Positions 1 to 64,000 of a stretch of DNA of 64,000 nt are shown one piece after another. Positions within the stretch are counted from its first letter, which is position 1. The number at the start of each line of letters is the position of its first letter. A model generated the notes under the pieces. That model ran no database searches and was not told where the DNA came from. It saw only the letters and a program-made list of their open reading frames with translations. Origin of the DNA: Paenibacillus sp. FSL W8-0426 (GTDB lineage Bacteria > Bacillota > Bacilli > Paenibacillales > Paenibacillaceae); assembly GCF_037969725.1 (NCBI RefSeq), contig NZ_CP150203.1, forward strand, positions 1,628,001-1,692,000, given 5' to 3'. A program made the translations under genes and the position numbers.

Positions 1-2
1 CA

Positions 3-1523
3 AATACGACGAGGCGTACGGTTAGCTTCACGGTGACGGACGGTGTCAATGTGAGCAATACAGCGACACGAATTGTAACGGTCGCGGCCACCAACCAGAC
101 ACCAATTGTGACCACGAGTGGTGGTTCGACCAATTACATTTCAGGGAATAGTACAGCTTCGACTCCGGTCGCTATTGACGGCGGTCTGACGGTTTCTGAT
201 CTTGACAATGAGACCTTGGCCAGCGCAACGGTTAGCATCACGAGCCACTTCGACGCGGGAAAAGATGTGTTGGCTTACATCAATGACGGGAAGACCATGG
301 GAAATATTACGGCAACTTATGATGCTCTCATGGGCATGCTGACGCTGACGTCCGCAGGTGGAACCGCAACGTTGGCGCAGTGGCAGAGTGCGTTGCAAGC
401 CGTTACTTACAATAATACATCCGTCTCTCCAAATACGGCGACGCGCACGATCAGCTTCACCGTAAGCGATGGTACCAAAGTTAGCAGCATCGCAATGAAG
501 AGCGTTACCTTGCAGGCATTAAGCAGTTTAAGGGCTACTCCGAATACGTTAAGCGTACTGACCGGGCAGACGGCATCGGTGGCGGTTACTGCTATTTTTT
601 CAGATCAGGCGCATATAGATGTGACCTCATCGGTAACCTGGACTGTTCGCAATCCGTCAATTGCTAATGTTATCAGTGGGAGAGTTACTGGTAAGGCGAC
701 AGGTAGTACTGTCGTCAGTGCTGTCTATGGAGCCCAATCGGTAGATATAAACGTAACAGTAACCGGCGCGCCAGTTTCGGGGCCAGAATCCTCTACGAGC
801 AGTTCGACCAATACAAGCAGTTCAACCAATACAAGCACTTCAATCGATACGAGCACTCCGGCTAAATCGGACCCTTCAACGCCTCCAGCTCAGGAGACCA
901 AGCATTTTCACGCTCTTGTTGAAACCGATCGCCTCATAGCTTTTATACAAGATGCATTGGCCGGTAACTCTGTAACGTTCCAGGATGTGGCGTCCCATTG
1001 GGCTTCCAAAGATATTTTATCCGCTGCCAAGATAGGAATAATCAATGGCTACCCAGACGGCAGATTCAGACCGGATGCTTCTATTACGAGAGCAGAGTTC
1101 AGCACACTTCTTGTTAAAGCATTTGCCCTACGTTCAGGAAGCGGAACGATTGAGTTACGGGATATTCAGACCTCCTGGGCGCGAGAATCTATAGAAATTC
1201 TTGCTTCCAATGGAGTTATCAACGGGTACTCTGACGGAACGTTCCGTGCTGATCAGAGGATTACACGAGCCGAGATGGTTGCTATGATTTCGAAAATTCT
1301 GATTTTTCAGGATAGTCCATCTGGCGATGCCCCAACATTCGTTGATGTAGCACCCAAGCATTGGGCGAAGGAGATCATAGAAGCGGCTGCAAGGGCTGGA
1401 TTACTCGAGGGCAAGAGCCAAAATAGGTTTGAACCGGACGCCAACCTCACGAGGGCGGAAGCGTTAACGGTGATCATGCGCATGCTGAGAGAGAATCCAA
1501 CGATAGATCAATTGCTGGGTTAA
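3..1523 (+). CDS. SLH-domain surface protein, 3' part (5' truncated by window edge)
   Basis: The reading frame is open to the left edge, so the N-terminus and signal peptide lie outside. Order seen: end of one cadherin-like beta-sandwich repeat, one full repeat of the same kind (about residues 15-165 of the visible part, with the VSDLDNETLASATVSIT stretch), a Big2-type Ig-like domain (about 175-255), a Ser/Thr-rich linker with repeated SSTNTS units, then three S-layer homology domains (about 315-505) carrying NGYPDGRFRPD, NGYSDGTFRAD and EGKSQNRFEPD followed by TRAE. Such proteins are exported and held on the cell wall by SLH binding to pyruvylated secondary polymer. The end of the first repeat resembles the end of the second at the DNA level, so the missing part probably holds more tandem repeats. 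The protein's own function cannot be told. Confidence 0.9.
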   Translation, partial: NTTRRTVSFTVTDGVNVSNTATRIVTVAATNQTPIVTTSGGSTNYISGNSTASTPVAIDGGLTVSDLDNETLASATVSITSHFDAGKDVLAYINDGKTMGNITATYDALMGMLTLTSAGGTATLAQWQSALQAVTYNNTSVSPNTATRTISFTVSDGTKVSSIAMKSVTLQALSSLRATPNTLSVLTGQTASVAVTAIFSDQAHIDVTSSVTWTVRNPSIANVISGRVTGKATGSTVVSAVYGAQSVDINVTVTGAPVSGPESSTSSSTNTSSSTNTSTSIDTSTPAKSDPSTPPAQETKHFHALVETDRLIAFIQDALAGNSVTFQDVASHWASKDILSAAKIGIINGYPDGRFRPDASITRAEFSTLLVKAFALRSGSGTIELRDIQTSWARESIEILASNGVINGYSDGTFRADQRITRAEMVAMISKILIFQDSPSGDAPTFVDVAPKHWAKEIIEAAARAGLLEGKSQNRFEPDANLTRAEALTVIMRMLRENPTIDQLLG

Positions 1524-1575
1524 CCATGAAATAGCTCATAGCTTCTAAGCTGAGTAGAGGTAAGGAATAGATTTG

Positions 1576-1628
1576 TCCCCCCTTGTTGTAACAGGTGTAT
1601 AGCTAAAACCTGCTATAGTGAGGGGGGA
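1576..1628 (+). terminator. hairpin after the SLH gene, possible terminator
   Basis: A C6 run at 1577-1582 pairs with a G6 run at 1622-1627, and ACAGGT pairs with ACCTGC inside with mismatches. There is no good T tract after it, so terminator function is only likely by position. Confidence 0.4.
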
Positions 1629-1697
1629 TACCTATTTAAAATTGGTTTGTTCGACTCCCTATGGGATGAAAAAGAGCTTTCCTTTTTTGTTTTGGAA

Positions 1698-1853
1698 TCA
1701 CATATATTCGACGTGTTCAAAGTCCATTGGGATCATATAGGCATTGGAAAATGAGCATCTGATATATTTCCCTTTTTCACCAAATTTTTCTTCGCAAATA
1801 TCGCCCCATAGGTTATCATATACGTAGTTCAGATTATAAGGCAGAATGTGTTG
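1698..1853 (-). pseudogene. C-terminal gene fragment between the SLH gene and the cassette array
   Basis: On the minus strand an open frame of about 51 codons ends at a TGA (1698-1700) and is opened by a TAA near 1854, with no start codon and no ribosome binding site. It contains NLWGDICEEKFGEKGKYI and ends MIPMDFEHVEYM, which reads like the natural end of a protein and not like a shadow. The upstream part is missing, so this is a remnant. It shows no tyrosine-recombinase motif, so it is not a lost integron integrase as far as can be seen. Family not recognised. Confidence 0.4.
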
Positions 1854-1878
1854 TATTTACGAAGTACATAGATTAGAT
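1851..1878 (+). promoter_or_regulatory. candidate promoter reading into the cassette array
   Basis: TTGTAT (1851-1856), 16 bases, TTAGAT (1873-1878), directly before the first cassette boundary. An integron would have its cassette promoter (Pc) in such a place. The -10 match is imperfect. Confidence 0.3.
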
Positions 1879-1885
1879 GTTATGT
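1879..1885 (+). other. left boundary of the array (GTTATGT, attI-like half or remnant attC right end)
   Basis: GTTATGT is followed by GAAATCATC, the same block that follows the right-hand core of attC sites 1 and 5. No partner AAC core or L arm is visible to its left, so it may be the crossover point of an attI-type site or the surviving end of a lost cassette. Confidence 0.45.
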
Positions 1886-1929
1886 GAAATCATCTCATAG
1901 AAAAGCATTTTACCAAAGGGAGATCAAAA

Positions 1930-2541
1930 ATGAATTCTGAAAATTTTTCATGGACAGAAGTCTACTCGTCTTGGAAATATTTTGTTGAAAATTATAGCTG
2001 CAAATCTATTGAAGACCCGATCTTCAAACAAGTTCAAATACAATCACAATCGAATCCTAATCTCAACATTGGAACTGGAATAATAGATTGGTGGCCGACT
2101 AATGAAATTGAATATAGAACAAAAAAGTTAAATGATAGAGGTATCCTAGGTGCTGATTGGGATACGGTAGTAGGTTTTAACCGAACTGCTGAAATGTTAT
2201 GGGAAAACAAAGAAAATAATGAAAAACAAGCTCTGATTTGGATTGCTGCTGGATTGAATGAAATATTAACTCATCTCCCAGAAGAATGGAGAGGAAACAC
2301 GTATAGATTTATCTACGAAACTAAATTGAATATTATGAAAGAATTTAAAGATAGAAATATGTGGACATGGCACGCCTCGACCAAGAATTTCTTGCCTGTC
2401 AAAGTTAATAAATTCATGCAATTATATTCTGCCCCGATGGAGATATATAACTTAATAAATATTATAGCTATCGATAATGCTTTTTCAAGAAATGCATGGA
2501 CATTAGTGCATGTTTCTCGAGAAGAAGATGACTTCGACTAA
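1930..2541 (+). CDS. hypothetical protein, cassette 1
   Basis: A 203-residue soluble protein, family not recognised. Start at the ATG after AAAGGGAG. It is rich in Trp, Asn, Glu and Lys, predicted mostly helical, and ends in an acidic REEDDFD tail. It has no signal peptide or membrane segment. The TAA stop lies inside the left core of the next attC site, typical of cassettes in which the gene fills the whole module. By company (nuclease-like and HEPN-like cassettes) it may be a conflict or stress gene, but nothing in the sequence itself proves that. Confidence 0.75.
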   Translation: MNSENFSWTEVYSSWKYFVENYSCKSIEDPIFKQVQIQSQSNPNLNIGTGIIDWWPTNEIEYRTKKLNDRGILGADWDTVVGFNRTAEMLWENKENNEKQALIWIAAGLNEILTHLPEEWRGNTYRFIYETKLNIMKEFKDRNMWTWHASTKNFLPVKVNKFMQLYSAPMEIYNLINIIAIDNAFSRNAWTLVHVSREEDDFD

Positions 2542-2631
2542 CATAATATTCACGCTGCGGGCATTCGTCCTGGATCCGGCATTCGCCTGACACCCAACAT
2601 TCGTTGGGTCGTGAATACGGGAACGTTATGA
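2536..2631 (+). other. attC-like site 1
   Basis: Left core GACTAAC (2536-2542), right core GTTATGA (2625-2631), inner arms ATTCACG and CGTGAAT, and a small hairpin ACCCAAC-att-cGTTGGGT just before the right arm. 96 bp. Confidence 0.8.
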
Positions 2632-3429
2632 GAAATCATCAAAACATAGGAGGTATAAGAGACGAGTTTTATCTGGGGAAGAGTCCCCAAGAAGCGTATC
2701 AAAACCCTTATGAGTACGAAGCTCAAAATCAGTTTTACAGAGAAACCAGTAAATTATTAAAGCTATTATTTGAACATATGATAAAAAATCAGGTACATAT
2801 GTACGTGACGATCCAAGTGCTGAAAAGGCTATTTGGATGTTATCTCTTGATTCTCTAGAATCTTTAATTGATTGTCTTGATTTACTTAGAGATAAGAAGC
2901 ATAGGATTGCAGGTAGGCTATTTCGTGATGCTGTAGAAACAATGGATATAGCCTCTTATATTAATTCCAACGATCCAAAAAAAGATAAGCACTTAAGAGA
3001 CTGGTATAAAGATAAAGCCATACTAAATAGCATCTATAAAAAATATATAAAAGAAAACGATGAACAGGAGTGGGAAGTACTACAAAAATACTATAAAAAA
3101 TTATCCAGAATTAATCATAGAACATATAGATCCTTAGCGTTTTCTTACTCATTAGGAAGTAAAGAAAGGCTGATATATGAGGGGGGGATATGAGAGCGGA
3201 TTAATGGTTCCTCCTTATGTGATCGCAATGTATTATGCTCTACTTAGTGGTTAAATCAGTCATTTCGTATTGAGAGTAGTTGATTGCAGTTGATTGCAGA
3301 TTGATTTCTGCCGAAGAAGTAGATACATTTTGGGATCAGGCTTTAGAAGAGGAAGTTATAGAAAGAAAATTTGTTTCGCCCAAAGAAATATTTGAAAGAT
3401 TTATCAAAGAGACTGATAACATCGCATAA
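2628..3429 (+). pseudogene. frameshifted gene of cassette 2
   Basis: One protein appears to be spread over several frames. The first part (from about 2628, AGGAGG near 2649) reads to a run of six A at 2783-2788. One extra A would join it to the next frame, giving KKSGTYVRDDPSAEKAIW and then a helical stretch with RLFRDAVETMDIA. A run of seven G at 3181-3187 ends that frame, and one G fewer would continue it through GYESGLMVPPYVIAMYY to a TAA near 3254. A last open stretch (3280-3429, ...FWDQALEEEVIERKF...) ends in the next attC core. A tandem GTTGATTGCA repeat lies just before it. The breaks may be true decay, phase variation at homopolymers, or read errors. A helical DUF5677-like or HEPN-like relation is possible but unproven. 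Confidence 0.6.
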
Positions 3430-3519
3430 CATAATATTCACGCTGCGGGCATATGCCTTTGGTCCGACATTCGTCGGACACCCAGAATGAGCTGGGTCGT
3501 GAATACAGGAACGTTATAG
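3424..3519 (+). other. attC-like site 2
   Basis: Left core GCATAAC (3424-3430), right core GTTATAG (3513-3519), arms ATTCACG/CGTGAAT. The centre holds three short hairpins: GGCATATGCC, GTCCGAC-att-CGTCGGAC and CCCAG-aatga-GCTGGG. 96 bp. Confidence 0.85.
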
Positions 3520-3547
3520 GAAATCAGTGCAAATAGGAGAGAAGTGA

Positions 3548-4822
3548 ATGATAGTCACCATATCCGACTTTTTACAGTCTGTAATGAACAAAGAAAAAGA
3601 ACTAATTAAAAAATATGAAATTGTACGACATGGTCCAACAATTGGTGATATGTATGAAGGCCTTACATCAGATTTATTGAACAAGGCTATATTTGAAGGG
3701 CTAGATGTTCGAATTGCATCAGGCAAAATAAAAAATAAAGAAGGGGAATTTAGTAATGAAATTGATTGCATGATAGTAGAAGGGGAAGGTGAGCGAATTC
3801 CTTATACAGACAAATACATATATGATATGACACAAGTAATAGCTGTATTAGAAATTAAAAAAAACTTATACATCGATAATTTGATTGATTCTTATAATAA
3901 GATGAAGAAAATTTATAATTTGTCTGATCTAGACCCGGAATTATTAAACATGCGAGGGTTTAGAGATGCGTTTAGACATATTGTAAAGGCGGAATTACCT
4001 TCTTATGAAGAAGTACAGACATCGCTAGATTATAATAAACAAATTATATACCATAACTTATTAATTGAAGAAATGCTGCCTGTAAGAATTATTTTCGGAT
4101 ACTATGGCTATAAAACAGAATATGCTTTGAGAGAAGCATTTTTTAGATATTTGTCTAATAACTCGAATATTACAGGTCATAGTCCAGCAGTATTTCCAGA
4201 TCTAATTATATGTGATAATAGTTCATTGGCTAAATTAGATGCTATGCCTTATATAGGTAGAATAGATGAGAAAGGATATTGGGATTTTTATGGTTCATCG
4301 ATTCATAATCCGCTATTACTTCTTTTAGAATTTATTTGGACTAAACTTAGTTATCGATATAATTTAAATAGCAATATTTTTGGTGAAGATCTTGAATTCG
4401 AAAGCTTTCATCCTTATCTAAAAGGAAAAGCTCATAGAATGGATGACGGTACATTAGGTTGGGAAATAAGATATCAATATATAAAAAAAAGTAATTTGAG
4501 TCACGAGCCTAGTTTTATTGAATGGGAGCCTGCGGAGCTAAATGAAGTAGAATGGTTTGTAGTAAATTGGTTATGCATGTATTGTGAGCTAAATATTAAT
4601 AAGCCAGGATTTAGAAACTGGCTTGATGAAAAGACTGTAACATTAGAAACTATGATTGAGGGTCTGACACAAAAAAACTTAATAGCATTTAATAACGATC
4701 AAATTACACTCCTAACTGACCAATGTCAGGTTGTTACACTAAATGGAAAATGGTATGCTGCTGAGAATAAGTCAGGAAGGCTAACAAACTGGATCAATAA
4801 AATTATGAATAATAGAGAATAA
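3548..4822 (+). CDS. DUF6602-like PD-(D/E)XK nuclease-fold protein, cassette 3
   Basis: A 424-residue protein; start after AGGAGAG. The N-terminal third resembles the DUF6602 family: GPTIGDMYEGLTSDLL (about 29-44), then EIDCMIV with D73, and AVLEIKKNLY with E102 and K104. D73 followed by E102-x-K104 is the active-site pattern of PD-(D/E)XK nucleases, with E37 as a likely helper. The C-terminal part (about 280-424) is not recognised and could act in target recognition. Proteins of this kind are often found in defence islands. Family assignment is from memory of motifs; nuclease activity is inference. It is the largest cassette in the array. Confidence 0.7.
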   Translation: MIVTISDFLQSVMNKEKELIKKYEIVRHGPTIGDMYEGLTSDLLNKAIFEGLDVRIASGKIKNKEGEFSNEIDCMIVEGEGERIPYTDKYIYDMTQVIAVLEIKKNLYIDNLIDSYNKMKKIYNLSDLDPELLNMRGFRDAFRHIVKAELPSYEEVQTSLDYNKQIIYHNLLIEEMLPVRIIFGYYGYKTEYALREAFFRYLSNNSNITGHSPAVFPDLIICDNSSLAKLDAMPYIGRIDEKGYWDFYGSSIHNPLLLLLEFIWTKLSYRYNLNSNIFGEDLEFESFHPYLKGKAHRMDDGTLGWEIRYQYIKKSNLSHEPSFIEWEPAELNEVEWFVVNWLCMYCELNINKPGFRNWLDEKTVTLETMIEGLTQKNLIAFNNDQITLLTDQCQVVTLNGKWYAAENKSGRLTNWINKIMNNRE

Positions 4823-4866
4823 AATTAGACAAGCGTTATAAGTAGTTCAAAGTAGGAACAGACATC

Positions 4867-5013
4867 ATATAACAAAATATTCACGCTACGGGATTAATCC
4901 CCTTAGTTGTCAGAAGGAAAAATTCGAAGAAGTAGCTCAGCCAACAACTCCCCTAGCCTAAGATAAGAGCCTATCTAAGGCTGGTGAATTTCGTTAATAC
5001 AGGAATGTTACGG
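4867..5013 (+). other. attC-like site 3
   Basis: Left core ATATAAC (4867-4873), right core GTTACGG (5007-5013), left arm ATTCACG; right arm is degenerate. A long hairpin AGCCTAAGATA...TATCTAAGGCT fills the centre. 147 bp. A CAAGCGTTATAA stretch just upstream (4829-4840) recurs at the terminal site near 13198. Confidence 0.7.
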
Positions 5014-5052
5014 GAAATCCGGCAAATACATAAATGAAAAATGGAGAAGAAG

Positions 5053-5649
5053 ATGAAGAAATTTAAAGTTTTTTTTGAATGGGAATTTCAAACACTTGTA
5101 TTTTTTTTAGAAAATGCCTCAAATCATTTTTTGAATAAAAGTTATAATAATACCCAAACTGATATATTTGTATCATCAGACGGTAAAATGTCAGATTATG
5201 AATTGTCTATAACCTCTCTCATGTTAACTTTTGAATCAACAATAAATAAATTGAATAATATAGTAGATTTTGCGTTGTTATGCTTTGTAAATAATATTTC
5301 GAATTTTCATGAAGATACGTTGGATATATTAGAGATTCAAAAGCAATTGAAAGCATCTAGATCTACTTTATTAAATACTCTTAAACATGACGGAATTTAT
5401 TATGATAAACTCCCGGGATGGAATCATGTAATTAATGTAAGAGATGATTCAAATGCTATAAAACATCGTGGTGGAATCCATGTACCAGTTGAGTCTCTCT
5501 ATAATATACCTATTTCAAAAAATGTAGATCTTCGGAAAGAGAAGATGACTGACTATATTAATGGTATCAAGACATGGCTATTTAATTTAATCGATGAGAT
5601 AGAGCGTAATTCAATGAATAAGGATAGTACAAAAGATGGTGAGCAATGA
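5053..5649 (+). CDS. helical protein with HEPN-like R...KH motif, cassette 4
   Basis: A 198-residue protein. The ATG at 5053 is preferred over the one at 5041 because GGAG stands six bases before it. The chain is predicted almost wholly helical. Near the C-terminus it has R130-DDSNAIK-H138 followed by RGG. A conserved Arg with a His some residues later in the last helices is the mark of HEPN-fold proteins, many of which are RNases or toxins, although the usual spacing is four to six residues and here it is seven. I therefore call it HEPN-like only. No signal peptide or membrane segment. No partner antitoxin is seen in the cassette. Confidence 0.65.
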   Translation: MKKFKVFFEWEFQTLVFFLENASNHFLNKSYNNTQTDIFVSSDGKMSDYELSITSLMLTFESTINKLNNIVDFALLCFVNNISNFHEDTLDILEIQKQLKASRSTLLNTLKHDGIYYDKLPGWNHVINVRDDSNAIKHRGGIHVPVESLYNIPISKNVDLRKEKMTDYINGIKTWLFNLIDEIERNSMNKDSTKDGEQ

Positions 5650-5678
5650 GTATGCATTTCAAAGAAGTGCCAGACATC

Positions 5679-5803
5679 CTATAACATAACATTCACGCTG
5701 TGGACCGGCCTCGCCGATCCTTGGTCCTGGAAGTAAGAGCAAGGAAGCAATTGCCGGGACACATTCACCTTTGGTGGATGTCGTGAATGCGGAAACGTTA
5801 TGG
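5679..5803 (+). other. attC-like site 4
   Basis: Left core CTATAAC (5679-5685; a second ACATAAC overlaps at 5684-5690), right core GTTATGG (5797-5803), arms ATTCACG/CGTGAAT, hairpin ACATTCACC-ttt-GGTGGATGT before the right arm. 125 bp. Confidence 0.8.
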
Positions 5804-5863
5804 GACAAGTTCACCAAAGCAAATAAAGATATAATTGATAAAATCAATATATGGAGGAATTAT

Positions 5864-6658
5864 ATGAACTTATATGAAGTTGATTATACTAAACCAACAG
5901 GAAAATACGTAGCAGCTATTAAAGAATATAATGAATTTTGGAGTCAGGGACAAATTGATTTTTCCAAAGCTTCCGATCCAATTGAAAAGTTTGATGATGA
6001 GACGAGAAAGTTTATTTATAACTTCAATACTAAATTTCCCAATAATGTTGTATGGCATTATCATAGAGATAGAACATCTGTAGATTTAGAAGTAAATGCA
6101 CTAAGGAAGGTCATTAATTCTGCGAAAAATGAGCATGATATTCAAGATTACATTAAGAAAAATAGAAAGTGGTTTATCCCGGCTTCAATATTTAAAGAGT
6201 ATAATTTTGGTCACAAAGAGACGTATCTCTTTCCAGAAATGAAGTTAGGAAGTAGCATGCAAGCAGATTATGTTTTATGTGGTAGAAACTCTGATGGATA
6301 CAGCTTAATCCTTGTTGAATTCGAATCACCGGCTTCAACATTTGTTTTAACTGATGGTTATAAATTATCAGCATCGGCTAATTCTGGCTTAGGTCAGATT
6401 AATCAATGGAAAGAGTGGATGGAATCAAATAATACAACATTTTTTAATGAGCATAAATTTACTGAGAAAGGCATAAATGTTCCTATTACAAGGATTCACT
6501 ATTGTTTAGTGATTAGCAGAAGAAATCAAATGGAGACAAATGATAGAGATCGAAAAAATAGAATAATTATTGAATCAACGAATTTAAATATAATTAATTA
6601 CGATAGAGTGTGTGATTATGTTTCTAATCTAGTTGAAGGATATAGTACTTATAGATAA
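5864..6658 (+). CDS. sduA: Shedu-like (SduA, DUF4263) antiphage nuclease, cassette 5
   Basis: A 264-residue protein. The frame is open further up, but that part runs through the attC site; the ATG at 5864 has GGAGG six bases before it. The C-terminal domain (about 90-240) carries the features of DUF4263/Shedu nucleases: a HDIQDYIKKNRKWFIP lead, LFPEMKLGSSMQADYVL with D135, LILVEFE with E152 and E154, and a later GQINQWKEW with Q178. D135 with the VEFE strand fits the PD-(D/E)XK fold. Shedu is a known single-gene antiphage system. Here it is carried as a cassette between two attC-like sites. The N-terminal 85 residues are not recognised and may sense infection. Confidence 0.8.
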   Translation: MNLYEVDYTKPTGKYVAAIKEYNEFWSQGQIDFSKASDPIEKFDDETRKFIYNFNTKFPNNVVWHYHRDRTSVDLEVNALRKVINSAKNEHDIQDYIKKNRKWFIPASIFKEYNFGHKETYLFPEMKLGSSMQADYVLCGRNSDGYSLILVEFESPASTFVLTDGYKLSASANSGLGQINQWKEWMESNNTTFFNEHKFTEKGINVPITRIHYCLVISRRNQMETNDRDRKNRIIIESTNLNIINYDRVCDYVSNLVEGYSTYR

Positions 6659-6683
6659 AAACATAATATCTGGTGAAATCATC

Positions 6684-6806
6684 CCATAACACGTCGATTC
6701 CCACCATTCCCCTTGATGTCGCGGTTTTTGCGAAGCAAGCACCGCGACACTTTTTCCGCTAAGGCGTTAAAAGAGGGGGACAGCGGGAATCGCGGGAACG
6801 TTAAAC
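6684..6806 (+). other. attC-like site 5 (divergent)
   Basis: Left core CCATAAC (6684-6690), right core GTTAAAC (6800-6806). The inner arms differ from the rest: CGATTCCC and GGGAATCG pair with each other, so the fold is kept while the sequence is not. A strong hairpin TGTCGCGGT...ACCGCGACA fills the centre. 123 bp. Confidence 0.7.
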
Positions 6807-6836
6807 GAAATCATCAAAGACGGAGAGGGATTAAAA

Positions 6837-7445
6837 ATGTTTAAGGACAGAGTATATATTTCACCAAGATACTATCTTGAAGATTACTTAGCATTGAATT
6901 TATCTTTAACAAGTGATGAGCAAACTTGGCAGCGAGCGATAAACATATTTTCAGATCGAATTGAAGGAAGGTTTCTACTTCTGATACAAGAATATTCTGA
7001 TAACATAACGGCAAATTATAGATATATTGATTATAGTTTTAGCACAATGGCATTATGTAGTTTGCTTATTGAAACGCTTCATCAGTTTTATAATGGGCTT
7101 GATGTTACAGTTTTCAGAGGACATAAAGAAGCATTTGTACAATTTTTGACTAAAAGTAATTATTTCGGGGGCTATTTTACACGAAGAACAGCCAGTTTTT
7201 TTTATTCAGATATTAGAAATGGAATATTGCATCAAGCGCAGACAAAAAGAAATACTCAGCTTACTTTTGAACAAGAAAACATGATTATTGAAATCGAAAA
7301 CGGAATTAGTTTAGATGTAATTAAATTTAAAGATGAATTACTTAACGAATACCAAGAATACTTGGAGAGACTAAATAACAATAGTAATTATGAACTGAGA
7401 GAAAATTTTATCAAAAAAATGGATTATATTACAACGAGAATTTAG
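6837..7445 (+). CDS. HEPN-like protein with Rx4H motif, cassette 6
   Basis: A 202-residue, largely helical protein; start after GGAGAGGG. Residues R127-NGIL-H132, followed by QAQTK, match the Rx4-6H active-site motif of HEPN RNases, and the preceding helices (CSLLIETLHQFYNG, FYSDIRNG) are what the fold would show. HEPN proteins act as toxins or antiphage RNases, often together with a nucleotidyltransferase antitoxin; none is present in this cassette. The motif is visible; RNase activity is inference. No membrane segment. Confidence 0.7.
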   Translation: MFKDRVYISPRYYLEDYLALNLSLTSDEQTWQRAINIFSDRIEGRFLLLIQEYSDNITANYRYIDYSFSTMALCSLLIETLHQFYNGLDVTVFRGHKEAFVQFLTKSNYFGGYFTRRTASFFYSDIRNGILHQAQTKRNTQLTFEQENMIIEIENGISLDVIKFKDELLNEYQEYLERLNNNSNYELRENFIKKMDYITTRI

Positions 7446-7473
7446 TAATGCGGATACTCAGTACAATGAATTC

Positions 7474-7589
7474 GTTTAACAATATATTCAAGCAGCAGCT
7501 CTGTAGGAGCCTTGGTCTGCGGGAAGGATTTCGAAGAGGAATATCAGGAGAAAACCCCTTTGGGGTTTATGAATACAGGAACGTTATCA
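7474..7589 (+). other. attC-like site 6
   Basis: Left core GTTTAAC (7474-7480) fits RYYYAAC exactly; right core GTTATCA (7583-7589); arms ATATTCA/TGAATAC; hairpin AAACCCC-ttt-GGGGTTT before the right arm. 116 bp. Confidence 0.8.
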
Positions 7590-7615
7590 GAAATCTAATC
7601 AAGGGAGCAAAAAAA

Positions 7616-7690
7616 ATGAATTTCTTAGAATTAGAGTATTGTGAGAAATGTAAAACACAAGAGTGTACGATGCCAGAGATTACACAGTTT
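7616..7690 (+). pseudogene. N-terminal stub of a cassette gene cut by an IS30 remnant (cassette 7)
   Basis: A well-placed ATG (AAGGGAG before it) opens MNFLELEYCEKCKTQECTMP, about 25 codons with a CxxC...C pattern that suggests a zinc-binding start. At about 7690 the sequence runs into transposon-derived DNA on the other strand. The rest of the gene is not found, so it was lost when the IS element inserted or decayed. Confidence 0.5.
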
Positions 7691-7925
7691 AGCTCTCTTG
7701 AGAGTTTTCCGCGCAGTACGAGTGTTCTGCTGTATTTCGGCGGAGTTCCCGGCCAATGGTGCATGATGTCTGCCAAGTTCCTGGGCAATCGCTCTGGTAC
7801 TTTTCCCCTGCTGGTGGAGGATTTCTAGCTTGCTTCGCTCGATTATGCTAAGATGTGTGTAGCTCATGGTGGATTCTCCTTGTGTGAATGGTTGTTGTGG
7901 TGACTTCATTCTACACCAATCCGGC
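7690..7925 (-). mobile_element. decayed IS30-family insertion sequence, 5' end only
   Basis: On the minus strand an ATG at 7867, with GGAG before it, opens MSYTHLSIIERSKLEILHQQ and ...STRAIAQELGRHH, the typical N-terminal helix-turn-helix of IS30-family transposases. A one-base shift follows: the expected TIGRELRRNTAEHSYCAEN continues in the next frame and then hits a stop, and the catalytic DDE part is gone. The upstream edge near 7905-7925 (TGGTGTAGAATGAAGTC on the minus strand) may be the terminal repeat. It is a dead remnant that broke one cassette and probably removed the attC site between the stub and the next gene. Confidence 0.75.
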
Positions 7926-8003
7926 CATGGGCCCTTTGTCTTTTTATTTCCAGTACGTGTCGCACTTCATATTACAACCCGTCAAATGAAAAGGAGAGCA
8001 ATT

Positions 8004-8816
8004 ATGAAAATTTGTAGTTATTGCAAGTCGCACAAAGACGAACCATTAACTAAAGAACATGTTTTTCCGGACTTTTTATTCAAGAAAAACCCAGACTATA
8101 AATTTGGTTATAATGGTGGAATAGGAAAATATACATTGTCAGCCGATCAAATTAAAGATGTTTGCCAATATTGTAATAACGTAATTTTATCTGGATTAGA
8201 TACCTATGCAAAGGATTTATGTGACAACTATTTTGATAGTTTTATTCGTACTCAACCTATTGAGTTCGAGTACGACTACGATATGCTTTTAAGATGGATA
8301 CTTAAAATATCTTACAATGCAGCTCGAGCATATAAAACATCTACAGCTGAGTTTGAAAGTTACATACCATACATTTTGGGTGAAGGAAATAATCCTAAAT
8401 TATACACCTTATTATTAGGTAATGTTATGAAGGTATCAGTACACGAAGGAGAACAATTTCCTCCAAACATATTCGCTGCTACATATTTGTTTCCGTTATA
8501 TGGTGCGAGAAGTCCTGAATTATTTAGAATGGTGTATATTCGTTCATACATGTTTATCATTATGGGTTGGGGAGAAAATACAAATATATTTGAACGCCAA
8601 AAACAGCTTGAATCGTTTATTTCTCTAACTGGTGCAAGTGTAATAGAAAGCAACAAAAATAAATACTGGTTTGACCCCTCAAAATCTCAGTTTGATTACC
8701 TCGAATACAGAAGTAATCAATTAAAGATGGATCCTCGAAGACAACTAAGTAGAAAAGAATTAAATGAATTTTCAATGCGAAATAAAAGCCTTAAAGAAAT
8801 TCCGTATATTGATTAG
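8004..8816 (+). CDS. HNH-like zinc-binding nuclease family protein, cassette 7
   Basis: A 270-residue protein. ATG at 8004 follows AAGGAGAG; the upstream extension of the frame is IS-derived. The N-terminus shows CSYC (C4, C7), then KEHVFPDFL with H19, then CQYCNN (C54, C57, N58-N59). Two CxxC pairs around an EHxxP histidine are the pattern of HNH-type endonuclease domains seen in defence genes and in proteins annotated as HNH endonucleases. The C-terminal 200 residues are not recognised. Whether it cuts DNA is inference. No attC site separates it from the IS remnant, so it may once have been its own cassette. Confidence 0.65.
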   Translation: MKICSYCKSHKDEPLTKEHVFPDFLFKKNPDYKFGYNGGIGKYTLSADQIKDVCQYCNNVILSGLDTYAKDLCDNYFDSFIRTQPIEFEYDYDMLLRWILKISYNAARAYKTSTAEFESYIPYILGEGNNPKLYTLLLGNVMKVSVHEGEQFPPNIFAATYLFPLYGARSPELFRMVYIRSYMFIIMGWGENTNIFERQKQLESFISLTGASVIESNKNKYWFDPSKSQFDYLEYRSNQLKMDPRRQLSRKELNEFSMRNKSLKEIPYID

Positions 8817-8841
8817 GGTAGCTCAAGAAGGCGAATACATA

Positions 8842-8939
8842 AGATAACATAATATTCAAGCTTCGGGCATAGGCCCTTGGTCCAGCTGTCGCCGGATACC
8901 CAGCATGCGCTGGGTCGTGAATACCAGTTAACGTTATCA
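8842..8939 (+). other. attC-like site 7
   Basis: Left core AGATAAC (8842-8848), right core GTTATCA (8933-8939), arms ATTCAAG/CGTGAAT, hairpin ACCCAGC-atg-CGCTGGGT before the right arm. 98 bp. Confidence 0.8.
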
Positions 8940-8972
8940 GTAATGCCCAAAACATAAAAAGGGAGTGAGAAA

Positions 8973-9509
8973 ATGGATCTAACAATAATAAAGGGAATTA
9001 ATATAGCTATTTCGGAGCTGTGTGAAAAAGATCGTCATTTGTTAAGTCATGATTTAAATGAAAGAACAATCGCACATAAGTTAGCATTATATCTTCAAGA
9101 AGAATTCCAAGAGTACAATGTGGATTGTGAGTACAATAGAAATATTGACGAAATGAACAAACAGAAAAGAATCTATGTTTTAGAGTCAGAATGTGAAAAA
9201 CTCAAAAAGGATTTTACAAAAGACATTGTTTATGGCGACACGGAATATATGGGGTTATCAATTTTTCCGGATATAGTAATCCACCGGAGAGGGGAGAATA
9301 CTAATAACTACTTAGTGATAGAGATTAAAAAATCGACAAATAAACTTGATAGAAGCTTTGATTTCAAAAAATTAGAATGTTATACGGATAAAGAAAGATA
9401 CAATAACTTAGAATATGATTGGGGCTTATTTATTGAATTTGAAACTGGAATGGAGAATTTCAAAAAACCTGAACTAATATGGTTTAAAGAAGGAAAAAGG
9501 ATACTTTGA
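8973..9509 (+). CDS. small PD-(D/E)XK nuclease-like protein, cassette 8
   Basis: A 178-residue protein; start after AAAGGGAG. It shows E30 in NERTIAHKLALYL, D100 in IFPDIVIHRRG and E117-I-K119 in YLVIEIKKS. An N-terminal helix Glu, then D with ExK on neighbouring strands, is the PD-(D/E)XK active-site order. A small stand-alone nuclease-fold protein like this could be an effector of a defence system or a restriction-like enzyme; no methylase or other partner is next to it. Family name not recognised. Confidence 0.7.
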   Translation: MDLTIIKGINIAISELCEKDRHLLSHDLNERTIAHKLALYLQEEFQEYNVDCEYNRNIDEMNKQKRIYVLESECEKLKKDFTKDIVYGDTEYMGLSIFPDIVIHRRGENTNNYLVIEIKKSTNKLDRSFDFKKLECYTDKERYNNLEYDWGLFIEFETGMENFKKPELIWFKEGKRIL

Positions 9510-9522
9510 AAAACGGCATTAC

Positions 9523-9618
9523 AGATAACATATTATTCACGCTGTGGACAGTCGTCCTTGGTCGGGCAACGCCGGGACACTCAGCATATGCTGAGTCGTG
9601 AATATAGAAACGTTAAGT
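9523..9618 (+). other. attC-like site 8
   Basis: Left core AGATAAC (9523-9529), right core GTTAAGT (9612-9618), arms ATTCACG/CGTGAAT, hairpin ACTCAGC-atat-GCTGAGT before the right arm. 96 bp. Confidence 0.8.
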
Positions 9619-9648
9619 GAAATCTGTGTATGGAAGGGAAGGTTATCA

Positions 9649-9714
9649 ATGACATATAGCTATTTTGAGAACGCCTTAAATACAATGGCTACTTCTAGAA
9701 CTTCATTCGGCTAA
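9649..9714 (+). CDS. 21-residue peptide filling a mini-cassette (cassette 9)
   Basis: ATG at 9649 with GGAAGGGAAGG six to sixteen bases before it; MTYSYFENALNTMATSRTSF plus G, stop TAA at 9712 inside the left core of the next attC-like site. The module between sites is only about 90 bp, so if anything is encoded it is this peptide. Either a real microprotein or the remnant of a deleted gene. Function unknown. Confidence 0.4.
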   Translation: MTYSYFENALNTMATSRTSFG

Positions 9715-9870
9715 CACCATTTTGTCGCTCTGGGCCACTCTGAGAAGCGAGTGACCACATCCAGCCCCCCTTAAGCCCGTCGGACGTCACTGCATTAGGT
9801 GTTCGGCAAGCTTCACAACTATAAGCAGGACTCTAAGGGGCCAGGACGTCGTCAATACAAAACGTTATGA
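9709..9870 (+). other. attC-like site 9 (divergent)
   Basis: Left core GGCTAAC (9709-9715), right core GTTATGA (9864-9870) followed by GAAATTC. The inner arms are weak (right arm GTCAATAC). 162 bp, the longest site, with several possible hairpins in a GC-rich centre. Confidence 0.6.
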
Positions 9871-9974
9871 GAAATTCGTTGTAAATGGCTAAGAATAAAA
9901 CGGACCAATCAGTCGATAAGACTCTTCGGACTTTTTTAAATCATGATGAATATTAAAACAAAGGAATGAGAATC

Positions 9975-10466
9975 ATGAAGCTTTTCGGAAAAAAATTGCA
10001 AGTAGATAAATATTTAGAATTAATTGATAACTTAAAATTGGAAGAATCAAACAACATATATAATAATGTGGTAAAACTTAATAAGTTAAAGGGTCATTTT
10101 ACTGACTATAACCTAGCTAATATGCAGGTAATACGAACTGAAGTTAGCTCTCTGGTAGAAGATTATAAACAAAATTCTTTGTTCACTAGTATGATCGCGA
10201 CAATGTTGGCAGTTTTTACAATTGTTTTTACTATTCTGAGAGAGCAATTAGGATTATATAAGCTCACAGGATTGTTCTCTCCAATATTAATTCTACTTAT
10301 CGGATATGTATTGATTAAGATGCTATTGATGTTTAGAAGTTATTCGAGAAGTTCAAAAAGTTTAAATCAATTATTGAGCATTATTGATTTAATAATAGAA
10401 GAACGTCGGAATATGGATATACTACATCAAGAAGCTTATAACGATTTTCTTAACAAGAGACAGTAA
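9975..10466 (+). CDS. small membrane protein with two transmembrane helices, cassette 10
   Basis: A 163-residue protein. The ATG at 9975 fits AAAGGA better than the one at 9966, which touches it. Residues 1-65 are polar and helical, followed by two hydrophobic segments (about 69-88 and 99-120) and a charged helical tail. Small two-helix membrane proteins are common membrane-damaging effectors or immunity-like proteins in conflict islands, but the family is not recognised. A 23-codon ATG frame lies upstream at 9885-9956 without a good ribosome binding site. Confidence 0.65.
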   Translation: MKLFGKKLQVDKYLELIDNLKLEESNNIYNNVVKLNKLKGHFTDYNLANMQVIRTEVSSLVEDYKQNSLFTSMIATMLAVFTIVFTILREQLGLYKLTGLFSPILILLIGYVLIKMLLMFRSYSRSSKSLNQLLSIIDLIIEERRNMDILHQEAYNDFLNKRQ

Positions 10467-10594
10467 AGAAAATAAACATATAAAAGCCCTTCCAATAAAA
10501 GAATTTGCATATCGAATCTGCCAATTGTAAGAATTACTCAATGATAAAAATGAATACATTAGGAAAGTGTTGGAATAGATGACTACAACACCTC

Positions 10595-10690
10595 AGCTAA
10601 CATTTGATTCCCGCAGTGTCGTAAGTTCCTTGATCTTCCTTTACGGCAGATAACCTCTGGAGAGGTTCGTGAATCAGGAAAAGGTTATGC
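10595..10690 (+). other. attC-like site 10
   Basis: Left core AGCTAAC (10595-10601), right core GTTATGC (10684-10690), arms TGATTC/GAATCA, hairpin AACCTC-tg-GAGAGGTT before the right arm. 96 bp. Confidence 0.75.
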
Positions 10691-10718
10691 GAAATTCATG
10701 TGAAAGGAATTAAACTAA

Positions 10719-11429
10719 ATGATAGAGAAATGGGTTCATTTTGAGTGTATATTCAGAAATAAATGGGGTCTGAGAATTATTACAGAAATTCATAAAGCAA
10801 CAAAAGAAGGACGTATTGCTACACCTAGTGATGATTTTTATGATTTCTCCATGTCAATAGCAATAAGACTAGATCTGATAGACCGACTATTAAAAAGACT
10901 TACTAATAGTATACAACTGTTAAGTAAAGAAATAATGAATGTATCTGAAGAGCATATTTTCACACGGGACAAAGAAGGATATGCTCTTTGCATAAACGAT
11001 GGTCTAAAGCTGGATCTATTAATCGATATCGATGCATTTTTGTTTGAGATCAACTCCTGCTGCGAATTATTTGGTCAGTATATTTATGAGTTATATGCCG
11101 CAATGGGGATATTTATTAAAAAAGAAAATACAGGACAAGAGTTAGCAAGAATACTCAGAGTTGCTTCAAGCGACACATCGTGGTTCAAGACCCTCGATGA
11201 AAGTAGAAATTTCTTTATTCATAATGGAGCACCATATATTGCTCTTGATATTACTAATGAGAACAACATGAATATTATAATTATGAAGGGAAATTTGAAA
11301 AGCTTTGAGGATTCTAAAAAGTATATAACATTGCATGATCTTGTAGACATAAGAGAAGGCTTTAAAATATCGCTACAATTATTGCAAGATCATCTAATAA
11401 CTTGTGTAAGTAGTGCTTCGAAGCGATGA
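10719..11429 (+). CDS. HEPN-like protein with Rx4H motif, cassette 11
   Basis: A 236-residue, mostly helical protein starting after an AAAGGA about ten bases away. R163-NFFI-H168 followed by NG is an Rx4H motif of the HEPN RNase type in the right place (late helices). It is the second clear Rx4H protein of the array and is not similar in sequence to the one at 6837, so it is not a recent duplicate. The stop codon stands just before the left core of attC site 11. RNase or toxin role is inferred from the motif alone. Confidence 0.65.
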   Translation: MIEKWVHFECIFRNKWGLRIITEIHKATKEGRIATPSDDFYDFSMSIAIRLDLIDRLLKRLTNSIQLLSKEIMNVSEEHIFTRDKEGYALCINDGLKLDLLIDIDAFLFEINSCCELFGQYIYELYAAMGIFIKKENTGQELARILRVASSDTSWFKTLDESRNFFIHNGAPYIALDITNENNMNIIIMKGNLKSFEDSKKYITLHDLVDIREGFKISLQLLQDHLITCVSSASKR

Positions 11430-11434
11430 ACATC

Positions 11435-11553
11435 GCATAACAATATTTTCACGCATTGGGCTGTACCCTCGGTCCGGCAGTAGATATTAACAGGAAGTTG
11501 ATTTAGCGGACACATCCGACTTCGTCGGATGTTGTGAATACGGAACTTTAGAC
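11435..11553 (+). other. attC-like site 11 (altered crossover base)
   Basis: Left core GCATAAC (11435-11441). The right core reads TTTAGAC (11547-11553), where the first G of GTTRRRY, the base at the exchange point, is T. Centre hairpin ACATCCGAC-tt-CGTCGGATGT; right arm TGTGAATA. 119 bp. Confidence 0.7.
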
Positions 11554-11588
11554 GAAACTGTTATAGAAGATCAGGGGAGGAAAGATGG

Positions 11589-12431
11589 GTGTTGAATAAT
11601 TTTTTAATAATCGGAATTTTTCTTGTTGTATCAGGTATCTTAGCAGTAATATTTGGTATGATTTTTATGAAGGGAATTGTTCCATTTTGTGAATTTATAG
11701 GTAAGAAGTTGGCTAAGAAAATATCTTCTAAGTATTGGATATATTTTTTTGAAATTTTATTCTTGATTTCAATTGTTACATTTGCAATTATTGGTTTATA
11801 TTTAGTTTCTTTCTCTGAATATCCCTTTATATTTGTTATCGTTCTATTTATTTTTACAATCTTAACCGTTATAGAAACAAGCGCCTATACTGAATTTAGA
11901 AATAAAAATAATATAAGCAAAACAAGTGGAATTATTGGTTGGATTGTTCATAGAGCAGTATGGAAAACGTACATGGCAAAACGTATATTACTTTTTATCG
12001 AACAATTAGCTCATACTTTTTATTTATTTGTCCCTTTGTACTTATCTTTGCTTATCATGTCCGAATTAAAATGGAGTGATCAAGAATATTTTTATTTTCT
12101 TTTATTTTTACCGATTTACGCTAACGTATGGGTGTATTTAAGATTCAGTAAAAAAATGTACATAGTTAATTTCAATAGTTATGAGACTTTATTTATGAGA
12201 AGATTAATTATTTACACACTAATAATTGGTTACTCAATAATGGAATCATACAGTAAGTTTTCGCAATATCTCTCTAATAAAAATAATTTATCTTTTGAAT
12301 ATTTATTTGTGTATTCAGCTGTAATTGTATATATAGCAGTTGATAGATTACTTAAAGAAATTGTTTCAGACGTAGAAAAGTTACAACAAGAAGTATTAAG
12401 AAACAGTAGAATAAGAAGAATAAGATTTTGA
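11589..12431 (+). CDS. multi-pass membrane protein, cassette 12
   Basis: A 280-residue protein; GTG start eight bases after GGGGAGG. About seven hydrophobic helices are visible (roughly 5-30, 49-75, 78-100, 137-158, 168-187, 206-222, 236-255), then a basic tail RNSRIRRIRF. Family not recognised. Very low GC. Membrane proteins of this size occur as effectors in several abortive-infection systems, but nothing specific supports that here. Confidence 0.7.
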   Translation: MLNNFLIIGIFLVVSGILAVIFGMIFMKGIVPFCEFIGKKLAKKISSKYWIYFFEILFLISIVTFAIIGLYLVSFSEYPFIFVIVLFIFTILTVIETSAYTEFRNKNNISKTSGIIGWIVHRAVWKTYMAKRILLFIEQLAHTFYLFVPLYLSLLIMSELKWSDQEYFYFLLFLPIYANVWVYLRFSKKMYIVNFNSYETLFMRRLIIYTLIIGYSIMESYSKFSQYLSNKNNLSFEYLFVYSAVIVYIAVDRLLKEIVSDVEKLQQEVLRNSRIRRIRF

Positions 12432-12451
12432 AATCGTCATAGGAGAGCATC

Positions 12452-12545
12452 GCCTAACATAATATTCACGCTGCGGCATACCCCCTGGGTCTGCTGTCGC
12501 CGAACACCCAGCATACGCTGGGGCGCGAATACGGGAACGTTAGGC
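12452..12545 (+). other. attC-like site 12 (perfect core consensus)
   Basis: Left core GCCTAAC (12452-12458) fits RYYYAAC and right core GTTAGGC (12539-12545) fits GTTRRRY; the two are exact reverse complements. Arms ATTCACGC/GCGCGAAT. Hairpin CCCAGC-atac-GCTGGG. 94 bp. The best attC match in the window. Confidence 0.9.
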
Positions 12546-12566
12546 GAATTAAATCCTGCAAGGATA

Positions 12567-13150
12567 ATGATAATGATATTCTGGAAATACCCAGAAGTGA
12601 TAAACGAAGAGCAATTAAAATGGACAAATGATATGATAGATAAGTGGCTAATATTAATTGATAAGATTAGGGAGAATCTTCTTCAAAACTCTGCTATTCT
12701 TGAAAACAATAAAGGCTATGCAAATCAAAGAGACATACAATATTGTTAGAGTTAAGTATGGCCCAATTTTTTACTTTCAGTTCAATATCAGCATTAATTT
12801 CGAATGCACATTATTCGGATGCATTCACGTTCTTAAGAGTATTATACGAAGGACACTTACATTATGGAATTTGTGGAATTGTGATGACGAAGAGTTTCAA
12901 AAATACGTAGCGCTAGTGGTAATGCACGGAATATGTGCATCGCAGTTTCTACGTATTGCGAGAAGGATACGCAGTAGATGTATTGGTTCCAAATCCGCGT
13001 AGAGGGATAGAGACTTGTTGGTGGGCGGCCTCCATAGAATTAGATACAGTCATATGGCAATCGATTTTTTTGGGAGTAGAAGATGTTACTAAGATAATGA
13101 AAGAACTTAGAAATGAAGTAAGAGAATTAGCTAAAGAATGGTTGTTGTGA
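12567..13150 (+). pseudogene. broken gene of the last cassette (13)
   Basis: The first part (12567-12749) reads MIMIFWKYPEVINEEQLKWT and stops. A second coherent stretch in another frame (12758-12910) reads MAQFFTFSSISALISNAHYS and ...LRVLYEGHLHYGICG. A third frame gives DDEEFQKYVALVVMHGICAS, and a last frame from about 12935 ends ...VNDWWAAS-like text: ETCWWAASIELDTVIWQSIF and ...RNEVRELAKEWLL. At least two frameshifts separate parts that look like one soluble protein. Family not recognised. It may be decayed, being far from any array promoter. Confidence 0.5.
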
Positions 13151-13166
13151 GGGAAGAATTAATTCC

Positions 13167-13208
13167 ATCTAACAAGTTTAAAGTTATTATTGAATGCAAG
13201 CGTTATAA
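13167..13208 (+). other. truncated terminal attC-like site 13
   Basis: ATCTAAC (13167-13173) fits RYYYAAC, and TGAATGCAAGC followed by GTTATAA (13202-13208) resembles the right arm and core of other sites. Only 42 bp, so the variable centre is deleted. It marks the right end of the array. Confidence 0.45.
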
Positions 13209-13267
13209 AAGACATGTATGTAGAACGTGAAAAAATTGTGGTTTTAGAGATAAGGTACGGAGTTTTT

Positions 13268-13300
13268 ACACCGAAGGTTTATATCGGTGTTTTTTATTTT
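13268..13300 (+). terminator. rho-independent terminator after the array
   Basis: ACACCG (13268-13273) pairs with CGGTGT (13285-13290), followed by a T-rich run. It closes the cassette array on the right. No gene is seen from here to 13465. Confidence 0.75.
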
Positions 13301-13465
13301 TAATTCGATTTCCGCATTAAAGCAATCACGGTTTATCTTACAATTTAGATAAGACGAAAGTATTGGTATACAACATTGGATATAGATAATGGCATTAAAA
13401 ATGACTACTCATGCCTAGCAATAATAAGACATGATGCAGTTTAAACCCATCAGAGAGGTGGAGGT

Positions 13466-13656
13466 ATGAGCCGGTTACTTGACTTATTGGAAGAGGAACG
13501 GCGCAAGCTTAATCAGCTTGGAGAGGCATCCTTGAGCAAGCGATTCCGTTATGGGAGAACCCCGAGGTTCAGAAACAAAGTCGAAGGGTTGATGAACTGG
13601 TGGCCCAAATTAGTGACATGAAGGGCGAGACATCCGAGTTGTACGATGATGAGTGA
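13466..13656 (+). pseudogene. Spo0E-like aspartyl-phosphate phosphatase, frameshifted
   Basis: ATG at 13466 after GGTGGAGG opens MSRLLDLLEEERRKLNQLGE. A frameshift within about 20 bases of there is needed to reach the rest, which reads ILEQAIPLWENPEVQKQS, RRVDELVAQISDM and ends at a TGA (13654-13656). The SRRVDEL stretch corresponds to the SQELD signature of Spo0E-type phosphatases, which drain phosphate from Spo0A and delay sporulation. In the present frame the protein would end early with no signature. Real decay or a sequence error; the gene next door is intact. Confidence 0.6.
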
Positions 13657-13685
13657 AGTACATAATGTGTAGGGGAGGAAAAGCT

Positions 13686-13997
13686 ATGGATTTTCCACCG
13701 TGGATGCAGCGGGCCATCCAGGCAAGGCTAGATGAGGTGACTGTGCAGATCGAGCATGATCCTGAACTGAGTCGTGTACGTGAGGAGACCGACGAAGCGT
13801 TCGTAGTTTTGTTTGCAGGCAAGGATATCGAACAGACACCTGAGTATGCTGAATGGGAGAATCGTTACATTGTATGCAAAGGTATAGAAAATGAATGGTT
13901 GTACATGCAGGGACTGCGAGATGGTATACAGCTAACGGCTTCCTTATTAGGCCAGTCGATGCTGGTGGAGAAAGGGCATGAATCTGACCAAAGCTAG
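13686..13997 (+). CDS. hypothetical small acidic protein
   Basis: 103 residues, ATG at 13686 preceded by GGGGAGG at the right distance; an upstream ATG in frame (13653) lacks one. The sequence MDFPPWMQRAIQARLDEVTV with later EWENRYIVCKGIENEWLYMQ is predicted helical and soluble. It follows the Spo0E-like gene by 29 bases and may be cotranscribed with it. No function known to me. The 270 bases after it hold no gene. Confidence 0.7.
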   Translation: MDFPPWMQRAIQARLDEVTVQIEHDPELSRVREETDEAFVVLFAGKDIEQTPEYAEWENRYIVCKGIENEWLYMQGLRDGIQLTASLLGQSMLVEKGHESDQS

Positions 13998-14268
13998 GTG
14001 GAGGATGAACTTAGCGGTGTGAGCATGAAAGGGTGGAGCGAGGGAGCGAGTAAATCAAGAGAGTGGTGACTCACATATTAGGAGCTTCATGCAACATTGA
14101 CGAAAGCATTGCGTGATTGATGGGAGTGTTAGCTATAGCTAATCAATGACCTTAAAGTTAAAAAGCCAATGTATGCTTACATAGCTTAGCTTCGTAAGAA
14201 TGCACTGGATTGTTCACCAAAGCGAACCCATAGGTCATGGGAGAGCGATCCCTATTTACACTGAAAAA

Positions 14269-14311
14269 CCCGAGCCGAAGCGTGTATATCTCGCTTCAGC
14301 TCGGTTTTTTT
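14269..14311. terminator. strong rho-independent terminator, usable on both strands
   Basis: CCCGAGC-c-GAAGCG (14269-14282) pairs with CGCTTC-a-GCTCGG (14292-14304), flanked by A and T runs. It serves the plus genes and could also serve the minus-strand remnant that follows. Confidence 0.85.
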
Positions 14312-14340
14312 AATGCTCTACTTTTCCAAAATCCCAATTC

Positions 14341-14640
14341 TTACTTCCCCTGCACCGACTTAAACCAATCATTCACTTCTTGCGTGATCTGATCTCCGCG
14401 ATTTTACCGTCTGGACCAGCCGGAATCGGCTAGGCTTTGATTTTGGAACCAGGCACGTTCTTCAACAGGTCGGGTGCCGGCCAGTCGAGTGACCCCATCC
14501 AGGTGTTGGTGTTATTTTTCAAAGAGATTGCCAGTGGGAATACTTCGCTTGGGGCGGGGCCATCCGGGTTCTCGTTTTTGAAATTGTGCATGATGTTTTC
14601 AAGATCCACGACCCAGCCCAAGTAAAGCGCGATTGATAAT
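14341..14640 (-). pseudogene. C-terminal remnant of an ABC transporter sugar-binding lipoprotein
   Basis: On the minus strand: WVVDLENIMHNF, then GPAPSEVFPLAISLKNNTNT, WMGSLDWPAPDLLKNVPG, a stop in place of one codon (TAG), PIPAGPDGKIA, and after a frameshift DQITQEVNDWFKSVQGK with TAA at 14341-14343. This is the natural C-terminus of Paenibacillus-type extracellular solute-binding proteins. The first three quarters of the gene are missing. A short hairpin with a T run (about 14651-14676) marks the break. Confidence 0.65.
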
Positions 14641-14734
14641 TCAAGAAGAAAGCCGGCTAATTCGTCGGCTGTTTTTTGATTCACTCAACGAACGCGCGTC
14701 AAAGCGAGAGAACTACTTAACAAAGTTAGCGCCT

Positions 14735-14848
14735 ATTGTTTTTAACAAAACAATTAAATAAAATATTATTGTATTTATTTCGATATAATGCTACTATAAA
14801 TTTGTTTCCTAGGAAACAATAAATTGTTTTTATTTTGAGAAAAACAAT
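14735..14848. promoter_or_regulatory. cluster of three palindromic operators before ridA
   Basis: ATTGTTTTTAACAAAACAAT (14735-14754), the perfect palindrome TTGTTTCCTAGGAAACAA (14802-14819) and ATTGTTTTT...AAAAACAAT (14823-14848) share the half-site TTGTTT. TATAAT (14784-14789) lies between them. The same half-site recurs before the marR gene downstream, so MarR is the likely binder. Confidence 0.65.
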
Positions 14849-14865
14849 CTCTAAGGAGGAAGCGC

Positions 14866-15270
14866 ATGAAAAAAATCAATCCGAGTACCCTTACCCAAAC
14901 AGTGACCAATCTCATTTCACAAATCGTCATTGCACCCGCTTCTCCGTTAGCTTTTATTTCCGGACAAGTTGCGTTAAACGAAAAAGGCGAGTTGGTCGGA
15001 AAGGGTGACTATCTGCTTCAGGCCAAGCAAGTCTTTGCCAATCTGAAATTGGCTTTGGAGGCCATCGATACCGAAGCGGAGAGCATTGTTCAAATGAGGA
15101 TATATGTCGTAAACCATAAGCCTGAGTTGGTTGAGACGATTTTTCAAGCCGGTTTTGAAGTATTCGGCGACGGATGGCCCAAAACGGCTAGTACCTTTAT
15201 AGGTGTTCAGGCGCTTGCCTTTGAGGAATGGTTAATTGAAGTGGATGCCATTGCAGCGATTTCCAACTAA
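14866..15270 (+). CDS. RidA/YjgF-family enamine-imine deaminase
   Basis: 134 residues, the usual length for the family; start after AAGGAGG. Typical stretches: ISGQVALNEKGELVGKGD, QAKQVFANLKLALEA, and VVNHKPELVETIF. Rid proteins hydrolyse reactive enamines/imines; paralogues in operons often act on a ring-cleavage or oxidation product. The FAD monooxygenase follows 18 bases later, so the two form an operon and may act on the same aromatic or xenobiotic compound. The catalytic Arg of true RidA is not obvious; R in MRIYVV is the candidate. Confidence 0.85.
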   Translation: MKKINPSTLTQTVTNLISQIVIAPASPLAFISGQVALNEKGELVGKGDYLLQAKQVFANLKLALEAIDTEAESIVQMRIYVVNHKPELVETIFQAGFEVFGDGWPKTASTFIGVQALAFEEWLIEVDAIAAISN

Positions 15271-15288
15271 GAGAGGAGAACTCTAAAA

Positions 15289-16788
15289 ATGAATTATGAT
15301 GTTATTATCATCGGCGGGGGACCTGTCGGCATGATGTTGGCCGGGGAGCTCGCTTTGGCGGACGTGAAGGTTTGTGTTTTGGAGAAATTGAAAGATACCA
15401 CCCCATACTCTAGAGCGCTTAGCATCCATCCTCGTACATTAGAAATTTTGGACTTGCGAGGTTTGAAAGCGGAATTGTTGAAGATCGGTAAACCGCTGCC
15501 GACCGGGCATTTTGCAGGCTTGGAAACACGGTTGGACTTTACGGTCATCGACTCTTCATCCAATTATTCATTGTTTATCGCCCAATCGGAAACCGAAAAG
15601 GTACTGGAACGCAGAGCCAGAGAGCTGGGTGCAGAGATCCGGCGAGGAATGGAAGTAACGTCCATCTCACCGAATTCTGAATATGTCGAAGTGATGGCCG
15701 CTGGAACAGAGGGCGAAATGACATTAACAGCAGCATATGTTGTTGGTGCGGACGGAGCCGGAAGCATTGTACGTAAACAGGCGAACATTCCCTTTAACGG
15801 AACGGATGCAACGCTTACTGCGGTCCAAGGCGACGTTGTGTTTAAACGCCCGCCTGCAACGAGTGTCGTTTCCCGCTTTGACGAGAACGGGATGATCATG
15901 ATCGTTCCTGTGACTGAAGAGCTGCACCGCGTAGTCTTTATCGATCCGGATCGAACATCCGTTCCAAAAGATACACCCGTCACACTGGAAGAACTACGCT
16001 CGGGAATGCTCCGCATGTTAGGGGACGACTACGGGATTTCAGATCCGTACTGGATGACTCGCTTTGGCAATGCTACTCGACAAGCTGACCGTTACAGGGA
16101 GGGAAGGCTTTTCCTTGCAGGGGATGCTGCTCATATTCATTTCCCTGCCGGAGGACAAGGGATGAACGTGGGACTGCAAGAGGCGATGAATTTGGGGTGG
16201 AAATTGGCTGCGCAAGTGAAAGGATGGGCGCCCGAGGGGTTGCTCGATACTTACCATGAAGAGCGTTTTCCCGTCAATTCAGCATTGCTCAGCAATACAC
16301 GTGTCCAAACCCTGCTATTTGGTACCGATTTTTCGTCGACTATGATCCATCTGCGGAGAATGATATCGGATTTATTGGAAAGTCCGGAAGCGAACTATCG
16401 TTTAGCGAGTCAAATTGCAGCCGTGGATGTTAGCTATAATGTGCCAGATGCAGTTTCTGCACATCCGTTAAATGGTCGCAGGCTTGCAGAGATCAAACTG
16501 CGTAAGGAAAACGGCGATGTCTTCAGCAGTTACGAACTTTTCCGGGAAGGCAAATATGTATTGCTTAATCTCGTTCATGATCAACTCGTGGAAGGCATCA
16601 TTCGTCGTCTGCCCGATCAGCATTTCACATTGGTCAGCGCGACGTTGGCGGAACCGGCTCTGGACTGGAACAATGTGCACACCGCCATGATCCGTCCGGA
16701 TGGATATATCGCATGGGCCATTTCCGATCAAGAACGTCCATTGGAACGATGCATTGAGGAAGGAATTAGGAGTATCAGCAAAGGGTAA
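15289..16788 (+). CDS. FAD-dependent aromatic monooxygenase (PheA/TfdB, rifampicin-monooxygenase-like)
   Basis: 499 residues; start after GAGAGGAG. N-terminal FAD-binding Rossmann motif VIIIGGGPVGMMLAGEL (about 5-21), the middle GADGAGSIVRK motif (about 153-163) and GDAAHIHFPAGGQGMN (about 276-291), which together define class A flavin monooxygenases. These use NAD(P)H and oxygen to hydroxylate aromatic rings, including antibiotics. Located in the cytosol. Its operon partner is a Rid protein and the neighbour is a MarR regulator, which fits an inducible detoxification locus. Substrate not known. Confidence 0.88.
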   Translation: MNYDVIIIGGGPVGMMLAGELALADVKVCVLEKLKDTTPYSRALSIHPRTLEILDLRGLKAELLKIGKPLPTGHFAGLETRLDFTVIDSSSNYSLFIAQSETEKVLERRARELGAEIRRGMEVTSISPNSEYVEVMAAGTEGEMTLTAAYVVGADGAGSIVRKQANIPFNGTDATLTAVQGDVVFKRPPATSVVSRFDENGMIMIVPVTEELHRVVFIDPDRTSVPKDTPVTLEELRSGMLRMLGDDYGISDPYWMTRFGNATRQADRYREGRLFLAGDAAHIHFPAGGQGMNVGLQEAMNLGWKLAAQVKGWAPEGLLDTYHEERFPVNSALLSNTRVQTLLFGTDFSSTMIHLRRMISDLLESPEANYRLASQIAAVDVSYNVPDAVSAHPLNGRRLAEIKLRKENGDVFSSYELFREGKYVLLNLVHDQLVEGIIRRLPDQHFTLVSATLAEPALDWNNVHTAMIRPDGYIAWAISDQERPLERCIEEGIRSISKG

Positions 16789-16805
16789 CGCTTTTTTTTA
16801 ACCTT

Positions 16806-16870
16806 ATTGTTTTGAGGAAAACAAAAATAGGCCCGGAAGCCTCTGATTCATCGTTTTCCGGGCTTTTTTA
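16806..16870 (+). terminator. operator-like palindrome and terminator after the monooxygenase gene
   Basis: ATTGTTTTGAGGAAAACAAA (16806-16825) repeats the operator half-sites seen before ridA. It is followed by GCCCGGAA...TTCCGGGC with a T run (16831-16870), a clear rho-independent terminator. Confidence 0.8.
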
Positions 16871-16895
16871 TTGTCCGAAATATAAGCGCATCAAA

Positions 16896-16923
16896 TGTTT
16901 TTTGCGAAACAATCATGTATAAT
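16896..16923 (+). promoter_or_regulatory. marR promoter with operator
   Basis: TATAAT at 16918-16923 with TGTTTTTTGCGAAACA (16896-16911) just upstream, a copy of the TTGTTT/AAACAA palindrome in the spacer. This suggests autorepression. Confidence 0.55.
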
Positions 16924-16958
16924 GAGGAAAGATACGCGAAAAGAGGAGAACGAAGAAA

Positions 16959-17444
16959 ATGCAGCCTATGGATCTTTCGAAACAATGGATTTTTAAAAGC
17001 TTCATCCATCTTATGAGTCAACAGGACATAAGGGAAAGCAAGTTATCCGTCCGCATGAGTGAGGAAATACATAAGTTCGAAAAGGAATTTGGTGAAAAGG
17101 GAAATTTGACCTTGTCGGAGATTCACCTTATCGCATGTATCGGAGATTTCTCACCGATTAATGTCACCTCCATTGCGGAAAAAACCGGATTAACCAAAGG
17201 CTCCATCACAAGAATCAGCAAAAAACTTCTGAAACTGGCGTTAATCAAAAGACAGCAGATGAATGATAATAAAAAAGAAGTTTATTACGCTTTGACCTCG
17301 AAAGGCCAAAAAATATATGTGATCCATCATCGGATCCATCAAGAAATTGAAGAGCGATTCATGAATTTTCTAGATAAGTACACTGCTGATGAGCTTGTTT
17401 TTGCGAGTAAGTTCATTCAGGATTTAACGAAATGGGATTATTAA
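16959..17444 (+). CDS. MarR-family transcriptional regulator
   Basis: 161 residues, usual for MarR; start after AGAGGAGAACG. The winged helix core is visible: LTLSEIHLIACIGDF, INVTSIAEKTGLTKGSITRI (recognition helix, about 66-85) and the wing KKEVYYALTSKGQKI (about 105-119). MarR dimers bind palindromes and release them when a small ligand binds. Palindromes with the same half-site lie before ridA, after the monooxygenase gene and before this gene, so it likely controls all three. Its 3' end overlaps the convergent gene by 32 bases. Confidence 0.88.
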   Translation: MQPMDLSKQWIFKSFIHLMSQQDIRESKLSVRMSEEIHKFEKEFGEKGNLTLSEIHLIACIGDFSPINVTSIAEKTGLTKGSITRISKKLLKLALIKRQQMNDNKKEVYYALTSKGQKIYVIHHRIHQEIEERFMNFLDKYTADELVFASKFIQDLTKWDY

Positions 17445-18951
17445 AGGATGAACGCTCTGGCGATTTCAATTTACGTTTTTTGGGGTAAAAACCCGTGAGG
17501 ACAAGAACGAATAGCCACGCCAAGATCAGCATCACATAATCTTTACGTCCGGAACTTAAATTTAGTATTTGCCAAACATAAGAAGCATAGAATAAGAGGG
17601 CACCGGCAGCTACTAAAAGTAATGTCCTACATCCTAATTTTACAACATATTTATCCTTAAGCTTGGTGAAAAAGACTCTTCTACCGGTAGCCATTCTTAT
17701 ACCAAACATTATCACGTAAATGCCAAACAAGGTCCCGATCGAAATGGATAGAATGAAATTATTCGTTCTCGATTGAGTCAACGAAGAATGGCCCTCCGGT
17801 AACGAACCGGTTACATATTCAATCCATGCATGGTAAATATCCTGCCTCAGATCGATTCCATTATCGCTGTTCGTAAGAATGACCAAGCCTTCCTTGGTTT
17901 CCGGGATAAAACCGTACAATGAATGCCAGCCTCGATTGTCGCCAGAATGGTAAATGAACGTCTGCTCTTCGGATAGCTTTCTGATAAATACGCCCAATCC
18001 ACTCTCACCTATTACTGGCTGCTGCATCTCCTCTACAAGCTCGTTTTCGAGAAGTCCATTCCCTTGCATCCGATTCAAATGGTCCATGCTGGCCAGAATC
18101 AGTTTCATCATATCCGTGGAGTTCGTCTTAAGTCCAGCCGCTGCCTGCTCGGTAAATTGGTAGTTCGGAAGCTCCTGTCCGAAATAACCGTATGCTTTTG
18201 ACATCCGGGGATCGTTGGGATCTTGATGGAATGAACTCGAGTCCATGCCTAGCGGCTTAAGGACTTCTTCCTCCATATAACGTTCAAATGCCATTCCAGT
18301 AACCTCCTCAATCACGAGCTGTAGAATGGTATAGCCCCCACCAGAGTAAACCTCTTTTTCCCCGGGCGTATCGGTAATCCTCACAGGTTCATTAAATAGG
18401 CCTTTTCCGTTCAACGAATCTTCTATACTGGAAAGCCGGCTTTGCGGTGCCGTACCGAGATACCCTTTATGGGCAGATAAGCCTGCCGTATGACTTAACA
18501 ATCGTTTTATGGTGACCTCATCAGGATTAAACTTGGCGTCAGGTAATTTCCACGAGGTCAAGTACTTTTCAACAGGGTCGTCGAGCGAAACGAGCCCCTT
18601 TTCTACCAATTTTAGGACTCCCCATGCTGTAACGCTTTTGGATATCGAGCCCGCCTGGAACAAGGTTTGATCGGTCAGTTCGATCTTGTTTTTCTTATCG
18701 GCATAACCATAGTTGAGAAGATAAGCGACACGACCTTCGTGAACTATGCCGACGGTCAATCCGGGTACATCATATTTATCCTGCCATACCGGAACCTGTT
18801 CATCTAATAGGTGCTTGAATTCCTCTATTTTTCGTGGCGTCTGAGAGAGGGGGGCTGCTTCAACCGTCTTCACATACTCCCCAACTGAAACCAAGATCAC
18901 GACAAGACATACCAAACATCGAAATAGATTTTGTACCTTTCTTTTGCGCAC
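17413..18951 (-). CDS. serine beta-lactamase-like hydrolase with C-terminal membrane helices
   Basis: About 512 residues. The GTG at 18951 is preferred because AGGAG stands eight bases before it; an ATG six codons further up (18969) lacks a ribosome binding site. A signal anchor comes first, then a class C/PBP4*-type domain with the SxxK motif SISK (about residues 102-105), a YSGGGY motif (Y-x-G/N type) and HSGDNRGW late in the domain. The last 110 residues hold about three membrane helices and a basic tail. Such proteins act outside the membrane on peptides or esters and are rarely true beta-lactamases. Convergent with marR. Confidence 0.85.
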   Translation of the reverse strand: MRKRKVQNLFRCLVCLVVILVSVGEYVKTVEAAPLSQTPRKIEEFKHLLDEQVPVWQDKYDVPGLTVGIVHEGRVAYLLNYGYADKKNKIELTDQTLFQAGSISKSVTAWGVLKLVEKGLVSLDDPVEKYLTSWKLPDAKFNPDEVTIKRLLSHTAGLSAHKGYLGTAPQSRLSSIEDSLNGKGLFNEPVRITDTPGEKEVYSGGGYTILQLVIEEVTGMAFERYMEEEVLKPLGMDSSSFHQDPNDPRMSKAYGYFGQELPNYQFTEQAAAGLKTNSTDMMKLILASMDHLNRMQGNGLLENELVEEMQQPVIGESGLGVFIRKLSEEQTFIYHSGDNRGWHSLYGFIPETKEGLVILTNSDNGIDLRQDIYHAWIEYVTGSLPEGHSSLTQSRTNNFILSISIGTLFGIYVIMFGIRMATGRRVFFTKLKDKYVVKLGCRTLLLVAAGALLFYASYVWQILNLSSGRKDYVMLILAWLFVLVLTGFYPKKRKLKSPERSSFNNPISLNPE

Positions 18952-19023
18952 CCGTTTCACTCCTGCCATGTTAATGAACTCGCATATTTAAAATAGCACT
19001 GATCCAATGCTTCGATCGATCGA

Positions 19024-19055
19024 TTTACCTTACATTTGCCGTTTTTACCTTACAT
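19024..19055 (-). promoter_or_regulatory. direct repeat upstream of the hydrolase gene
   Basis: TTTACCTTACAT occurs at 19024-19035 and again at 19044-19055, a 20-base period (about two helix turns). It lies some 75-105 bases before the minus-strand gene. Direct repeats with this spacing are typical operators for response regulators of the LytTR or PhoP kind. No regulator is next to it. Confidence 0.4.
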
Positions 19056-19244
19056 ATTTGTCATATGAGAGAACCTTCGGGCACCCATTGAAAGGGTATT
19101 TGTCTATATTCAGGAACTTAACGAATTGTTCCAAAAGAGACTTAAGAATTTAAAGAAAAGTTACGATATGAATGGCTAACGGGAAGGAAAGTTTATGGGA
19201 TATAATGGTATAAAATCTTAATTGTGATATTAGGGGGAGTTACA

Positions 19245-19655
19245 ATGAACATCGCTTTTGCAAATGATTCGGATTACGAATACATCAAAGGCAGGGACCG
19301 TCATATTTCAGAGAACCTCATATCCGCCAAAATAAAGGGGAAAGAAATCTACATCATAAGAAACCTGGATGGAAGTAACATCGGATGGATGAGGTATGGT
19401 TATTTTTGGGACAACATCCCGTTTATGAACATCATTTGGATCGATGAACCATTTCGGGGCAAGGGTGTAGGGAATAAAGTTGTTCTCTTCTGGGAGGAGC
19501 AAATGAAACAAAAGGGCTTCAACATGGTCATGACATCTACCCAGGCTGATGAAGGCGCACAACATTTCTATAGAAAGCTGGGCTATCAAGATGCTGGATG
19601 CCTATTACTTGATACACAACCATTGGAAATTATTCTGACCAAGCCATTAAACTAG
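19245..19655 (+). CDS. GNAT-family N-acetyltransferase
   Basis: 136 residues. ATG at 19245 follows GGGGGAG; the frame opens earlier without a good site. The acetyl-CoA loop reads FRGKGVGNKVVLFWEEQM (R/Q-x-x-G-x-G/A type, about 74-91) and the later HFYRKLGYQDAG is the usual end of the fold. Substrate unknown; such small GNATs modify antibiotics, amino acids or proteins. The HIT gene follows 36 bases later, possibly in one transcript. Confidence 0.8.
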   Translation: MNIAFANDSDYEYIKGRDRHISENLISAKIKGKEIYIIRNLDGSNIGWMRYGYFWDNIPFMNIIWIDEPFRGKGVGNKVVLFWEEQMKQKGFNMVMTSTQADEGAQHFYRKLGYQDAGCLLLDTQPLEIILTKPLN

Positions 19656-19691
19656 CGGAAACGACGGCAATACAAACATAAAAGGAGTTGA

Positions 19692-20174
19692 ATGAGAACG
19701 ATGACAGCATCATTTTCACATCAGCCTGAAGGGTACGAATGTCCATTTTGTTGTATTTGGGGGATCGAGCGACCCAATCAGGGAACCAAACAAAGGGATA
19801 TCATCTACCAGAATGAAAAGGTAACAGCATTTATAGCGGGCAAATGGTGGCCCAACAATAAAGGACATGTTCTTGTTATTCCGAATCAACATTTCGAGAA
19901 TATCTATGAACTCCCTGCGGATTACGCTGTTGAAATTCACCGTGCGGCACAGCTTACAGCATTTGCGATGAAAAATACATATGGATGCGACGGGATTTCT
20001 ACGCGGCAGCATAATGAGCCTGCCGGCAATCAAGACGTGTGGCACTATCATCTCCATGTGTACCCTAGGTATGCGGACGATCAACTTTACCTGTCAAAGG
20101 GTTCACCGTCCGATCCGGATGAACGCGCTTTCTATGCGGACAAGCTGCGTTCCTGGATAAAGAAAAATGATTAA
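19692..20174 (+). CDS. HIT-family nucleotide hydrolase
   Basis: 160 residues; AAGGAG stands five bases before the ATG, and a second ATG nine bases on is also possible. The histidine triad reads WHYHLHVYPR (about 117-126), with CPFCCI (about 18-23) near the start as a possible zinc site. HIT proteins cleave nucleoside monophosphates from leaving groups such as amines or polyphosphates. The stop codon overlaps the convergent AraC gene by four bases. Confidence 0.85.
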   Translation: MRTMTASFSHQPEGYECPFCCIWGIERPNQGTKQRDIIYQNEKVTAFIAGKWWPNNKGHVLVIPNQHFENIYELPADYAVEIHRAAQLTAFAMKNTYGCDGISTRQHNEPAGNQDVWHYHLHVYPRYADDQLYLSKGSPSDPDERAFYADKLRSWIKKND

Positions 20175-21070
20175 ATACTTGTCTTTTTACGAAATGCGGA
20201 CGGGTTTATTCCAGTCCATCTCTTAAATTGTCTGCTGAAGTGAGAAAGATTTTTATACCCTAAACGATTGGCGATTTCATTCAAAGATAACTCTGGTTGC
20301 TGCAATAAGATTTTTGCTTCTTGTAATTTTAGCTCGGATAAATATTTTCGAGGTGACATTTGGTAAATCTTTTGAAAGACTTCTAAACCATAATTGGGGC
20401 TGATCCCAAGAGATGCAATAATCGGCTGTATGTGAACGGTAAAGTCTACTTTACCGTTTGTTTCTATGCATTTTTTTTTGAAGGTCCACTTGATGGCCTC
20501 TGCAATTTCCTTGGCGTATTTTGCAGTGGTCATGGATTGATTCGTTCTTACATTTGAGTTTGTTGGCTGCAGATCCACAAGTATTTCTAATAATTCAAAG
20601 AGGATAACCTGTGCTCTTAATTTTGCAGTTGAAAATGAAATCTCTTGATCTTCTAAAATGTCAATCCATTTTTGAAGACAGCTCCTTAACCTGCTGTAAT
20701 ACGGATTATCAGGCGTATAGACCCAATCGCAGTTTTTCATGATCTTCATTCGCAAAGAAGGTTCATCAATATCGAAATGAGCACAAAAATAAGTCATTGA
20801 ACCAGAAGAGATGCAATGATTGGTATGTTCAAAACCAGGGGGAATAAGAAGAATTTCGTTCTTTTGGATGACATAACGGTCTTTTTCAAGACATGTCTCC
20901 TGAGTGCCATCTAATACAATTAATATCTCAAAAGCATGATGGAATTCTTTCGTCATGGACCAGTGTGAAGGAACGGTCTGCTTATGGGCACCGAAAAAAC
21001 GTATGTTCCAGTCAATACGCGGAAGCAGTTGTGTTGTATCTCCAATAAATCGTTGTATATCGTTTTCCAT
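20171..21070 (-). CDS. AraC-family regulator of the xyloside locus
   Basis: 299 residues. A cupin-like N-terminal sensor domain (HAFEILIVLDGTQETCLEK, LLIPPGFEHTNHC) and a C-terminal double helix-turn-helix (about 195-299) with SPRKYLSELKLQEAKILL and the signature NEIANRLGYKNLSHFSRQFK. Such regulators activate sugar genes when the ligand binds. It is divergent from the GH43/MFS pair, which it most likely controls. It ends convergent with the HIT gene. Confidence 0.85.
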   Translation of the reverse strand: MENDIQRFIGDTTQLLPRIDWNIRFFGAHKQTVPSHWSMTKEFHHAFEILIVLDGTQETCLEKDRYVIQKNEILLIPPGFEHTNHCISSGSMTYFCAHFDIDEPSLRMKIMKNCDWVYTPDNPYYSRLRSCLQKWIDILEDQEISFSTAKLRAQVILFELLEILVDLQPTNSNVRTNQSMTTAKYAKEIAEAIKWTFKKKCIETNGKVDFTVHIQPIIASLGISPNYGLEVFQKIYQMSPRKYLSELKLQEAKILLQQPELSLNEIANRLGYKNLSHFSRQFKRWTGINPSAFRKKTSI

Positions 21071-21161
21071 TTTGAGATCCCACCTTGATTTGGGTAAATT
21101 AAACCTTCATTGTGCAATCGAATTTCAAGTTTAATCGTTATTATAATATAAGTGAGCAGCA

Positions 21162-21317
21162 GGAAACGCTTTCGAGAATGACCATGATTTATGTTCTATT
21201 ATCGATATTTAGCAGACGCATGTTTAATTATAGTCAAAAAAGAAAACGGTATCAACATGTTGCTTGGTAATGAAAAAAAAGGGTAAGCTGCATGCCGCGA
21301 AATAGAAAGCGCTTAAA
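21162..21317 (+). promoter_or_regulatory. two cre-like sites before the GH43 gene
   Basis: GGAAACGCTTTCG (21162-21174) and AGAAAGCGCTTAAA (21304-21317) resemble the CcpA catabolite-repression site TGAAAGCGCTTTCA. The second lies just before the start codon. TATAATAT at 21141-21148 may be a -10. This fits glucose repression of a xyloside locus. Confidence 0.5.
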
Positions 21318-21342
21318 AATGCGATTGAAAGGGAAAGAAGAA

Positions 21343-23001
21343 ATGACAATGATTAATAATCCGATAATACCTGGAATGGCACCAGACCCATCGATTATTC
21401 GGGTGGATGATGAATATTATATCGCAACGTCTACGTTTCATTGGAATCCAGGGATCCAGATCTTTAAATCATCAGATTTAGCCAACTGGGAACTTATTAA
21501 CTTTGCATTAAAAAAAGGAGAGGTTGATTTAAGGGGAACACATACACCCGCCGGAATCTGGGCACCGCATTTATCCTATGATGCTTTCACAAAGAAATAC
21601 TGGTTAGCCTACTCCCATATGATCAATATGGCTGGTCGTGAATTTAATGCGGATTCATACGCGATGTGGGCAGAAGATATACACGGGCCATGGTCAGCGC
21701 CGATGTATCTAACGTCCATCGGTTTTGATCCAGCCATTTTCCATGATGACGACGGAAAACACTACATTTCCATCCTTGAATGGGAAACAAGAGAAGGCTA
21801 TCAAGCGCCCGGGCATATTGTCATCGCCGAGTATGACTTGGAAAAAGGTGAGGTCATTGGTGCTTGGCATCGAGTAACACAAGGGTTTACCAGTCGTGGG
21901 TGCGCAGAAGCACCGCAAATTTATAAACATAAAGACTATTATTATCTTATTATTGCTGCCGGTGGAACAGGCTACGCACATGGTGTGGAGATTGGGCGCT
22001 CCACATCTATCTTTGGCCCCTATGAACCGCATCCATCGAAAGAACCGATCATCACGTCTTCACCGCGGCATCTTTTTTCACTTGGCGATCCGGATGCGGG
22101 ACATTTTGAAATGTACAATCCACATTCATTGATGCAAAAAGCAGGTCATGGTTCATTAGTTCAAACCCATACGGGCGAGTGGTATATTGCACATCTGATG
22201 TCACGCCCTCTGGAAGGAACTCTCTTAAATCCGTTAGGTCGGGAAACATCGATTCAAAAAATGAAATGGTCACAGGATGGGTGGCTCGAAATGGAGGATG
22301 GATCAAACCTCGCCAAAATGGAAGTAAAGGGGATGGAGGGAGTCCAGTTATCGCCTGTAGGATCCCATGACATCCATGATCATTTTGATGATATAAACTA
22401 TGATATCCGCTTTATGACCCCCTATCGAAAGCAGGAAGCAAGTTGGGTAAATACAATCGAACGTTCCGGATATCTGCGCATTTACGGAGAAAACTCTCTT
22501 TTTTCGCAAATGAATCCTGCAATCATGGCAACTCGCGCGACATCATTCCATTATGAGTTTCAAACCAGAATTGAATTTCTCCCTGACCATTACTCCGAAA
22601 CTGCCGGTATGGGACTCTACTATGATTCAAATAATTGGATCTATGCGCACTTAACGTATTCAGAATCATCAAATGGAACGGTGTTGAGCTTATTGCAGGC
22701 TAATCTAGGTAAACGTAAAGAATTGGTTCAACAGACGATCCCGGTTCCTGACAATGTAGTTGACTTAAAGGTTATCTATAAGTCGGGTATGGTGGATATA
22801 TTTTATCGGTTGGAAATAAACCAGGAGTGGCAATTATTAAAAAACGATATCAATGCTATGTATTTATCAGATGAAGGCGTAAACGGCGAACCAGGTGAAA
22901 TCGGTGGATTCACAGGACTGTTTAACTTCATAGGTTCGGTTGACGCACATCAACATGACTCATACGCAGACTTTGACTTCTACTCCGTAAAGAATTTTTA
23001 G
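21343..23001 (+). CDS. GH43-family beta-xylosidase/arabinofuranosidase
   Basis: About 552 residues. Start at the ATG at 21343 behind GAAAGAAG; the frame opens at 21292 but without a site. The five-blade catalytic domain shows the base in IPGMAPDPSIIRVDDEYY (D of PDPS), the middle Asp in IGFDPAIFHDDDG and the acid in RGCAEAPQIY. A C-terminal beta-sandwich (about 350-552) is the usual GH43 second domain. No signal peptide, so it acts in the cytosol on short xylosides brought in by the MFS transporter encoded 22 bases downstream. Confidence 0.9.
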   Translation: MTMINNPIIPGMAPDPSIIRVDDEYYIATSTFHWNPGIQIFKSSDLANWELINFALKKGEVDLRGTHTPAGIWAPHLSYDAFTKKYWLAYSHMINMAGREFNADSYAMWAEDIHGPWSAPMYLTSIGFDPAIFHDDDGKHYISILEWETREGYQAPGHIVIAEYDLEKGEVIGAWHRVTQGFTSRGCAEAPQIYKHKDYYYLIIAAGGTGYAHGVEIGRSTSIFGPYEPHPSKEPIITSSPRHLFSLGDPDAGHFEMYNPHSLMQKAGHGSLVQTHTGEWYIAHLMSRPLEGTLLNPLGRETSIQKMKWSQDGWLEMEDGSNLAKMEVKGMEGVQLSPVGSHDIHDHFDDINYDIRFMTPYRKQEASWVNTIERSGYLRIYGENSLFSQMNPAIMATRATSFHYEFQTRIEFLPDHYSETAGMGLYYDSNNWIYAHLTYSESSNGTVLSLLQANLGKRKELVQQTIPVPDNVVDLKVIYKSGMVDIFYRLEINQEWQLLKNDINAMYLSDEGVNGEPGEIGGFTGLFNFIGSVDAHQHDSYADFDFYSVKNF

Positions 23002-23023
23002 ACGTTCAGAGAGGAAATTACAC

Positions 23024-24262
23024 ATGAAAACGATACCGCTTAAACGATTAGTGCCCGGATTAATCATTGGACCTGCCTCCTGGCTGGGACCATATATTGC
23101 AACAGCAAGTTTATTTTTGCCTGCGATGATACAGCATTTGGATGCTGAAAATAAAATTAATATCGTAGCCTTGTTCTCCGCATTAGGGATGGTCGTGGCA
23201 GCCGTTTCTAATATGATCGCCGGATATGTCTCTGACCGTACCCAATCGCGTTTTGGTAAGCGGACGCCTTGGCTTGTCTCTGGAGCTTTTGTATTTATGT
23301 TGGCAATGATCTTCGCCTCAATGGCTACTTCCATACCTGTTTTGTTGATCAGTTGGATGCTTGGGCAGGTTGCATTGAATTTTATTGTGGCTCCAATGGT
23401 CGCTTGGTTAGATTTAGCACCCGATCATGGCAAAGGGACGGCTTCGTCCGCTTATGGCGGGCTAGGTATGGCGCTTGGAAACAATGGTTTTACGATTCTA
23501 GCCGCCGTTTTCTTGGGGCAGTATCGTTTAGGGTTTGTCATCTTTGGCATCATTACATTCATTGGTACACTGATCGCAGCGTATATTGTACGTGAACCAT
23601 CCAATTTGGATGAGAAGATGGATCAATCATCATCACCAACGAAGAACGCGTTTTCATTCAAAGAATTGGTTACAGTGTTCCCTAAATGGTCTATCGGTCG
23701 TGACTACTATTTGGCTCTCATTGGAAAACTCTCTCAAGGCATTGGGAACTTTGCAATAACAGGGTATCTGCTGTTTATCATGACGGACTTCTTGCATAAA
23801 GATACAACAGCGACTCAACAATCGATACAGTTAATTAATATCATCATGTTAATATTTGGCATTGCCATGGGATTTATTGCTGGCCCGATCTCGGATAAGT
23901 TTAATATCTTAAAATTACCTGTTGGTTTATCTACCATTTCATTAGGAATTGGAGCACTGAGTCTGTTCTTCCTGCAAAATGATGTGGGTATCATGGTTTA
24001 TGGGTTTTTGGCTGGTCTTGGTATGGGAATATGGAACTCCTTGGATAATTTATTGAATTTAAGAGTTATTCCTGATAAGGAACGAGTGGGATTGTTTTTA
24101 GGGATATACAACTTGGGAAATACGGTAACACAAGCAATAGCCCCCGTAATTGCAGCATTTATGATTTCACAAATAGGGTTTTCATCCATTTTTGTAATGT
24201 CATTTATTCTTGCAATCATCGGTGGTATATCCATCCTCTCTATAAAATCTGTAACTAGATAG
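23024..24262 (+). CDS. MFS transporter, likely for xylosides
   Basis: 412 residues with about twelve membrane helices; start after GAGAGG. The loop between helices 2 and 3 reads GYVSDRTQSRFGKRTPW, the GxxxDRxxxRxGRR-type signature of the major facilitator family and of sugar/cation symporters. It is the second gene of the GH43 operon, so its substrate is likely the oligosaccharide that the GH43 enzyme cuts. Substrate assignment is by context only. Confidence 0.85.
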   Translation: MKTIPLKRLVPGLIIGPASWLGPYIATASLFLPAMIQHLDAENKINIVALFSALGMVVAAVSNMIAGYVSDRTQSRFGKRTPWLVSGAFVFMLAMIFASMATSIPVLLISWMLGQVALNFIVAPMVAWLDLAPDHGKGTASSAYGGLGMALGNNGFTILAAVFLGQYRLGFVIFGIITFIGTLIAAYIVREPSNLDEKMDQSSSPTKNAFSFKELVTVFPKWSIGRDYYLALIGKLSQGIGNFAITGYLLFIMTDFLHKDTTATQQSIQLINIIMLIFGIAMGFIAGPISDKFNILKLPVGLSTISLGIGALSLFFLQNDVGIMVYGFLAGLGMGIWNSLDNLLNLRVIPDKERVGLFLGIYNLGNTVTQAIAPVIAAFMISQIGFSSIFVMSFILAIIGGISILSIKSVTR

Positions 24263-24327
24263 TACCGTAAAGTCTTACATCCATTTGGATATGTTGAGTA
24301 AACACAATCAATATAAAACCATGATAC

Positions 24328-24364
24328 GAAGGGAGCCCGTATTGCTGCGGAGCTCCCTTATTGT
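24328..24364. terminator. hairpin terminator after the xyloside operon
   Basis: AAGGGAGC (24329-24336) pairs with GCTCCCTT (24352-24359). The T run is weak. Nothing gene-like lies from here to 24590. Confidence 0.55.
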
Positions 24365-24597
24365 GAGTTCATGCGTCCAATACCACTAATATGGAGCTTC
24401 TTTTGTCTTTTCCATTAAAGGGCATCCTCTGTAAGTTGCAGTAAAGTCGCACGTCGATCATCGGGATCTGCTATCCGCTGAATGAGCCCATCACGCTCAG
24501 GGTGCTTCTTTTTGGTGGCCAATTCATTCATCTCGTATTCTTATTGGATATGATGAGAAAACTATCCTTAAAAATGCTGGGGATGAGGGTTTCAGAC

Positions 24598-24999
24598 ATG
24601 AAGAGATTTATCGGATCATTGCTAACGGTCATCATTTTCTTGATGACAATGCAGCACGTTTGCGCAGAGCCAAACGATGAACCATTGAAACGGCTTGTGC
24701 TGACTTTGTTAGCTCCAAAAATACAGGAACAGATTAACCAATACTATACTAATAAATTTACTGAATCACCTACGTTTACGCCTTTTTTGGATGGAACTGA
24801 TGTAGACGTTGAATATTTTTCTTCACTTATTGAGGTTCAGGTTAAAACAATCCCGTACGTAGGACCTCATTTGGATGTTGGAATCGATTCGATAAGGTTT
24901 AGTATAGATAACTCCGGATCAATAGTGGTTGTAGAATATAAGCACATTCGGGATTATGACTTGCCTCCCCACTGGCAAGAAATTATTAAAACCCATTAA
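24598..24999 (+). CDS. secreted DUF3888-like protein
   Basis: 133 residues. ATG at 24598 has GAGGG eight bases before it. A signal peptide (MKRFIGSLLTVIIFLMTMQH, cleaved near CAEP) is followed by LKRLVLTLLAPKIQEQINQY and later KTIPYVGPHLDVGID, the pattern of DUF3888 proteins found in Bacilli. Function unknown; exported or wall-associated. Stands alone between terminators. Confidence 0.75.
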   Translation: MKRFIGSLLTVIIFLMTMQHVCAEPNDEPLKRLVLTLLAPKIQEQINQYYTNKFTESPTFTPFLDGTDVDVEYFSSLIEVQVKTIPYVGPHLDVGIDSIRFSIDNSGSIVVVEYKHIRDYDLPPHWQEIIKTH

Positions 25000-25080
25000 G
25001 CCCCTCCATATGAACTAGTTTTCTCACTCAAATACGGAAGATTGAGGTGCGCGCTCGAAGCTCATGCAGGTCCGCCATTT

Positions 25081-25176
25081 ATGATAATCATCGTTGGCTT
25101 GTTGCTCTTATTAGTAGGTGGGATCGTTCTAATAAAGCGAAGAGGAGTATGGCTGTTTATCGGAATGGATCTATAG
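25081..25176 (+). CDS. possible 31-residue single-helix membrane peptide
   Basis: MIIIVGLLLLLVGGIVLIKR followed by RGVWLFIGMDL: one membrane helix with a positive end. The frame is open upstream for a dozen codons with a possible TTG start. No clear ribosome binding site before the ATG, so it is a candidate only. Confidence 0.3.
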   Translation: MIIIVGLLLLLVGGIVLIKRRGVWLFIGMDL

Positions 25177-25180
25177 CAAG

Positions 25181-25217
25181 AACCCCGTCATCTGATTCAA
25201 CAGGTAACGGGGTTTTT
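25181..25217. terminator. rho-independent terminator, both strands
   Basis: AACCCCGT (25181-25188) pairs with ACGGGGTT (25207-25214), with T5 after it. It also stands at the end of the minus-strand chemoreceptor gene. Confidence 0.8.
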
Positions 25218-25219
25218 CA

Positions 25220-26989
25220 TTATTCTGAACGATCTGATCTGCGCACTTCGATCTGAAACTGATTGGAATACGATTTGAGGCTGCCTGCAAGGCTGGCAAG
25301 CTGTCCGGAGATGTTCGACAGTTCGTTGGCCGAACGTTGCTGCTCTTCAGCACTTGCTGCGACTTCTTCAGTCATGGCCGATGTTTCCTCGGTTGCGGAA
25401 GCAATATAACTCAAGTGCTGTTCCACCTCCTGACGAATGGAGTGCATATCCGCCGTCCGGCTTTCCAAACGTTTAGCCAGCTCCTGGACTTCGTTCGATA
25501 AGCGGCTAACCTGCCTAAACGTCTGGAGGCACTCAGCGATCTGTTCTTCCTGTTCCTTGGCTGCAGCCATATTCGTATCAAAATGACTACTCATACGTTG
25601 TATCTCTTGAACGAATGAACTCAGAATTTCATCAATCTCCTGAATCGAACGTTCGGATTGCTGAGCGAGGTGTCCCATTTCACCAGCAACGACAGCAAAG
25701 CCTTTCCCCGCTTCGCCAGCCCGGGCTGCCTCGATGGAAGCATTCAGCGATAGAATTTGAGTTTGTTTTAAAATGCCGTGAATTTGTCCGCTAATGGTAG
25801 AGGCGAGTTCCGACTGAGTCGTCAGGGACTTAGAGATTTCCTGCTGATGCTCGACACGCTTGGCATTCTCCCGGCCCTTCTCAAGCAGAGCCTCATGTTC
25901 TCGCGTAACTTGTGCTTGTACGGCAGATAGCTGTTCTGAAGTATCGGTGAACTGCTGCACATATGAACCTACTTCATCCATGATTTTGCCAAGATTCTCG
26001 GAGTGCTGGACGGAGTGTTCCGTCTCTTCAGCTTGTTTCATGGAGCCTGTGGCTATTTCCTCGATCGCTCTGGAAAGTTCTTCGGTCTGACGCAGGTTTG
26101 TCTGAGCCGTTTCGGCAATATGGTTTGAGGACTGCTGGAGCGTATTGGATCCTTGCTGTATTCCCATCAAAATATTCGTCAATTGGGCAACCATGACATT
26201 AATCAAATGACTGATATCACCGAGCTGGTCGTTTGTCATGGGTGTGGATACGACTTTGAGATTCCCATCGGCGACCTGTTCGAGGCTTAACTTAATATCG
26301 CGTACTTGTCTGAGAATGCCTCTTACCACAAATAACATCATGACCAAAGATAGAATCAGCACAACCGCAAAAATCGGGATGATGGTCCGATACGCATCAT
26401 TTACGGATGCCTTGGACATTTGATTCACGGCTGCAGCGGAAATATCAATGCCCAGGTAGCCGATTACAGTACCTTGCGAATCCTTGATTGGCGTAAAGGA
26501 GGACAATAGCTGCCCCCAGGTCGGATCTTCAACGATGCCTGTTGTGACGACTTCACCGTTTAACAAGCGCTCCTGAATCTGGGGATTGAAGTCCATGGCA
26601 GTCCCGTAAGGGCTATATTCCGAATCGTCCCAATCCGCTCCATCCACGGTGTAGATCCATCCGTCCGAAGTTTTGTTATACATATAAACATATAGGGCTC
26701 CAGATTGAAGCCTGACTTTAACGAGTTCGTCTCTAAGACTTTTGTATTCGTTGCTCTCCTCCGAAGCAGTAGCATATAATGTTTTGATAATTTCCGATTC
26801 CTGGCCTAATTGAGAGGCCGTGTTCATTGCCAGCTGCTGGTTGTTATGCTGCATGGTCATTAATGATGCATTTTCACTGGAATCCATCGTGGCCCATATG
26901 ATTAGACCACCCATGGCCAATAGCGGAACCAGAATGATCAAATACAGTTTAAACCTTAAATCCGTCTTTTTATTGCGAGCCTGTCTCAC
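25220..26989 (-). CDS. methyl-accepting chemotaxis protein
   Basis: 589 residues; GTG start behind AAGGGGGA. Topology: membrane helix (about 12-33), an extracellular sensor of Cache type (about 40-185, with the [18 protein letters not shown] stretch), second helix (about 190-212), HAMP (about 213-265) and a long signalling coiled coil. The conserved tip reads [20 protein letters not shown]. It feeds ligand information to CheA. There is no pentapeptide tether. Stands alone. Confidence 0.92.
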
Positions 26990-27347
26990 GATCTGTTCCC
27001 CCTTAGAAGTAGTTAAAACTTAAAACAACATCGTCGTTTTTTAATATAGCTCCATACTATTTATCGTAAAATAGGAGGGGGAAGTGAAGAATAAACCTGG
27101 AATTATACTTGAATATAAATAAGAAAATCGGAGTCCCAGAGGACTACGAAGTGAATTGAATGTGGGATATAATGGTACGAGGCTGTCAATATGCTGGATC
27201 GGCGGTATAGTTTGAATATCCATCGTTGCGTAATACGGGTGAAGGGAAACAGGGGGAATAATCAAAAGTGGATTTCTTTTAACAACCTTTTGTTACTGAT
27301 GATGCTTACGCGTTGTCGTTCTATGATTCGTTATAAACGCTATGTAG

Positions 27348-27525
27348 GTTGAACTAGATATTTACACGAAAACGAGAGGGGGCAGAAAGAATCTGGAGAA
27401 GCGAAGCGGTCGCGTTTATGACCGGATTTTCCCTTTGAAAAGGGAATCAAAAAATCTGGGGATAATAGCGATCGGAAGATGGTTCTGACCACGTAGTGAC
27501 TCTGTGTAAAAATCATTGGTTCAAC
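27348..27525. repeat. dispersed inverted-repeat-bounded element, copy A
   Basis: Ends GTTGAAC...TTTACAC (27348-27366) and GTGTAAAAATCATTGGTTCAAC (last 22 bases; given as its start GTGTAAAAATC and end GGTTCAAC) are inverted repeats. The centre holds GAAGCGAAGCGGTCGC, CCGGATTTTCCC and GATCGGAAG, all shared in inverted order with copy C. It fills most of the gene-free stretch 27000-27558. No ORF. Confidence 0.6.
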
Positions 27526-27558
27526 TTATATAACAAGTTTTGATTCGAATTTCCGAGG

Positions 27559-28005
27559 GTGATTGTTATCAACATTTCCATCGAAGTAATAGACCATACA
27601 GAAGAAGAGGAGATCCGCATCAGGTGTCACCAGGTAGACGAAGAAATACATGAGCTCGTGAATAAACTAAAAACCGAAACGCTCATTATACTGGGTTATC
27701 ATGAGGATCAGATCAGCCGCATCAAAGTTAGTGATATTTATTATTTTGAAGCTGTTGACGGAAAAGTGTTTGCATACTGTAAGAACAACGTTCATGAAGT
27801 CAAACAAAAGCTATATGAACTGGAGGAACTTTGCAAAGAGAAACATTGTTTTCGCGCTTCCAAATCCACCATTCTAAATATAGCTAAAATTTCCAGTATT
27901 CATCCGTCCATCAGCGGACGATTTCAAGCCTTATTGGATAACGGGGAGAAGGTTGTCATATCACGACAGTATGTACCCATGCTTAAACACATACTTGGAT
28001 TATAA
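27559..28005 (+). CDS. LytTR-type DNA-binding regulator
   Basis: 148 residues. The start is uncertain: GTG at 27559 overlaps the GAGGGTG site, and an unusual start codon a few codons later is possible. The LytTR domain covers about 45-145: IKVSDIYYFEAVDGKVFAYC, then FRASKSTILNIAKISSIHPS and SGRFQALLDNGEKVVISRQY. LytTR domains bind direct repeats. The DUF3021 membrane protein follows 13 bases later, a common regulatory pair in Firmicutes that often controls its own operon. Confidence 0.8.
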   Translation: MIVINISIEVIDHTEEEEIRIRCHQVDEEIHELVNKLKTETLIILGYHEDQISRIKVSDIYYFEAVDGKVFAYCKNNVHEVKQKLYELEELCKEKHCFRASKSTILNIAKISSIHPSISGRFQALLDNGEKVVISRQYVPMLKHILGL

Positions 28006-28018
28006 AAGGGGGACCTAT

Positions 28019-28447
28019 ATGAAATATTCCGAGCTCATTAAAGGAATGATCAGAGATTTCTTAATTATATTCGCCTCCATCATTATAATCATCACTATTT
28101 TGCGGCAAATCTTTGCTCCTGATGCAAATTTCGAATTAAAGACGATTTTTATAATTATGGTTTTCTCTTTTTTGGGTGCTTTGACTGGAATCATTTTATA
28201 TACGCCGCATGCCATTAGCGAGAATAGAATGCGCCTCCGTGTCATTTTCCATTTCTTTTTTCTGGAAGCCCTTTTAATTTCTCTTGCTGTCCTATTGAAT
28301 CTCGTATACACCACTTCCGGTATACTATTACTGGCGTTGCAAATTGCTGCAGTATACGTAATCGTTCGCCTACTGACGTATAAGAATGACAAAAAGGAAG
28401 CTCAAAAGATCAATGAAAGACTAAAAACATTTAAAAACGAGGTTTAG
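28019..28447 (+). CDS. DUF3021 membrane protein, partner of the LytTR regulator
   Basis: 142 residues; start after AAAAGGGGG. Four hydrophobic helices (about 12-32, 42-62, 72-95, 98-118) and a charged C-terminal tail match DUF3021. Proteins of this family sit beside LytTR regulators and are thought to restrain them at the membrane. Nothing else in the window is clearly their target. Confidence 0.8.
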   Translation: MKYSELIKGMIRDFLIIFASIIIIITILRQIFAPDANFELKTIFIIMVFSFLGALTGIILYTPHAISENRMRLRVIFHFFFLEALLISLAVLLNLVYTTSGILLLALQIAAVYVIVRLLTYKNDKKEAQKINERLKTFKNEV

Positions 28448-28628
28448 AAGATCTACACAAACCGCTCCCCAATAAAGTCGTATTCGCAGCGCGTAAGTAC
28501 ACAGCTTTACGTTGTTTTTTTACAACTTATTGGCTCTCAGCGACAGCTTATCGTTTATGCGTATACACCTGCTCTGCCATTTCTTATGATGAACTCATAA
28601 AAAGCTGGAGGAGGAGCAGAGGAGTCTT

Positions 28629-29933
28629 ATGGAGATGTTAATCCTTGTTGTTACGTTGGTCTTCGAACTGGCCATTGCCGTTTATTCCATGGTAACGAAG
28701 CAAAGCCGTCACAAGATAAAGAGTTGGACGAGAATCGCAATGTTTATCGGATTCATCATGCTGAGCTTGGGGAACGTTGTCGTATGGGAGTACACTTGGG
28801 GACTGTTTGCAGGTTTGCTTTTTCTATTAGCGTTCAAGGAAATGGTTGCGCTCCTGCGTAAACAAACACCCACTCCGCGTTACAAAACCTTCTCTACGGT
28901 GTGGAAATTGCTTTTGTTAGCGCTGACCATTGTCATTACCCTTGTTCCTGTTTTACTTTTTCCACAGCATAGGCTGCCGCAAGTGACAGGTCCGTATGCA
29001 GTGGCGACCGCCACTTACAGTTACGTGGACAAGAATCGTATCGAAGAATTTACGGATCAGGGAGAGCATCGAGCTGTTAACGTGGAATTTTGGTATCCTG
29101 AACAGGCAGACGGAACGTATCCTTTGCTTGTGTTCTCCCATGGAGCATTCGGTATTAAAACCAGCAACACGTCTACCTTTACAGAGCTTGCGAGCCACGG
29201 TTACGTCGTCGTTTCGATCGACCATCCCTATCATTCTTTTTATACGGTTTCCGAGGATGGGAAGGTCGTGACCATTAATCCCGAGTACATGCAAGAATTC
29301 AACAATGCAAATAAAGGGGTTTATTCGCTTGGGGAGTATTTCGAGCTAAATCAAAAATGGATGAAATTGCGAACGGATGATATGGATTTTGTCATAGATA
29401 CGATCCTGGAACAAGCCGTGCAAAAAAAGGACTCTCTATATGAACGCATCGACACACAGAAAATAGGCGTGTTCGGTCATTCTATGGGGGGAGCGGCAAG
29501 CGTAGCACTGAGCAGGGAGCGCGATGATATTGACGCCGTAGTAAATATAGATGGTCCGTTCTATAGCGAGCTTGTATACGATAAAGTTACGAACGAATTA
29601 ACTGCAAAATCCGAAGCTTTCACCATCCCGCTTCTTAACGTTTATTCGGATGATGTGTGGATACAGCTCGACAGCAGTCCTCCGTATATTGCGAATCGCA
29701 TTTCGAATCCATATTTTAATGATGCATACAACGTTCATTTTAAAGGCGCAAAACATTTAAGTTTGACCGATCTACCTTTATTCTCGCCTATATTGGCAAA
29801 CCTGTTGCATGAAGGCAGAAAAGCAAATATCGATAAATATTACGCGATTGAAACTCAAAATGAACTTATCCTTCGTTTTTTTGACTACGCTCTCAAGAAT
29901 CAAGGTCAGTTTGCTCCAAAAGCGACGTATTGA
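28629..29933 (+). CDS. membrane-anchored alpha/beta hydrolase
   Basis: 434 residues; start after AGAGGAG. Three or four membrane helices in the first 120 residues, then an alpha/beta hydrolase domain with YPLLVFSHGAFG (oxyanion region, about 165-176) and the nucleophile elbow GVFGHSMGGAAS (about 281-292); a late KGAKHLSLTDL supplies the His. It resembles platelet-activating-factor-acetylhydrolase/dienelactone-hydrolase-like lipases. The catalytic domain probably faces outside. Substrate unknown. Confidence 0.82.
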   Translation: MEMLILVVTLVFELAIAVYSMVTKQSRHKIKSWTRIAMFIGFIMLSLGNVVVWEYTWGLFAGLLFLLAFKEMVALLRKQTPTPRYKTFSTVWKLLLLALTIVITLVPVLLFPQHRLPQVTGPYAVATATYSYVDKNRIEEFTDQGEHRAVNVEFWYPEQADGTYPLLVFSHGAFGIKTSNTSTFTELASHGYVVVSIDHPYHSFYTVSEDGKVVTINPEYMQEFNNANKGVYSLGEYFELNQKWMKLRTDDMDFVIDTILEQAVQKKDSLYERIDTQKIGVFGHSMGGAASVALSRERDDIDAVVNIDGPFYSELVYDKVTNELTAKSEAFTIPLLNVYSDDVWIQLDSSPPYIANRISNPYFNDAYNVHFKGAKHLSLTDLPLFSPILANLLHEGRKANIDKYYAIETQNELILRFFDYALKNQGQFAPKATY

Positions 29934-30031
29934 GCATCTGTTCCGCATGCAGGAAGAGAAGGCCATCATGGATTGTTTTGGCACTGGACGGAAAGGTATC
30001 CTCTCCAGAGGAATAGCAGGAGGTGTACCTA

Positions 30032-30400
30032 ATGAAGCTGACAAAGCTTAACTTGATATTCTCAGTCGCATTCTTAATTATAGTTCTGCCGATTCTAATT
30101 TATTATTTGGCAACCTACATTAAATTGTTCACTGATGGAGCTCAGATTGATATTAGCCCCCAAGCTGCAATTGAAGAGTATTTAAGCAACGAAACTCATG
30201 AATATAAAATCATCAATGTCACTTTAACAGAAGAAAAATTCAGGGCCCGTACGTATACCCTCGAATGCGATTGTCATTTTAAAAATGAAGAGTATCAAGG
30301 TCCTCAGAAGTATAATGTTCAATTGATCGATGATCTGGCTTGGATGGTTACTGATATAGAGATGATTAAAAATGAATCGCAACATAGTAGGAGCGTGTAA
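30032..30400 (+). CDS. hypothetical single-pass membrane protein
   Basis: 122 residues. ATG at 30032 stands eight bases after AGGAGG. One N-terminal membrane helix (about 8-30) and a small extracellular domain with two Cys (LECDCHF). Followed after one base by the DUF2785 gene, so the two are translated together. Family not recognised. Confidence 0.7.
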   Translation: MKLTKLNLIFSVAFLIIVLPILIYYLATYIKLFTDGAQIDISPQAAIEEYLSNETHEYKIINVTLTEEKFRARTYTLECDCHFKNEEYQGPQKYNVQLIDDLAWMVTDIEMIKNESQHSRSV

Positions 30401-30401
30401 C

Positions 30402-31223
30402 ATGAATTTAAAAGAAAAGTTGATATTAATTAAAGAAAATGGCTACCAAGCACCTCACGAACCATTCCAGTTGGTACAAGAAATGATGGATAACATCGGT
30501 TCCTTGGATGCCCAGCTGCGGGATGAGTTAATTTACACAACCTTATCCCATTGGATTGCTGGCAACACTCTAACGGCAAACGAACTGGAACAACTTGTAC
30601 CTGTCGTTTTGGACGAAAATCATTTGTTATATAAGCTGGGTGAAACCAATACAGACTCCGTCTTCACTCGATCGTTCTCGATGCTGGTTATACCACTTCT
30701 GCTCATTAGGCACAGGCAAACCCCTTTTCTTTCAAAAGAGCAGATCCATCAGATCAAAGAGAAGGTGTTTTACACTATACATAAAGAGCGAGATTATCGC
30801 GGTTATGATGAAGAGAAGGGCTGGGCCCACGCCATAGCTCATGCAGCAGATGCTTTGGACGATTTGGCTCAATGTTCCGAATTGGATCAAAACGACCTCA
30901 TAACCATTCTTAATTTGGTTTACGAAAAGATGACCATAACAGAGCGAGTTTACTCCGATGGAGAAGACGAGAGACTGGTAACGCCCGTAGTTAGTGTTCT
31001 CAATCGAAAAATACTTCGTCCAACTTATGTGGAGCAATGGATTCAACGTTTTGGTGATGTGGAGAAAGAACCAGAATTTCTGCCTACCTTTAAGCAAAAG
31101 AACAATATAAAGAACTTTTTAAAGAGTTTATACTTCCGAATAAAGTTTCACAACGTAGATACCGATCTCTGTCCAACGATTGAGCATACTTTATACAAAG
31201 TAGATAAAGTATATTATTCCTAA
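30402..31223 (+). CDS. DUF2785-family protein
   Basis: 273 residues; ATG at 30402 after GGAG. Helical soluble protein with RDELIYTTLSHWI, FSMLVIPLLLIRHR and the DYRGYDEEKGWAHAIAHAAD stretch that marks DUF2785. Function of the family is unknown to me. Second gene of a two-gene unit. Confidence 0.78.
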   Translation: MNLKEKLILIKENGYQAPHEPFQLVQEMMDNIGSLDAQLRDELIYTTLSHWIAGNTLTANELEQLVPVVLDENHLLYKLGETNTDSVFTRSFSMLVIPLLLIRHRQTPFLSKEQIHQIKEKVFYTIHKERDYRGYDEEKGWAHAIAHAADALDDLAQCSELDQNDLITILNLVYEKMTITERVYSDGEDERLVTPVVSVLNRKILRPTYVEQWIQRFGDVEKEPEFLPTFKQKNNIKNFLKSLYFRIKFHNVDTDLCPTIEHTLYKVDKVYYS

Positions 31224-31306
31224 TGTACAAAATTAGGATTTCCAATGGGACTGCAAGTTGATGTTCAACACCCTTATCGGACAGATCCTGTGCATATTAG
31301 ACTAAA

Positions 31307-31353
31307 AAGACCTTCTTATGGAGAGTTATCCTCTCCCGTTAAGAAGGTCTTGG
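31307..31353. terminator. hairpin terminator between convergent genes
   Basis: AAGACCTTCTTA (31307-31318) pairs with TTAAGAAGGTCTT (31339-31351). It serves the DUF2785 gene and the convergent chemoreceptor gene. Confidence 0.7.
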
Positions 31354-31387
31354 CTTAAAAATGAGTCCATATCGTAAAAGTTGAAAC

Positions 31388-33148
31388 TTAATATTTAAAC
31401 TTGACCGTAAGGTTTTCCAGCTTCTGCGACATATCCGACAAGGTTGCAGCCAGGGTCGTGATTTGCTCCATGGAAGCCAGCTGCTCCTCGGATGAAGCTG
31501 CAATATTCTGCGAGTTATCTGCGGCTCGAAGCGCCAAATCCGATACTTGCTCTTGGCCTGCTGTGATTTCCTGGACACTTGCGGTGATTTGTTGCGTAAC
31601 GCTGGCGAGTTCTTCTGTTTGCTGCGCGATCAGGTTGGTAGAGCCTACGATTTTGTTAAACTGCTCCTCTGTCTCATTAGCAATCTGTATACCTGAGTCG
31701 ACCTCCAGTTTGACTTGTTCCAATGTTTTAAGCGATTGTTCAATATCTGTCCGCATCTCCTGAATCAATGTGGAAATCTGGCCGGATGACTGGTTAGACT
31801 GCTCGGCAAGCTTCCTTACTTCAGCAGCAACTACGGAGAAACCGCGTCCTTCTTCGCCTGCACGGGCAGCTTCAATTGAAGCGTTCAATGCAAGGAGGTT
31901 AGTCTGTTTTGCGATATTTGTAATCGCATATACCATCGCATCAATTTGCTGGCTGCGTTCATCCAGCATTCTCATCATGGCATCCGTTTGGTTCACGGAA
32001 CGGTTAATCAGGTTCATTTGCTTCGCCGTATGCTCGACAGCCGTACCACCGATGTTAGCCAATTCCATCGCATCCACAGAAGAGTCCGCAATCGTTGAAG
32101 AGCTCTCCGCTATGCGCTGGATACCCACTGAAATTTCCTGGAGCGCATTGGTTGTCCTCTGAAGCATGGTTTGTTGATCCTGTGCACCGGCTGCCGATTC
32201 CTGAATCGACATGGTGATGTTTTCGGTGCCCTGGCTTGTGTGCTCTGCTCCAAGAGTCAATTCTTTGGAGGATGAAGCTACCTGCTTGGTGGAGAGATCG
32301 ACTTGGCGAATAAGATGTCTCATGTTTTGGATCATATGGTTGAAGTCCTTCGAAAGCTCTCCGATCTCATCGCTGGACTTATTTTTAACTTCTTCTACGG
32401 TCAGGTCGCCGTCCGCAACCGCTTTAAGCCGCTTCGCGACCTGCAGGATAGGGTTCGTTAAACGGCCCGAGATCATGCTGACGATCACTGTTCCGAGAAC
32501 GACCGCAACGGCCGCAACAATGAGAACAAGATAAAGGACTTTCGTGGCACCGCTGTTGAACTCGCTTAGATATGCACCCGAACCGATGATCCAACCCCAA
32601 TGTGGATCCATTTGAACATAGGACACTTTCGTTTCCACTTCACCTGTACCAGGGAGAGCCCATTTATACGAGACGAATCCGCCGCCGCTTGTACCTACTT
32701 TAACGAGCTCTTTTCCCAAATAGACACCATCTTCTGTGACGACATCCGTCAAATCCTGGCCTTCGTTGGAAGGGTTCATTACTGAACGGGCATCTTTGGT
32801 AACCGCCCACGGATATCCCGTTTCTCCTACCGTATATTCGCTTTTGATCGTGCGCTTATTATCGGCATTTTTCTCGCCGAGCAGTTCGACGCGAAGTTTT
32901 TCCTGTGCTTGCTCCAATGTTAAATCTCCGCTTTTGACTTGCTCATTCAGAAGGTTAATCATGCCAATAACCATACTCACATTATTTTCGAGCGCTGCTT
33001 TACCGGATTCATTCATTTCATTTTTCGAAACGGTATAAGAGCTAAACCCGATGACGATTGTCGGCACAATAAGGATGGCCAGGCACAAAGAGACTAGTTT
33101 TGCTCTTAAAGATTTTATTTTTAGTAAAGATGCTAACTTTGTTTTCAC
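31388..33148 (-). CDS. methyl-accepting chemotaxis protein with Cache_2 sensor
   Basis: 586 residues from the GTG at 33148, seven bases after GAGGGGG; the frame runs further up without a site. Membrane helix (about 20-40), extracellular single-Cache domain (about 45-195, with [19 protein letters not shown] and [17 protein letters not shown]), second helix, HAMP, and signalling domain with [19 protein letters not shown]. The Cache_2 type usually senses small organic acids or similar ligands. It is distinct from the receptor at 25220. Confidence 0.92.
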
Positions 33149-33202
33149 TGCATTTCCCCCTCGGTTATACCCATTTACAGATTGAATTCTACCTTGTCTA
33201 CA

Positions 33203-33287
33203 TTGAACCAATGATTTTTACACGAAGTCACTTTCGTAGTCAGAACCAGCTTCCGATCGCTGTTATCGTGTAAATGTCTAGTTCAAC
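33203..33287. repeat. dispersed inverted-repeat-bounded element, copy B (short)
   Basis: TTGAACCAATGATTTTTACAC at the left (start TTGAACC) and GTGTAAATGTCTAGTTCAA at the right match the ends of copy A, and the centre keeps GTCAGAACCAGCTTCCGATC. The inner hairpin part is missing. The stretch from here to 33686 holds a second similar end (CGTTAACGTGTACATG near 33434) and no gene. Confidence 0.6.
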
Positions 33288-33686
33288 CGATATAATAGTT
33301 AAAATTTTAAATGAATCTGTACATTATATATCGTAAAAATATCCCGAAAAATGAAGCATTTTCGCCATTCCATTACGAAGTTCGTTAGCCGATCCACGTG
33401 ACTGCTTTGTTTAACGAACTTTCAGTTTTTATCGTTAACGTGTACATGTTTTTTTCAGTTTTTATAGAAGGAGAATTAACAAGTCTATGGAAATAAGATA
33501 AGGGAGGGCTAGGGCTTTCTTCCGGTACCTCAAGCGTGATTTTGATGTAGAGCCTGACCTAGGTAGGCTTCTTCTCTATTTATTTGTCAACTTTTTTACA
33601 TAGATTTCATACAACCTACGATTTATATGAATTTAACCATGCTAATCTGTTTCAGGATCAGAAATTGGAGAGGGGTTTTGTAACTT

Positions 33687-35810
33687 ATGTTATGGAAAAA
33701 AATGTTGGGTAAAAGCACAATCCGTGTGGCTGCCACCGCGCTGTTGCTTTCCCAATTATTGGGCGCAGTCGGTCCAGTCTCTGCTGCAAGCAATGACGTC
33801 GAAGTACACTTGATCGGAATCAATGACCTGCATGGTCAGTTGGATACGACATCGTTGGTTAATGATAAAAAAGTAGGAACAGCTCCTATTCTGGCTACAT
33901 ATCTAAAAGAAGCTCAAGCCAAGTATGAACATTCCCTGCTCTTCCATAATGGAGACTCTGTGGGCGCATCCGCTCCTGTCTCGTCTCTGGATCGGGATGA
34001 GCCTACGATGGAATGGATGAATATGATGGGCTTTGATGTAGGTTCTTTGGGCAATCATGAATTCGACCAAGGCATCGCTGCATTAAAAGCACAAATCTTC
34101 GGCGGCCTTGATCCCAAAGAAGGCAAGGTCACTCATGCTGGCGCCAAATTTGATTATGTCAATGCAAACGTCATTGAAACCTCCACGGGCAAACCATTGA
34201 TTAAGCCCTATGTGATTAAAGAAGTGGGCGGAGTCAAAATCGGATTCATCGGGTTGGTGACGAAGGCTACACCGGCTAAAGTATCTCCATCCGGCACAGC
34301 AGGCGTGCGTTTCTTAAGCGCAGAAGAAGAAGTGGAAGCTGTTAATAAATATGCAAAAGAATTGCAAGATCAAGGCGTAGAAACGATCATCGTCCTGGCG
34401 CATGATCCAGCAACAACGAAAGAAGGCGTAACCACTGGCGAAGCGGCCGATTTAGCCAAGGCTTTACCCGCAGATTCCCCTGTTGACGTGATCGTTGCAG
34501 GCGACAATCATGCTTTGGCAAACGGTGAAGTGAATGGAAAATTGATCGTGCAAGCTTATTCATATGGTACGGCATTTGAAGACATCAAGTTGATGATTGA
34601 CCCTGCGACCGGGGATGTCACCGAAAAATCAGCTACAGTGACAACGACGTTCCAAGAGGGTGTAAAGGAAGACCCTGAATCTTTGGCAATCATTAAAAAA
34701 TCATTGGACAAGCATCCTGAGCTAACGAAGCCGGTAGGCACAACGGATGGTTCGGTCACTCGCACCGATGCCTATAATAACGAAGCACCTCTGGGCAACC
34801 TTATTGCAGATGCCATGCGTCAAGCAGACTTTGGCGATAACGCAAGCGATGCTGACTTTGCATTCATGAATCCAGGCGGTATTCGTGCCGATCTGCCAGA
34901 AGGCGATGTAACCTTTGCGGATCTTGCCAAAATCCAACCTTTCGGCAATACTCTGGTGAAATTAGAGCTGACGGGTGAACAAATTCAAACCTTGCTGGAG
35001 CAGCAATGGGGTACGAATGCGGACGGCACACCAAACACCAAAACATTACAAATTTCCGGCCTGAAATATACGGCAGATTTCAATAAGCCAGTAGCAGAAC
35101 GTGTGACGAGTCTTAGCCTTGAAGATGGCACACCTATTGATCCTGCAAAAACATATACGGCTGTCGTTAACAACTTTATGGCAGCAGGCGGAGATAACTA
35201 TAAAGTGCTGGTGGATGCCAAGTCATCCTTGGCAGGTCCGATCGATCTGGATGTGTTCTACCAATACATTGTAGATACGTATAAAGGTGGCGCGATTCAA
35301 GCTAAAACGGAAGGACGGATCACGAACGTCGCTGCATCTACGGAACAACCGGAAACTCCTGTAACAACAGAAGTCATTTCCCGTGCTGAATTCGTAAGTG
35401 CGCTGGTAGACATGTTGAAACTAAACGAAGTAACTGCAGCGCCTGCATTCAAGGATGTTGCTGCCGATGCTGCATATGCTGATGCGATTGCAGAAGCTGC
35501 TCATGCCGGATTCATTCAAGGCTACGGCGGTAATTTCAACCCGGATCGTGATATCACTCGTGAAGAAGCGGCTACGATTCTTGCTAAACTGCTGAACAAT
35601 CAAGATGCCGATAAAAATGCGCCTGCGATCATTGCAGGTTTCGAAGATGGGAAAACCGTTTCCAAATATGCGGTTGAAGCCATGGCAGCATTGATTGACC
35701 AAGGTATTTTTGGCGCCGCAGAGAAAAACCTGCTTCAACCTAAACAAACGTTGTCTGCTGACGAGGCAAAAGCTTTAATTCAAAAAGCGGTTGCGGCAAA
35801 AGCTTCATAA
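33687..35810 (+). CDS. SLH-anchored 5'-nucleotidase / metallophosphatase
   Basis: 707 residues; GAGAGGGG stands ten bases before the ATG. Signal peptide (1-34), metallophosphatase domain with INDLHG (about 45-50), HNGDSVG and GSLGNHEFD (metal ligands), then the 5'-nucleotidase C-terminal domain with MNPGGIRADLPEGDVTF and GGDNYK (about 350-545). The last 150 residues hold SLH-like domains (PAFKDVAADAAYADAIAEAA, NFNPDRDITREEA) that fix it to the wall. It would free phosphate and nucleosides from nucleotides outside the cell. No operon partners. Confidence 0.92.
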   Translation: MLWKKMLGKSTIRVAATALLLSQLLGAVGPVSAASNDVEVHLIGINDLHGQLDTTSLVNDKKVGTAPILATYLKEAQAKYEHSLLFHNGDSVGASAPVSSLDRDEPTMEWMNMMGFDVGSLGNHEFDQGIAALKAQIFGGLDPKEGKVTHAGAKFDYVNANVIETSTGKPLIKPYVIKEVGGVKIGFIGLVTKATPAKVSPSGTAGVRFLSAEEEVEAVNKYAKELQDQGVETIIVLAHDPATTKEGVTTGEAADLAKALPADSPVDVIVAGDNHALANGEVNGKLIVQAYSYGTAFEDIKLMIDPATGDVTEKSATVTTTFQEGVKEDPESLAIIKKSLDKHPELTKPVGTTDGSVTRTDAYNNEAPLGNLIADAMRQADFGDNASDADFAFMNPGGIRADLPEGDVTFADLAKIQPFGNTLVKLELTGEQIQTLLEQQWGTNADGTPNTKTLQISGLKYTADFNKPVAERVTSLSLEDGTPIDPAKTYTAVVNNFMAAGGDNYKVLVDAKSSLAGPIDLDVFYQYIVDTYKGGAIQAKTEGRITNVAASTEQPETPVTTEVISRAEFVSALVDMLKLNEVTAAPAFKDVAADAAYADAIAEAAHAGFIQGYGGNFNPDRDITREEAATILAKLLNNQDADKNAPAIIAGFEDGKTVSKYAVEAMAALIDQGIFGAAEKNLLQPKQTLSADEAKALIQKAVAAKAS

Positions 35811-35928
35811 TGTAGAACGTATTCAAACCTTATAGTAAGACAGGAAAACACATCCTTTTGGGTAAATAAGCTTCCTCCTAGTGATAAACCTCATGTGAGT
35901 CTTTCAATTCATGAAAGGGTTTATCCAT

Positions 35929-36150
35929 ATAAACCGCAATAATCGATCACACTAGCCACTGCGAGTGCAGTACCATCTTCCGATCGCTGTTATCCCCAGA
36001 TTTTTTGAATCCCCTTTTCTAAGGGGAAAATCCGGTGATAAGCCTATGCTTCCGATGCAGCTTTCTTTCAGAAAGCTTTTAAGCGACCGCTTCGCTTCTT
36101 CAGATTGGTTCTGCCTCTCCGTTAACGTGTGGATGTTTTTTGCGGTTAAT
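35929..36150. repeat. dispersed inverted-repeat-bounded element, copy C (long)
   Basis: Left end ATAAACCGCAATAATC and right end ...CATTTTT-like GGATGTTTTTTGCGGTTAAT form an imperfect inverted repeat. Inside: CTTCCGATCGCTGTTATCCC, AAGGGGAAAATCCGG and GCGACCGCTTCGCTTCTTC, shared with copy A in the other orientation. It takes up the gene-free stretch 35811-36237. Confidence 0.6.
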
Positions 36151-36237
36151 CTAGGAGAATGCGATGTCCTCATTTAGGATGTGTTTTCCCATGCTTACAT
36201 TCATTCCAAATTATTACATAGAATACGCGACGGTCGA

Positions 36238-36474
36238 TCAGGTCCAGGCCCACAGGAACCGGTCGCGGTCCCAGGCAATTCTGCCGCCGTGGAGCTTGCG
36301 GAAAGCCTTTTTCACCTCTTTGGATAACGATGCATTTCCATTTTCATTGATGAATACGAATTGTTCACCGAAATGGGTCTTTGCATATTCGATCGCATCG
36401 CTCTGGGTCAGCGTCCCCGTGAACCTGATTTCCTTGACCATCCATTCCGCGACTTCCTGTGCGGTTGCTTCCAT
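36238..36474 (-). CDS. DUF6953-like small protein
   Basis: 78 residues. The ATG at 36474 has AAGGAG about nine bases upstream; longer frames lack one. MEATAQEVAEWMVKEIRFTG ... FVFINENGNASLSKEVKKAF matches the small DUF6953 family: a winged-helix-like fold of unknown function. Two bases of context link it to no clear operon; the VOC gene lies upstream on the same strand. Confidence 0.65.
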   Translation of the reverse strand: MEATAQEVAEWMVKEIRFTGTLTQSDAIEYAKTHFGEQFVFINENGNASLSKEVKKAFRKLHGGRIAWDRDRFLWAWT

Positions 36475-36579
36475 GAAATCATGCTCCTTCCTGCTCGTTG
36501 ATTGCTCCATTATATCATGACCCGCAGCGAGCACTTGAAGAGAATCAGGCGGCACAATCGCCCATTGCCTCAACAACCG

Positions 36580-36984
36580 TCAACACCTGCCGTCGAACCG
36601 TTGGATGGCTTCCTTGGTCACCGGCGCGAAGAGGTTAACAAGGTTGCCGTCGGGATCGCGAAACAGCATGGCACGGTTCCCCCACGGCATCGTGGTCGGT
36701 TCCTTTACCCACTCGCTCACAAGCGGCTTCAAACGCTCGTATTCGGCATCGACATCATGGACGCGGAACTCGATGATGACCGTGTGATTGTCGGCCGCCA
36801 CTGCGGAACCCGCACCGAACAGCTGCACCGTCTGGGAGTGGCCGATGGCCAAGGTGCACGATGGCATCACGAATTCGGCAAAGATGGGCGCGGGGCGTTC
36901 CGCCGAAACACCCAAGATTTTCTCATAGAACTCGACGAGACGACCTACGTCGTCGGTAATGATGCGTACAGAAGCAAAATTCAT
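36580..36984 (-). CDS. VOC/glyoxalase-superfamily protein
   Basis: 134 residues from the ATG at 36984, behind GGAAGGATGG. Two beta-alpha-beta-beta-beta modules: NFASVRIITDDVGRLVEFYE, and RAMLFRDPDGNLVNLFAPV with the metal Glu replaced by Asn in NLVNLF. Without all metal ligands it may bind a drug or small molecule and not be a glyoxalase. Cytosolic. The family is often found in antibiotic-tolerance loci. Confidence 0.8.
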   Translation of the reverse strand: MNFASVRIITDDVGRLVEFYEKILGVSAERPAPIFAEFVMPSCTLAIGHSQTVQLFGAGSAVAADNHTVIIEFRVHDVDAEYERLKPLVSEWVKEPTTMPWGNRAMLFRDPDGNLVNLFAPVTKEAIQRFDGRC

Positions 36985-37088
36985 GATATACCATCCTTCC
37001 CATAATAGGTAATACAATACCTTGAACATATTATTTTGGGCCAAAGATACTTCGCATTGATTTCCTATGCCCTTACGATCCAATGATA

Positions 37089-37128
37089 CAAAAGCGCTGC
37101 TGACAACAGTATGTCAGTAGCGTTTTAT
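37089..37128. terminator. hairpin terminator
   Basis: AAAAGCGCTGCTGAC (37090-37104) pairs with GTCAGTAGCGTTTT (37113-37126). It separates the VOC gene from the RarD gene. The rest of 36985-37305 holds nothing clear. Confidence 0.7.
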
Positions 37129-37305
37129 ATAAACTGTAGGGAAAGAGTGATGGGCTTTAGCTGACGGAAAACGATGGCTCCAAACACAGAAGCAGCCTGA
37201 CTACAGCGCGGCGTTCCGAGAGAGGAATGATTCATCCCTTTACTTAAACGAGGATCGAGGCGTATAATCCGTAAAGACATCGGAGTGAGAAGAGGGAAGT
37301 AGATT

Positions 37306-38184
37306 ATGAATAACGGTTTGGTCAATGCGATTATCGCGTATATCATGTGGGGGGTTCTCCCGCTTTATTGGAAGTTGTTTAACGATGTGCCGGCAGGCGA
37401 AATTCTGTCCCATCGGGTTGTCTGGTCGTTCGTCTTCATGGGTATTCTCGTCGCCGTCCAGCGCCGCTGGGGTGACATGAAACGGATTGCGGCCAGCCGT
37501 TCGCTCCTGCTGTCGCTCGCCGCCAGCGGGCTGCTGATCGCTGCGAATTGGCTCATCTTCATCTGGGCGGTCAACAACGACCACGTCGTTGAGACAAGCC
37601 TTGGCTATTATTTGAACCCGCTGCTGAACGTGCTGCTGGCAGTTGTCTTCCTTCGTGAGAAGCCAAACCGCGGCCAATGGCTCGCGATTGCCATCGCTAG
37701 CGCCGCGGTGCTCATCATCGCCGTCGACTACGGGCGGTTCCCGTGGATCTCGATCTCCCTGGCCGCAACGTTTGGTTTGTACGGCCTCGCGAAGAAAAAG
37801 ATCGGACAAGACGCTTCGGTAGGCTTGCTGTCAGAGACGGCTGTAGTCCTGCCTGTCGCGCTGGGCTACTGGATCTATTTGGCTGCCGTAGGAAAAACGA
37901 CGGCATGGACGCTGCCTGCGTCCACGTTCGTCGAGCTGCTTCTTTCCGGCGTGGTCACCGCGCTGCCGCTGCTCTTCTTTGCGCGGGCGGCCGCCCGGAT
38001 GGCGCTGTCCACGCTCGGCTTCGTCCAATACATCGGGCCGACAATCATGCTGTTGCTGAGCGTATTCGTGTTCAAAGAATCGGTCTCGCCGGTTCTTCTC
38101 ATCGGCTTTGCGCTCATCTGGACAGCGCTTGTCGTATATGCTGCCGCATCCGTTCGCGGTGCGAAACTCGCAAAGGTCAACTGA
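37306..38184 (+). CDS. rarD: RarD-like EamA-family permease
   Basis: 292 residues; start behind AGAGGGAAG. Ten hydrophobic helices in two EamA halves; N-terminus AIIAYIMWGVLPLYWKLF and SHRVVWSFVFMGI are characteristic of RarD proteins, also linked to chloramphenicol-type resistance by name only. Part of the drug/metabolite transporter superfamily in the inner membrane. Substrate unknown. Higher GC than its neighbours. Confidence 0.85.
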   Translation: MNNGLVNAIIAYIMWGVLPLYWKLFNDVPAGEILSHRVVWSFVFMGILVAVQRRWGDMKRIAASRSLLLSLAASGLLIAANWLIFIWAVNNDHVVETSLGYYLNPLLNVLLAVVFLREKPNRGQWLAIAIASAAVLIIAVDYGRFPWISISLAATFGLYGLAKKKIGQDASVGLLSETAVVLPVALGYWIYLAAVGKTTAWTLPASTFVELLLSGVVTALPLLFFARAAARMALSTLGFVQYIGPTIMLLLSVFVFKESVSPVLLIGFALIWTALVVYAAASVRGAKLAKVN

Positions 38185-38209
38185 CTACAAAGGCATGGCC
38201 CTGTACCGT

Positions 38210-38252
38210 AAAACAGCCATTTCCGTCCACTGGGGAGGAGTTGGCTGTTTTC
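38210..38252. terminator. rho-independent terminator
   Basis: AAAACAGCCA (38210-38219) pairs with TGGCTGTTTT (38242-38251). It stands between the convergent RarD and quinone-reductase genes. Confidence 0.8.
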
Positions 38253-38274
38253 CGTTTGGACTTATAAGCGGTCT

Positions 38275-38859
38275 TCAGAGCGTGCTGTCCTTGGCGTAAT
38301 TCACTCCTAAATGATGAGCCCGATCAAGCAGCATTTCATAATGTTCTGGCTTGGAATCCAAAGTCTCATATAAAAATTCAACCTTGGAATAAGGTACGCC
38401 GCAATAATCTGCGATGCCTACATTAAGCAGATGTGTGATCGATTCATCGTAGTTGCGCTTTTGCATCTGTTCTTTCGAAACGCCCGCAAGCCCAATCCAC
38501 AACATATGCTGATGATGAAGCTTGTTCGAACCGTAGGCAAACCCGTTGTTCAATACACGATCAACATACCCTTTCAACATGGCCGGCAGATGCCACCACC
38601 AGATTGGAAAAATAAAGGCCACGGCATCATGCCTCTTCAACCGTTGCATTTCCGTTTCGATCTCAGGGGAGAAGAGCTGATGCTCCAGAGACCAATCAGG
38701 TTCATCGACGCCTTGAAGAACAGGGTCAAAGCCAATTTCGTGCAAATCCAATATTTCATAATCGTGGCCAGCCTCGGCAAGACCTTGCACGAAACGATCG
38801 GCAACCTGAAAGGTCAAAGAATCTTTTCTCGGGTGCGAAACGATAACCAATACGTTCAT
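38275..38859 (-). CDS. NAD(P)H:quinone oxidoreductase, flavodoxin fold
   Basis: 194 residues. N-terminus MNVLVIVSHPRKDSLTFQVA is the FMN/FAD phosphate site, and FIFPIWWWHLPAMLKGYVDR is the conserved flavin-binding loop of the YwrO/NQO type. These enzymes reduce quinones by two electrons and protect against electrophiles. Divergent from an HxlR regulator, which is the usual regulator of such genes (compare YodB). Confidence 0.87.
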   Translation of the reverse strand: MNVLVIVSHPRKDSLTFQVADRFVQGLAEAGHDYEILDLHEIGFDPVLQGVDEPDWSLEHQLFSPEIETEMQRLKRHDAVAFIFPIWWWHLPAMLKGYVDRVLNNGFAYGSNKLHHQHMLWIGLAGVSKEQMQKRNYDESITHLLNVGIADYCGVPYSKVEFLYETLDSKPEHYEMLLDRAHHLGVNYAKDSTL

Positions 38860-39107
38860 ACTTGTATTTCACTACCTTTCTCCAGCGCTGACTTGTAGCC
38901 ATGCTCCATGGCTGATGCTATTATAAACGAGGAATGAAATATTCTGGAAGAACGCACTTTCAAGTTCTATAGGAAGAATGAAGTGCCATAGGAACATGAA
39001 AGTACCCTATATAAATGCCATGGAAATGGGCGCGGGTCTTGGATTGAAGATAAGAATGGAGGTAATGGTTGTAGCCGGAATACAGCCTGATCACGGAGGG
39101 ATAACAG

Positions 39108-39494
39108 ATGACTGAGCATCGCAAAACGAACGCTCCCAAGAAATATAAAGTAGGCGTAGAGGCGGCCTTGGAGGTGATGGGCGGAAAATGGAAGCCGTTG
39201 ATCATCTATCACTTGATGACAGGACGGAAACGTACGTCGGAGCTCAGGCGGTTGATCCCGGACATTACGCAGAAAATGCTGACGACTCAACTAAGAGGCC
39301 TGGAAAAGGATGAGATTGTGAAACGGAAGGTCTATTCGGAGGTTCCCCCTAAAGTGGAATATGAGTTAACGGACTACGGCTGGGGACTAAAGCCCGCCCT
39401 CGATTTTTTATGTTATTGGGGAGAGGATCATCTGGATAAAGTGTATGGCGACAAATCCAAGGTTTTGGAGGACTTTTCGAGCTGTAACGAGTAA
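39108..39494 (+). CDS. HxlR-family transcriptional regulator
   Basis: 128 residues; start behind GGAGGG. The winged helix reads VMGGKWKPLIIYHLMTGRKR and LRRLIPDITQKMLTTQLRGL (about 20-68) with PPKVEYELTDYGWGL as the wing. HxlR/YodB-type dimers sense quinones or diamide through a Cys near the N-terminus; here the only Cys are late (LCYWG and SSCNE), so sensing may differ. It likely represses the divergent quinone reductase gene across the 248-base gap. Confidence 0.85.
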   Translation: MTEHRKTNAPKKYKVGVEAALEVMGGKWKPLIIYHLMTGRKRTSELRRLIPDITQKMLTTQLRGLEKDEIVKRKVYSEVPPKVEYELTDYGWGLKPALDFLCYWGEDHLDKVYGDKSKVLEDFSSCNE

Positions 39495-39552
39495 ACGGGA
39501 TGATTCCAGATCACCCCTGAGCTAAATCAGCTGATTGACAGGAGGGATGAGT

Positions 39553-39825
39553 ATGAAATGGCAAGAGGTTCAACGGATTTTTCCGAATCAATTTGTGAAG
39601 TTTGAAGTTCTTCATTCTGAAGAGACGGAGGATCAAGAAGTTATAGATGAGGTTGCTGTAATCGGACCTGTAAGCGACGAAGAGGCAACCCGAGAATTAT
39701 TAAATAGCCGGGATAAAACCTTGGTCTATCATACTTCCAAAGAACAAGTTATCGTTAAGGTGCGGAAGAACGTGGGTCTAAAGAGAGAGTTGCATTCAAA
39801 TATCATAATATTAACGGATTATTAG
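39553..39825 (+). CDS. hypothetical small protein
   Basis: 90 residues; ATG at 39553 seven bases after AGGAGG. MKWQEVQRIFPNQFVKFEVL and later DKTLVYHTSKEQVIVKVR: mixed alpha/beta, soluble. Similar small proteins are often annotated near aspartic-protease-like or toxin genes, but no firm family. The next gene follows after about 60 bases. Confidence 0.7.
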   Translation: MKWQEVQRIFPNQFVKFEVLHSEETEDQEVIDEVAVIGPVSDEEATRELLNSRDKTLVYHTSKEQVIVKVRKNVGLKRELHSNIIILTDY

Positions 39826-39885
39826 GACTAGACATACTGGTAGATGTAGAATGAATACCAAAGAAGTTATCAAACAAAAGTGGGG

Positions 39886-40221
39886 GTGATTCATCTGACC
39901 ATTGCTGCAATTATCATAGAGCCAAAAGATCAGGATCATTTTTATGTCCCGGTGTCAACGGAAGCTTTTTTCCAAAGATGCTGGGTGCCTGGAATCATCG
40001 CATTGGAATTGGATTTGATTTCTCGATTTGCTGATCCTGGCATAGATATCGATATTCATGATCTTCCCAAATTAACGGGTGAATTCCATGTGTTAAGGGA
40101 ATGGGCTCGGAGAAACTTGGATGAAAATGATTCTGCTCAATTAATAAATCGAATCAATTTCCTTCTAGAGAAGATCGGAGAAGCATTTAGTGATGAGAAA
40201 ATCATCATCTATATTGGATAA
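39886..40221 (+). CDS. hypothetical protein
   Basis: 111 residues. GTG at 39886 or 39880 behind GTGGGGG-like purines; the start is not certain. DQDHFYVPVSTEAFFQRCWV and FADPGIDIDIHDLPKLTGEF. Soluble, acidic, with a helical end. Not recognised. Its end lies 26 bases before the hydrolase gene, so a shared transcript is likely. Confidence 0.65.
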   Translation: MIHLTIAAIIIEPKDQDHFYVPVSTEAFFQRCWVPGIIALELDLISRFADPGIDIDIHDLPKLTGEFHVLREWARRNLDENDSAQLINRINFLLEKIGEAFSDEKIIIYIG

Positions 40222-40247
40222 CTGTAGTATGAAGATTGGAGGACAGT

Positions 40248-41147
40248 ATGAGTTCATCCTTATTTTCAATCAGAGGCACTCGATTATTTGTTGAACAGTA
40301 CAATGAACCATGTGAAGAAGTGCTCCTTTATTTGCATGGGGGACCCGGAGCAAGCTGTGTGGATTTTTGTTATTTTCAAGCCGAAGCTTTATCTGACTCG
40401 TTAAGAGTGATTGCGATCGACCAAAGAGGCGTATTACGCTCTGACCCCATCCAAGCGAATGAACATTTTGGATTAAACGATATTATTGTAGATCTCGAGG
40501 AACTACGAAAACAAATGGGAATACGCAGGTGGAGTGTATTAGGGCATTCATTCGGTGGATACTTGGCGGTTAAATATGCATTAAGTTATCCAGAATCGAT
40601 CCATAAAGTGATTTTTGAAACGCCTTGCTTTGATGTGAAAAGGGCAACCAGATCCATCATTTCGAAAGCCAAAGAACATTTTATTCATGTTCAGAATCAA
40701 CCTGGTATTGAAGCGTCGAATGAGTATCTCCATGGAAATTACAAGCCAAATGAATTATGGAATGCTTTAGGGGATGTTTTTCAATTATTAGGCGAGGATA
40801 AGAATCTTTTATATTTTCGGCAATTAACTACCCATCAATATGATGAAATCATGCAAAGCCAGGCATCCTCAAATGATATGTGGAGTAAGAATCAAGTACA
40901 TAGTCAAAAACTGCAAGAAGAAGGATTGTTTTTTGAAAATCTGCTGCCCAAGCTATCCGGGTTAACACAACCCACCCTATTATTAGCAGGGGCCTATGAT
41001 CCTGTTTGTTGTGGTGAGCAGAAACGGGTTTATTTGGAGAAGGTGCAGGACGGTAGACTCGTTATGTTTGATCGAAGTGCTCATTTTCCGAGGCTTGAGG
41101 AGCCAGAGAAATATACGAAAGAGGTATTGAACTTTATTTTTTCTTAG
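40248..41147 (+). CDS. alpha/beta hydrolase, proline-iminopeptidase-like
   Basis: 299 residues; ATG at 40248 behind GGAGG. VLLYLHGGPGASCVDFC (oxyanion HGGPG motif, about 28-44), nucleophile elbow SVLGHSFGGYLAVKY (about 98-112), Asp in AGAYDPVC and His in RSAHFPRLEEP. HGGPG is typical of the proline iminopeptidase group (peptidase S33). Cytosolic. Substrate not known. Confidence 0.85.
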   Translation: MSSSLFSIRGTRLFVEQYNEPCEEVLLYLHGGPGASCVDFCYFQAEALSDSLRVIAIDQRGVLRSDPIQANEHFGLNDIIVDLEELRKQMGIRRWSVLGHSFGGYLAVKYALSYPESIHKVIFETPCFDVKRATRSIISKAKEHFIHVQNQPGIEASNEYLHGNYKPNELWNALGDVFQLLGEDKNLLYFRQLTTHQYDEIMQSQASSNDMWSKNQVHSQKLQEEGLFFENLLPKLSGLTQPTLLLAGAYDPVCCGEQKRVYLEKVQDGRLVMFDRSAHFPRLEEPEKYTKEVLNFIFS

Positions 41148-41287
41148 AGAAAAGGACCTCAGTGATTTATGCATTTAAGATCTGAACGAAAACTGTGGTT
41201 TAAGGACGACCGTGTGTTGGCAGGTGAATATCCAAATACATATAAAATCCAAAGAGGTGATTCAGATGCTTGGTTTGCCTAAAGGGC

Positions 41288-41426
41288 AGATGTTAGAACA
41301 GCATATCAAAAGCTTAAAGAGGCATTGGTAAAGGCTAATTCGACCGATAAGTTGGCGTATGCAGATGCGAAGACGGAGTTTATCCGTCGCATTGTATCGG
41401 AAGCTGAATCCATTGATAAGACTTAA
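41288..41426 (+). pseudogene. C-terminal remnant of a GrpB-family protein
   Basis: In one frame: RTAYQKLKEALVKANSTDKL and AYADAKTEFIRRIVSEA to a TAA (41424-41426). The pattern Y..LK..L...Y...K..FI..I...A is the usual end of GrpB/UPF0157 nucleotidyltransferase-like proteins. A related piece in another frame precedes it. The catalytic part is gone. The rest of 41148-41601 holds nothing clear. Confidence 0.4.
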
Positions 41427-41601
41427 CCCATAGGTGCGGCGATTTTGGTCATAGTAAGGTGTGTTTCGCTTTCTTCAATGTAACTGGAAGAATAAGTTTG
41501 TGTAATAGATCGAGACTGACGGATAGGAAACTTATTTATGCACAAATCGTTGCGATACGAAGCCATGGCATCACTATACTTCTGTTAAGAGGAGGGGTTA
41601 G

Positions 41602-42486
41602 ATGGATTGGCTTATGAGAATGAATCGGGCATTGGATTATATCGAAATGAATTTAACCGAAGAAATTAAATTGAACGAAGTGGCTCGTTGTGCGTGCTGT
41701 TCGTCACATCAGTTCCAGAAGATGTTCTCGTTTATTACTAACGTATCACTCGCGGAATATATAAGGCGAAGACGACTTACCCTGGCGGCTATTGAATTGC
41801 AGAATAGCGATATAAAAGTTGTTGATATTGCTATAAAGTATGGTTATGAATCACCGGTTTCATTCGCAAGGGCTTTTCAAGCGTTGCATGGTGTTAATCC
41901 AGCAATGGCCCGTCAAGAAGGGACTGCTCTCAAAGCCTATCCTCGACTATCCTTCTTCATTTCCATTAAAGGAGAAGAGGCTATGAACTATCGGATCGAG
42001 ACGAAAGAATCCTTTCAAGTATTCGGAATCGAAAAAACGTTTCCATTAAACGGTGTAGACACCCCGGCAGAATTATGGAAGCAAAGCCATGCGAACGGCG
42101 AGGTTGAAAGGCTTGCGGCCAATGCAGGCGACCTCCCCATCTTTTTAAATCAGAACTATCATAAAGTACATGCTGTTTGCAGCTACAAAAAAACCGATGA
42201 GGATACTTTTCCGTACATGCTGTGCGCATTTAAAGGCGATTCTAGTAAAACCGATGGGTACACAAGCATAACCATACCGGCTCAAACGTGGGCAATTTTT
42301 TCTTCTGATCCGTTCACATGGGACAAATTTGATGAAACGATTGAGACATTATATAAGCGATTTTTCTCCGAATGGCTGCCTACTGCTGGATACGAACAGG
42401 TCGATGGAATGGAATTTGAAATTACAGGAGGTAAAGATGGGCTTCATTTCGTTGAGCTATGGTTTGCGGTAAGGAAAATATCTTAA
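41602..42486 (+). CDS. AraC-family regulator with GyrI-like effector domain
   Basis: 294 residues; start behind GAGGAGGGG. N-terminal AraC double helix-turn-helix (about 8-105: NEVARCACCSSHQFQKMFSF and VDIAIKYGYESPVSFARAFQ), then a GyrI/effector-binding domain (about 125-294: MNYRIETKESFQVFGIEKTF). This is the Rob/SoxS-plus-GyrI layout that binds drugs. No clear target gene is adjacent. Confidence 0.87.
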   Translation: MDWLMRMNRALDYIEMNLTEEIKLNEVARCACCSSHQFQKMFSFITNVSLAEYIRRRRLTLAAIELQNSDIKVVDIAIKYGYESPVSFARAFQALHGVNPAMARQEGTALKAYPRLSFFISIKGEEAMNYRIETKESFQVFGIEKTFPLNGVDTPAELWKQSHANGEVERLAANAGDLPIFLNQNYHKVHAVCSYKKTDEDTFPYMLCAFKGDSSKTDGYTSITIPAQTWAIFSSDPFTWDKFDETIETLYKRFFSEWLPTAGYEQVDGMEFEITGGKDGLHFVELWFAVRKIS

Positions 42487-42526
42487 GTGCAATTGTGTAA
42501 GAGTATCTTCTTTGATTATTAAACAG

Positions 42527-42563
42527 ATGGAGCAGTTTGCATGCTGGCAACTGCTCCATTTTT
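42527..42563 (+). terminator. rho-independent terminator
   Basis: ATGGAGCAGTT (42527-42537) pairs with AACTGCTCCAT (42549-42559), followed by T5. No gene from here to 42860. Confidence 0.85.
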
Positions 42564-42860
42564 CGTTAAGCTAACAGTCAGTTACGCTTTGTTCGACTCT
42601 CTCACAACTACTTATGTGCCAAAAGAATACGAGCTATCCTAAGCATTCTGATCGTTTGAAGCCGAGAAGGTTAGAGCACCGTATTCGTTTTGTGTGATCT
42701 TCATTCCCCAGATTGAATAACATGGTATAATTGTCCTAGTCGGATTGAGGTGGTGGTTCAAATATACTAGATATACATAATGTTTCTACTGAAGGTTCCA
42801 AATTTTTATCTTTATTTTGAAAGTATAAAAAGAGTATTACAAACACTGAGGAGTGATTTT

Positions 42861-43673
42861 TTGAGAAGATTTCAAAAATATTTTAAAGTGATCGTTGTAT
42901 TAGCATTCATTTTGTCTTCATCGTTACCGTTTTCAGGTTCTGTAATGGCAGCTCAAAACAAATCCCAGTACACTGATGTTTATAAGTCCATGGGTAACAG
43001 TGAGCAGACCAAACTTATTCAGTTTCTCTATCAATTCACAAATTTTCATAGTGAAGAGAATAACGAGTTAAATGTTGAGAACTATAAGGATGAGGATATT
43101 GTAAGGTGGCTATATGACGGTATTCATGCCTCGAACTTCAAATTTGCTCCTGAACTTGTAAAGCAGAAGAATGCAAAGCCATTCACAAAAGATAGCGACT
43201 TTTATTACTACCCGTACTCAGCAAACAAAGTAAATGCATTTCTTAAGCGCACACTCGGAGTTCAGTTAGAGAAAAGAAATTATTACTCCTCCGATCAATT
43301 CTTGCTGATTTTGTATAAAAACAATAACTATTATATTCTTGAACCTAATTATGGTGGAGGCGTTGAATTCACAGTAGCACAACCCGTTTCTCTTTATTCA
43401 ATAGGAAACAACAGATATTATGTAAAACTCAGAATGCACTCTTTTGATTATGAGACCTTTAAAGAAAACGGGTTGAGTTACAAGTTAGCATTTAATCCAA
43501 AGCATACATGGAGCAGTAAGGTTCAAGCTATGAGTTTTGATGAAAAAGATGGATTTGCTGTTGTGGAGAAAGTTATGTCTGGGAAGAATTCCACTTGGAA
43601 GTTGATCAGATTTAATGGAGATAGTAAAGGATTAACAGATCAGCAAATAAAAGAATTACAAAAAAAGAAATAA
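42861..43673 (+). CDS. secreted hypothetical protein
   Basis: 270 residues from a TTG at 42861, seven bases after GAGGAG; the ATG at 42780 gives an unlikely N-terminus. Signal peptide MRRFQKYFKVIVVLAFILSS... cleaved near VMAAQ. The mature part is soluble, Tyr/Asn-rich, with repeated YY. Not recognised. The next gene, also secreted, follows after 54 bases, suggesting a two-gene unit. Confidence 0.72.
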   Translation: MRRFQKYFKVIVVLAFILSSSLPFSGSVMAAQNKSQYTDVYKSMGNSEQTKLIQFLYQFTNFHSEENNELNVENYKDEDIVRWLYDGIHASNFKFAPELVKQKNAKPFTKDSDFYYYPYSANKVNAFLKRTLGVQLEKRNYYSSDQFLLILYKNNNYYILEPNYGGGVEFTVAQPVSLYSIGNNRYYVKLRMHSFDYETFKENGLSYKLAFNPKHTWSSKVQAMSFDEKDGFAVVEKVMSGKNSTWKLIRFNGDSKGLTDQQIKELQKKK

Positions 43674-43727
43674 TAAGTACGTATTTTATCCTGATCTCTT
43701 ACGACTTCAAAGAAGGGGTATTCTAAT

Positions 43728-44432
43728 ATGAAACGTTTTGTTATATCTTTTTTAGTATTTCTTATGGTAACTAATGCATCCTCTGCTTATGCTGCTGAGC
43801 CTGTCTCAACATGGAAGAGTTCGTACAAAAAAATAATAAGCAATTATCTTAAGTCCGAAAATTTCAGCATGGATAGTGTCATTGCTTTAGTTGATATTGA
43901 CCAAGATGGAGTTCCCGAGTTGTTTGGGGGTGCAGCCTACCGAACAGTAAACTATATGGACCTAGCATATACATTTAAAAATGGTAAAGCAGTTCCACTC
44001 AAACAATCTGGTCCTGGACTTGGAGATCATGAAAGTGGACTGGGCTTCACTCTTGGCATGGAAGGGTTCAACAAAGGTCAAGTTAGAATTTTCGTGAATA
44101 AGAAAACTAATAAACATGTAGTGATAGTTAGGGATGGGACAAGTAGCGCAATCGGTTCGATTGTGGGTGAATATGCAATTAACCTACAAGGAAATAAACT
44201 AGTTAGTCAAGAGATCAGTGTCGCCAATTATTCCGAAGAGATGGATGATGAGTTCACTTTTAAAGGGAAAAAGGTGAGCAAGTCAAACTTTGATAAAAAT
44301 AGAATCAAATATTTTTCGCAGCTAAAGCAAAAAACAAGCAATGCTATTCATTTGGATGGTTTATATGTAACAAGAATGATGGAAGAAGGGTGGTCAGAAG
44401 AAAAGATTATTAATAAGTTTTTAAAGTTATAA
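43728..44432 (+). CDS. secreted protein with a calcium-loop-like motif
   Basis: 234 residues; start behind GAAGGGG. Signal peptide MKRFVISFLVFLMVTNASSA (cut near AYAAEP). Residues about 60-72 read ALVDIDQDGVPEL, a DxDxDG loop as in FG-GAP or dockerin-type calcium sites. Otherwise not recognised. Probably works with the secreted protein encoded before it. Confidence 0.72.
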   Translation: MKRFVISFLVFLMVTNASSAYAAEPVSTWKSSYKKIISNYLKSENFSMDSVIALVDIDQDGVPELFGGAAYRTVNYMDLAYTFKNGKAVPLKQSGPGLGDHESGLGFTLGMEGFNKGQVRIFVNKKTNKHVVIVRDGTSSAIGSIVGEYAINLQGNKLVSQEISVANYSEEMDDEFTFKGKKVSKSNFDKNRIKYFSQLKQKTSNAIHLDGLYVTRMMEEGWSEEKIINKFLKL

Positions 44433-44464
44433 CTACATGTGATTGGGAAATCTCAAAACCAGTG

Positions 44465-44590
44465 GTTTATAGGTTTCGAAAGAGTACATCTGGGGTACCG
44501 TCAGTAGCGTATAAAATGGCTTTGGTCGCACGTGCAAATAAGCTAGTTCATGGGCTCCATGCCATCTTGAAAAATTCCGTTTTGCTAAAT
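44465..44590 (+). pseudogene. remnant of a transposase C-terminus, IS110-like
   Basis: The short frame contains KSTSGVPSVAYKMALVARAN and KLVHGLHAILKNSVLLN, which resembles the end of IS110-family transposases (…ANKL…IHA.LK…). No start codon or catalytic part. A guess from a short stretch. Confidence 0.35.
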
Positions 44591-44605
44591 TCATTGAGTT
44601 GTTTT

Positions 44606-44647
44606 AACCCTCCAAAACATGGTTTAAGTTGGAGGGTTATTATTTTT
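44606..44647 (+). terminator. rho-independent terminator
   Basis: AACCCTCCAA (44606-44615) pairs with TTGGAGGGTT (44629-44638), then a T-rich run. Confidence 0.8.
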
Positions 44648-44793
44648 CCTATTTTAACCATATGATTTAGGGTCATTTTGCTGGTAATTTTGACAAGATA
44701 TTAGCTGGTATATCTTGAATAGGCATCATGAGTATAGACGTAAGAGTATACCTTTACGATGTCTTCAAATCGCGGCGACGATGCTCTCTTTTG

Positions 44794-45132
44794 TTAAGCT
44801 TCCTGTTCCATAGGAGAAGAGCCAAGATTGATCAATACAACGCCTGCAATAACGAGCGCAATACCAAGAACCGTTATTAAACCCACCTTTTCCTTCCAGA
44901 TCAGAATCCCGATGATCACCGTAGCCAGCGTTCCTACCCCCGACCATATCGCGTAAGCGATGCCTAGGGAGATGTGTTGCAAACTCAAGGAAAGCATATA
45001 GAAAGCCAGCCCAAAACAGATGACCACCGCAATACTTGGATATAATTTCGTAAATCCGTTCGATAATTTCAGCATCGATGTACCCAGCAGTTCGCCAACA
45101 ATAGCCACAAGCAAAAAAAGGTACGGCTTCAT
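44794..45132 (-). CDS. small multidrug resistance (SMR) efflux protein, YvaE-like
   Basis: 112 residues, four membrane helices, with the essential Glu in LLVAIVGELLGTSMLKLS (E14) and the GIAYAIWSGVG signature. SMR dimers expel cationic drugs by proton antiport. Its ATG overlaps the stop of the TetR gene (ATGA), so the two are coupled. With the DUF5360 gene this is the yvaDEF gene set of Bacillus in a different order. Confidence 0.9.
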   Translation of the reverse strand: MKPYLFLLVAIVGELLGTSMLKLSNGFTKLYPSIAVVICFGLAFYMLSLSLQHISLGIAYAIWSGVGTLATVIIGILIWKEKVGLITVLGIALVIAGVVLINLGSSPMEQEA

Positions 45133-45698
45133 TCCGATCCATTCCCCTCATTTAAAATCCCCTGCATCAAGAACTCGACCATTTGCGCCAATACCTTATC
45201 CAGGGACAATCCGATTTTGTTCGCGACATGTATGTCCATAAGCTGGTTTAAAGCCCCGATGTAAGTCTGAATGAATAGCTCGACATGAAATGGCCGGAGG
45301 CTTCCTGCCGCGACTCCTTCCCGGATCAAGATCCGAATGTTATCCCATCCATGGTTTAAGTATGTATCCACCTCATGCCACAATTGCGGATAGCGTTGTT
45401 TTAATTCATGAAGAACACGAACGTCTTTAATTACGAATCCTTGAGGCAAAATGACTAATGCCCTTCTCAGTTTCTCTACGTCAGTCAACGAAGCATCGTT
45501 CATCACTTCCTGCTCGGCTTCCCGCATATTCGCTATGGATTGATCGATCAGATAGCTTATCATTTGCTCCTTTGATTCATAGAATTGGTAGATCGTCTTC
45601 GTACTCATCCCGAGATTGGCAGCGATATCCCGAAGCGAAAACTTCAGCCCCCGCTTCATGATTTCTTCCCTGACAGCTTCCATGATTCTCTGCTTCAT
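45129..45698 (-). CDS. TetR-family regulator of the SMR pump, YvaF-like
   Basis: 189 residues. N-terminal helix-turn-helix: GLKFSLRDIAANLGMSTKTI and YQFYESKEQMISYLI (about 15-55); the rest is the ligand-binding helical domain. Encoded between the DUF5360 and SMR genes; it most likely represses the operon from the palindromes near 46135-46173. Confidence 0.87.
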   Translation of the reverse strand: MKQRIMEAVREEIMKRGLKFSLRDIAANLGMSTKTIYQFYESKEQMISYLIDQSIANMREAEQEVMNDASLTDVEKLRRALVILPQGFVIKDVRVLHELKQRYPQLWHEVDTYLNHGWDNIRILIREGVAAGSLRPFHVELFIQTYIGALNQLMDIHVANKIGLSLDKVLAQMVEFLMQGILNEGNGSE

Positions 45699-45714
45699 AG
45701 GTTCACATCCATTT

Positions 45715-46104
45715 CTAACTTATTTTCCGAATTAATCGAGGCAGGAAGAACAGCGGGTAAATCATCAAGAACAAATTCGGTATCCACCATGACACATCAA
45801 AATCATGCCGCAGTCCCCAGAACGCGATAGCTTGCAAGCCAGAACAAAACGTGAGCGTTAACGAGATGATCCCTAAGGAGATTCCAAACTGCTTCCGCTT
45901 CTGATAAACATAAATGCTCGTTAACCCGGTAAAAGAGATCAACAAGTCCAGCGGAATAAACGATAAATTCCATGCCACCATCATTTCATTATCGTAATCC
46001 TTGTAGAGAAACTCCTTCGGCAGCAGCTGAAGAAATACGATAAGCCAGTACACGACGAATCCCAGATCGGTGACAAGCATGGCTGTCTTCAATGTTTTTC
46101 CCAA
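45715..46104 (-). CDS. DUF5360 membrane protein, YvaD-like
   Basis: 129 residues with four membrane helices; WNLSFIPLDLLISFTGLTSI is typical for YvaD/DUF5360. First gene of the operon, 16 bases before tetR. Function unknown; the constant link with the SMR pump suggests a supporting role. Confidence 0.78.
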   Translation of the reverse strand: MGKTLKTAMLVTDLGFVVYWLIVFLQLLPKEFLYKDYDNEMMVAWNLSFIPLDLLISFTGLTSIYVYQKRKQFGISLGIISLTLTFCSGLQAIAFWGLRHDFDVSWWIPNLFLMIYPLFFLPRLIRKIS

Positions 46105-46134
46105 TGCTTTAAGCTCCTTTCTTTATACATTAGA

Positions 46135-46201
46135 TGGAAAACAAAAATATCATTACGTTTTCCTTGTTTTCCATTATACAATACTAGTTCCATCTGTACA
46201 A
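46135..46201 (-). promoter_or_regulatory. promoter and operator of the yvaD-like operon
   Basis: Minus strand: TTGTAC (complement of 46196-46201), 17 bases, TATAAT (complement of 46173-46178). Downstream, TGGAAAAC (46135-46142) and GTTTTCCA (46166-46173) are inverted, with a third GTTTTCC between them, fitting a TetR operator at the start site. Direct repeats CCATCT.T.CAATG (46190-46220) overlap the -35. Confidence 0.65.
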
Positions 46202-46412
46202 TGCAAGTACCATCTATTCAATGGTCCAGGCCAGATTGATTCTAGCCCCCAAGCTTCAAATAGTAGTATAAAATGACATAAAGCAGTTTACTGTCGGCAG
46301 TTGCTCCATTTTACATAAAGGTAACGGGCAGAAGAGTTGGAACTACTGAAGAAAACAGGGTGTTTATCATGAAACATGGGGGAGTAAAAGATGCCAAATC
46401 GTACGTATTTAG

Positions 46413-46553
46413 GCTGTCAACTTGCAAATCATTGAAACAAATACGGTTTATGAGAACGATCACGTGATTTGCATTCTGGATATTGCAACGAATGCCGAGG
46501 GGCGTTTAAACGAAACCAGAGAGAAATTAATGAAATTAATAAACCAGCAGTAA
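46413..46553 (+). pseudogene. remnant ORF of unknown origin
   Basis: 47 codons opened by a TAG, no good start: VNLQIIETNTVYENDHVICI then NETREKLMKLINQQ. Reads like a real protein end. Upstream ATG frames stop at once. Not recognised. Confidence 0.3.
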
Positions 46554-46593
46554 TTATGCTAGATTTGAGTATATTGGGTAGGTGATGATTCCT

Positions 46594-47322
46594 TTGAAAG
46601 TTTTTGTGAAAAAAGGATTAGACAATGAAATTGCCAATCATAATTTCTATGCTGCCTATGATGGGTTTAAACAGTTAGGCTTTGAAATATGCTATTTTCA
46701 AGATATCCGTACGTTATCTGGGCACCAGAAGGAAGATATTGTTATTAGTTACGTCGAGGATGTCAGAAGCATGCTTCGCAGACATGACATCGTCGCGCCA
46801 GAGATCGATTATCCTGAAGAGTTAACCGCATTTTTGGGGAGAAAGGTGTGGAAATCCAGGTTAAGTGTCATTGCAAATCACCCGGAGAACTGGAATGTGT
46901 TTATCAAACCGGTAGAGGACAAGAAGTTTACGGGTATTGTGGTAAGAAGCACAAAGGATCTGGTTGGCTGCGGGACTTATGGTGAAGATCCTGAAATTTG
47001 GTGTTCCGATGTGGTGAAGTTTGTAGCCGAGTGGAGATGCTTTGTAAGATACGGGGACATTTTGGATGTCCGCAGGTATCGTGGGGATTGGCGAGTACAT
47101 TTTGATGCCCGGATCGTTCAAGGGATCGTTGATCAATTCCAATCAGCGCCAAAAGGATATGCGGTAGACATTGGGTTAACGGATCAAGGAGAAACTCTCT
47201 TGATTGAAGTTAATGATGGATATGCACTGGGGCATTACGGCATGTCTTCTCTTGATTATGCCAAGTTGTTATCAGCAAGGTGGGCAGAGTTAACCAATAC
47301 TACGGATGAGTGCAATTTCTAA
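46594..47322 (+). CDS. ATP-grasp protein of the R2K clade (DUF4343-like), paralogue 1
   Basis: 242 residues. A TTG at 46594 fits the AGGTGAT site and gives an N-terminus that lines up with the paralogue at 51133; GTG/ATG codons 9-12 bases earlier overlap that site. Conserved points: NWNVFIKPVEDKKFTG (Lys of the grasp), CSDVVKFVAEWRCFVRYGDI, DVRRYRGDW and LLIEVNDGYALGHYG (metal-binding E-x-N-D). R2K ATP-grasps are predicted to ligate amino acids or peptides to proteins. A 98-residue gene follows at once. Confidence 0.8.
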   Translation: MKVFVKKGLDNEIANHNFYAAYDGFKQLGFEICYFQDIRTLSGHQKEDIVISYVEDVRSMLRRHDIVAPEIDYPEELTAFLGRKVWKSRLSVIANHPENWNVFIKPVEDKKFTGIVVRSTKDLVGCGTYGEDPEIWCSDVVKFVAEWRCFVRYGDILDVRRYRGDWRVHFDARIVQGIVDQFQSAPKGYAVDIGLTDQGETLLIEVNDGYALGHYGMSSLDYAKLLSARWAELTNTTDECNF

Positions 47323-47335
47323 GGAGGTCGCACCG

Positions 47336-47632
47336 ATGAATGCTGGAATGCTTTTTAGAGTTGGTTTGGTGTTTGATACACCGGAGTATGGAACGATTGT
47401 TGGAGGGGCCAATGCGGACTTGGATGACATGACTCCCGCAGAGATCAAAGAGATGATCGGGGAACGGATTATGATCCAAAAACCAGACATGGAAGAGCAA
47501 ATTTTCGAAGTGGTTTCTTTTCAAATCAGTTATTCCATTATTGGAAAAAAGAATATCGGCATCTGTTTAGGCAAAGGAATCCCAGCGGAATCGATACCTG
47601 CAGGTTCGATCGTTTATTGCCATTCTTCCTAG
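47336..47632 (+). CDS. hypothetical protein coupled to the ATP-grasp gene
   Basis: 98 residues; ATG at 47336, its AAGGAGG touches the stop of the ATP-grasp gene. MNAGMLFRVGLVFDTPEYGT and NIGICLGKGIPAESIPAG: small beta-rich soluble protein. Not recognised; the tight coupling suggests it is a substrate or partner of the ligase. Confidence 0.65.
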   Translation: MNAGMLFRVGLVFDTPEYGTIVGGANADLDDMTPAEIKEMIGERIMIQKPDMEEQIFEVVSFQISYSIIGKKNIGICLGKGIPAESIPAGSIVYCHSS

Positions 47633-47641
47633 GTTGAACCA

Positions 47642-47889
47642 TTGCCCGAATAACCCAAATCCTGCTATAATTCCAGTATATCTACTGTATTGGGGGTTAT
47701 ACCGTGGCAATATTGGCAGTGCCGGATTGCTCGTTCGCTAGAAAGGCCTTACGCAAAGCCTGAATAGGGGCGGACTTTGTGTAGGGCGCGACGAGAAGAG
47801 AATCGATCGCCCTGAATAAACCATAACGTTTCATCCCGCAGGCTTTGCACCTTATTTGCTTTTCCAATAAAAATAAGGGGCTGAAAGCC
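47642..47889 (+). promoter_or_regulatory. leader-peptide attenuator of the FusB-like gene
   Basis: TTGCCC (47642-47647), 18 bases, TATAAT (47666-47671). A 19-codon leader follows. CCTTATTT (47850-47857) pairs with AAATAAGG (47871-47878) and GGCTTT (47841-47846) with AAAGCC (47884-47889), closing the AAGGGG ribosome site of the next gene. GCAAAGCCTG inside the leader (47753-47762) is an exact complement of CAGGCTTTGC (47839-47848), so an alternative pairing can open that lock. This is the design of translational attenuation. Confidence 0.65.
47704..47763 (+). CDS. 19-residue leader peptide upstream of the FusB-like gene
   Basis: GTG at 47704, seven bases after GGGGG; MAILAVPDCSFARKALRKA, TGA at 47761. 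Its end lies in the strand that can pair with the repressing stem. Ribosome stalling on it would change the fold and free the downstream start. Known fusB genes use such leaders. Confidence 0.55.
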   Translation: MAILAVPDCSFARKALRKA

Positions 47890-48531
47890 ATGCAAACACC
47901 ATTTATCCAAAACCATCAATTGAATGTCATTCAAAAACAAGCTGATTTCCTGTTGAAAACACTGCGCACAGTCGCGGATCGAAAAGTGCTGCAAACCGTC
48001 CGTCATACGGTCGTCACGAACGCGATTGCGGCTTTCGACGAGTTGACTGACGAACAAAGGCAGCTGTTGGAGCAATTGTCCTCTTACGAGGCAGCGCATG
48101 AACTGCAGGAATATCTGGACCGGCTGGAAACACACCTGATTCCATTTCCGCAAGTGACGGCGAAGCAAATCCAGAAGCTGTTTCCGAAGGCGAAGAAGCT
48201 CAAGCTGCCGAACCTGGAAACGGTGGATTACGCGCATACGACGTATTTGAGATGGACCGACATCGCGACCAACCGCTTGTTCATCGTATATCCGCATGAA
48301 GGCAAGTTCCTCGGTATCGAGGGGCGGATCACGGCCGCGAACAAGAAAGGGTACTGCATGTTCTGCAATCGCCATCAGGAGCTGGGATTCTTCAATGTGA
48401 AGACGAAGGGGAATTCGCCGGACAACTTTTCTTCCATCGGCCAGTACGTGTGTTTGGACGATACAGCTTGCAACCATAGCATTACCGACACCGCCATGCT
48501 GGAGAAGTTTCTTCTCTCGACGGGAAAATAA
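47890..48531 (+). CDS. FusB/FusC-like elongation factor G-binding protein
   Basis: 213 residues; ATG at 47890. N-terminal helical bundle, then the zinc-finger domain: GYCMFCNRHQELGFFNVKTK and CLDDTACNHSI hold the four Cys of the FusB/FusC EF-G-binding domain (CxxC...CxxxxxC). These proteins bind EF-G and free it from ribosomes stalled by fusidic acid. Chromosomal copies in Bacilli give low-level protection. The upstream attenuator fits drug-inducible expression. Confidence 0.85.
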   Translation: MQTPFIQNHQLNVIQKQADFLLKTLRTVADRKVLQTVRHTVVTNAIAAFDELTDEQRQLLEQLSSYEAAHELQEYLDRLETHLIPFPQVTAKQIQKLFPKAKKLKLPNLETVDYAHTTYLRWTDIATNRLFIVYPHEGKFLGIEGRITAANKKGYCMFCNRHQELGFFNVKTKGNSPDNFSSIGQYVCLDDTACNHSITDTAMLEKFLLSTGK

Positions 48532-48547
48532 CGCAAGGAACGAACAG

Positions 48548-48572
48548 GGTCGCTCTTCGGAGCGGCCTCTTT
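48548..48572 (+). terminator. hairpin terminator after the FusB-like gene
   Basis: GGTCGCTC-ttcg-GAGCGGCC (48548-48567) with a UUCG loop, then TCTTTG. Short T run. Confidence 0.6.
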
Positions 48573-48618
48573 GCGTATGACTCCATTTCCATCTATGCTA
48601 GAATAAGGGATATTCTAT

Positions 48619-48656
48619 ATTAACCGCAAAAAACATCCACACGTTAACGGAGAGGC
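48619..48656 (-). repeat. dispersed element, copy D (end only)
   Basis: ATTAACCGC, AAAAAACATCCAC and ACGTTAACGGAGAGGC in a row are an exact reverse complement of the right end of copy C (36113-36150). The rest of the element is absent. It lies directly before the gene at 48690. Confidence 0.7.
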
Positions 48657-48689
48657 AAAACAGGCAGCATAATGTGAGGGAGAGAACAA

Positions 48690-49163
48690 ATGGGAACGTT
48701 AACGCTTAAACGTTTTAACGGCATTGAACAATTTCGATTGGTGAATTCCAATGCTTTTGCCGTCAGAAACGATGATGGTACGATTATGTTATGGTTTGAA
48801 ACGGAGACAGACCCTGCGGCCATAATGTCTGTTGAGGATACGGCGGAGCTTTCCATGAATCCGGATGCGGAAATCACGTTGATCCTTGAACATCTTGCTC
48901 TCAAAGAATTCAAGGCCATATCATACGAACTTATAAACGGATACAATCCGGAAACGAGAAGTCTGGATGCGAGGCTCTATTATTTCGAACATGAGGCAGT
49001 TAATGAAAACACCGTGGAACTGGAGTATAGAGACAAGGGCGTTTTTTATCTCAAGTGGGCAGGGAGAACGACAGACATCAGCTATTACGATGGCAGTAAA
49101 CCAGATACGATTCTTGAAGTAGAAGGGGAGTTTATTTTAAAGGATTATGAGAAATGGAATTGA
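48690..49163 (+). CDS. hypothetical protein
   Basis: 157 residues; start behind GAGGGAGAG. Beta-rich soluble protein: TLTLKRFNGIEQFRLVNSNA, IMLWFETETDPAAIMSVED, DKGVFYLKWAGRTTDISYYD. Not recognised. Its promoter region contains copy D of the dispersed element. Confidence 0.7.
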   Translation: MGTLTLKRFNGIEQFRLVNSNAFAVRNDDGTIMLWFETETDPAAIMSVEDTAELSMNPDAEITLILEHLALKEFKAISYELINGYNPETRSLDARLYYFEHEAVNENTVELEYRDKGVFYLKWAGRTTDISYYDGSKPDTILEVEGEFILKDYEKWN

Positions 49164-49192
49164 TTGGAGCATATCACCATCAAGGAGGGAAT

Positions 49193-49291
49193 TTGAGTTT
49201 GGTCTTAAGACTGCGTACGAATAAGATGGTTGAGTACGGACTCATATGTGAAAGCAAGGAAGAAAAGAGGCGTAACGAGGAGGATCAATAG
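49193..49291 (+). CDS. possible 32-residue protein coupled to the next gene
   Basis: TTG at 49193 lies shortly after AAGGAGGG (49182-49189). MSLVLRLRTNKMVEYGLICE then SKEEKRRNEEDQ, TAG at 49289 directly followed by the next ATG. The good ribosome site and the joint with the next gene speak for it; its small size speaks against. Confidence 0.35.
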   Translation: MSLVLRLRTNKMVEYGLICESKEEKRRNEEDQ

Positions 49292-49684
49292 ATGAAAACC
49301 AATAACTATTCCGCCATATCCAGCGTGATTATCGGGTTGTCCATCATTATAGGAAGCTGGATTTTCGTGAGCAATCAACCAGAGTCGATCATCGTGGACA
49401 CAAGCGTCCCAACCGTCGCGTCGTCGTCTAATCCTAATGAATACGGGCCGATTTTAAGTATCGCTGAGGCGGCCGATTATCTGAATCTCTCGGAAAACGA
49501 TGTTCAAAATATTATCGCTTCCGAACAGAAGAAACTAAATGATAATGGAACTTTTCCAGGAACGATGTTCCCCTATTTCAAAATCGGCGAGGTGATATAT
49601 GTGAGCAAAGAAGGATTGGCTGTGTGGCTTGCAGATACGATCGAGCAAAAGAGACAGTATCTTAACGGCACCGTGCTGCAATAA
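49292..49684 (+). CDS. membrane-anchored protein with excisionase-type helix-turn-helix
   Basis: 130 residues; GAGGAGG before the ATG. One membrane helix (about 8-27), a Ser/Pro linker, then ILSIAEAADYLNLSENDVQN ... PYFKIGEVIYVSKEGLAVWL, the MerR/excisionase-like DNA-binding fold (HTH_17). By topology the HTH would be outside if the helix is a signal anchor, or inside if inverted. Not a phage excisionase by context. Confidence 0.7.
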   Translation: MKTNNYSAISSVIIGLSIIIGSWIFVSNQPESIIVDTSVPTVASSSNPNEYGPILSIAEAADYLNLSENDVQNIIASEQKKLNDNGTFPGTMFPYFKIGEVIYVSKEGLAVWLADTIEQKRQYLNGTVLQ

Positions 49685-49736
49685 AGGGTAAGGGATATGG
49701 CGATATGAAAAATACATAGATGAAGGAGACCTTTGC

Positions 49737-50546
49737 ATGCCGGAGCGTGAAGAGATGCTTTCTGGAGGAAACGTGAATCACGTCGTCCGAATTGGAGGAA
49801 CAGTGCGCCGCAGCGTCCAATCCAATTCGTATGTACATGAACTGCTGCAGCATCTTGAAAAGGTGGGTTATCCGAATACGCCCAGGTTTAGGGGGATGGA
49901 TGAGAAGGAGCGAGAAATTCTGACGTATCTGGAGGGCGTAGTTCCGGGAAACGATTATCCCGAAATAGACGGAACGATGTGGTCGGATGAAGTATTGGTT
50001 TCGCTTGCAACCCTTCTTAGAAGCTACCATGATGCAACCGTCGGCTTCAAGTCTTCGGTGGACTCCCTACAGGCTTACCCTGATCCTTCCTTGCATGAGG
50101 TGGTTTGCCATAACGATGCGGCCTTGTATAACGTCGTTTTTGACGGAGAACATCCCGTTGGTCTGATTGACTTCGATATGGCAGGTCCGGGGCCTCGCAT
50201 TTGGGACATCGTGTATATGTTGTATACATCGGTTCCTTTATCGGGTATTTCACCAGGAGGTGAGGATCGCGTTGTCGTGGAGTATGACCCAAAGGTTCAT
50301 GCTGCCGAACGGAGAAGACGCATCGGACTTTTTTTAGATACTTACGGTATTTCGGTGCCCGGCAGTCTTAAAGCATGGGTAATCTCCCGAATTCAGCACA
50401 TGTGTACAACGTTGTCCGAGCGCGCAGCTGCTGGAGAGGCCGCATTCGTCAAAATGGTGGAAGGAGGCCATCTTGATCATTATCTGAAAGAGGTAGAGTT
50501 TCTGAAACAGCATTTTGATGAATGGTGGCAGGAAGACCGGATGTGA
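49737..50546 (+). CDS. aminoglycoside-phosphotransferase-like kinase
   Basis: 269 residues; start behind GAAGGAG. The kinase core shows EVVCHNDAALYNVVFDGEHP (catalytic HND...N, about 120-139) and VGLIDFDMAGPGPRIWDIVY (metal-binding DFD, about 140-159). APH-fold enzymes phosphorylate aminoglycosides, choline, or other small molecules. No resistance context; substrate unknown. A GNAT gene follows 21 bases later. Confidence 0.83.
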   Translation: MPEREEMLSGGNVNHVVRIGGTVRRSVQSNSYVHELLQHLEKVGYPNTPRFRGMDEKEREILTYLEGVVPGNDYPEIDGTMWSDEVLVSLATLLRSYHDATVGFKSSVDSLQAYPDPSLHEVVCHNDAALYNVVFDGEHPVGLIDFDMAGPGPRIWDIVYMLYTSVPLSGISPGGEDRVVVEYDPKVHAAERRRRIGLFLDTYGISVPGSLKAWVISRIQHMCTTLSERAAAGEAAFVKMVEGGHLDHYLKEVEFLKQHFDEWWQEDRM

Positions 50547-50567
50547 TTGGGGGAGGAAGAGGCACGC

Positions 50568-51050
50568 ATGTACATTCACAGAAATCTTGAAAATATCGAT
50601 TTGGAAACGATCTGTACTTTTCCGCAGAACGAGGAAGAACTTTACTATATCAGTCCCCGATTTACATACCCGCTAACGCCGGATCAAATTCTGAATCTCT
50701 TGCAGGATCGCCACGAGCCGACGGTTGTTCTGAATAAACATACGAATGAAGTTGTGGCCTATGCAAACATATACGGAAACGACCCTGTCGAAAGGACGTG
50801 TTGGCTTGGCAATGTGATCGTCTCACCCGGGTATCGGGGCACAGGGGCGGCGCCATTTTTGATTGGCGTCATGCTGGACAAAGCGAAAAACAGCATGGGC
50901 AGCCAAACGCTCCGTTTGGCCTGCCATAGTACCAATTCACGAGGCTTGGCTTTTTACGCCAAGCAGGGTTTCAAACCTTTTGGTGTTCGTATAACAAAGA
51001 CGGAAGAGAAGTCGATGATCACTATACACATGGTTAAGGGGTTGATTTAG
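50568..51050 (+). CDS. GNAT-family N-acetyltransferase
   Basis: 160 residues. ATG at 50568 behind GGGGGAGG; the frame opens seven codons earlier with TTG. Acetyl-CoA loop VIVSPGYRGTGAAPFLIGVM (about 83-102) and AFYAKQGFKPFG near the end. Probably in one unit with the kinase-like gene before it. Substrate unknown. Confidence 0.8.
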   Translation: MYIHRNLENIDLETICTFPQNEEELYYISPRFTYPLTPDQILNLLQDRHEPTVVLNKHTNEVVAYANIYGNDPVERTCWLGNVIVSPGYRGTGAAPFLIGVMLDKAKNSMGSQTLRLACHSTNSRGLAFYAKQGFKPFGVRITKTEEKSMITIHMVKGLI

Positions 51051-51132
51051 GGTCCTGAGTAGGTGGTGGGAAGATGGCCTCTGAGGACAAGACTGGTATT
51101 TTACGAAAAGCAAAAAGCGAGGAGAACAGTCG

Positions 51133-51873
51133 ATGAGAGCGTACATACAGACGAATGCAAAGGGTGACTTCTATAACGTCAATGCCTTTATCGCCAATGA
51201 AGGATTCACCGCACTGGGCTGGGAAACGGTCAAGTACCATAATATTGCCGGTATTCAGGAGAGGCATCCGGAACATGTCGTCGTGGGCGGCATCGGCAAT
51301 GTAAGAAAACGACTGGAACAATTGGGGCTGGCCGGCAACCGCGAGGAAATCGATTATCCAGCCTCTTTGGCCGGCTATTTGGGCCGGAAGGTGTGGGTTA
51401 CGACGATGCGGGAGCTGTTCAAGGATCAGGAGCACTGGAATGTATTCGTCAAACCGAAGGATGTCACCAAAAAGTTTGCCGGAACCGTCGTGAAGGAATA
51501 CAAAGATTTTATCGGACTCATGGATGATCAGGAAGATGCCGCAGTCTGGTGTTCCGAAGTGGTGGACTTCGTGACGGAATGGCGTTGTTTTATTCGATAC
51601 GGAGAGATTCTGGATATCCGCCGATATAAAGGGGCGTGGGACTCCAAGCTGGACCTCAACGTCATACGAAACGCGGTCAACGATTTTAAGGATGCTCCGG
51701 CGGCTTATGGCATGGACTTTGGCATCGACAAGGAAGGCCATATGAAGCTGGTGGAGATCAACGATGGTCATTCGCTGGGGACATACGGCATCGGGGCTTT
51801 GGATTATGCCAAATTCCTATCGGCCAGATGGGCGGAACTTACAGGCACGACGGACGAACTGCGAAGCCTTTAA
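51133..51873 (+). CDS. ATP-grasp protein of the R2K clade (DUF4343-like), paralogue 2
   Basis: 246 residues; start behind GAGGAGA. About half identical to the protein at 46594 by eye: EEIDYPASLAGYLGRKVW, HWNVFVKPKDVTKKFAG, WCSEVVDFVTEWRCFIRYGE, LDIRRYKGAW, LVEINDGHSLGTYGI, DYAKFLSARWAELTGTTDEL. Same predicted protein- or peptide-ligase role. Unlike paralogue 1 it has no coupled small gene; a terminator follows. Confidence 0.82.
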   Translation: MRAYIQTNAKGDFYNVNAFIANEGFTALGWETVKYHNIAGIQERHPEHVVVGGIGNVRKRLEQLGLAGNREEIDYPASLAGYLGRKVWVTTMRELFKDQEHWNVFVKPKDVTKKFAGTVVKEYKDFIGLMDDQEDAAVWCSEVVDFVTEWRCFIRYGEILDIRRYKGAWDSKLDLNVIRNAVNDFKDAPAAYGMDFGIDKEGHMKLVEINDGHSLGTYGIGALDYAKFLSARWAELTGTTDELRSL

Positions 51874-51971
51874 CGCGGGAGACTGGCTGTCAGGTGTAAA
51901 AAACAGAATACAGCTTCAATTCAAAGTTCATGATGCCGATACTGCGCGTTGTGAGCGATGAATGCCTGGAT

Positions 51972-51998
51972 GGCAGCCGGAGTTGCGGCTGTCTTTTT
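51972..51998 (+). terminator. rho-independent terminator
   Basis: GGCAGCCG (51972-51979) pairs with CGGCTGTC (51986-51993), then T5. Confidence 0.8.
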
Positions 51999-52042
51999 GT
52001 TTCTTTTAACCATAAACAACAATCCGAAAATGAAAAAAGGCA

Positions 52043-52093
52043 TTGACCAAAAGAGTGTATAGTGTATATATTATACATATACAGTATATACAC
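52043..52093 (+). promoter_or_regulatory. promoter and operator of the GntR/ABC operon
   Basis: TTGACC (52043-52048), 16-18 bases, TATATA/TATATT. GTGTATATA (52062-52070) and TATATACAC (52085-52093) form an inverted repeat over and after the -10, fitting autorepression by the YtrA-like GntR regulator. Confidence 0.65.
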
Positions 52094-52119
52094 GGATACA
52101 CCGCAAGGAGGTTACAGGC

Positions 52120-52503
52120 ATAAAAGTCATCATATCGAACGCGTCGACCGATCCCATCTACGTTCAGATCATCAGCCAGATTCGGCAGAGCATCCTGAGC
52201 GGCGAATTGGCCCCGGGGGACAGCCTGCCTTCCATTCGGCAGTTGGCCAAGGATTTGCAGGTCAGCGTTATCACGACAAAGCGGGCCTACGAGGAATTGG
52301 AAAAGGAGCAGCTGATCGACTCGGTTCTGGGCAAGGGGTCCTTTGTGTCGGGAGCCAATACGGATTTTATCCGGGAACAGCGCATGAAACGGCTGGAAGC
52401 CAAAATGCTGGACGTCATCCGCGAGAGCAAGGAATTAAGCATGAGCAGACAGGAAGTTATTGAGCACTTCCAATTACTGTTTGAGGAGGAACGCACAGAA
52501 TGA
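52120..52503 (+). CDS. GntR-family (YtrA-type) regulator with apparent ATA start
   Basis: 127 residues if started at ATA (52120), which stands eight bases after AAGGAGG. The normal start of YtrA proteins (MKVIISN...PIYVQIISQIRQ) aligns exactly there; the next usable codon, TTG at 52207, would cut away half of the winged helix. Winged helix: GDSLPSIRQLAKDLQVSVIT, TKRAYEELEKEQLIDSVLGK (about 35-75). Short C-terminal part as in YtrA. It overlaps the ABC ATPase gene by four bases and should repress the operon. Confidence 0.8.
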   Translation: MKVIISNASTDPIYVQIISQIRQSILSGELAPGDSLPSIRQLAKDLQVSVITTKRAYEELEKEQLIDSVLGKGSFVSGANTDFIREQRMKRLEAKMLDVIRESKELSMSRQEVIEHFQLLFEEERTE

Positions 52504-53366
52504 ATGCCATTGAAGCACGCCATCTTACCAAAAGGTACCCTCAGTTTACCGTGGACAATGTGTCCCTGAACGTGAAGAAAGGATATATCACCGGCTTGAT
52601 CGGCCCGAACGGCGTCGGCAAAAGCACGGTGATCAAAATGATTCTCGGCCTGGTTCGCCCAGACCAAGGAAACGTGAAAATATTCGGCAGGGACATGTCC
52701 AAGCATGAAGTAGAGATCAAGCAGCGTATCGGGATTGTATCCGATGAATGCTTTTATTACGAGCATCTGAATATCCGTGACCTGAAAAAAATGATCGCCC
52801 CCTTCTACGACCGCTGGAATGAAGGGAAATTTAACGATTTGCTGGAGCAGTTCGAGCTGTCTCCCCGGAAGAAGGTCGAAGAGCTGTCCAAAGGTATGAA
52901 AATCAAGCTGGCGCTGGCCCTTGCGCTATCCCACGATGCCGAGCTTCTGATCATGGACGAACCGACCTCCGGGCTGGACCCCGTGTTCCGCCGGGAGATG
53001 CTGGACCTGCTTGCGGATATGATGCAAGACGAGAACAAGTCGATCATGTTCTCAACGCATATCACGACGGATCTCGACCGCATCGCGGATTACATTGCCT
53101 TCATTCATCGCGGCAAGCTGGTGTTCAATGAAGCCAAAGAGGAAGTGCTGGAGCGGTACGCCATCGTCAAAGGAGGCCCGGAGCTGCTGGATGCGGACAT
53201 TCGCAGCGAATTCGTCGGCATTCGCGAGACGGCGGTCGGTTTTGAAGGATTGGTGGGTAACCGGAGTCATGCTAAACAATTGTTCGGGCACGATGCCTTG
53301 CTGGAGAAAGCTTCGCTGGAGGACATCATGTATTTCACGGCAAAAGGAGGACGCATTCATGCTTAA
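52500..53366 (+). CDS. ABC transporter ATP-binding protein (YtrB-like)
   Basis: 288 residues; ATG overlaps the TGA of the GntR gene. Walker A GLIGPNGVGKSTVIK (about 32-46), signature VEELSKGMKIKLALALALSH (about 124-143, LSKGM in place of LSGGQ), Walker B ELLIMDEPTSGLDP (about 147-160). Partner of the permease encoded next. Such pairs are induced by cell-wall antibiotics in Bacillus. Confidence 0.9.
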   Translation: MNAIEARHLTKRYPQFTVDNVSLNVKKGYITGLIGPNGVGKSTVIKMILGLVRPDQGNVKIFGRDMSKHEVEIKQRIGIVSDECFYYEHLNIRDLKKMIAPFYDRWNEGKFNDLLEQFELSPRKKVEELSKGMKIKLALALALSHDAELLIMDEPTSGLDPVFRREMLDLLADMMQDENKSIMFSTHITTDLDRIADYIAFIHRGKLVFNEAKEEVLERYAIVKGGPELLDADIRSEFVGIRETAVGFEGLVGNRSHAKQLFGHDALLEKASLEDIMYFTAKGGRIHA

Positions 53367-53991
53367 CCTGCTTCGCAAAGATTTTATCGCGCTCAAGAGC
53401 TCGCAATGGACGGTGCTTCTATATTTGGTTATTTTCAGCGTGGCATTCATTCCGAGCATGGAGTTATCCTTCTATTATGTCGGCATCTATACCGCGTTTG
53501 GTTCCGTCATGCTGGCGACGATGATCGATATCAAAAACCACAACCACAATTTTCTCGTCACGCTGCCGATTAGCCGCAAGCAGATCGTGCGGGCGAAATA
53601 TATGATGTCGATCCTGTACTCGCTATTCGGCATACTGGCCTCCTTTGTCATCCATGCCGCCGTGGCGCGGTTTGCGCCGGAGTACAGCTTGAACAAGCCC
53701 GACTATACGGTGCTGGGTGTTCTGGTTCCGCTGGGCATACTGCTGGTGCTGATTTCGATCTACATGCCTTTGTTTTATTCTTTGAGCAAAAAGGGGGCAG
53801 GCGTCATTAACGTGGTGTTTTTGGTTGCCATGATTTTGCTGGCTCAGCCGGCGGCGTACTTGCTCAATTTGGCGAATGAACGCAATCTGGTCGGTTTTCC
53901 GTTACTGCTTGTCATTGCGATTAGCATTCTGGCACTGTTCATCGCTTCCTTTTATGTGACAGTGTATTTGTTCAAAAGAAAAGATTTGTAG
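53359..53991 (+). CDS. ABC-2-type permease
   Basis: 210 residues; AAGGAGG before the ATG at 53359, overlapping the ATPase gene by eight bases. Six hydrophobic helices. FLVTLPISRKQIVRAKYM is the coupling-helix region of ABC-2 permeases of this type. Works with the ATPase to export or sense a hydrophobic compound. Confidence 0.85.
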   Translation: MLNLLRKDFIALKSSQWTVLLYLVIFSVAFIPSMELSFYYVGIYTAFGSVMLATMIDIKNHNHNFLVTLPISRKQIVRAKYMMSILYSLFGILASFVIHAAVARFAPEYSLNKPDYTVLGVLVPLGILLVLISIYMPLFYSLSKKGAGVINVVFLVAMILLAQPAAYLLNLANERNLVGFPLLLVIAISILALFIASFYVTVYLFKRKDL

Positions 53992-54144
53992 CACGAGGGT
54001 GATTGTGCCTTGGAGCTTGTGTCGGTAAAATATAGATAAAATGGTATATCGCAAATTCCCTCTGCCGTGTTGTAATCGTATTTGTGCAGGGAAATAGGAA
54101 GCCAAGTGTTAGCGCACTTGGTTTTCATGTTTTGGGAGGATCGA

Positions 54145-55302
54145 ATGGGACTCGACTATAACTATAGGCTTATCATTCACAAGGATCAGAAGGAGCGTCT
54201 ATTCCGTTATGTCCAAGCACATGGGGAGCTGACAGGCACGAACAGCTTTTGCCTTCATTTTGACGTGGACTCCGCGATATTGAAGTATTTGGAGGGAGGG
54301 TATTCATTTAGGCCACATTATGATCAGGATGAGATTGGGCGCTGGCTTCTTCCAGGGAATAAGGCAAGAATCGGCGCTATAGAGTATTCGGAAGAGCAGC
54401 TGGATCAAGATCCGGAACGATGGCGTATTCGTTTTGCCGCCGTGACTTCGGATATGAGTCTCATGCTTCAGGAATCGAATGCGGTCAGAAGCTGGTTTGT
54501 CGCGTTAAGCAAACATGTGGATGCGATCATTACATACATGGATATGGAAGCCGAGGGGCAGCGGATTATTTACGGAAACGGCAAAGAAGCGTTGCTGGAG
54601 TTCAAAGAAGAAGGTTTTTCTCAAGGAACCAGGATGGATTTTGTCCGCAGGATGAACGGGTTTGTCAGGCATTGGCCCAAGGAGCTGCAGCAGTACCGGA
54701 CGAATTACCGTCAGAAGGGGAAGTACTCTCTGATCATCAGGAAAGAGCAGAGAGCGGCGCTGCGTCAATATGTTGAAAATCACGGGCGCATCATGGAAGA
54801 GGACAAACTTGTAATCCTTGTAGATCTGGATGCACCCATTATGAAGTATCTGGAAGACGGGTATGGAGAGAACGAGTACGGCGTATCATACGGTTCTGTC
54901 CCTCAATCTCGAAAGGCCTTGGCTTATAAGCACATTGGCGAAAATTTAAAAGTGTCGCTAGGCGGGATCCTATTCGTGGAGGAGGAAATGGAAGGCGAGG
55001 AAGACGAAATGATCGTGCATTTCGTTCCACAAAAATGGAAATTGGACGGCGTCTTCTCGCAATCGCTTTCCATCAGGGACTGGTTTCGAAAACTAGGCGC
55101 TACGGTTCAGGCCAAGCTGGCTTTTCAGAACGTATGGTTGGGTGAATACGGACACCGAATTATCCAGGATCAAGGTCAACCGACTCACGTGGAATTCAAG
55201 GGACACTATGAGCTTGAGGTCGATCATTTTGTATGGCTCTATCGGACATTTGCGGATTATTTCGAGCATTTTGCAGATGAGCCCAGTGCTCAGGAGGAAT
55301 GA
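54145..55302 (+). CDS. hypothetical protein made of two tandem homologous halves
   Basis: 385 residues; ATG at 54145 five bases after GGGAGG. The first half (about 3-190) and second (about 192-375) align: YRLIIHKDQKERLFRYVQAH against YSLIIRKEQRAALRQYVENH, and DVDSAILKYLEGGY against DLDAPIMKYLEDGY. An old internal duplication. No signal peptide. Family not recognised. Confidence 0.75.
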   Translation: MGLDYNYRLIIHKDQKERLFRYVQAHGELTGTNSFCLHFDVDSAILKYLEGGYSFRPHYDQDEIGRWLLPGNKARIGAIEYSEEQLDQDPERWRIRFAAVTSDMSLMLQESNAVRSWFVALSKHVDAIITYMDMEAEGQRIIYGNGKEALLEFKEEGFSQGTRMDFVRRMNGFVRHWPKELQQYRTNYRQKGKYSLIIRKEQRAALRQYVENHGRIMEEDKLVILVDLDAPIMKYLEDGYGENEYGVSYGSVPQSRKALAYKHIGENLKVSLGGILFVEEEMEGEEDEMIVHFVPQKWKLDGVFSQSLSIRDWFRKLGATVQAKLAFQNVWLGEYGHRIIQDQGQPTHVEFKGHYELEVDHFVWLYRTFADYFEHFADEPSAQEE

Positions 55303-55352
55303 ACGGTAGGCAGGCGGCAGACGGGTAGAGCGAGTATAGGAGGTGTCCTCTT

Positions 55353-55826
55353 ATGGGCATGTCGGATTATTATAAAAACTTGAGAGAACAGGTCGGCAAC
55401 CAGCTGATTTTTATGCCAGGCGTGGCCGGAGTGATCCGTAATGAACATGGTGAAATGTTGTTTGGCAGAAAGCATCATGAAGAGAAGTGGGGCTTGATCG
55501 CGGGAGCGATCGAGCTGGGAGAAACGCCGGCAGAAGCCATGATTCGGGAAGCACTCGAAGAAACAGGTTTAACGATTCATCCGGAACGGATCATTGGCGT
55601 ATATGGCGGAGAAACCTACCGATTTACGTATGCGAACGGGCACCAGGTTGAATATATCACGATTGTTTTTGAGTGCACGATTAGCGAGGGTGAGCTGCAG
55701 CGGGAAAACGAAGAGATGAAGCAGCTTCAATTTTTTCCGGAAGATCGCATTCCGCCAATAGCCATGAATTATCCTAGTTCTATTTTTAGCTCCAGCCATC
55801 GAGAGAGGGCGGATTTCGATTTATAG
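55353..55826 (+). CDS. NUDIX hydrolase
   Basis: 157 residues; AGGAGG before the ATG. NUDIX box: GAIELGETPAEAMIREALEE followed by TG (about 50-71; G-x5-E-x7-REUxEE). Cleaves nucleoside diphosphate derivatives; in Bacilli this subgroup is often annotated as ADP-ribose or mutT-like. Stands alone. Confidence 0.88.
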   Translation: MGMSDYYKNLREQVGNQLIFMPGVAGVIRNEHGEMLFGRKHHEEKWGLIAGAIELGETPAEAMIREALEETGLTIHPERIIGVYGGETYRFTYANGHQVEYITIVFECTISEGELQRENEEMKQLQFFPEDRIPPIAMNYPSSIFSSSHRERADFDL

Positions 55827-55873
55827 CGAACGGTAAGATCGCAACGTTGCCACCTAGCCACCAAAATAAAAAT

Positions 55874-55918
55874 GAGGGCCGCTCCTTCGATCAGGAGACG
55901 ACCCTCGTCTTATTTTTT
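55874..55918. terminator. terminator between convergent genes
   Basis: GAGGGCCGCTCCT pairs with AGGAGACGACCCTC across a six-base loop (55874-55906), followed by TTATTTTTTG. Serves both NUDIX and CDF genes. Confidence 0.8.
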
Positions 55919-55941
55919 GCGATGCCAGGCTTGTCGTTCAC

Positions 55942-56919
55942 TCAGTGATGATGATGCGCATGCGCATCCGGCGCATCGGCTTTGACGGTGCATAACACGG
56001 AGGTGTCATGCAGATGTTTCTCGGACTCCACTTGCAGGGTGACGTGTTTGATTTCTTTATGCTCCAGCATATGTTCGATCTTCTGCACCAGCACCTCGGC
56101 TTCGTAAATGCTCAGCGTTCCGTCTACCACCACATGGGCGGTCAGTGCATTCAGGTTGCTCGTGATGGACCAAACGTGTACGTCATGCACGCCTTTTACG
56201 CCGTCGACTTGTTGGATCGTCTCTACCAGATCGCCCACGTCCACGTTGGCAGGCGTTCCTTCCATCAGCACATTCAGCGCCGACTTGGTGACGTAAAATC
56301 CGCTGCGCAGCACCAGTGCAGCCACAATGACGCTGGCGAGCGGATCGGCCCATCCCCAGCCGAAGAACATCATGAGCAGGGCGGCAGCGATGGCGCCGAT
56401 GGAGCCCAGCATGTCGCTGATGACGTGCAGGTAGGCACCGCGCATGTTCAGGTTATGGTCCGTATCGCTTCCGCGCATCATGATCCACGCGACAAGAATG
56501 TTGACGAGCAGGCCGATGACGCTGATGATCAACATGCCGAGCGTGGCGACTTCGGGCGGATGGAGGAAGCGCTCGATGGCTTCATAGAAAATGTACAAGG
56601 AAATGGCGATAAGCGTAATCCCGTTCAGAGCGGCGGCCAGTATTTCAAAGCGGCGATAGCCGAACGTTTTGCCCATATTGACGGCTTTTGCGCCAAACGT
56701 GAATGCGAGCAGCGCCACGCCAAGCGCAATGGCATCGGACAGCATGTGACCCGCATCGGAGATCAGGGCCAGGCTGTTGGTCATAAAACCGCCGATGGCC
56801 TCGACGATCATATAACCCGTAATGATGATGAAAGAGAATAAAAGCACTTTTTTGTTGGCGTTCGCTCCATGGTGGTGATGCCCATGGTCATGCTGATGAT
56901 CGTGTTGCTGTGCAGACAT
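55942..56919 (-). CDS. cation diffusion facilitator (CzcD-type zinc/cobalt exporter)
   Basis: 325 residues with His-rich ends (HDHQHDHGHHHHGAN and DAHAHHHH). Six membrane helices with SLALISDAGHMLSDAIALGV (HxxxD metal site, helix 2) and LHVISDMLGSIGAIAAALLM (HxxxD, helix 5), then a cytosolic ferredoxin-like domain (about 215-310). Antiports zinc and related metals against protons or potassium. Its promoter carries an ArsR-type operator. Confidence 0.93.
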   Translation of the reverse strand: MSAQQHDHQHDHGHHHHGANANKKVLLFSFIIITGYMIVEAIGGFMTNSLALISDAGHMLSDAIALGVALLAFTFGAKAVNMGKTFGYRRFEILAAALNGITLIAISLYIFYEAIERFLHPPEVATLGMLIISVIGLLVNILVAWIMMRGSDTDHNLNMRGAYLHVISDMLGSIGAIAAALLMMFFGWGWADPLASVIVAALVLRSGFYVTKSALNVLMEGTPANVDVGDLVETIQQVDGVKGVHDVHVWSITSNLNALTAHVVVDGTLSIYEAEVLVQKIEHMLEHKEIKHVTLQVESEKHLHDTSVLCTVKADAPDAHAHHHH

Positions 56920-56997
56920 TGAAATCCTCTCCTTTGTAATGCATTGTTTCGGTTATGATTGTGATTGAGTGTAAATCAATGAAAACCATTTTGTATG

Positions 56998-57063
56998 AAC
57001 ATATGAGCGTCCGTTCATATGTTTTGTTACCCTTATTATAGGAGGGTTCCATACCAGTGTCAA
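56998..57063 (-). promoter_or_regulatory. CDF promoter with ArsR/CzrA-type operator
   Basis: Minus strand: perfect TTGACA (complement of 57058-57063), 17 bases, TATAAT (complement of 57035-57040). AACATATGA (56998-57006) and TTCATATGTT (57014-57023) form the palindrome typical of ArsR/SmtB-family metal sensors, just after the start site. Confidence 0.75.
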
Positions 57064-57117
57064 CCAAATGGGAGAACAATTATGCCGAGTATGTGGATTT
57101 TCTGGAGGCATCCGCCG

Positions 57118-57693
57118 ATGGACATTAGCTTTGTTAGACATGGACATGCGGAACATCTGCTGGATTACCCGCATCGGTTGAATACGACGCATCCTGGCCT
57201 TACGCCACAGGGGAAACGACAGGTGGAGCACTTGCATGCCAGATGTTTTATCCACCTTAATGATGCAATCCTTATAAGTCCGACAAAAAGAACGATTGAA
57301 ACGGCATTCATTTTGGCGGGAAGCAATCATCCGGGGATGATCGTTACACCGCTCGTCGGGCCGAGAATGTTTCCACAGCATCCGGAGTATTCGTTTTTAG
57401 CATGCGACCGCATCTATTCCCGAGAAGAAGTGGGCAGGGCTGTTCCGCAAGCCAACATTTGGGATGGGGAAATGGACTGTTGGGAAGGGGGCGAGGGCAT
57501 CAACCGGATGGAGCAAAAACGTTTCGAGGCGCAAGCCTCCCGGCTGCTGGAATGGGTGCGAGAAAAGGCTGACCGGGCGTGGATCATCTCGCATGATGGC
57601 ACGATTACGCATTATCGTTTGCTGTTAGGAGAACAGGGCTTGTCCAGACAGGACTTTCTTGGTGAAGCAGGGATGCATACGATAAGTATTTAG
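57118..57693 (+). CDS. histidine phosphatase family protein
   Basis: 191 residues from the ATG at 57118 (GGAGG nine bases before it); an ATG at 57082 is an alternative. MDISFVRHGHAEHLLDYP with the RHG motif (about 7-9), LISPTKRTIETA with the second Arg, and AWIISHDGTITHYRLLLGEQ with the second His. Acts on phosphoesters; substrate unknown. Divergent from the CDF gene. Confidence 0.82.
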   Translation: MDISFVRHGHAEHLLDYPHRLNTTHPGLTPQGKRQVEHLHARCFIHLNDAILISPTKRTIETAFILAGSNHPGMIVTPLVGPRMFPQHPEYSFLACDRIYSREEVGRAVPQANIWDGEMDCWEGGEGINRMEQKRFEAQASRLLEWVREKADRAWIISHDGTITHYRLLLGEQGLSRQDFLGEAGMHTISI

Positions 57694-57758
57694 ATTCATC
57701 GTTTCAAGGCCAAAGCAGCGCATCGTTTATGAATCGGTTTTCGGGAGGCTTGGTTAGC

Positions 57759-58208
57759 ATGGAGACGGAGTATCAAGGCAGAGGCATGATTACGGATCAA
57801 AGTGAGCTGGAAGGCAGTTGTTATATTGAAATTTTACCGGGCACTTACCAAGGGAAATGCTGGAATGAAGGCTCGGTTTTCTTTACGGAAGAGACGTTTG
57901 CCTATATAGAGACGTCCATAGAACGAGAAGTACCGGCATATGACCATTATGGTTTTAATGTCATTTCCAAGCAGGAATGGGCACGCATATTGAAAAGGCT
58001 GGATGTGCTCGCTGCATTGTTGCGGGAACGTCCTTCTATGGAGGCGATTAAACAGCACGTCGATTTTTTCTATGGCGATGGCGAGGAGGAATTCCGTCAA
58101 TCCTATGATGAGCATATCGCATGGCTGGCTGATTTGGTGCATGGATTTCGGACATGGCTGTGGGAACAGTTGGAGATGCATGAATACATCTCGGTGCTGG
58201 GCATTTAG
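57759..58208 (+). CDS. hypothetical protein
   Basis: 149 residues; ATG at 57759 behind GGGAGG. METEYQGRGMITDQSELEGS ... FFTEETFAYIETSIE, helical C-terminus with AWLADLVHGFRTWLWEQLEM. Soluble; not recognised. Ends 106 bases before the response regulator. Confidence 0.7.
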   Translation: METEYQGRGMITDQSELEGSCYIEILPGTYQGKCWNEGSVFFTEETFAYIETSIEREVPAYDHYGFNVISKQEWARILKRLDVLAALLRERPSMEAIKQHVDFFYGDGEEEFRQSYDEHIAWLADLVHGFRTWLWEQLEMHEYISVLGI

Positions 58209-58314
58209 CTGGCATTGCGCCGGTCATTTATGCTACCATCTGTGCAGGCTTGTTGCCGCAGCGCTGAACGCTGCGGCATCGGATGAAACGGGACAAAAGG
58301 GGACGAACAACGAT

Positions 58315-58992
58315 ATGAAACAACTGCTTGTGGCGGACGATGATGCAAACATCAGGGCGTTGCTGCGGCATGTCATGACGAGAGAAGGATATAAGGTGCA
58401 CGAAGCGAAGGATGGGCTCGAAGCGGTCAAACTGCTGCAAAAGGAAACCATCGATCTGGCGATCCTCGATATTATGATGCCTGGCATGGACGGACTGGAA
58501 TTGTGCGATTTCATCCGCCAGAACTACGATCTCCCGATCATGCTGCTTACGGCAAAGGATCAATTGGCGGACAAGCGGGAGGGATATCTGAAAGGGACGG
58601 ACGAATACGTGACCAAGCCGTTCGAGCCCGAGGAGCTGGTATATCGGGTCCAGGCGCTGTTTCGGCGCTACAATCGCACCTTCAGCGACCTCATTCGCAT
58701 GAACCGCATCGTCATTGATCGGAAAAACGTAGAAGTGTCGGACGGGCAATCGCTTCTTTTTTTGCCGATGAAGGAGTTTGAGCTGCTCTCGCAATTGGCG
58801 CAGTTTCCGGGCCGTTTGTTCTCCCGCGAAGAGCTGATCCGGTTGGTTTGGGGCGAGGACTATGAAGGGGATGACCGTACGGTGGACGTGCACATCAAAC
58901 GGCTCAGGCAGCGATTTGCCGACTATGCGGATGATTTCGTCATTCAGACGGTACGCGGCATCGGGTACAAGATCGAGGTGAAGTCGCCGTGA
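58315..58992 (+). CDS. hssR: OmpR-family response regulator, HssR-like
   Basis: 225 residues; ATG at 58315. Receiver domain (1-115) with ADDDANIR (D8-D9), AILDIMMPGMDG (phosphorylated D about 52), LLTAKD and VTKPFEPEEL (K about 102); C-terminal winged helix (about 130-222) with GRLFSREELIRLVWGEDYEG and RTVDVHIKRLRQRFADYADD. Overlaps the kinase gene (GTGA). Order and the HrtBA-type transporter next door point to the heme-responsive HssRS system. Confidence 0.85.
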   Translation: MKQLLVADDDANIRALLRHVMTREGYKVHEAKDGLEAVKLLQKETIDLAILDIMMPGMDGLELCDFIRQNYDLPIMLLTAKDQLADKREGYLKGTDEYVTKPFEPEELVYRVQALFRRYNRTFSDLIRMNRIVIDRKNVEVSDGQSLLFLPMKEFELLSQLAQFPGRLFSREELIRLVWGEDYEGDDRTVDVHIKRLRQRFADYADDFVIQTVRGIGYKIEVKSP

Positions 58993-60383
58993 GAACGCTG
59001 TACTTTCGCGTGTTTCTCATCACGATGGCGGTGATTTTCGCCGGGGCCATGCTTGGTTTTCTTCTATCCAACATATATTACCACGCCAAGCTGAAGCCTT
59101 TTAATGACGAGAAGCTGGTGGGCATCGCAGAGCAGATGAAACGGTTTGTCGAGCGGGTTCCCGAGGATATGGATGCGTATTTGCACAATGCGGCTGCACT
59201 CGGATACGAGATTTATCTAACGAACGGAGAAGGCGACGAACGGTACTATGGGCGCGAGTTCCGCGAGAAGGATCTGGACGTGCGCGCCATCGAACAGGTG
59301 CTGGGCGGACAGACGTACCATGGCGTGGCGGAATTTCCGGGCCAGCCGTTCATTTCCGGTTTCTTTGACAATACGCTCAGCAATACGGTCGGCGTGCCGC
59401 TGCACATCGGGCAGGGCAGCTACGCCATGTTCATGCGTCCCGACGTCATACTGCAGTTCGGCGAGCTGCGGATTTTTTTCGCTCTGATCGGGCTGCTCGC
59501 GGTAGCGATCTGCGTCCTGCTGTTCCTGTTCAGCACCCGGTATCTGGTTCAGCCGATCGAACGAATGTCGGAAGCGACGAAACGAATCGCGCAGGGAAAC
59601 TACAATTTGAAGCTGCCTACCACGCGCAGGGATGAAATCGGGCAGCTGGCGCGGCATTTCATGACGATGAGCGGGGAGCTCGAACGGGTGGACCAGGCGC
59701 GGCAGCAGTTCGTATCCAACGTTTCGCACGAGATCCAGTCGCCGCTGACCTCCATTCAGGGGTTTGCCCAACTGCTGGCGAAGCGGGAGCTGCCTGTGGA
59801 CGAACGGGAGCATTATGCCTCGGTCATTGAAGAGGAGAGCCGGCACCTGTCCCGGCTTAGCAAACAATTGCTGCTGCTGTCCTCGCTGGAGCAAAGCAAT
59901 GAAGCGATAGGCAAGGAACGAATCTCGCTGCGCGGCCATATTCGACAGGCCGTGCAAGTGCTGCAGTGGCAGTTGGAGGAAAAGGAGCTGTCACTCCGCA
60001 TGTCCGTACCGGAAACGATCCAATTATACGGTGATGACGTGCTGCTGATGCAAGTGTGGATGAATCTGCTTGGCAATGCGGTGAACCATCTTCCATCCGG
60101 CAGAAGCATTCACATCCAGGCTGAACAGCGCGATGATGTTGTCGTCGTGCACATTCATGATACGGGCGATGGCATTCCTGCCGAGCACCTGCCGTTTCTG
60201 TTCGATCGGTTCTACAGGGTGGACCGGGCGCGGGAACGTTCATCCGGAAGCACGGGCCTCGGGCTGGCGATCGTGCAGAAGATCGTGCGGCTGCATGACG
60301 GTACGGTGGAGGTGTCCAGTTCGCCGGAAGGAACGGTGTTTACGGTCACGCTCCCGGGCCAGAAACAACATGGATCAGACTGA
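58989..60383 (+). CDS. hssS: sensor histidine kinase, HssS-like
   Basis: 464 residues; GTG start inside the end of hssR. Two membrane helices (about 7-28 and 160-182) enclose an extracellular sensor; HAMP (about 183-235); H-box QFVSNVSHEIQSPLTSIQGF with the HEIQSPL form typical of HssS; N-box LLGNAVNHLPSG; G-boxes HIHDTGDGIP and GSTGLGLAIV. It senses excess heme and phosphorylates the partner regulator. Confidence 0.85.
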   Translation: MRTLYFRVFLITMAVIFAGAMLGFLLSNIYYHAKLKPFNDEKLVGIAEQMKRFVERVPEDMDAYLHNAAALGYEIYLTNGEGDERYYGREFREKDLDVRAIEQVLGGQTYHGVAEFPGQPFISGFFDNTLSNTVGVPLHIGQGSYAMFMRPDVILQFGELRIFFALIGLLAVAICVLLFLFSTRYLVQPIERMSEATKRIAQGNYNLKLPTTRRDEIGQLARHFMTMSGELERVDQARQQFVSNVSHEIQSPLTSIQGFAQLLAKRELPVDEREHYASVIEEESRHLSRLSKQLLLLSSLEQSNEAIGKERISLRGHIRQAVQVLQWQLEEKELSLRMSVPETIQLYGDDVLLMQVWMNLLGNAVNHLPSGRSIHIQAEQRDDVVVVHIHDTGDGIPAEHLPFLFDRFYRVDRARERSSGSTGLGLAIVQKIVRLHDGTVEVSSSPEGTVFTVTLPGQKQHGSD

Positions 60384-60464
60384 CTCATTTTTGTCATGTT
60401 GGCCTGCTTTTGCGCTCCTAGCATGAACCGGATACGGCGTTCACCCCCGAGCGGATTGTAATGT

Positions 60465-60487
60465 GTTATTCATGCGCCGTTCATTTT
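60465..60487 (+). promoter_or_regulatory. candidate HssR-binding direct repeat before hrtB
   Basis: TTCAT at 60469-60473 and 60480-60484, an 11-base period, within GTTATTCAT...GTTCATTTT. OmpR-type regulators bind such direct repeats and the HssR site is a repeat of this kind. TATACTTGAGT follows. Confidence 0.4.
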
Positions 60488-60528
60488 CGCCTCCTATACT
60501 TGAGTCATCAAGAAGGAGGGAAAACAAC

Positions 60529-61653
60529 GTGTATTTGGCTATTCGTGAAATAAGGTTTGCAAAAGGACGTTATGCGCTGATCGGGGCGATCATGGTGCTG
60601 ATTTCGTTTCTGGTGCTGTTCGTTACGGGACTAGCTCAAGGGCTCGCCTACGACAATGCGGCATCGATCAAAAATATGGCAGCAACCCACTTTGTGTTTG
60701 AGCAGGATTCGAATCATCGCTTTACACGCTCCCAGGTGAATCAGGAGCAGGTCGATCAAGCGGGCTCCTTGGCGGGACAAGGCAATGCCGAATCGCTGGG
60801 CGTGAAAATGACGACGGTCAGCCCGTCAGGGGAAACGACGAAGGTTGACGTGGCGCTATTTACGGTTCACCCGAAGGGCTGGCTGGCTCCGACAGTAACG
60901 GAGGGGACTCCCATGGCTGAATTGCAGCGGGGGCAGGTCATTGTGGACCGGAAGCTGGAAGAGTCCGGCGTGAAGATCGGCACGGTGCTGGTCGATCAGG
61001 CCTCGGACAAGGAGTGGACGGTGAGCGGGTTTGTAAACGACGAATCGTTCAGCCATGCGCCGGTGGTTTATTTGACCGACGAAGATTGGCGGGAACTTCG
61101 GGGGCCGGCGCGGAATGCTGAAGGAGCGGCATCTGCGCAATCTCCCGTATACAACGCGATTGCCGTCAAGGGTGCAGACATGGATGCCGAACGTCTGGCG
61201 GCTGCCGTACCCGGCACCGAAGTAATCATGAAATCCGAAGCGATTTCGGCCATCCCCGGTTACAAAGAGGAGCAAGGTTCTCTCCTGATGATGATTGCAT
61301 TTTTGTACGTGATTTCGGCCTTTGTACTCGCCGTTTTCTTCTACGTCATCACGATCCAAAAAACGAGCCAATTCGGCATTCTGAAAGCCATCGGGACCCG
61401 GAACGGGTATCTTGCCGGAAGCGTTACGCTCCAGATATTGCTGCTTTCCGTCGGCAGTTTGGCGATCAGCGTGTTGTTGGTCCGATTGTTCGAATCGGTT
61501 TTGCCAGCTTCGATGCCATTCCAGCTCGGCGCTTCCACGCTAACTCTGACTTGCGTGCTGTTCTTGGCCATGTCGCTGGCGGGATCGCTGTTTTCGGTAT
61601 GGAAGGTCACCAGAATTGACGCATTGGATGCGATTGGGAGGACGGCAGCATGA
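60529..61653 (+). CDS. hrtB: HrtB-like heme-efflux permease (MacB/FtsX type)
   Basis: 374 residues; GTG at 60529 behind GGAGGG. One N-terminal membrane helix (YALIGAIMVLISFLVLFVTG), a large extracellular domain (about 45-250), then three helices with the FtsX pattern (FGILKAIGTRNGYLAGSVTL). N-terminus MYLAIREIRFAKGRYALIG is that of HrtB. It extracts heme from the membrane together with HrtA. Confidence 0.85.
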   Translation: MYLAIREIRFAKGRYALIGAIMVLISFLVLFVTGLAQGLAYDNAASIKNMAATHFVFEQDSNHRFTRSQVNQEQVDQAGSLAGQGNAESLGVKMTTVSPSGETTKVDVALFTVHPKGWLAPTVTEGTPMAELQRGQVIVDRKLEESGVKIGTVLVDQASDKEWTVSGFVNDESFSHAPVVYLTDEDWRELRGPARNAEGAASAQSPVYNAIAVKGADMDAERLAAAVPGTEVIMKSEAISAIPGYKEEQGSLLMMIAFLYVISAFVLAVFFYVITIQKTSQFGILKAIGTRNGYLAGSVTLQILLLSVGSLAISVLLVRLFESVLPASMPFQLGASTLTLTCVLFLAMSLAGSLFSVWKVTRIDALDAIGRTAA

Positions 61654-62327
61654 GTAACCGACTGGAAATGCACAGCATAACGCATGCCTTCGAAGATGGA
61701 GGCAGCAAACGCACGATCCTGGACAAGCTGGAGCTGAAGGTGAAAGAAGGGGAATTGGTAGCGGTCATGGGTCCGTCGGGCTCCGGAAAAAGCACGTTCC
61801 TGTCCATCGCTGGTGCGCTGCTTGAACCGACGAAAGGACAAGTGCTGCTGGACGGCAAGCCGATCCAAGGCAAAGGCAAGCAGGGGATCGCCGACCTGCG
61901 GCTGCAGAAGATCGGATTTATGTTCCAAAGCGCGAATTTGATTCCGTACCTGAAGGTTGATGAGCAGTTGATGCTGATCGCAAAGCTGGCAGGAATGGAT
62001 CAAGGGCAGGCGGCGAAACGAATCAACGAATTGCTCGAGAAGGTGGGGTTGTCCCACCGCCGCAAAGCGTATGCCGAAAAGCTGTCGGGCGGGGAACGCC
62101 AACGGGTTGCGATTGCTCGTGCCCTGATGAACGATCCGGCCGTGCTGCTCGCGGATGAGCCGACCGCCAGCCTGGACGCCGAGCGCGGGCTCGACGTTGT
62201 GCGCATGCTGGCTGCTCAAGTGAAGGAGCAGCGCAAGAGCGCGGTCATGGTAACCCATGATGAACGCGTGCTGCCATTCGTGGACCGGGTGCTGTTCTTG
62301 AAGAACGGCAAGCTGGCTGCAGAGTAA
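61650..62327 (+). CDS. hrtA: HrtA-like heme-efflux ABC ATPase
   Basis: 225 residues; ATG overlaps the stop of hrtB. Walker A AVMGPSGSGKSTFLS (about 37-51), signature EKLSGGERQRVAIARALM (about 143-160), Walker B VLLADEPTASLDAERG (about 166-181). LolD/MacB-type ATPase, partner of the permease encoded before it. Expected to be induced by the HssRS pair upstream. Confidence 0.88.
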   Translation: MSNRLEMHSITHAFEDGGSKRTILDKLELKVKEGELVAVMGPSGSGKSTFLSIAGALLEPTKGQVLLDGKPIQGKGKQGIADLRLQKIGFMFQSANLIPYLKVDEQLMLIAKLAGMDQGQAAKRINELLEKVGLSHRRKAYAEKLSGGERQRVAIARALMNDPAVLLADEPTASLDAERGLDVVRMLAAQVKEQRKSAVMVTHDERVLPFVDRVLFLKNGKLAAE

Positions 62328-62392
62328 AGGCGTTAGTTTGAACATGGTTTGAATGAATTTCAACGGTCTCATTGTAGTCATTATCATTAAAG

Positions 62393-62435
62393 AGTCGCTT
62401 CTCCCTTCCGGTTTGGCAGGGGAGGCGGCTTTTTT
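62393..62435 (+). terminator. rho-independent terminator of the hrt operon
   Basis: AGTCGCTTCTCCC (62393-62405) pairs with GGGGAGGCGGCT (62419-62430), then T5. Confidence 0.85.
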
Positions 62436-62602
62436 CCATGCAGCGCAGCACCAGTCCAGAACCAATGCAGGATGAAACAAGTGGTATCCATATTAAGAAT
62501 AATAAGCAATGGTGAAACATGGATGGTATAATCTTCAAAATGCGATATGAAGGGGAGAAAGGCATACCGCCAGTTTTTCTTTCATTTTCAAGGGGGAATC
62601 CG

Positions 62603-63289
62603 ATGCCAGGTTCAAATGATCGAATTCACATTCCACCTATGGTGGAGATTTCAGAGGGCGTTGTTGAATTAAGGGATGATCGAAAAAAGACGCAATGGAC
62701 CGAGACGATTCTGCCCTTTGAATTAGCAGTTTATCCGGTCACGCAGGAGCTTTATGCTTCCCTTATGCGTACCGGGGAAAACGCCGCTTCATCTTCCGAG
62801 GGGCGCATTCCTGTGGTGAATGTGTCCTGGTTCGACGCCATACGTTTCTGTAATGCCATGTCGCAGCAAGCCGGACTGCCCGAATCCTATTGCATTCATG
62901 AGGATGGTCAGACGGTCAGATGGAAAAGGGAAGCGGACGGCTATCGGCTCCCCACGGAAGCTGAATGGCAATATGCGTGTAAAGCCGGAACAGCCGGTTA
63001 CCGATACGGGGAATTGGATAACATCGGTTGGTATGCGCAAAATTCCAACGGCAAGCCCCAGCCCGTAGGCCAGAAAGAACCCAATGCATGGGGACTTTAC
63101 GACATGCTCGGCAACGTTTGGGAATGGTGCTGGGATCTTTACGATGAGGAGGTTTATGGTTCGTACCGCATTTTTCGCGGAGGAAGCTGGGCGGAAGAGG
63201 CAAGAGGCTGCGGTGCGACGTGCCGACGGCGCAGTCACCCGACATTCGGGATCGAGGATTTGGGATTTCGCCTGGCGAGGTCGAGATAG
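62603..63289 (+). CDS. formylglycine-generating-enzyme-like (SUMF1/FGE) protein
   Basis: 228 residues; ATG at 62603 behind AAGGGGG, frame open further up without a site. FGE-sulfatase domain: VYPVTQELYASLM, VNVSWFDAIRFCNAMS, YRLPTEAEWQYACKAGTAG, NAWGLYDMLGNVWEWCWDLY, FRGGSWAEEARGCGATCRRR, GFRLARS. True FGEs oxidise a sulfatase Cys with two active-site Cys; the late Cys pair (RGCGATC) may or may not match. No sulfatase is in the window, so another target or a non-FGE role is possible. Confidence 0.85.
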   Translation: MPGSNDRIHIPPMVEISEGVVELRDDRKKTQWTETILPFELAVYPVTQELYASLMRTGENAASSSEGRIPVVNVSWFDAIRFCNAMSQQAGLPESYCIHEDGQTVRWKREADGYRLPTEAEWQYACKAGTAGYRYGELDNIGWYAQNSNGKPQPVGQKEPNAWGLYDMLGNVWEWCWDLYDEEVYGSYRIFRGGSWAEEARGCGATCRRRSHPTFGIEDLGFRLARSR

Positions 63290-63358
63290 CACATCGGGTT
63301 AACCCATACGTTTGTGTTGAAGTTCCAACCATTTTAATCGTTTCCTTCTGGAGGTTAT

Positions 63359-64000
63359 ATGAGAAAATATGGGCTAGGTTTGGTGGCTGGGGTGATCGGG
63401 CTGCTGCTTGCAGGCTGCTCAAGTGCAAGTCCAACGGTAGAGAGTATGAAGGACGATGCTTCCGGCAGTGCTTTGTCCAGCGGAATGAAGGTGGCAGAGA
63501 CATTGGATGACCATGTTAACGACGCTCAGGAGCATGGAGCAGCGGCACGAACGGAAGAAGAGAATCATTCTGGAGAATCGAATTCAAATCCGCCGGACGA
63601 AGGGCCTGCGATAGCGTCAGCCGTAACGGATACGTCGTATGATAACGTGATTGACCGGTCCTACGGCGTTGACGAGCATTTTGAGTTGTCCGCATCCACG
63701 ATGGAAATGAATCAGTTTGCGCAGCAATATTCACAGGCTTGGGGGGAGGAGTGGCAGAACGTAATAAGCCAGTTGCGGACGTTAATGGATTTTGAAGAGG
63801 ACCGGGACGCGTTGGATCGGCTTGAACACAATTATGAAGCATTCGTGGAACAGGCTGCCGTCCTGGAGAAACTTTCTTTTACGGATATTGAGGAACAACC
63901 TGCGAATAGAAGCTACGGAACGTTGGCTACGAGTGCGTCCCTTTTGCGAAAGGCTGAATTGATCCGGGAACAGACCTTGGAATTGATTCGTTTATATGAA
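63359..64000 (+). CDS. lipoprotein, 3' end cut by window edge
   Basis: ATG at 63359 behind GGAGG; the frame is open to the last base (214 codons). Lipoprotein signal MRKYGLGLVAGVIGLLLAGC with the lipobox LAGC (C20). Then a charged, low-complexity linker (about 35-85) and a helical domain (FAQQYSQAWGEEWQNVISQL). Exported and lipid-anchored. Family not recognised; the C-terminus is missing. Confidence 0.85.
   Translation, partial: MRKYGLGLVAGVIGLLLAGCSSASPTVESMKDDASGSALSSGMKVAETLDDHVNDAQEHGAAARTEEENHSGESNSNPPDEGPAIASAVTDTSYDNVIDRSYGVDEHFELSASTMEMNQFAQQYSQAWGEEWQNVISQLRTLMDFEEDRDALDRLEHNYEAFVEQAAVLEKLSFTDIEEQPANRSYGTLATSASLLRKAELIREQTLELIRLYE

Follow-up and report, generated by a model that had tools for sequence, protein, structure and literature searches.

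A decayed cassette array in a Paenibacillus chromosome that probably belongs to an integron system whose recombinase lacks the IntI additional domain

The stretch of DNA analysed here (the window; 64,000 nt of the Paenibacillus sp. FSL W8-0426 chromosome) carries an array of gene cassettes separated by attC sites. It very likely forms block three of a sedentary chromosomal integron that has since decayed (~1604-1641 kb of the genome), and its cassettes would have moved as circles at the G/TT points of attC and attI through the action of a recombinase without the IntI additional domain (I2, ~40 residues), for which "HARP-type" is used as a working label only. The first-pass annotation had read the region as a cassette array of integron type in a Paenibacillus chromosome, a reading that the present analysis supports. 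Judged from sequence comparison, the array seems to belong to a native system of another type, shared across the genus, and not to be a strayed fragment of a Gram-negative integron, because the integrase of relatives has no IntI additional domain.

The thirteen plus-strand modules and twelve attC-like sites of 94-162 nt originally delimited at 1879-13208 were confirmed, as was a GAAAT block 3' of the right core, which is present in most modules (Table 1). The tandem cassettes separated by attC that are expected of an integron are thus found here, and the first G/TT of the array, at 1879, is that of an attI heading the array rather than of an attC. An attC covariance model, the kind of check that had been suggested, was trained on 15 attC-like sites (model R1; scores were computed for 150 of the 1780 first-look candidates) and gave 20 matches in the 6.9-Mb genome at E<=1, namely the training sites and five new ones. 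All lie on the plus strand within 36 kb (genome positions 1604556-1640545), with no match at this threshold elsewhere in the genome, and the block extends upstream of the stretch first annotated, to ~1604.5 kb. Within the window R1 recovers ten of the twelve attC sites, missing attC 5 and attC 9.

The modules are in general unrelated to one another, as first described; the exception is module 9, the remnant of a cassette with fuller upstream copies (matches at G000:C1:1606186-1606355 and 1619041-1619238). Several cassettes appear, from PADLOC profile matches, to resemble phage defence genes.

Table 1. Features of the cassette array and its upstream flank (window coordinates; scores from R1, Pfam or PADLOC as indicated).
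Feature	Position	Strand	Observations
Integrase gene scar	1650-1755	+	leader and last ~10-15 codons (..IRRVQSPLG..), gene body lost; by eye against L009:11425-11937 and L010:3313-3414
attI	1806-1890	+	insertion point G/TT at 1879; two spaced repeats, ACGTAGTTC and ACGAAGTAC (by eye)
Module 1	1880-2625	+	203-aa ORF 1930-2541, no family; a relative has other neighbours in G069, G071
attC 1	2536-2631	+	R1 92.9 bits, training site
Module 2	2626-3513	+	broken frames 2604-3193; other neighbours in G054
attC 2	3424-3519	+	R1 103.5 bits, training site; extra cassette of same-species genome G119 placed here
Module 3	3514-5007	+	DUF6602/PD-DExK-like protein 3548-4822; Pfam 59.8 bits, PADLOC PD_DExK 37.6 bits
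attC 3	4867-5013	+	R1 39.6 bits, outside training set
Module 4	5008-5797	+	ORF 5041-5649, no clear family
attC 4	5679-5803	+	R1 72.8 bits, training site
Module 5	5798-6800	+	Shedu SduA-like protein 5864-6658; PADLOC SduA 160 bits, Pfam SduA_C 54.3 bits; head/tail 6/6
attC 5	6684-6806	+	divergent class; no R1 match; bottom-strand fold z -6.75
Module 6	6801-7583	+	ORF 6837-7445, no Pfam family; head/tail 6/6
attC 6	7474-7589	+	R1 52.3 bits, training site; fold z only -1.49
Module 7	7584-8932	+	HNH-like protein 8004-8816; HNH_5 18.9 bits, weak, below cut-off
Transposase remnant	7631-7909	-	in module 7, ahead of HNH-like ORF; HTH_38 43.3 bits
attC 7	8842-8939	+	R1 88.9 bits, training site
Module 8	8934-9612	+	PD-Lambda-3_A-like protein 8973-9509; PADLOC 110.5 bits; other neighbours in G014
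attC 8	9523-9618	+	R1 88.4 bits, training site
Module 9	9613-9864	+	nucleotidyltransferase cassette remnant; head/tail only 3/6
attC 9	9709-9870	+	divergent; no R1 match
Module 10	9865-10684	+	ORF 9966-10466, product predicted membrane-like; only weak matches
attC 10	10595-10690	+	R1 52.5 bits, training site; fold z only -1.76
Module 11	10685-11547	+	ORF 10719-11429; weak HEPN_Cthe2314, 16.9 bits against cut-off 27.1; head/tail 6/6
attC 11	11435-11553	+	right core TTT, not GTT; R1 49.1 bits, training site
Module 12	11548-12539	+	ORF 11589-12431, hydrophobic, no family
attC 12	12452-12545	+	R1 73.9 bits, training site
Module 13	12540-13208	+	decayed, ends in degraded attC; by eye
Degraded attC	~13168-13208	+	end of module 13; by eye

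Movement of these modules at G/TT, the point at which strain differences had been anticipated, is supported by comparisons within and between species. Among 176 modules, head and tail agree at a mean of 5.34 of 6 positions, against 4.10 (sd 0.07) after permutation (0 of 2000 permutations as high), and 112 have a head perfectly matching their own tail. A same-species genome carries different cassettes from attI onward, with the two arrays diverging 5 nt or less from the G/TT point; it also has a shared cassette beside another neighbour and one extra cassette. Cassettes of the window have foreign neighbours in genomes G054 and G014, where homology stops ~15 nt or less from the G/TT points, and module 7 lies between other neighbours in G048, without the transposase remnant. 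Taken together, the head/tail agreement and the borders within and across species point to the exchange at G/TT and the circular intermediates expected of an integron. Some borders are less exact: identity begins 13-23 nt inside the border in G069 and G071, where the attC body is different, and the junction of the extra cassette (G119) is compatible with exchange on the left of attC (R''/L'') or with simple homologous recombination, but not with exchange at R'. Moreover, the two strains differ although the recombinase of the window's genome is broken and that of the sibling (L109) truncated.

The attC sites themselves depart from the canonical form. According to one passage of the literature, the L stem of canonical attC sites carries two or three extrahelical bases (PMC2727003); such bases are missing here, with only 1 of 205 sites pairing better when a one-base bulge is allowed in L'' and 204 without an extrahelical base, in a test whose canonical yardstick comprised only six hairpins, some doubtful. 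Even with the threshold relaxed to E<=10, R1 matches nothing in two integron loci of Shewanella, and the sites here are therefore of another kind. Folding of the bottom strand gave z-scores of -2.0 to -6.75 for six of eight sites and weaker values for two (-1.49 and -1.76); of 216 sites, 160 fold more stably as the bottom strand and 52 as the top strand. Additionally, 15 of the 32 pairs in the written structure changed on both sides, and its covariation score was reached by 0 of 500 shuffles, the structure having been drawn on one of the sequences themselves, which biases the test in its favour.

These properties bear on how the sites would be used. An alternative is that the recombinase acts on double-stranded attC, through an attI-like L'-R' core alone, with no folding of the palindrome during recombination. 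The absence of both I2 and extrahelical bases speaks for this, as both serve single-strand recombination in IntI systems, at least as set out in part of one account (PMC7790495). Yet compensatory changes keep both arms and the outer arms of each module's head and tail match, neither of which a double-strand site would need, and the bottom strand folds more stably than the top; we regard this alternative as unlikely. Under the preferred reading, in which attC is recombined as a folded single strand, the bottom strand would form a stem presenting the R and L boxes, topped by small hairpins in the short class; the HARP-type recombinase would bind the folded R/L boxes together with double-stranded attI, one strand would be exchanged at G/TT, and the junction would be resolved by replication. 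With neither I2 nor extrahelical bases available, some other feature must set the choice of strand and end, perhaps the asymmetry of the central spacer (4 vs 7 nt) and the apical hairpins.

The recombinase presumed to act on these sites, a tyrosine recombinase, is represented in this genome by remnants. Three attI copies and decayed integrase pieces (L009:11489-11937; L010 ~3313-3414) lie in the same block as the window array, and the last integrase codons can be recognised by eye at window positions 1708-1754. The only recombinase gene of this kind found in the genome is broken, and the window's own array is probably frozen, since no intact integrase copy was found in its own genome. The attI, a conserved stretch ending in G/TT 3' of the integrase gene, also occurs downstream of the integrase in ten Paenibacillus loci. 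Like the intact proteins of relatives, the remnant has no I2 insertion: I2 is absent from all 171 recombinase rows and present in all 110 IntI rows, the spacing between two motifs being 55-62 residues in the former vs 99-114 in the latter. The alignment likewise shows the recombinase without I2, and a structure model predicts no helix at that position. The architecture comprises a ~95-residue N-terminal domain with weak HARP similarity (14.9 and 15.1 bits for PF07443 in two of six proteins, below the gathering score of 25), followed by SAM-like and catalytic domains near those of IntI and XerA. Five N-terminally extended proteins score 203-214 bits against the IntI integron integrase family TIGR02249 (NCBIfam), whose curated cut-off is 265.

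Among relatives, such attC sites occur in 70 of 71 genomes of the genus, and in related species arrays follow an integrase gene that is still intact. In all 30 testable Paenibacillaceae loci a site lies downstream of the recombinase gene, at a distance of 3 kb or less, with the conserved attI between them. No TIGR02249 match at E<=1e-25 was found in 23 of the 71 same-genus relatives, 22 of which carry attC sites; arrays therefore outlive the enzyme or use another. Comparable recombinases with hairpin arrays were found in Clostridia, Nitrospirae and archaeal MAGs. These associations also weigh on the proposal that a canonical IntI with I2, of Gram-negative origin, built the array and was then lost, leaving an ordinary CALIN with the HARP-type recombinase as a bystander. 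While the overall plan is indeed that of an integron, and a few Firmicutes CALIN are on record together with one complete integron, in Limnochorda pilosa (reported in part of PMC9024848), the TIGR02249 cut-off is reached in none of 119 relatives' genomes, the HARP-type gene and attI stand at the array head in every testable locus, and the Shewanella loci yield no R1 match, making this origin very improbable. That the repeats are ordinary interspersed hairpins, with modules turned over by homologous recombination between them, hardly deserves credence: the ~20 identical bases common to the left halves of neighbouring attC sites and one sibling difference would fit, but the confinement of matches to one strand of one block, the head/tail matching, the divergence at attI so close to G/TT and the recombinase adjoining arrays in relatives all argue against it.

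The system is probably an old gene-collecting integron, common in Paenibacillus and its relatives; as its capture enzyme lacks a part regarded as essential to integrons, it was probably overlooked, and no published description of such a system was found in the literature searched. As far as the relevant passages go, an earlier survey selected integrases by the IntI additional domain (PMC2426708) and an archaeal report treats that domain as a defining feature (PMC9668308). Were a large set of integrons to lack it, this rule would no longer hold, the view of Firmicutes as nearly integron-free, expressed in part of PMC9024848, would change, and searchers would have an integrase to seek near orphan attC clusters. 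Integrons without I2 would also provide a natural comparison for the rise of IntI, and the HARP-type system may show the origin of integrons. More tentatively, and with chances that we put somewhat short of even, a second, older kind of integron may extend across Bacteria and Archaea (HARP-type without I2, attC without extrahelical bases), in which case recombination of folded single-strand attC would have preceded the I2 helix, IntI would be a more recent offshoot, with I2 gained and the N-terminal domain lost, and many CALIN in which no IntI is detectable would be such arrays.

Compared with IntI integrons (the sedentary chromosomal ones of Vibrio and Shewanella, and class 1), the Paenibacillus system shares an attI followed by tandem same-strand cassettes, the attC order R''-L''-L'-R' with its G/TT border and more stable bottom strand, circles implied by head/tail matching, and a related recombinase, whose best PDB sequence match is IntI4. 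It differs in an integrase that lacks the additional domain and has an extra N-terminal one, in the unbulged L stem, and in an integrase gene on the cassette strand, which is opposite in the Shewanella yardstick (L173). Xer proteins and archaeal XerA have a catalytic core of equal length without insertion; 4a8e gives the top VIA-align Z (22.6 vs 18.9 for 2a3v), and three of six proteins pass the NF040815 cut-off ("site-specific tyrosine recombinase/integron integrase"). However, in a tree from which XerA is absent, IntI and HARP-type rows group separately (99/99) from two Xer rows taken from this genome. Xer proteins act on double strands at dif and are not known to have cassette arrays. Finally, the designation of the window as a CALIN without integrase, an integron-derived element in Firmicutes, proved half right: by itself the window holds attC sites and no integrase gene, but its block contains attI copies and integrase remnants, and the intact versions in relatives carry an integrase that the usual IntI criteria would reject.

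The first-pass annotation had proposed an integron-derived array; what it missed was the main point, that the array in the window belongs, in decayed form, to an integron type that is widespread and has a different integrase. Judged from sequence, systems of this type would work like integrons. The observation of 13 modules and 12 sites was right: at positions 1879-13208 of the window (G000:C1:1628001-1692000), 13 modules on one strand have 12 hairpin sites (94-162 nt) between them, with AAC and GTT cores (TTT as the right core in one) and an L stem that is conserved, mostly as TATTCACG/CGTGAATA; the short-class sites carry three small hairpins atop the stem. Compensatory changes back this structure, both sides having changed in 15 of 32 pairs across 15 sites, for which the covariation score is 0.245 vs 0.109 when shuffled (0 of 500 shuffles as high). 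R1, a covariance model built on these same 15 sites, gave 20 matches in the whole genome (one contig, 6.9 Mb) at E<=1, namely the training sites and 5 further ones, all confined to the plus strand at 1604556-1640545; at this threshold it failed to recover two of the 12 window sites.

The block begins ~23 kb upstream of the window and holds three copies of attI, the site at the array head. The two copies outside the window are preceded by remnants of one recombinase; upstream of the window copy, the gene is reduced to leader sequence and its last codons, as read by eye. The second and third arrays are separated by a large SLH-domain gene with internal repeats (window 1-1523) and other genes without attC. 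No intact recombinase was found in the own genome with TIGR02249, the NCBIfam IntI profile, at E<=1e-25, a level matched in 75 of 119 genomes, nor any match to the A3 profile at E<=1e-60. With TIGR02249 at E<=10, the L009 remnant scores 77 bits, and other recombinase genes, four of which were inspected, are weaker (67 bits at most). A further scrap of the same recombinase, also matched at this level, has internal stops and lies ~35 kb upstream of the first attC (G000:C1:1569239-1569502; L012:1239-1502), and R1 gives no site around it.

attI copies and recombinase remnants in the window and in the upstream own-genome loci L009 and L010
Feature	Location	Relation
attI copy	window 1806-1890	
attI copy	L010 3466-3550	
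attI copy	L009 11986-12070	
Recombinase remnant, two frames	L009:11489-11937	precedes L009 attI
Recombinase C-terminal scrap	L010 about 3313-3414	precedes L010 attI

If a module is excised as a circle, its head (after the G/TT exchange point) is expected to pair with the tail of the same module (before AAC). Among 217 sites entered, 205 had AAC and GTT in place, yielding 176 neighbouring pairs <2.5 kb apart; agreement between own heads and tails averaged 5.34 out of 6 variable positions, with 112 pairs perfect, a mean reached by 0 of 2000 within-locus permutations (mean 4.10, sd 0.07); the two halves of a single site, compared in place, score 3.93 of 6. Three of the window's 11 pairs are perfect, and two (modules 9 and 10) reach only 3 of 6. 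G119, a genome with the same species label, is 97.6% identical to the own genome until 5 nt beyond the attI G, with different cassettes thereafter; a cassette common to both has different attC bodies before it, and an extra cassette in G119, at window 3424, shows head/tail agreement of 6 of 6 by eye. Single window cassettes also occur in other species beside foreign neighbours. In two relatives (G054, G014), gene and following attC match as a unit whose borders are no more than about 15 nt away from the G/TT points; in G048 a transposase remnant forms the left border of the shared cassette, and in G069 and G071 identity begins 13-23 nt inside the border and stops within attC 1. Within module 7 lies a transposase N-terminus remnant (HTH_38; window 7631-7909, minus strand), and its surroundings (about 7690-7984) are found again in many genomes of the genus.

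By profile matches, window cassettes encode Shedu SduA, PD-Lambda-3_A and PD-DExK-like proteins, and those upstream a HEPN protein, DUF3024, a beta-lactamase-fold protein and a nucleotidyltransferase; most other cassette proteins scanned matched no family above a cut-off. From these matches, phage defence may form part of the cargo. One nucleotidyltransferase cassette occurs in three copies (L009:5480-6245, L010:2331-3098, window 9613-9864), of which one is broken, one has an open frame and one is a remnant; the fuller two differ in the attC that precedes them and resemble each other in the one that follows.

At E<=0.01, R1 sites are present in 92 of 119 genomes, counting the own genome (70/71 same-genus relatives; 21/47 others of the order). 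TIGR02249 matches at E<=1e-25 include 48 of the 71 relatives in the genus, the profile's cut-off is reached in none of the 119 genomes, and many matches break in two near model positions 178-232; open frames in relatives are recombinases of about 370-415 aa. Named genomes were scanned for recombinase loci, and the best 80 of those listed hold 221 R1 sites (E<=0.05), of which 218 share the strand of the integrase. Among the matches listed, Paenibacillus, Saccharibacillus and Cohnella come top, with Clostridia, Dehalococcoidia, Nitrospirae, Atribacterota and archaeal MAGs lower; the archaeal MAG contigs may be misbinned. All 30 testable loci of 34 from Paenibacillaceae (about 0.8 kb or more downstream, or the short locus L050) have an attC site within about 3 kb downstream of the recombinase gene; some of these genes are incomplete (L109, from the sibling strain, matches residues 214-371 only). 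In Saccharibacillus endophyticus, two attC sites lie opposite to the integrase strand (L059:12761-12856 and 13095-13190), perhaps an inverted pair of cassettes.

In 46 loci outside Paenibacillaceae, a simple scan for hairpin sites found 40 on the plus strand over 141 kb of sequence following the integrase and 5 over 333 kb upstream (other strand, 8 and 0), with at least one site in 21 of the 26 loci having >0.7 kb downstream. Their 16 neighbouring pairs, three of them from L069 and shared with the 176-pair test, agree at 4.69 of 6 (7 perfect), reached by 0 of 5000 permutations (mean 3.31, sd 0.24). The A3 profile (E<=1e-60) matches 28 of 299 Bacillota genomes, 13 of the 28 across the N-terminal domain. 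A Chryseobacterium plasmid recombinase (L126), followed by a run of unrelated same-strand genes with one doubtful hairpin match, is akin to the HARP-type, our working label for an IntI-like tyrosine recombinase with an extra N-terminal domain. Recombinases from plasmids of rhizobia and Bacteroidota (L128, L132, L127, L130), which lack insertion-bearing IntI features, fall with the IntI and HARP-type rows, against Xer; that of L132 adjoins an IS91 family transposase gene.

The integrase search of IntegronFinder 2.0 reportedly requires an IntI-specific profile. Its published account gives one complete integron for Firmicutes, in Limnochorda pilosa, and a few CALIN (attC clusters without integrase) in various members of the phylum (PMC9024848). 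No description of an integron whose integrase lacks the additional domain was found in the literature searched, a scope outside bioRxiv and most subscription journals.

By the additional-domain criterion, the recombinase is not an IntI. In alignment the domain is absent, as in Xer, and the predicted structure lacks any helix between residues 274 and 290. Taking the residue count between motifs GKGxKDR and HxLRHSFA as a gauge, both motifs lie in one frame in 71 of 104 loci (L024-L127; two are IntI yardsticks, and a few genes are present twice), and their spacing is 55-61 at every one of the 69 non-IntI loci, against 99 and 100 for the two reference IntI; it is 58-62 in the 102 measurable among 120 database relatives listed and 99-114 in the 108 measurable among 120 IntI relatives listed. 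The additional domain aside, the recombinase is close to IntI. IntI4 is its best match in a PDB sequence search, its top Foldseek matches are 2a3v, its C-terminal QSPLD stands where IntI4 has SPL, and in a tree it joins IntI in one clade (99/99) that excludes two Xer rows. Against this closeness, VIA-align places archaeal Xer first and IntI4 third, and the NCBI archaeal-XerA model outscores the integron model. The N-terminal domain weakly resembles HARP.

In canonical attC, according to one study, the L stem carries two or three extrahelical bases, and VCR without them shows weaker strand choice, with top-strand recombination shifting to R'' (PMC2727003); another describes these bases as docked by I2, the additional domain (PMC7790495). 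The difference from the sibling strain (G119) whose junction lies at the R''/L'' side may reflect missing extrahelical bases or plain homologous recombination. A one-base bulge in L'' improves pairing at 1 of 205 sites; the spacer that fits best is most often 4 nt against 7 on the opposite side (137/205), and the 3-and-6 spacer (50/205) may represent the same stem with its reading shifted outward by one base. The attC sites match an integrase without the additional domain.
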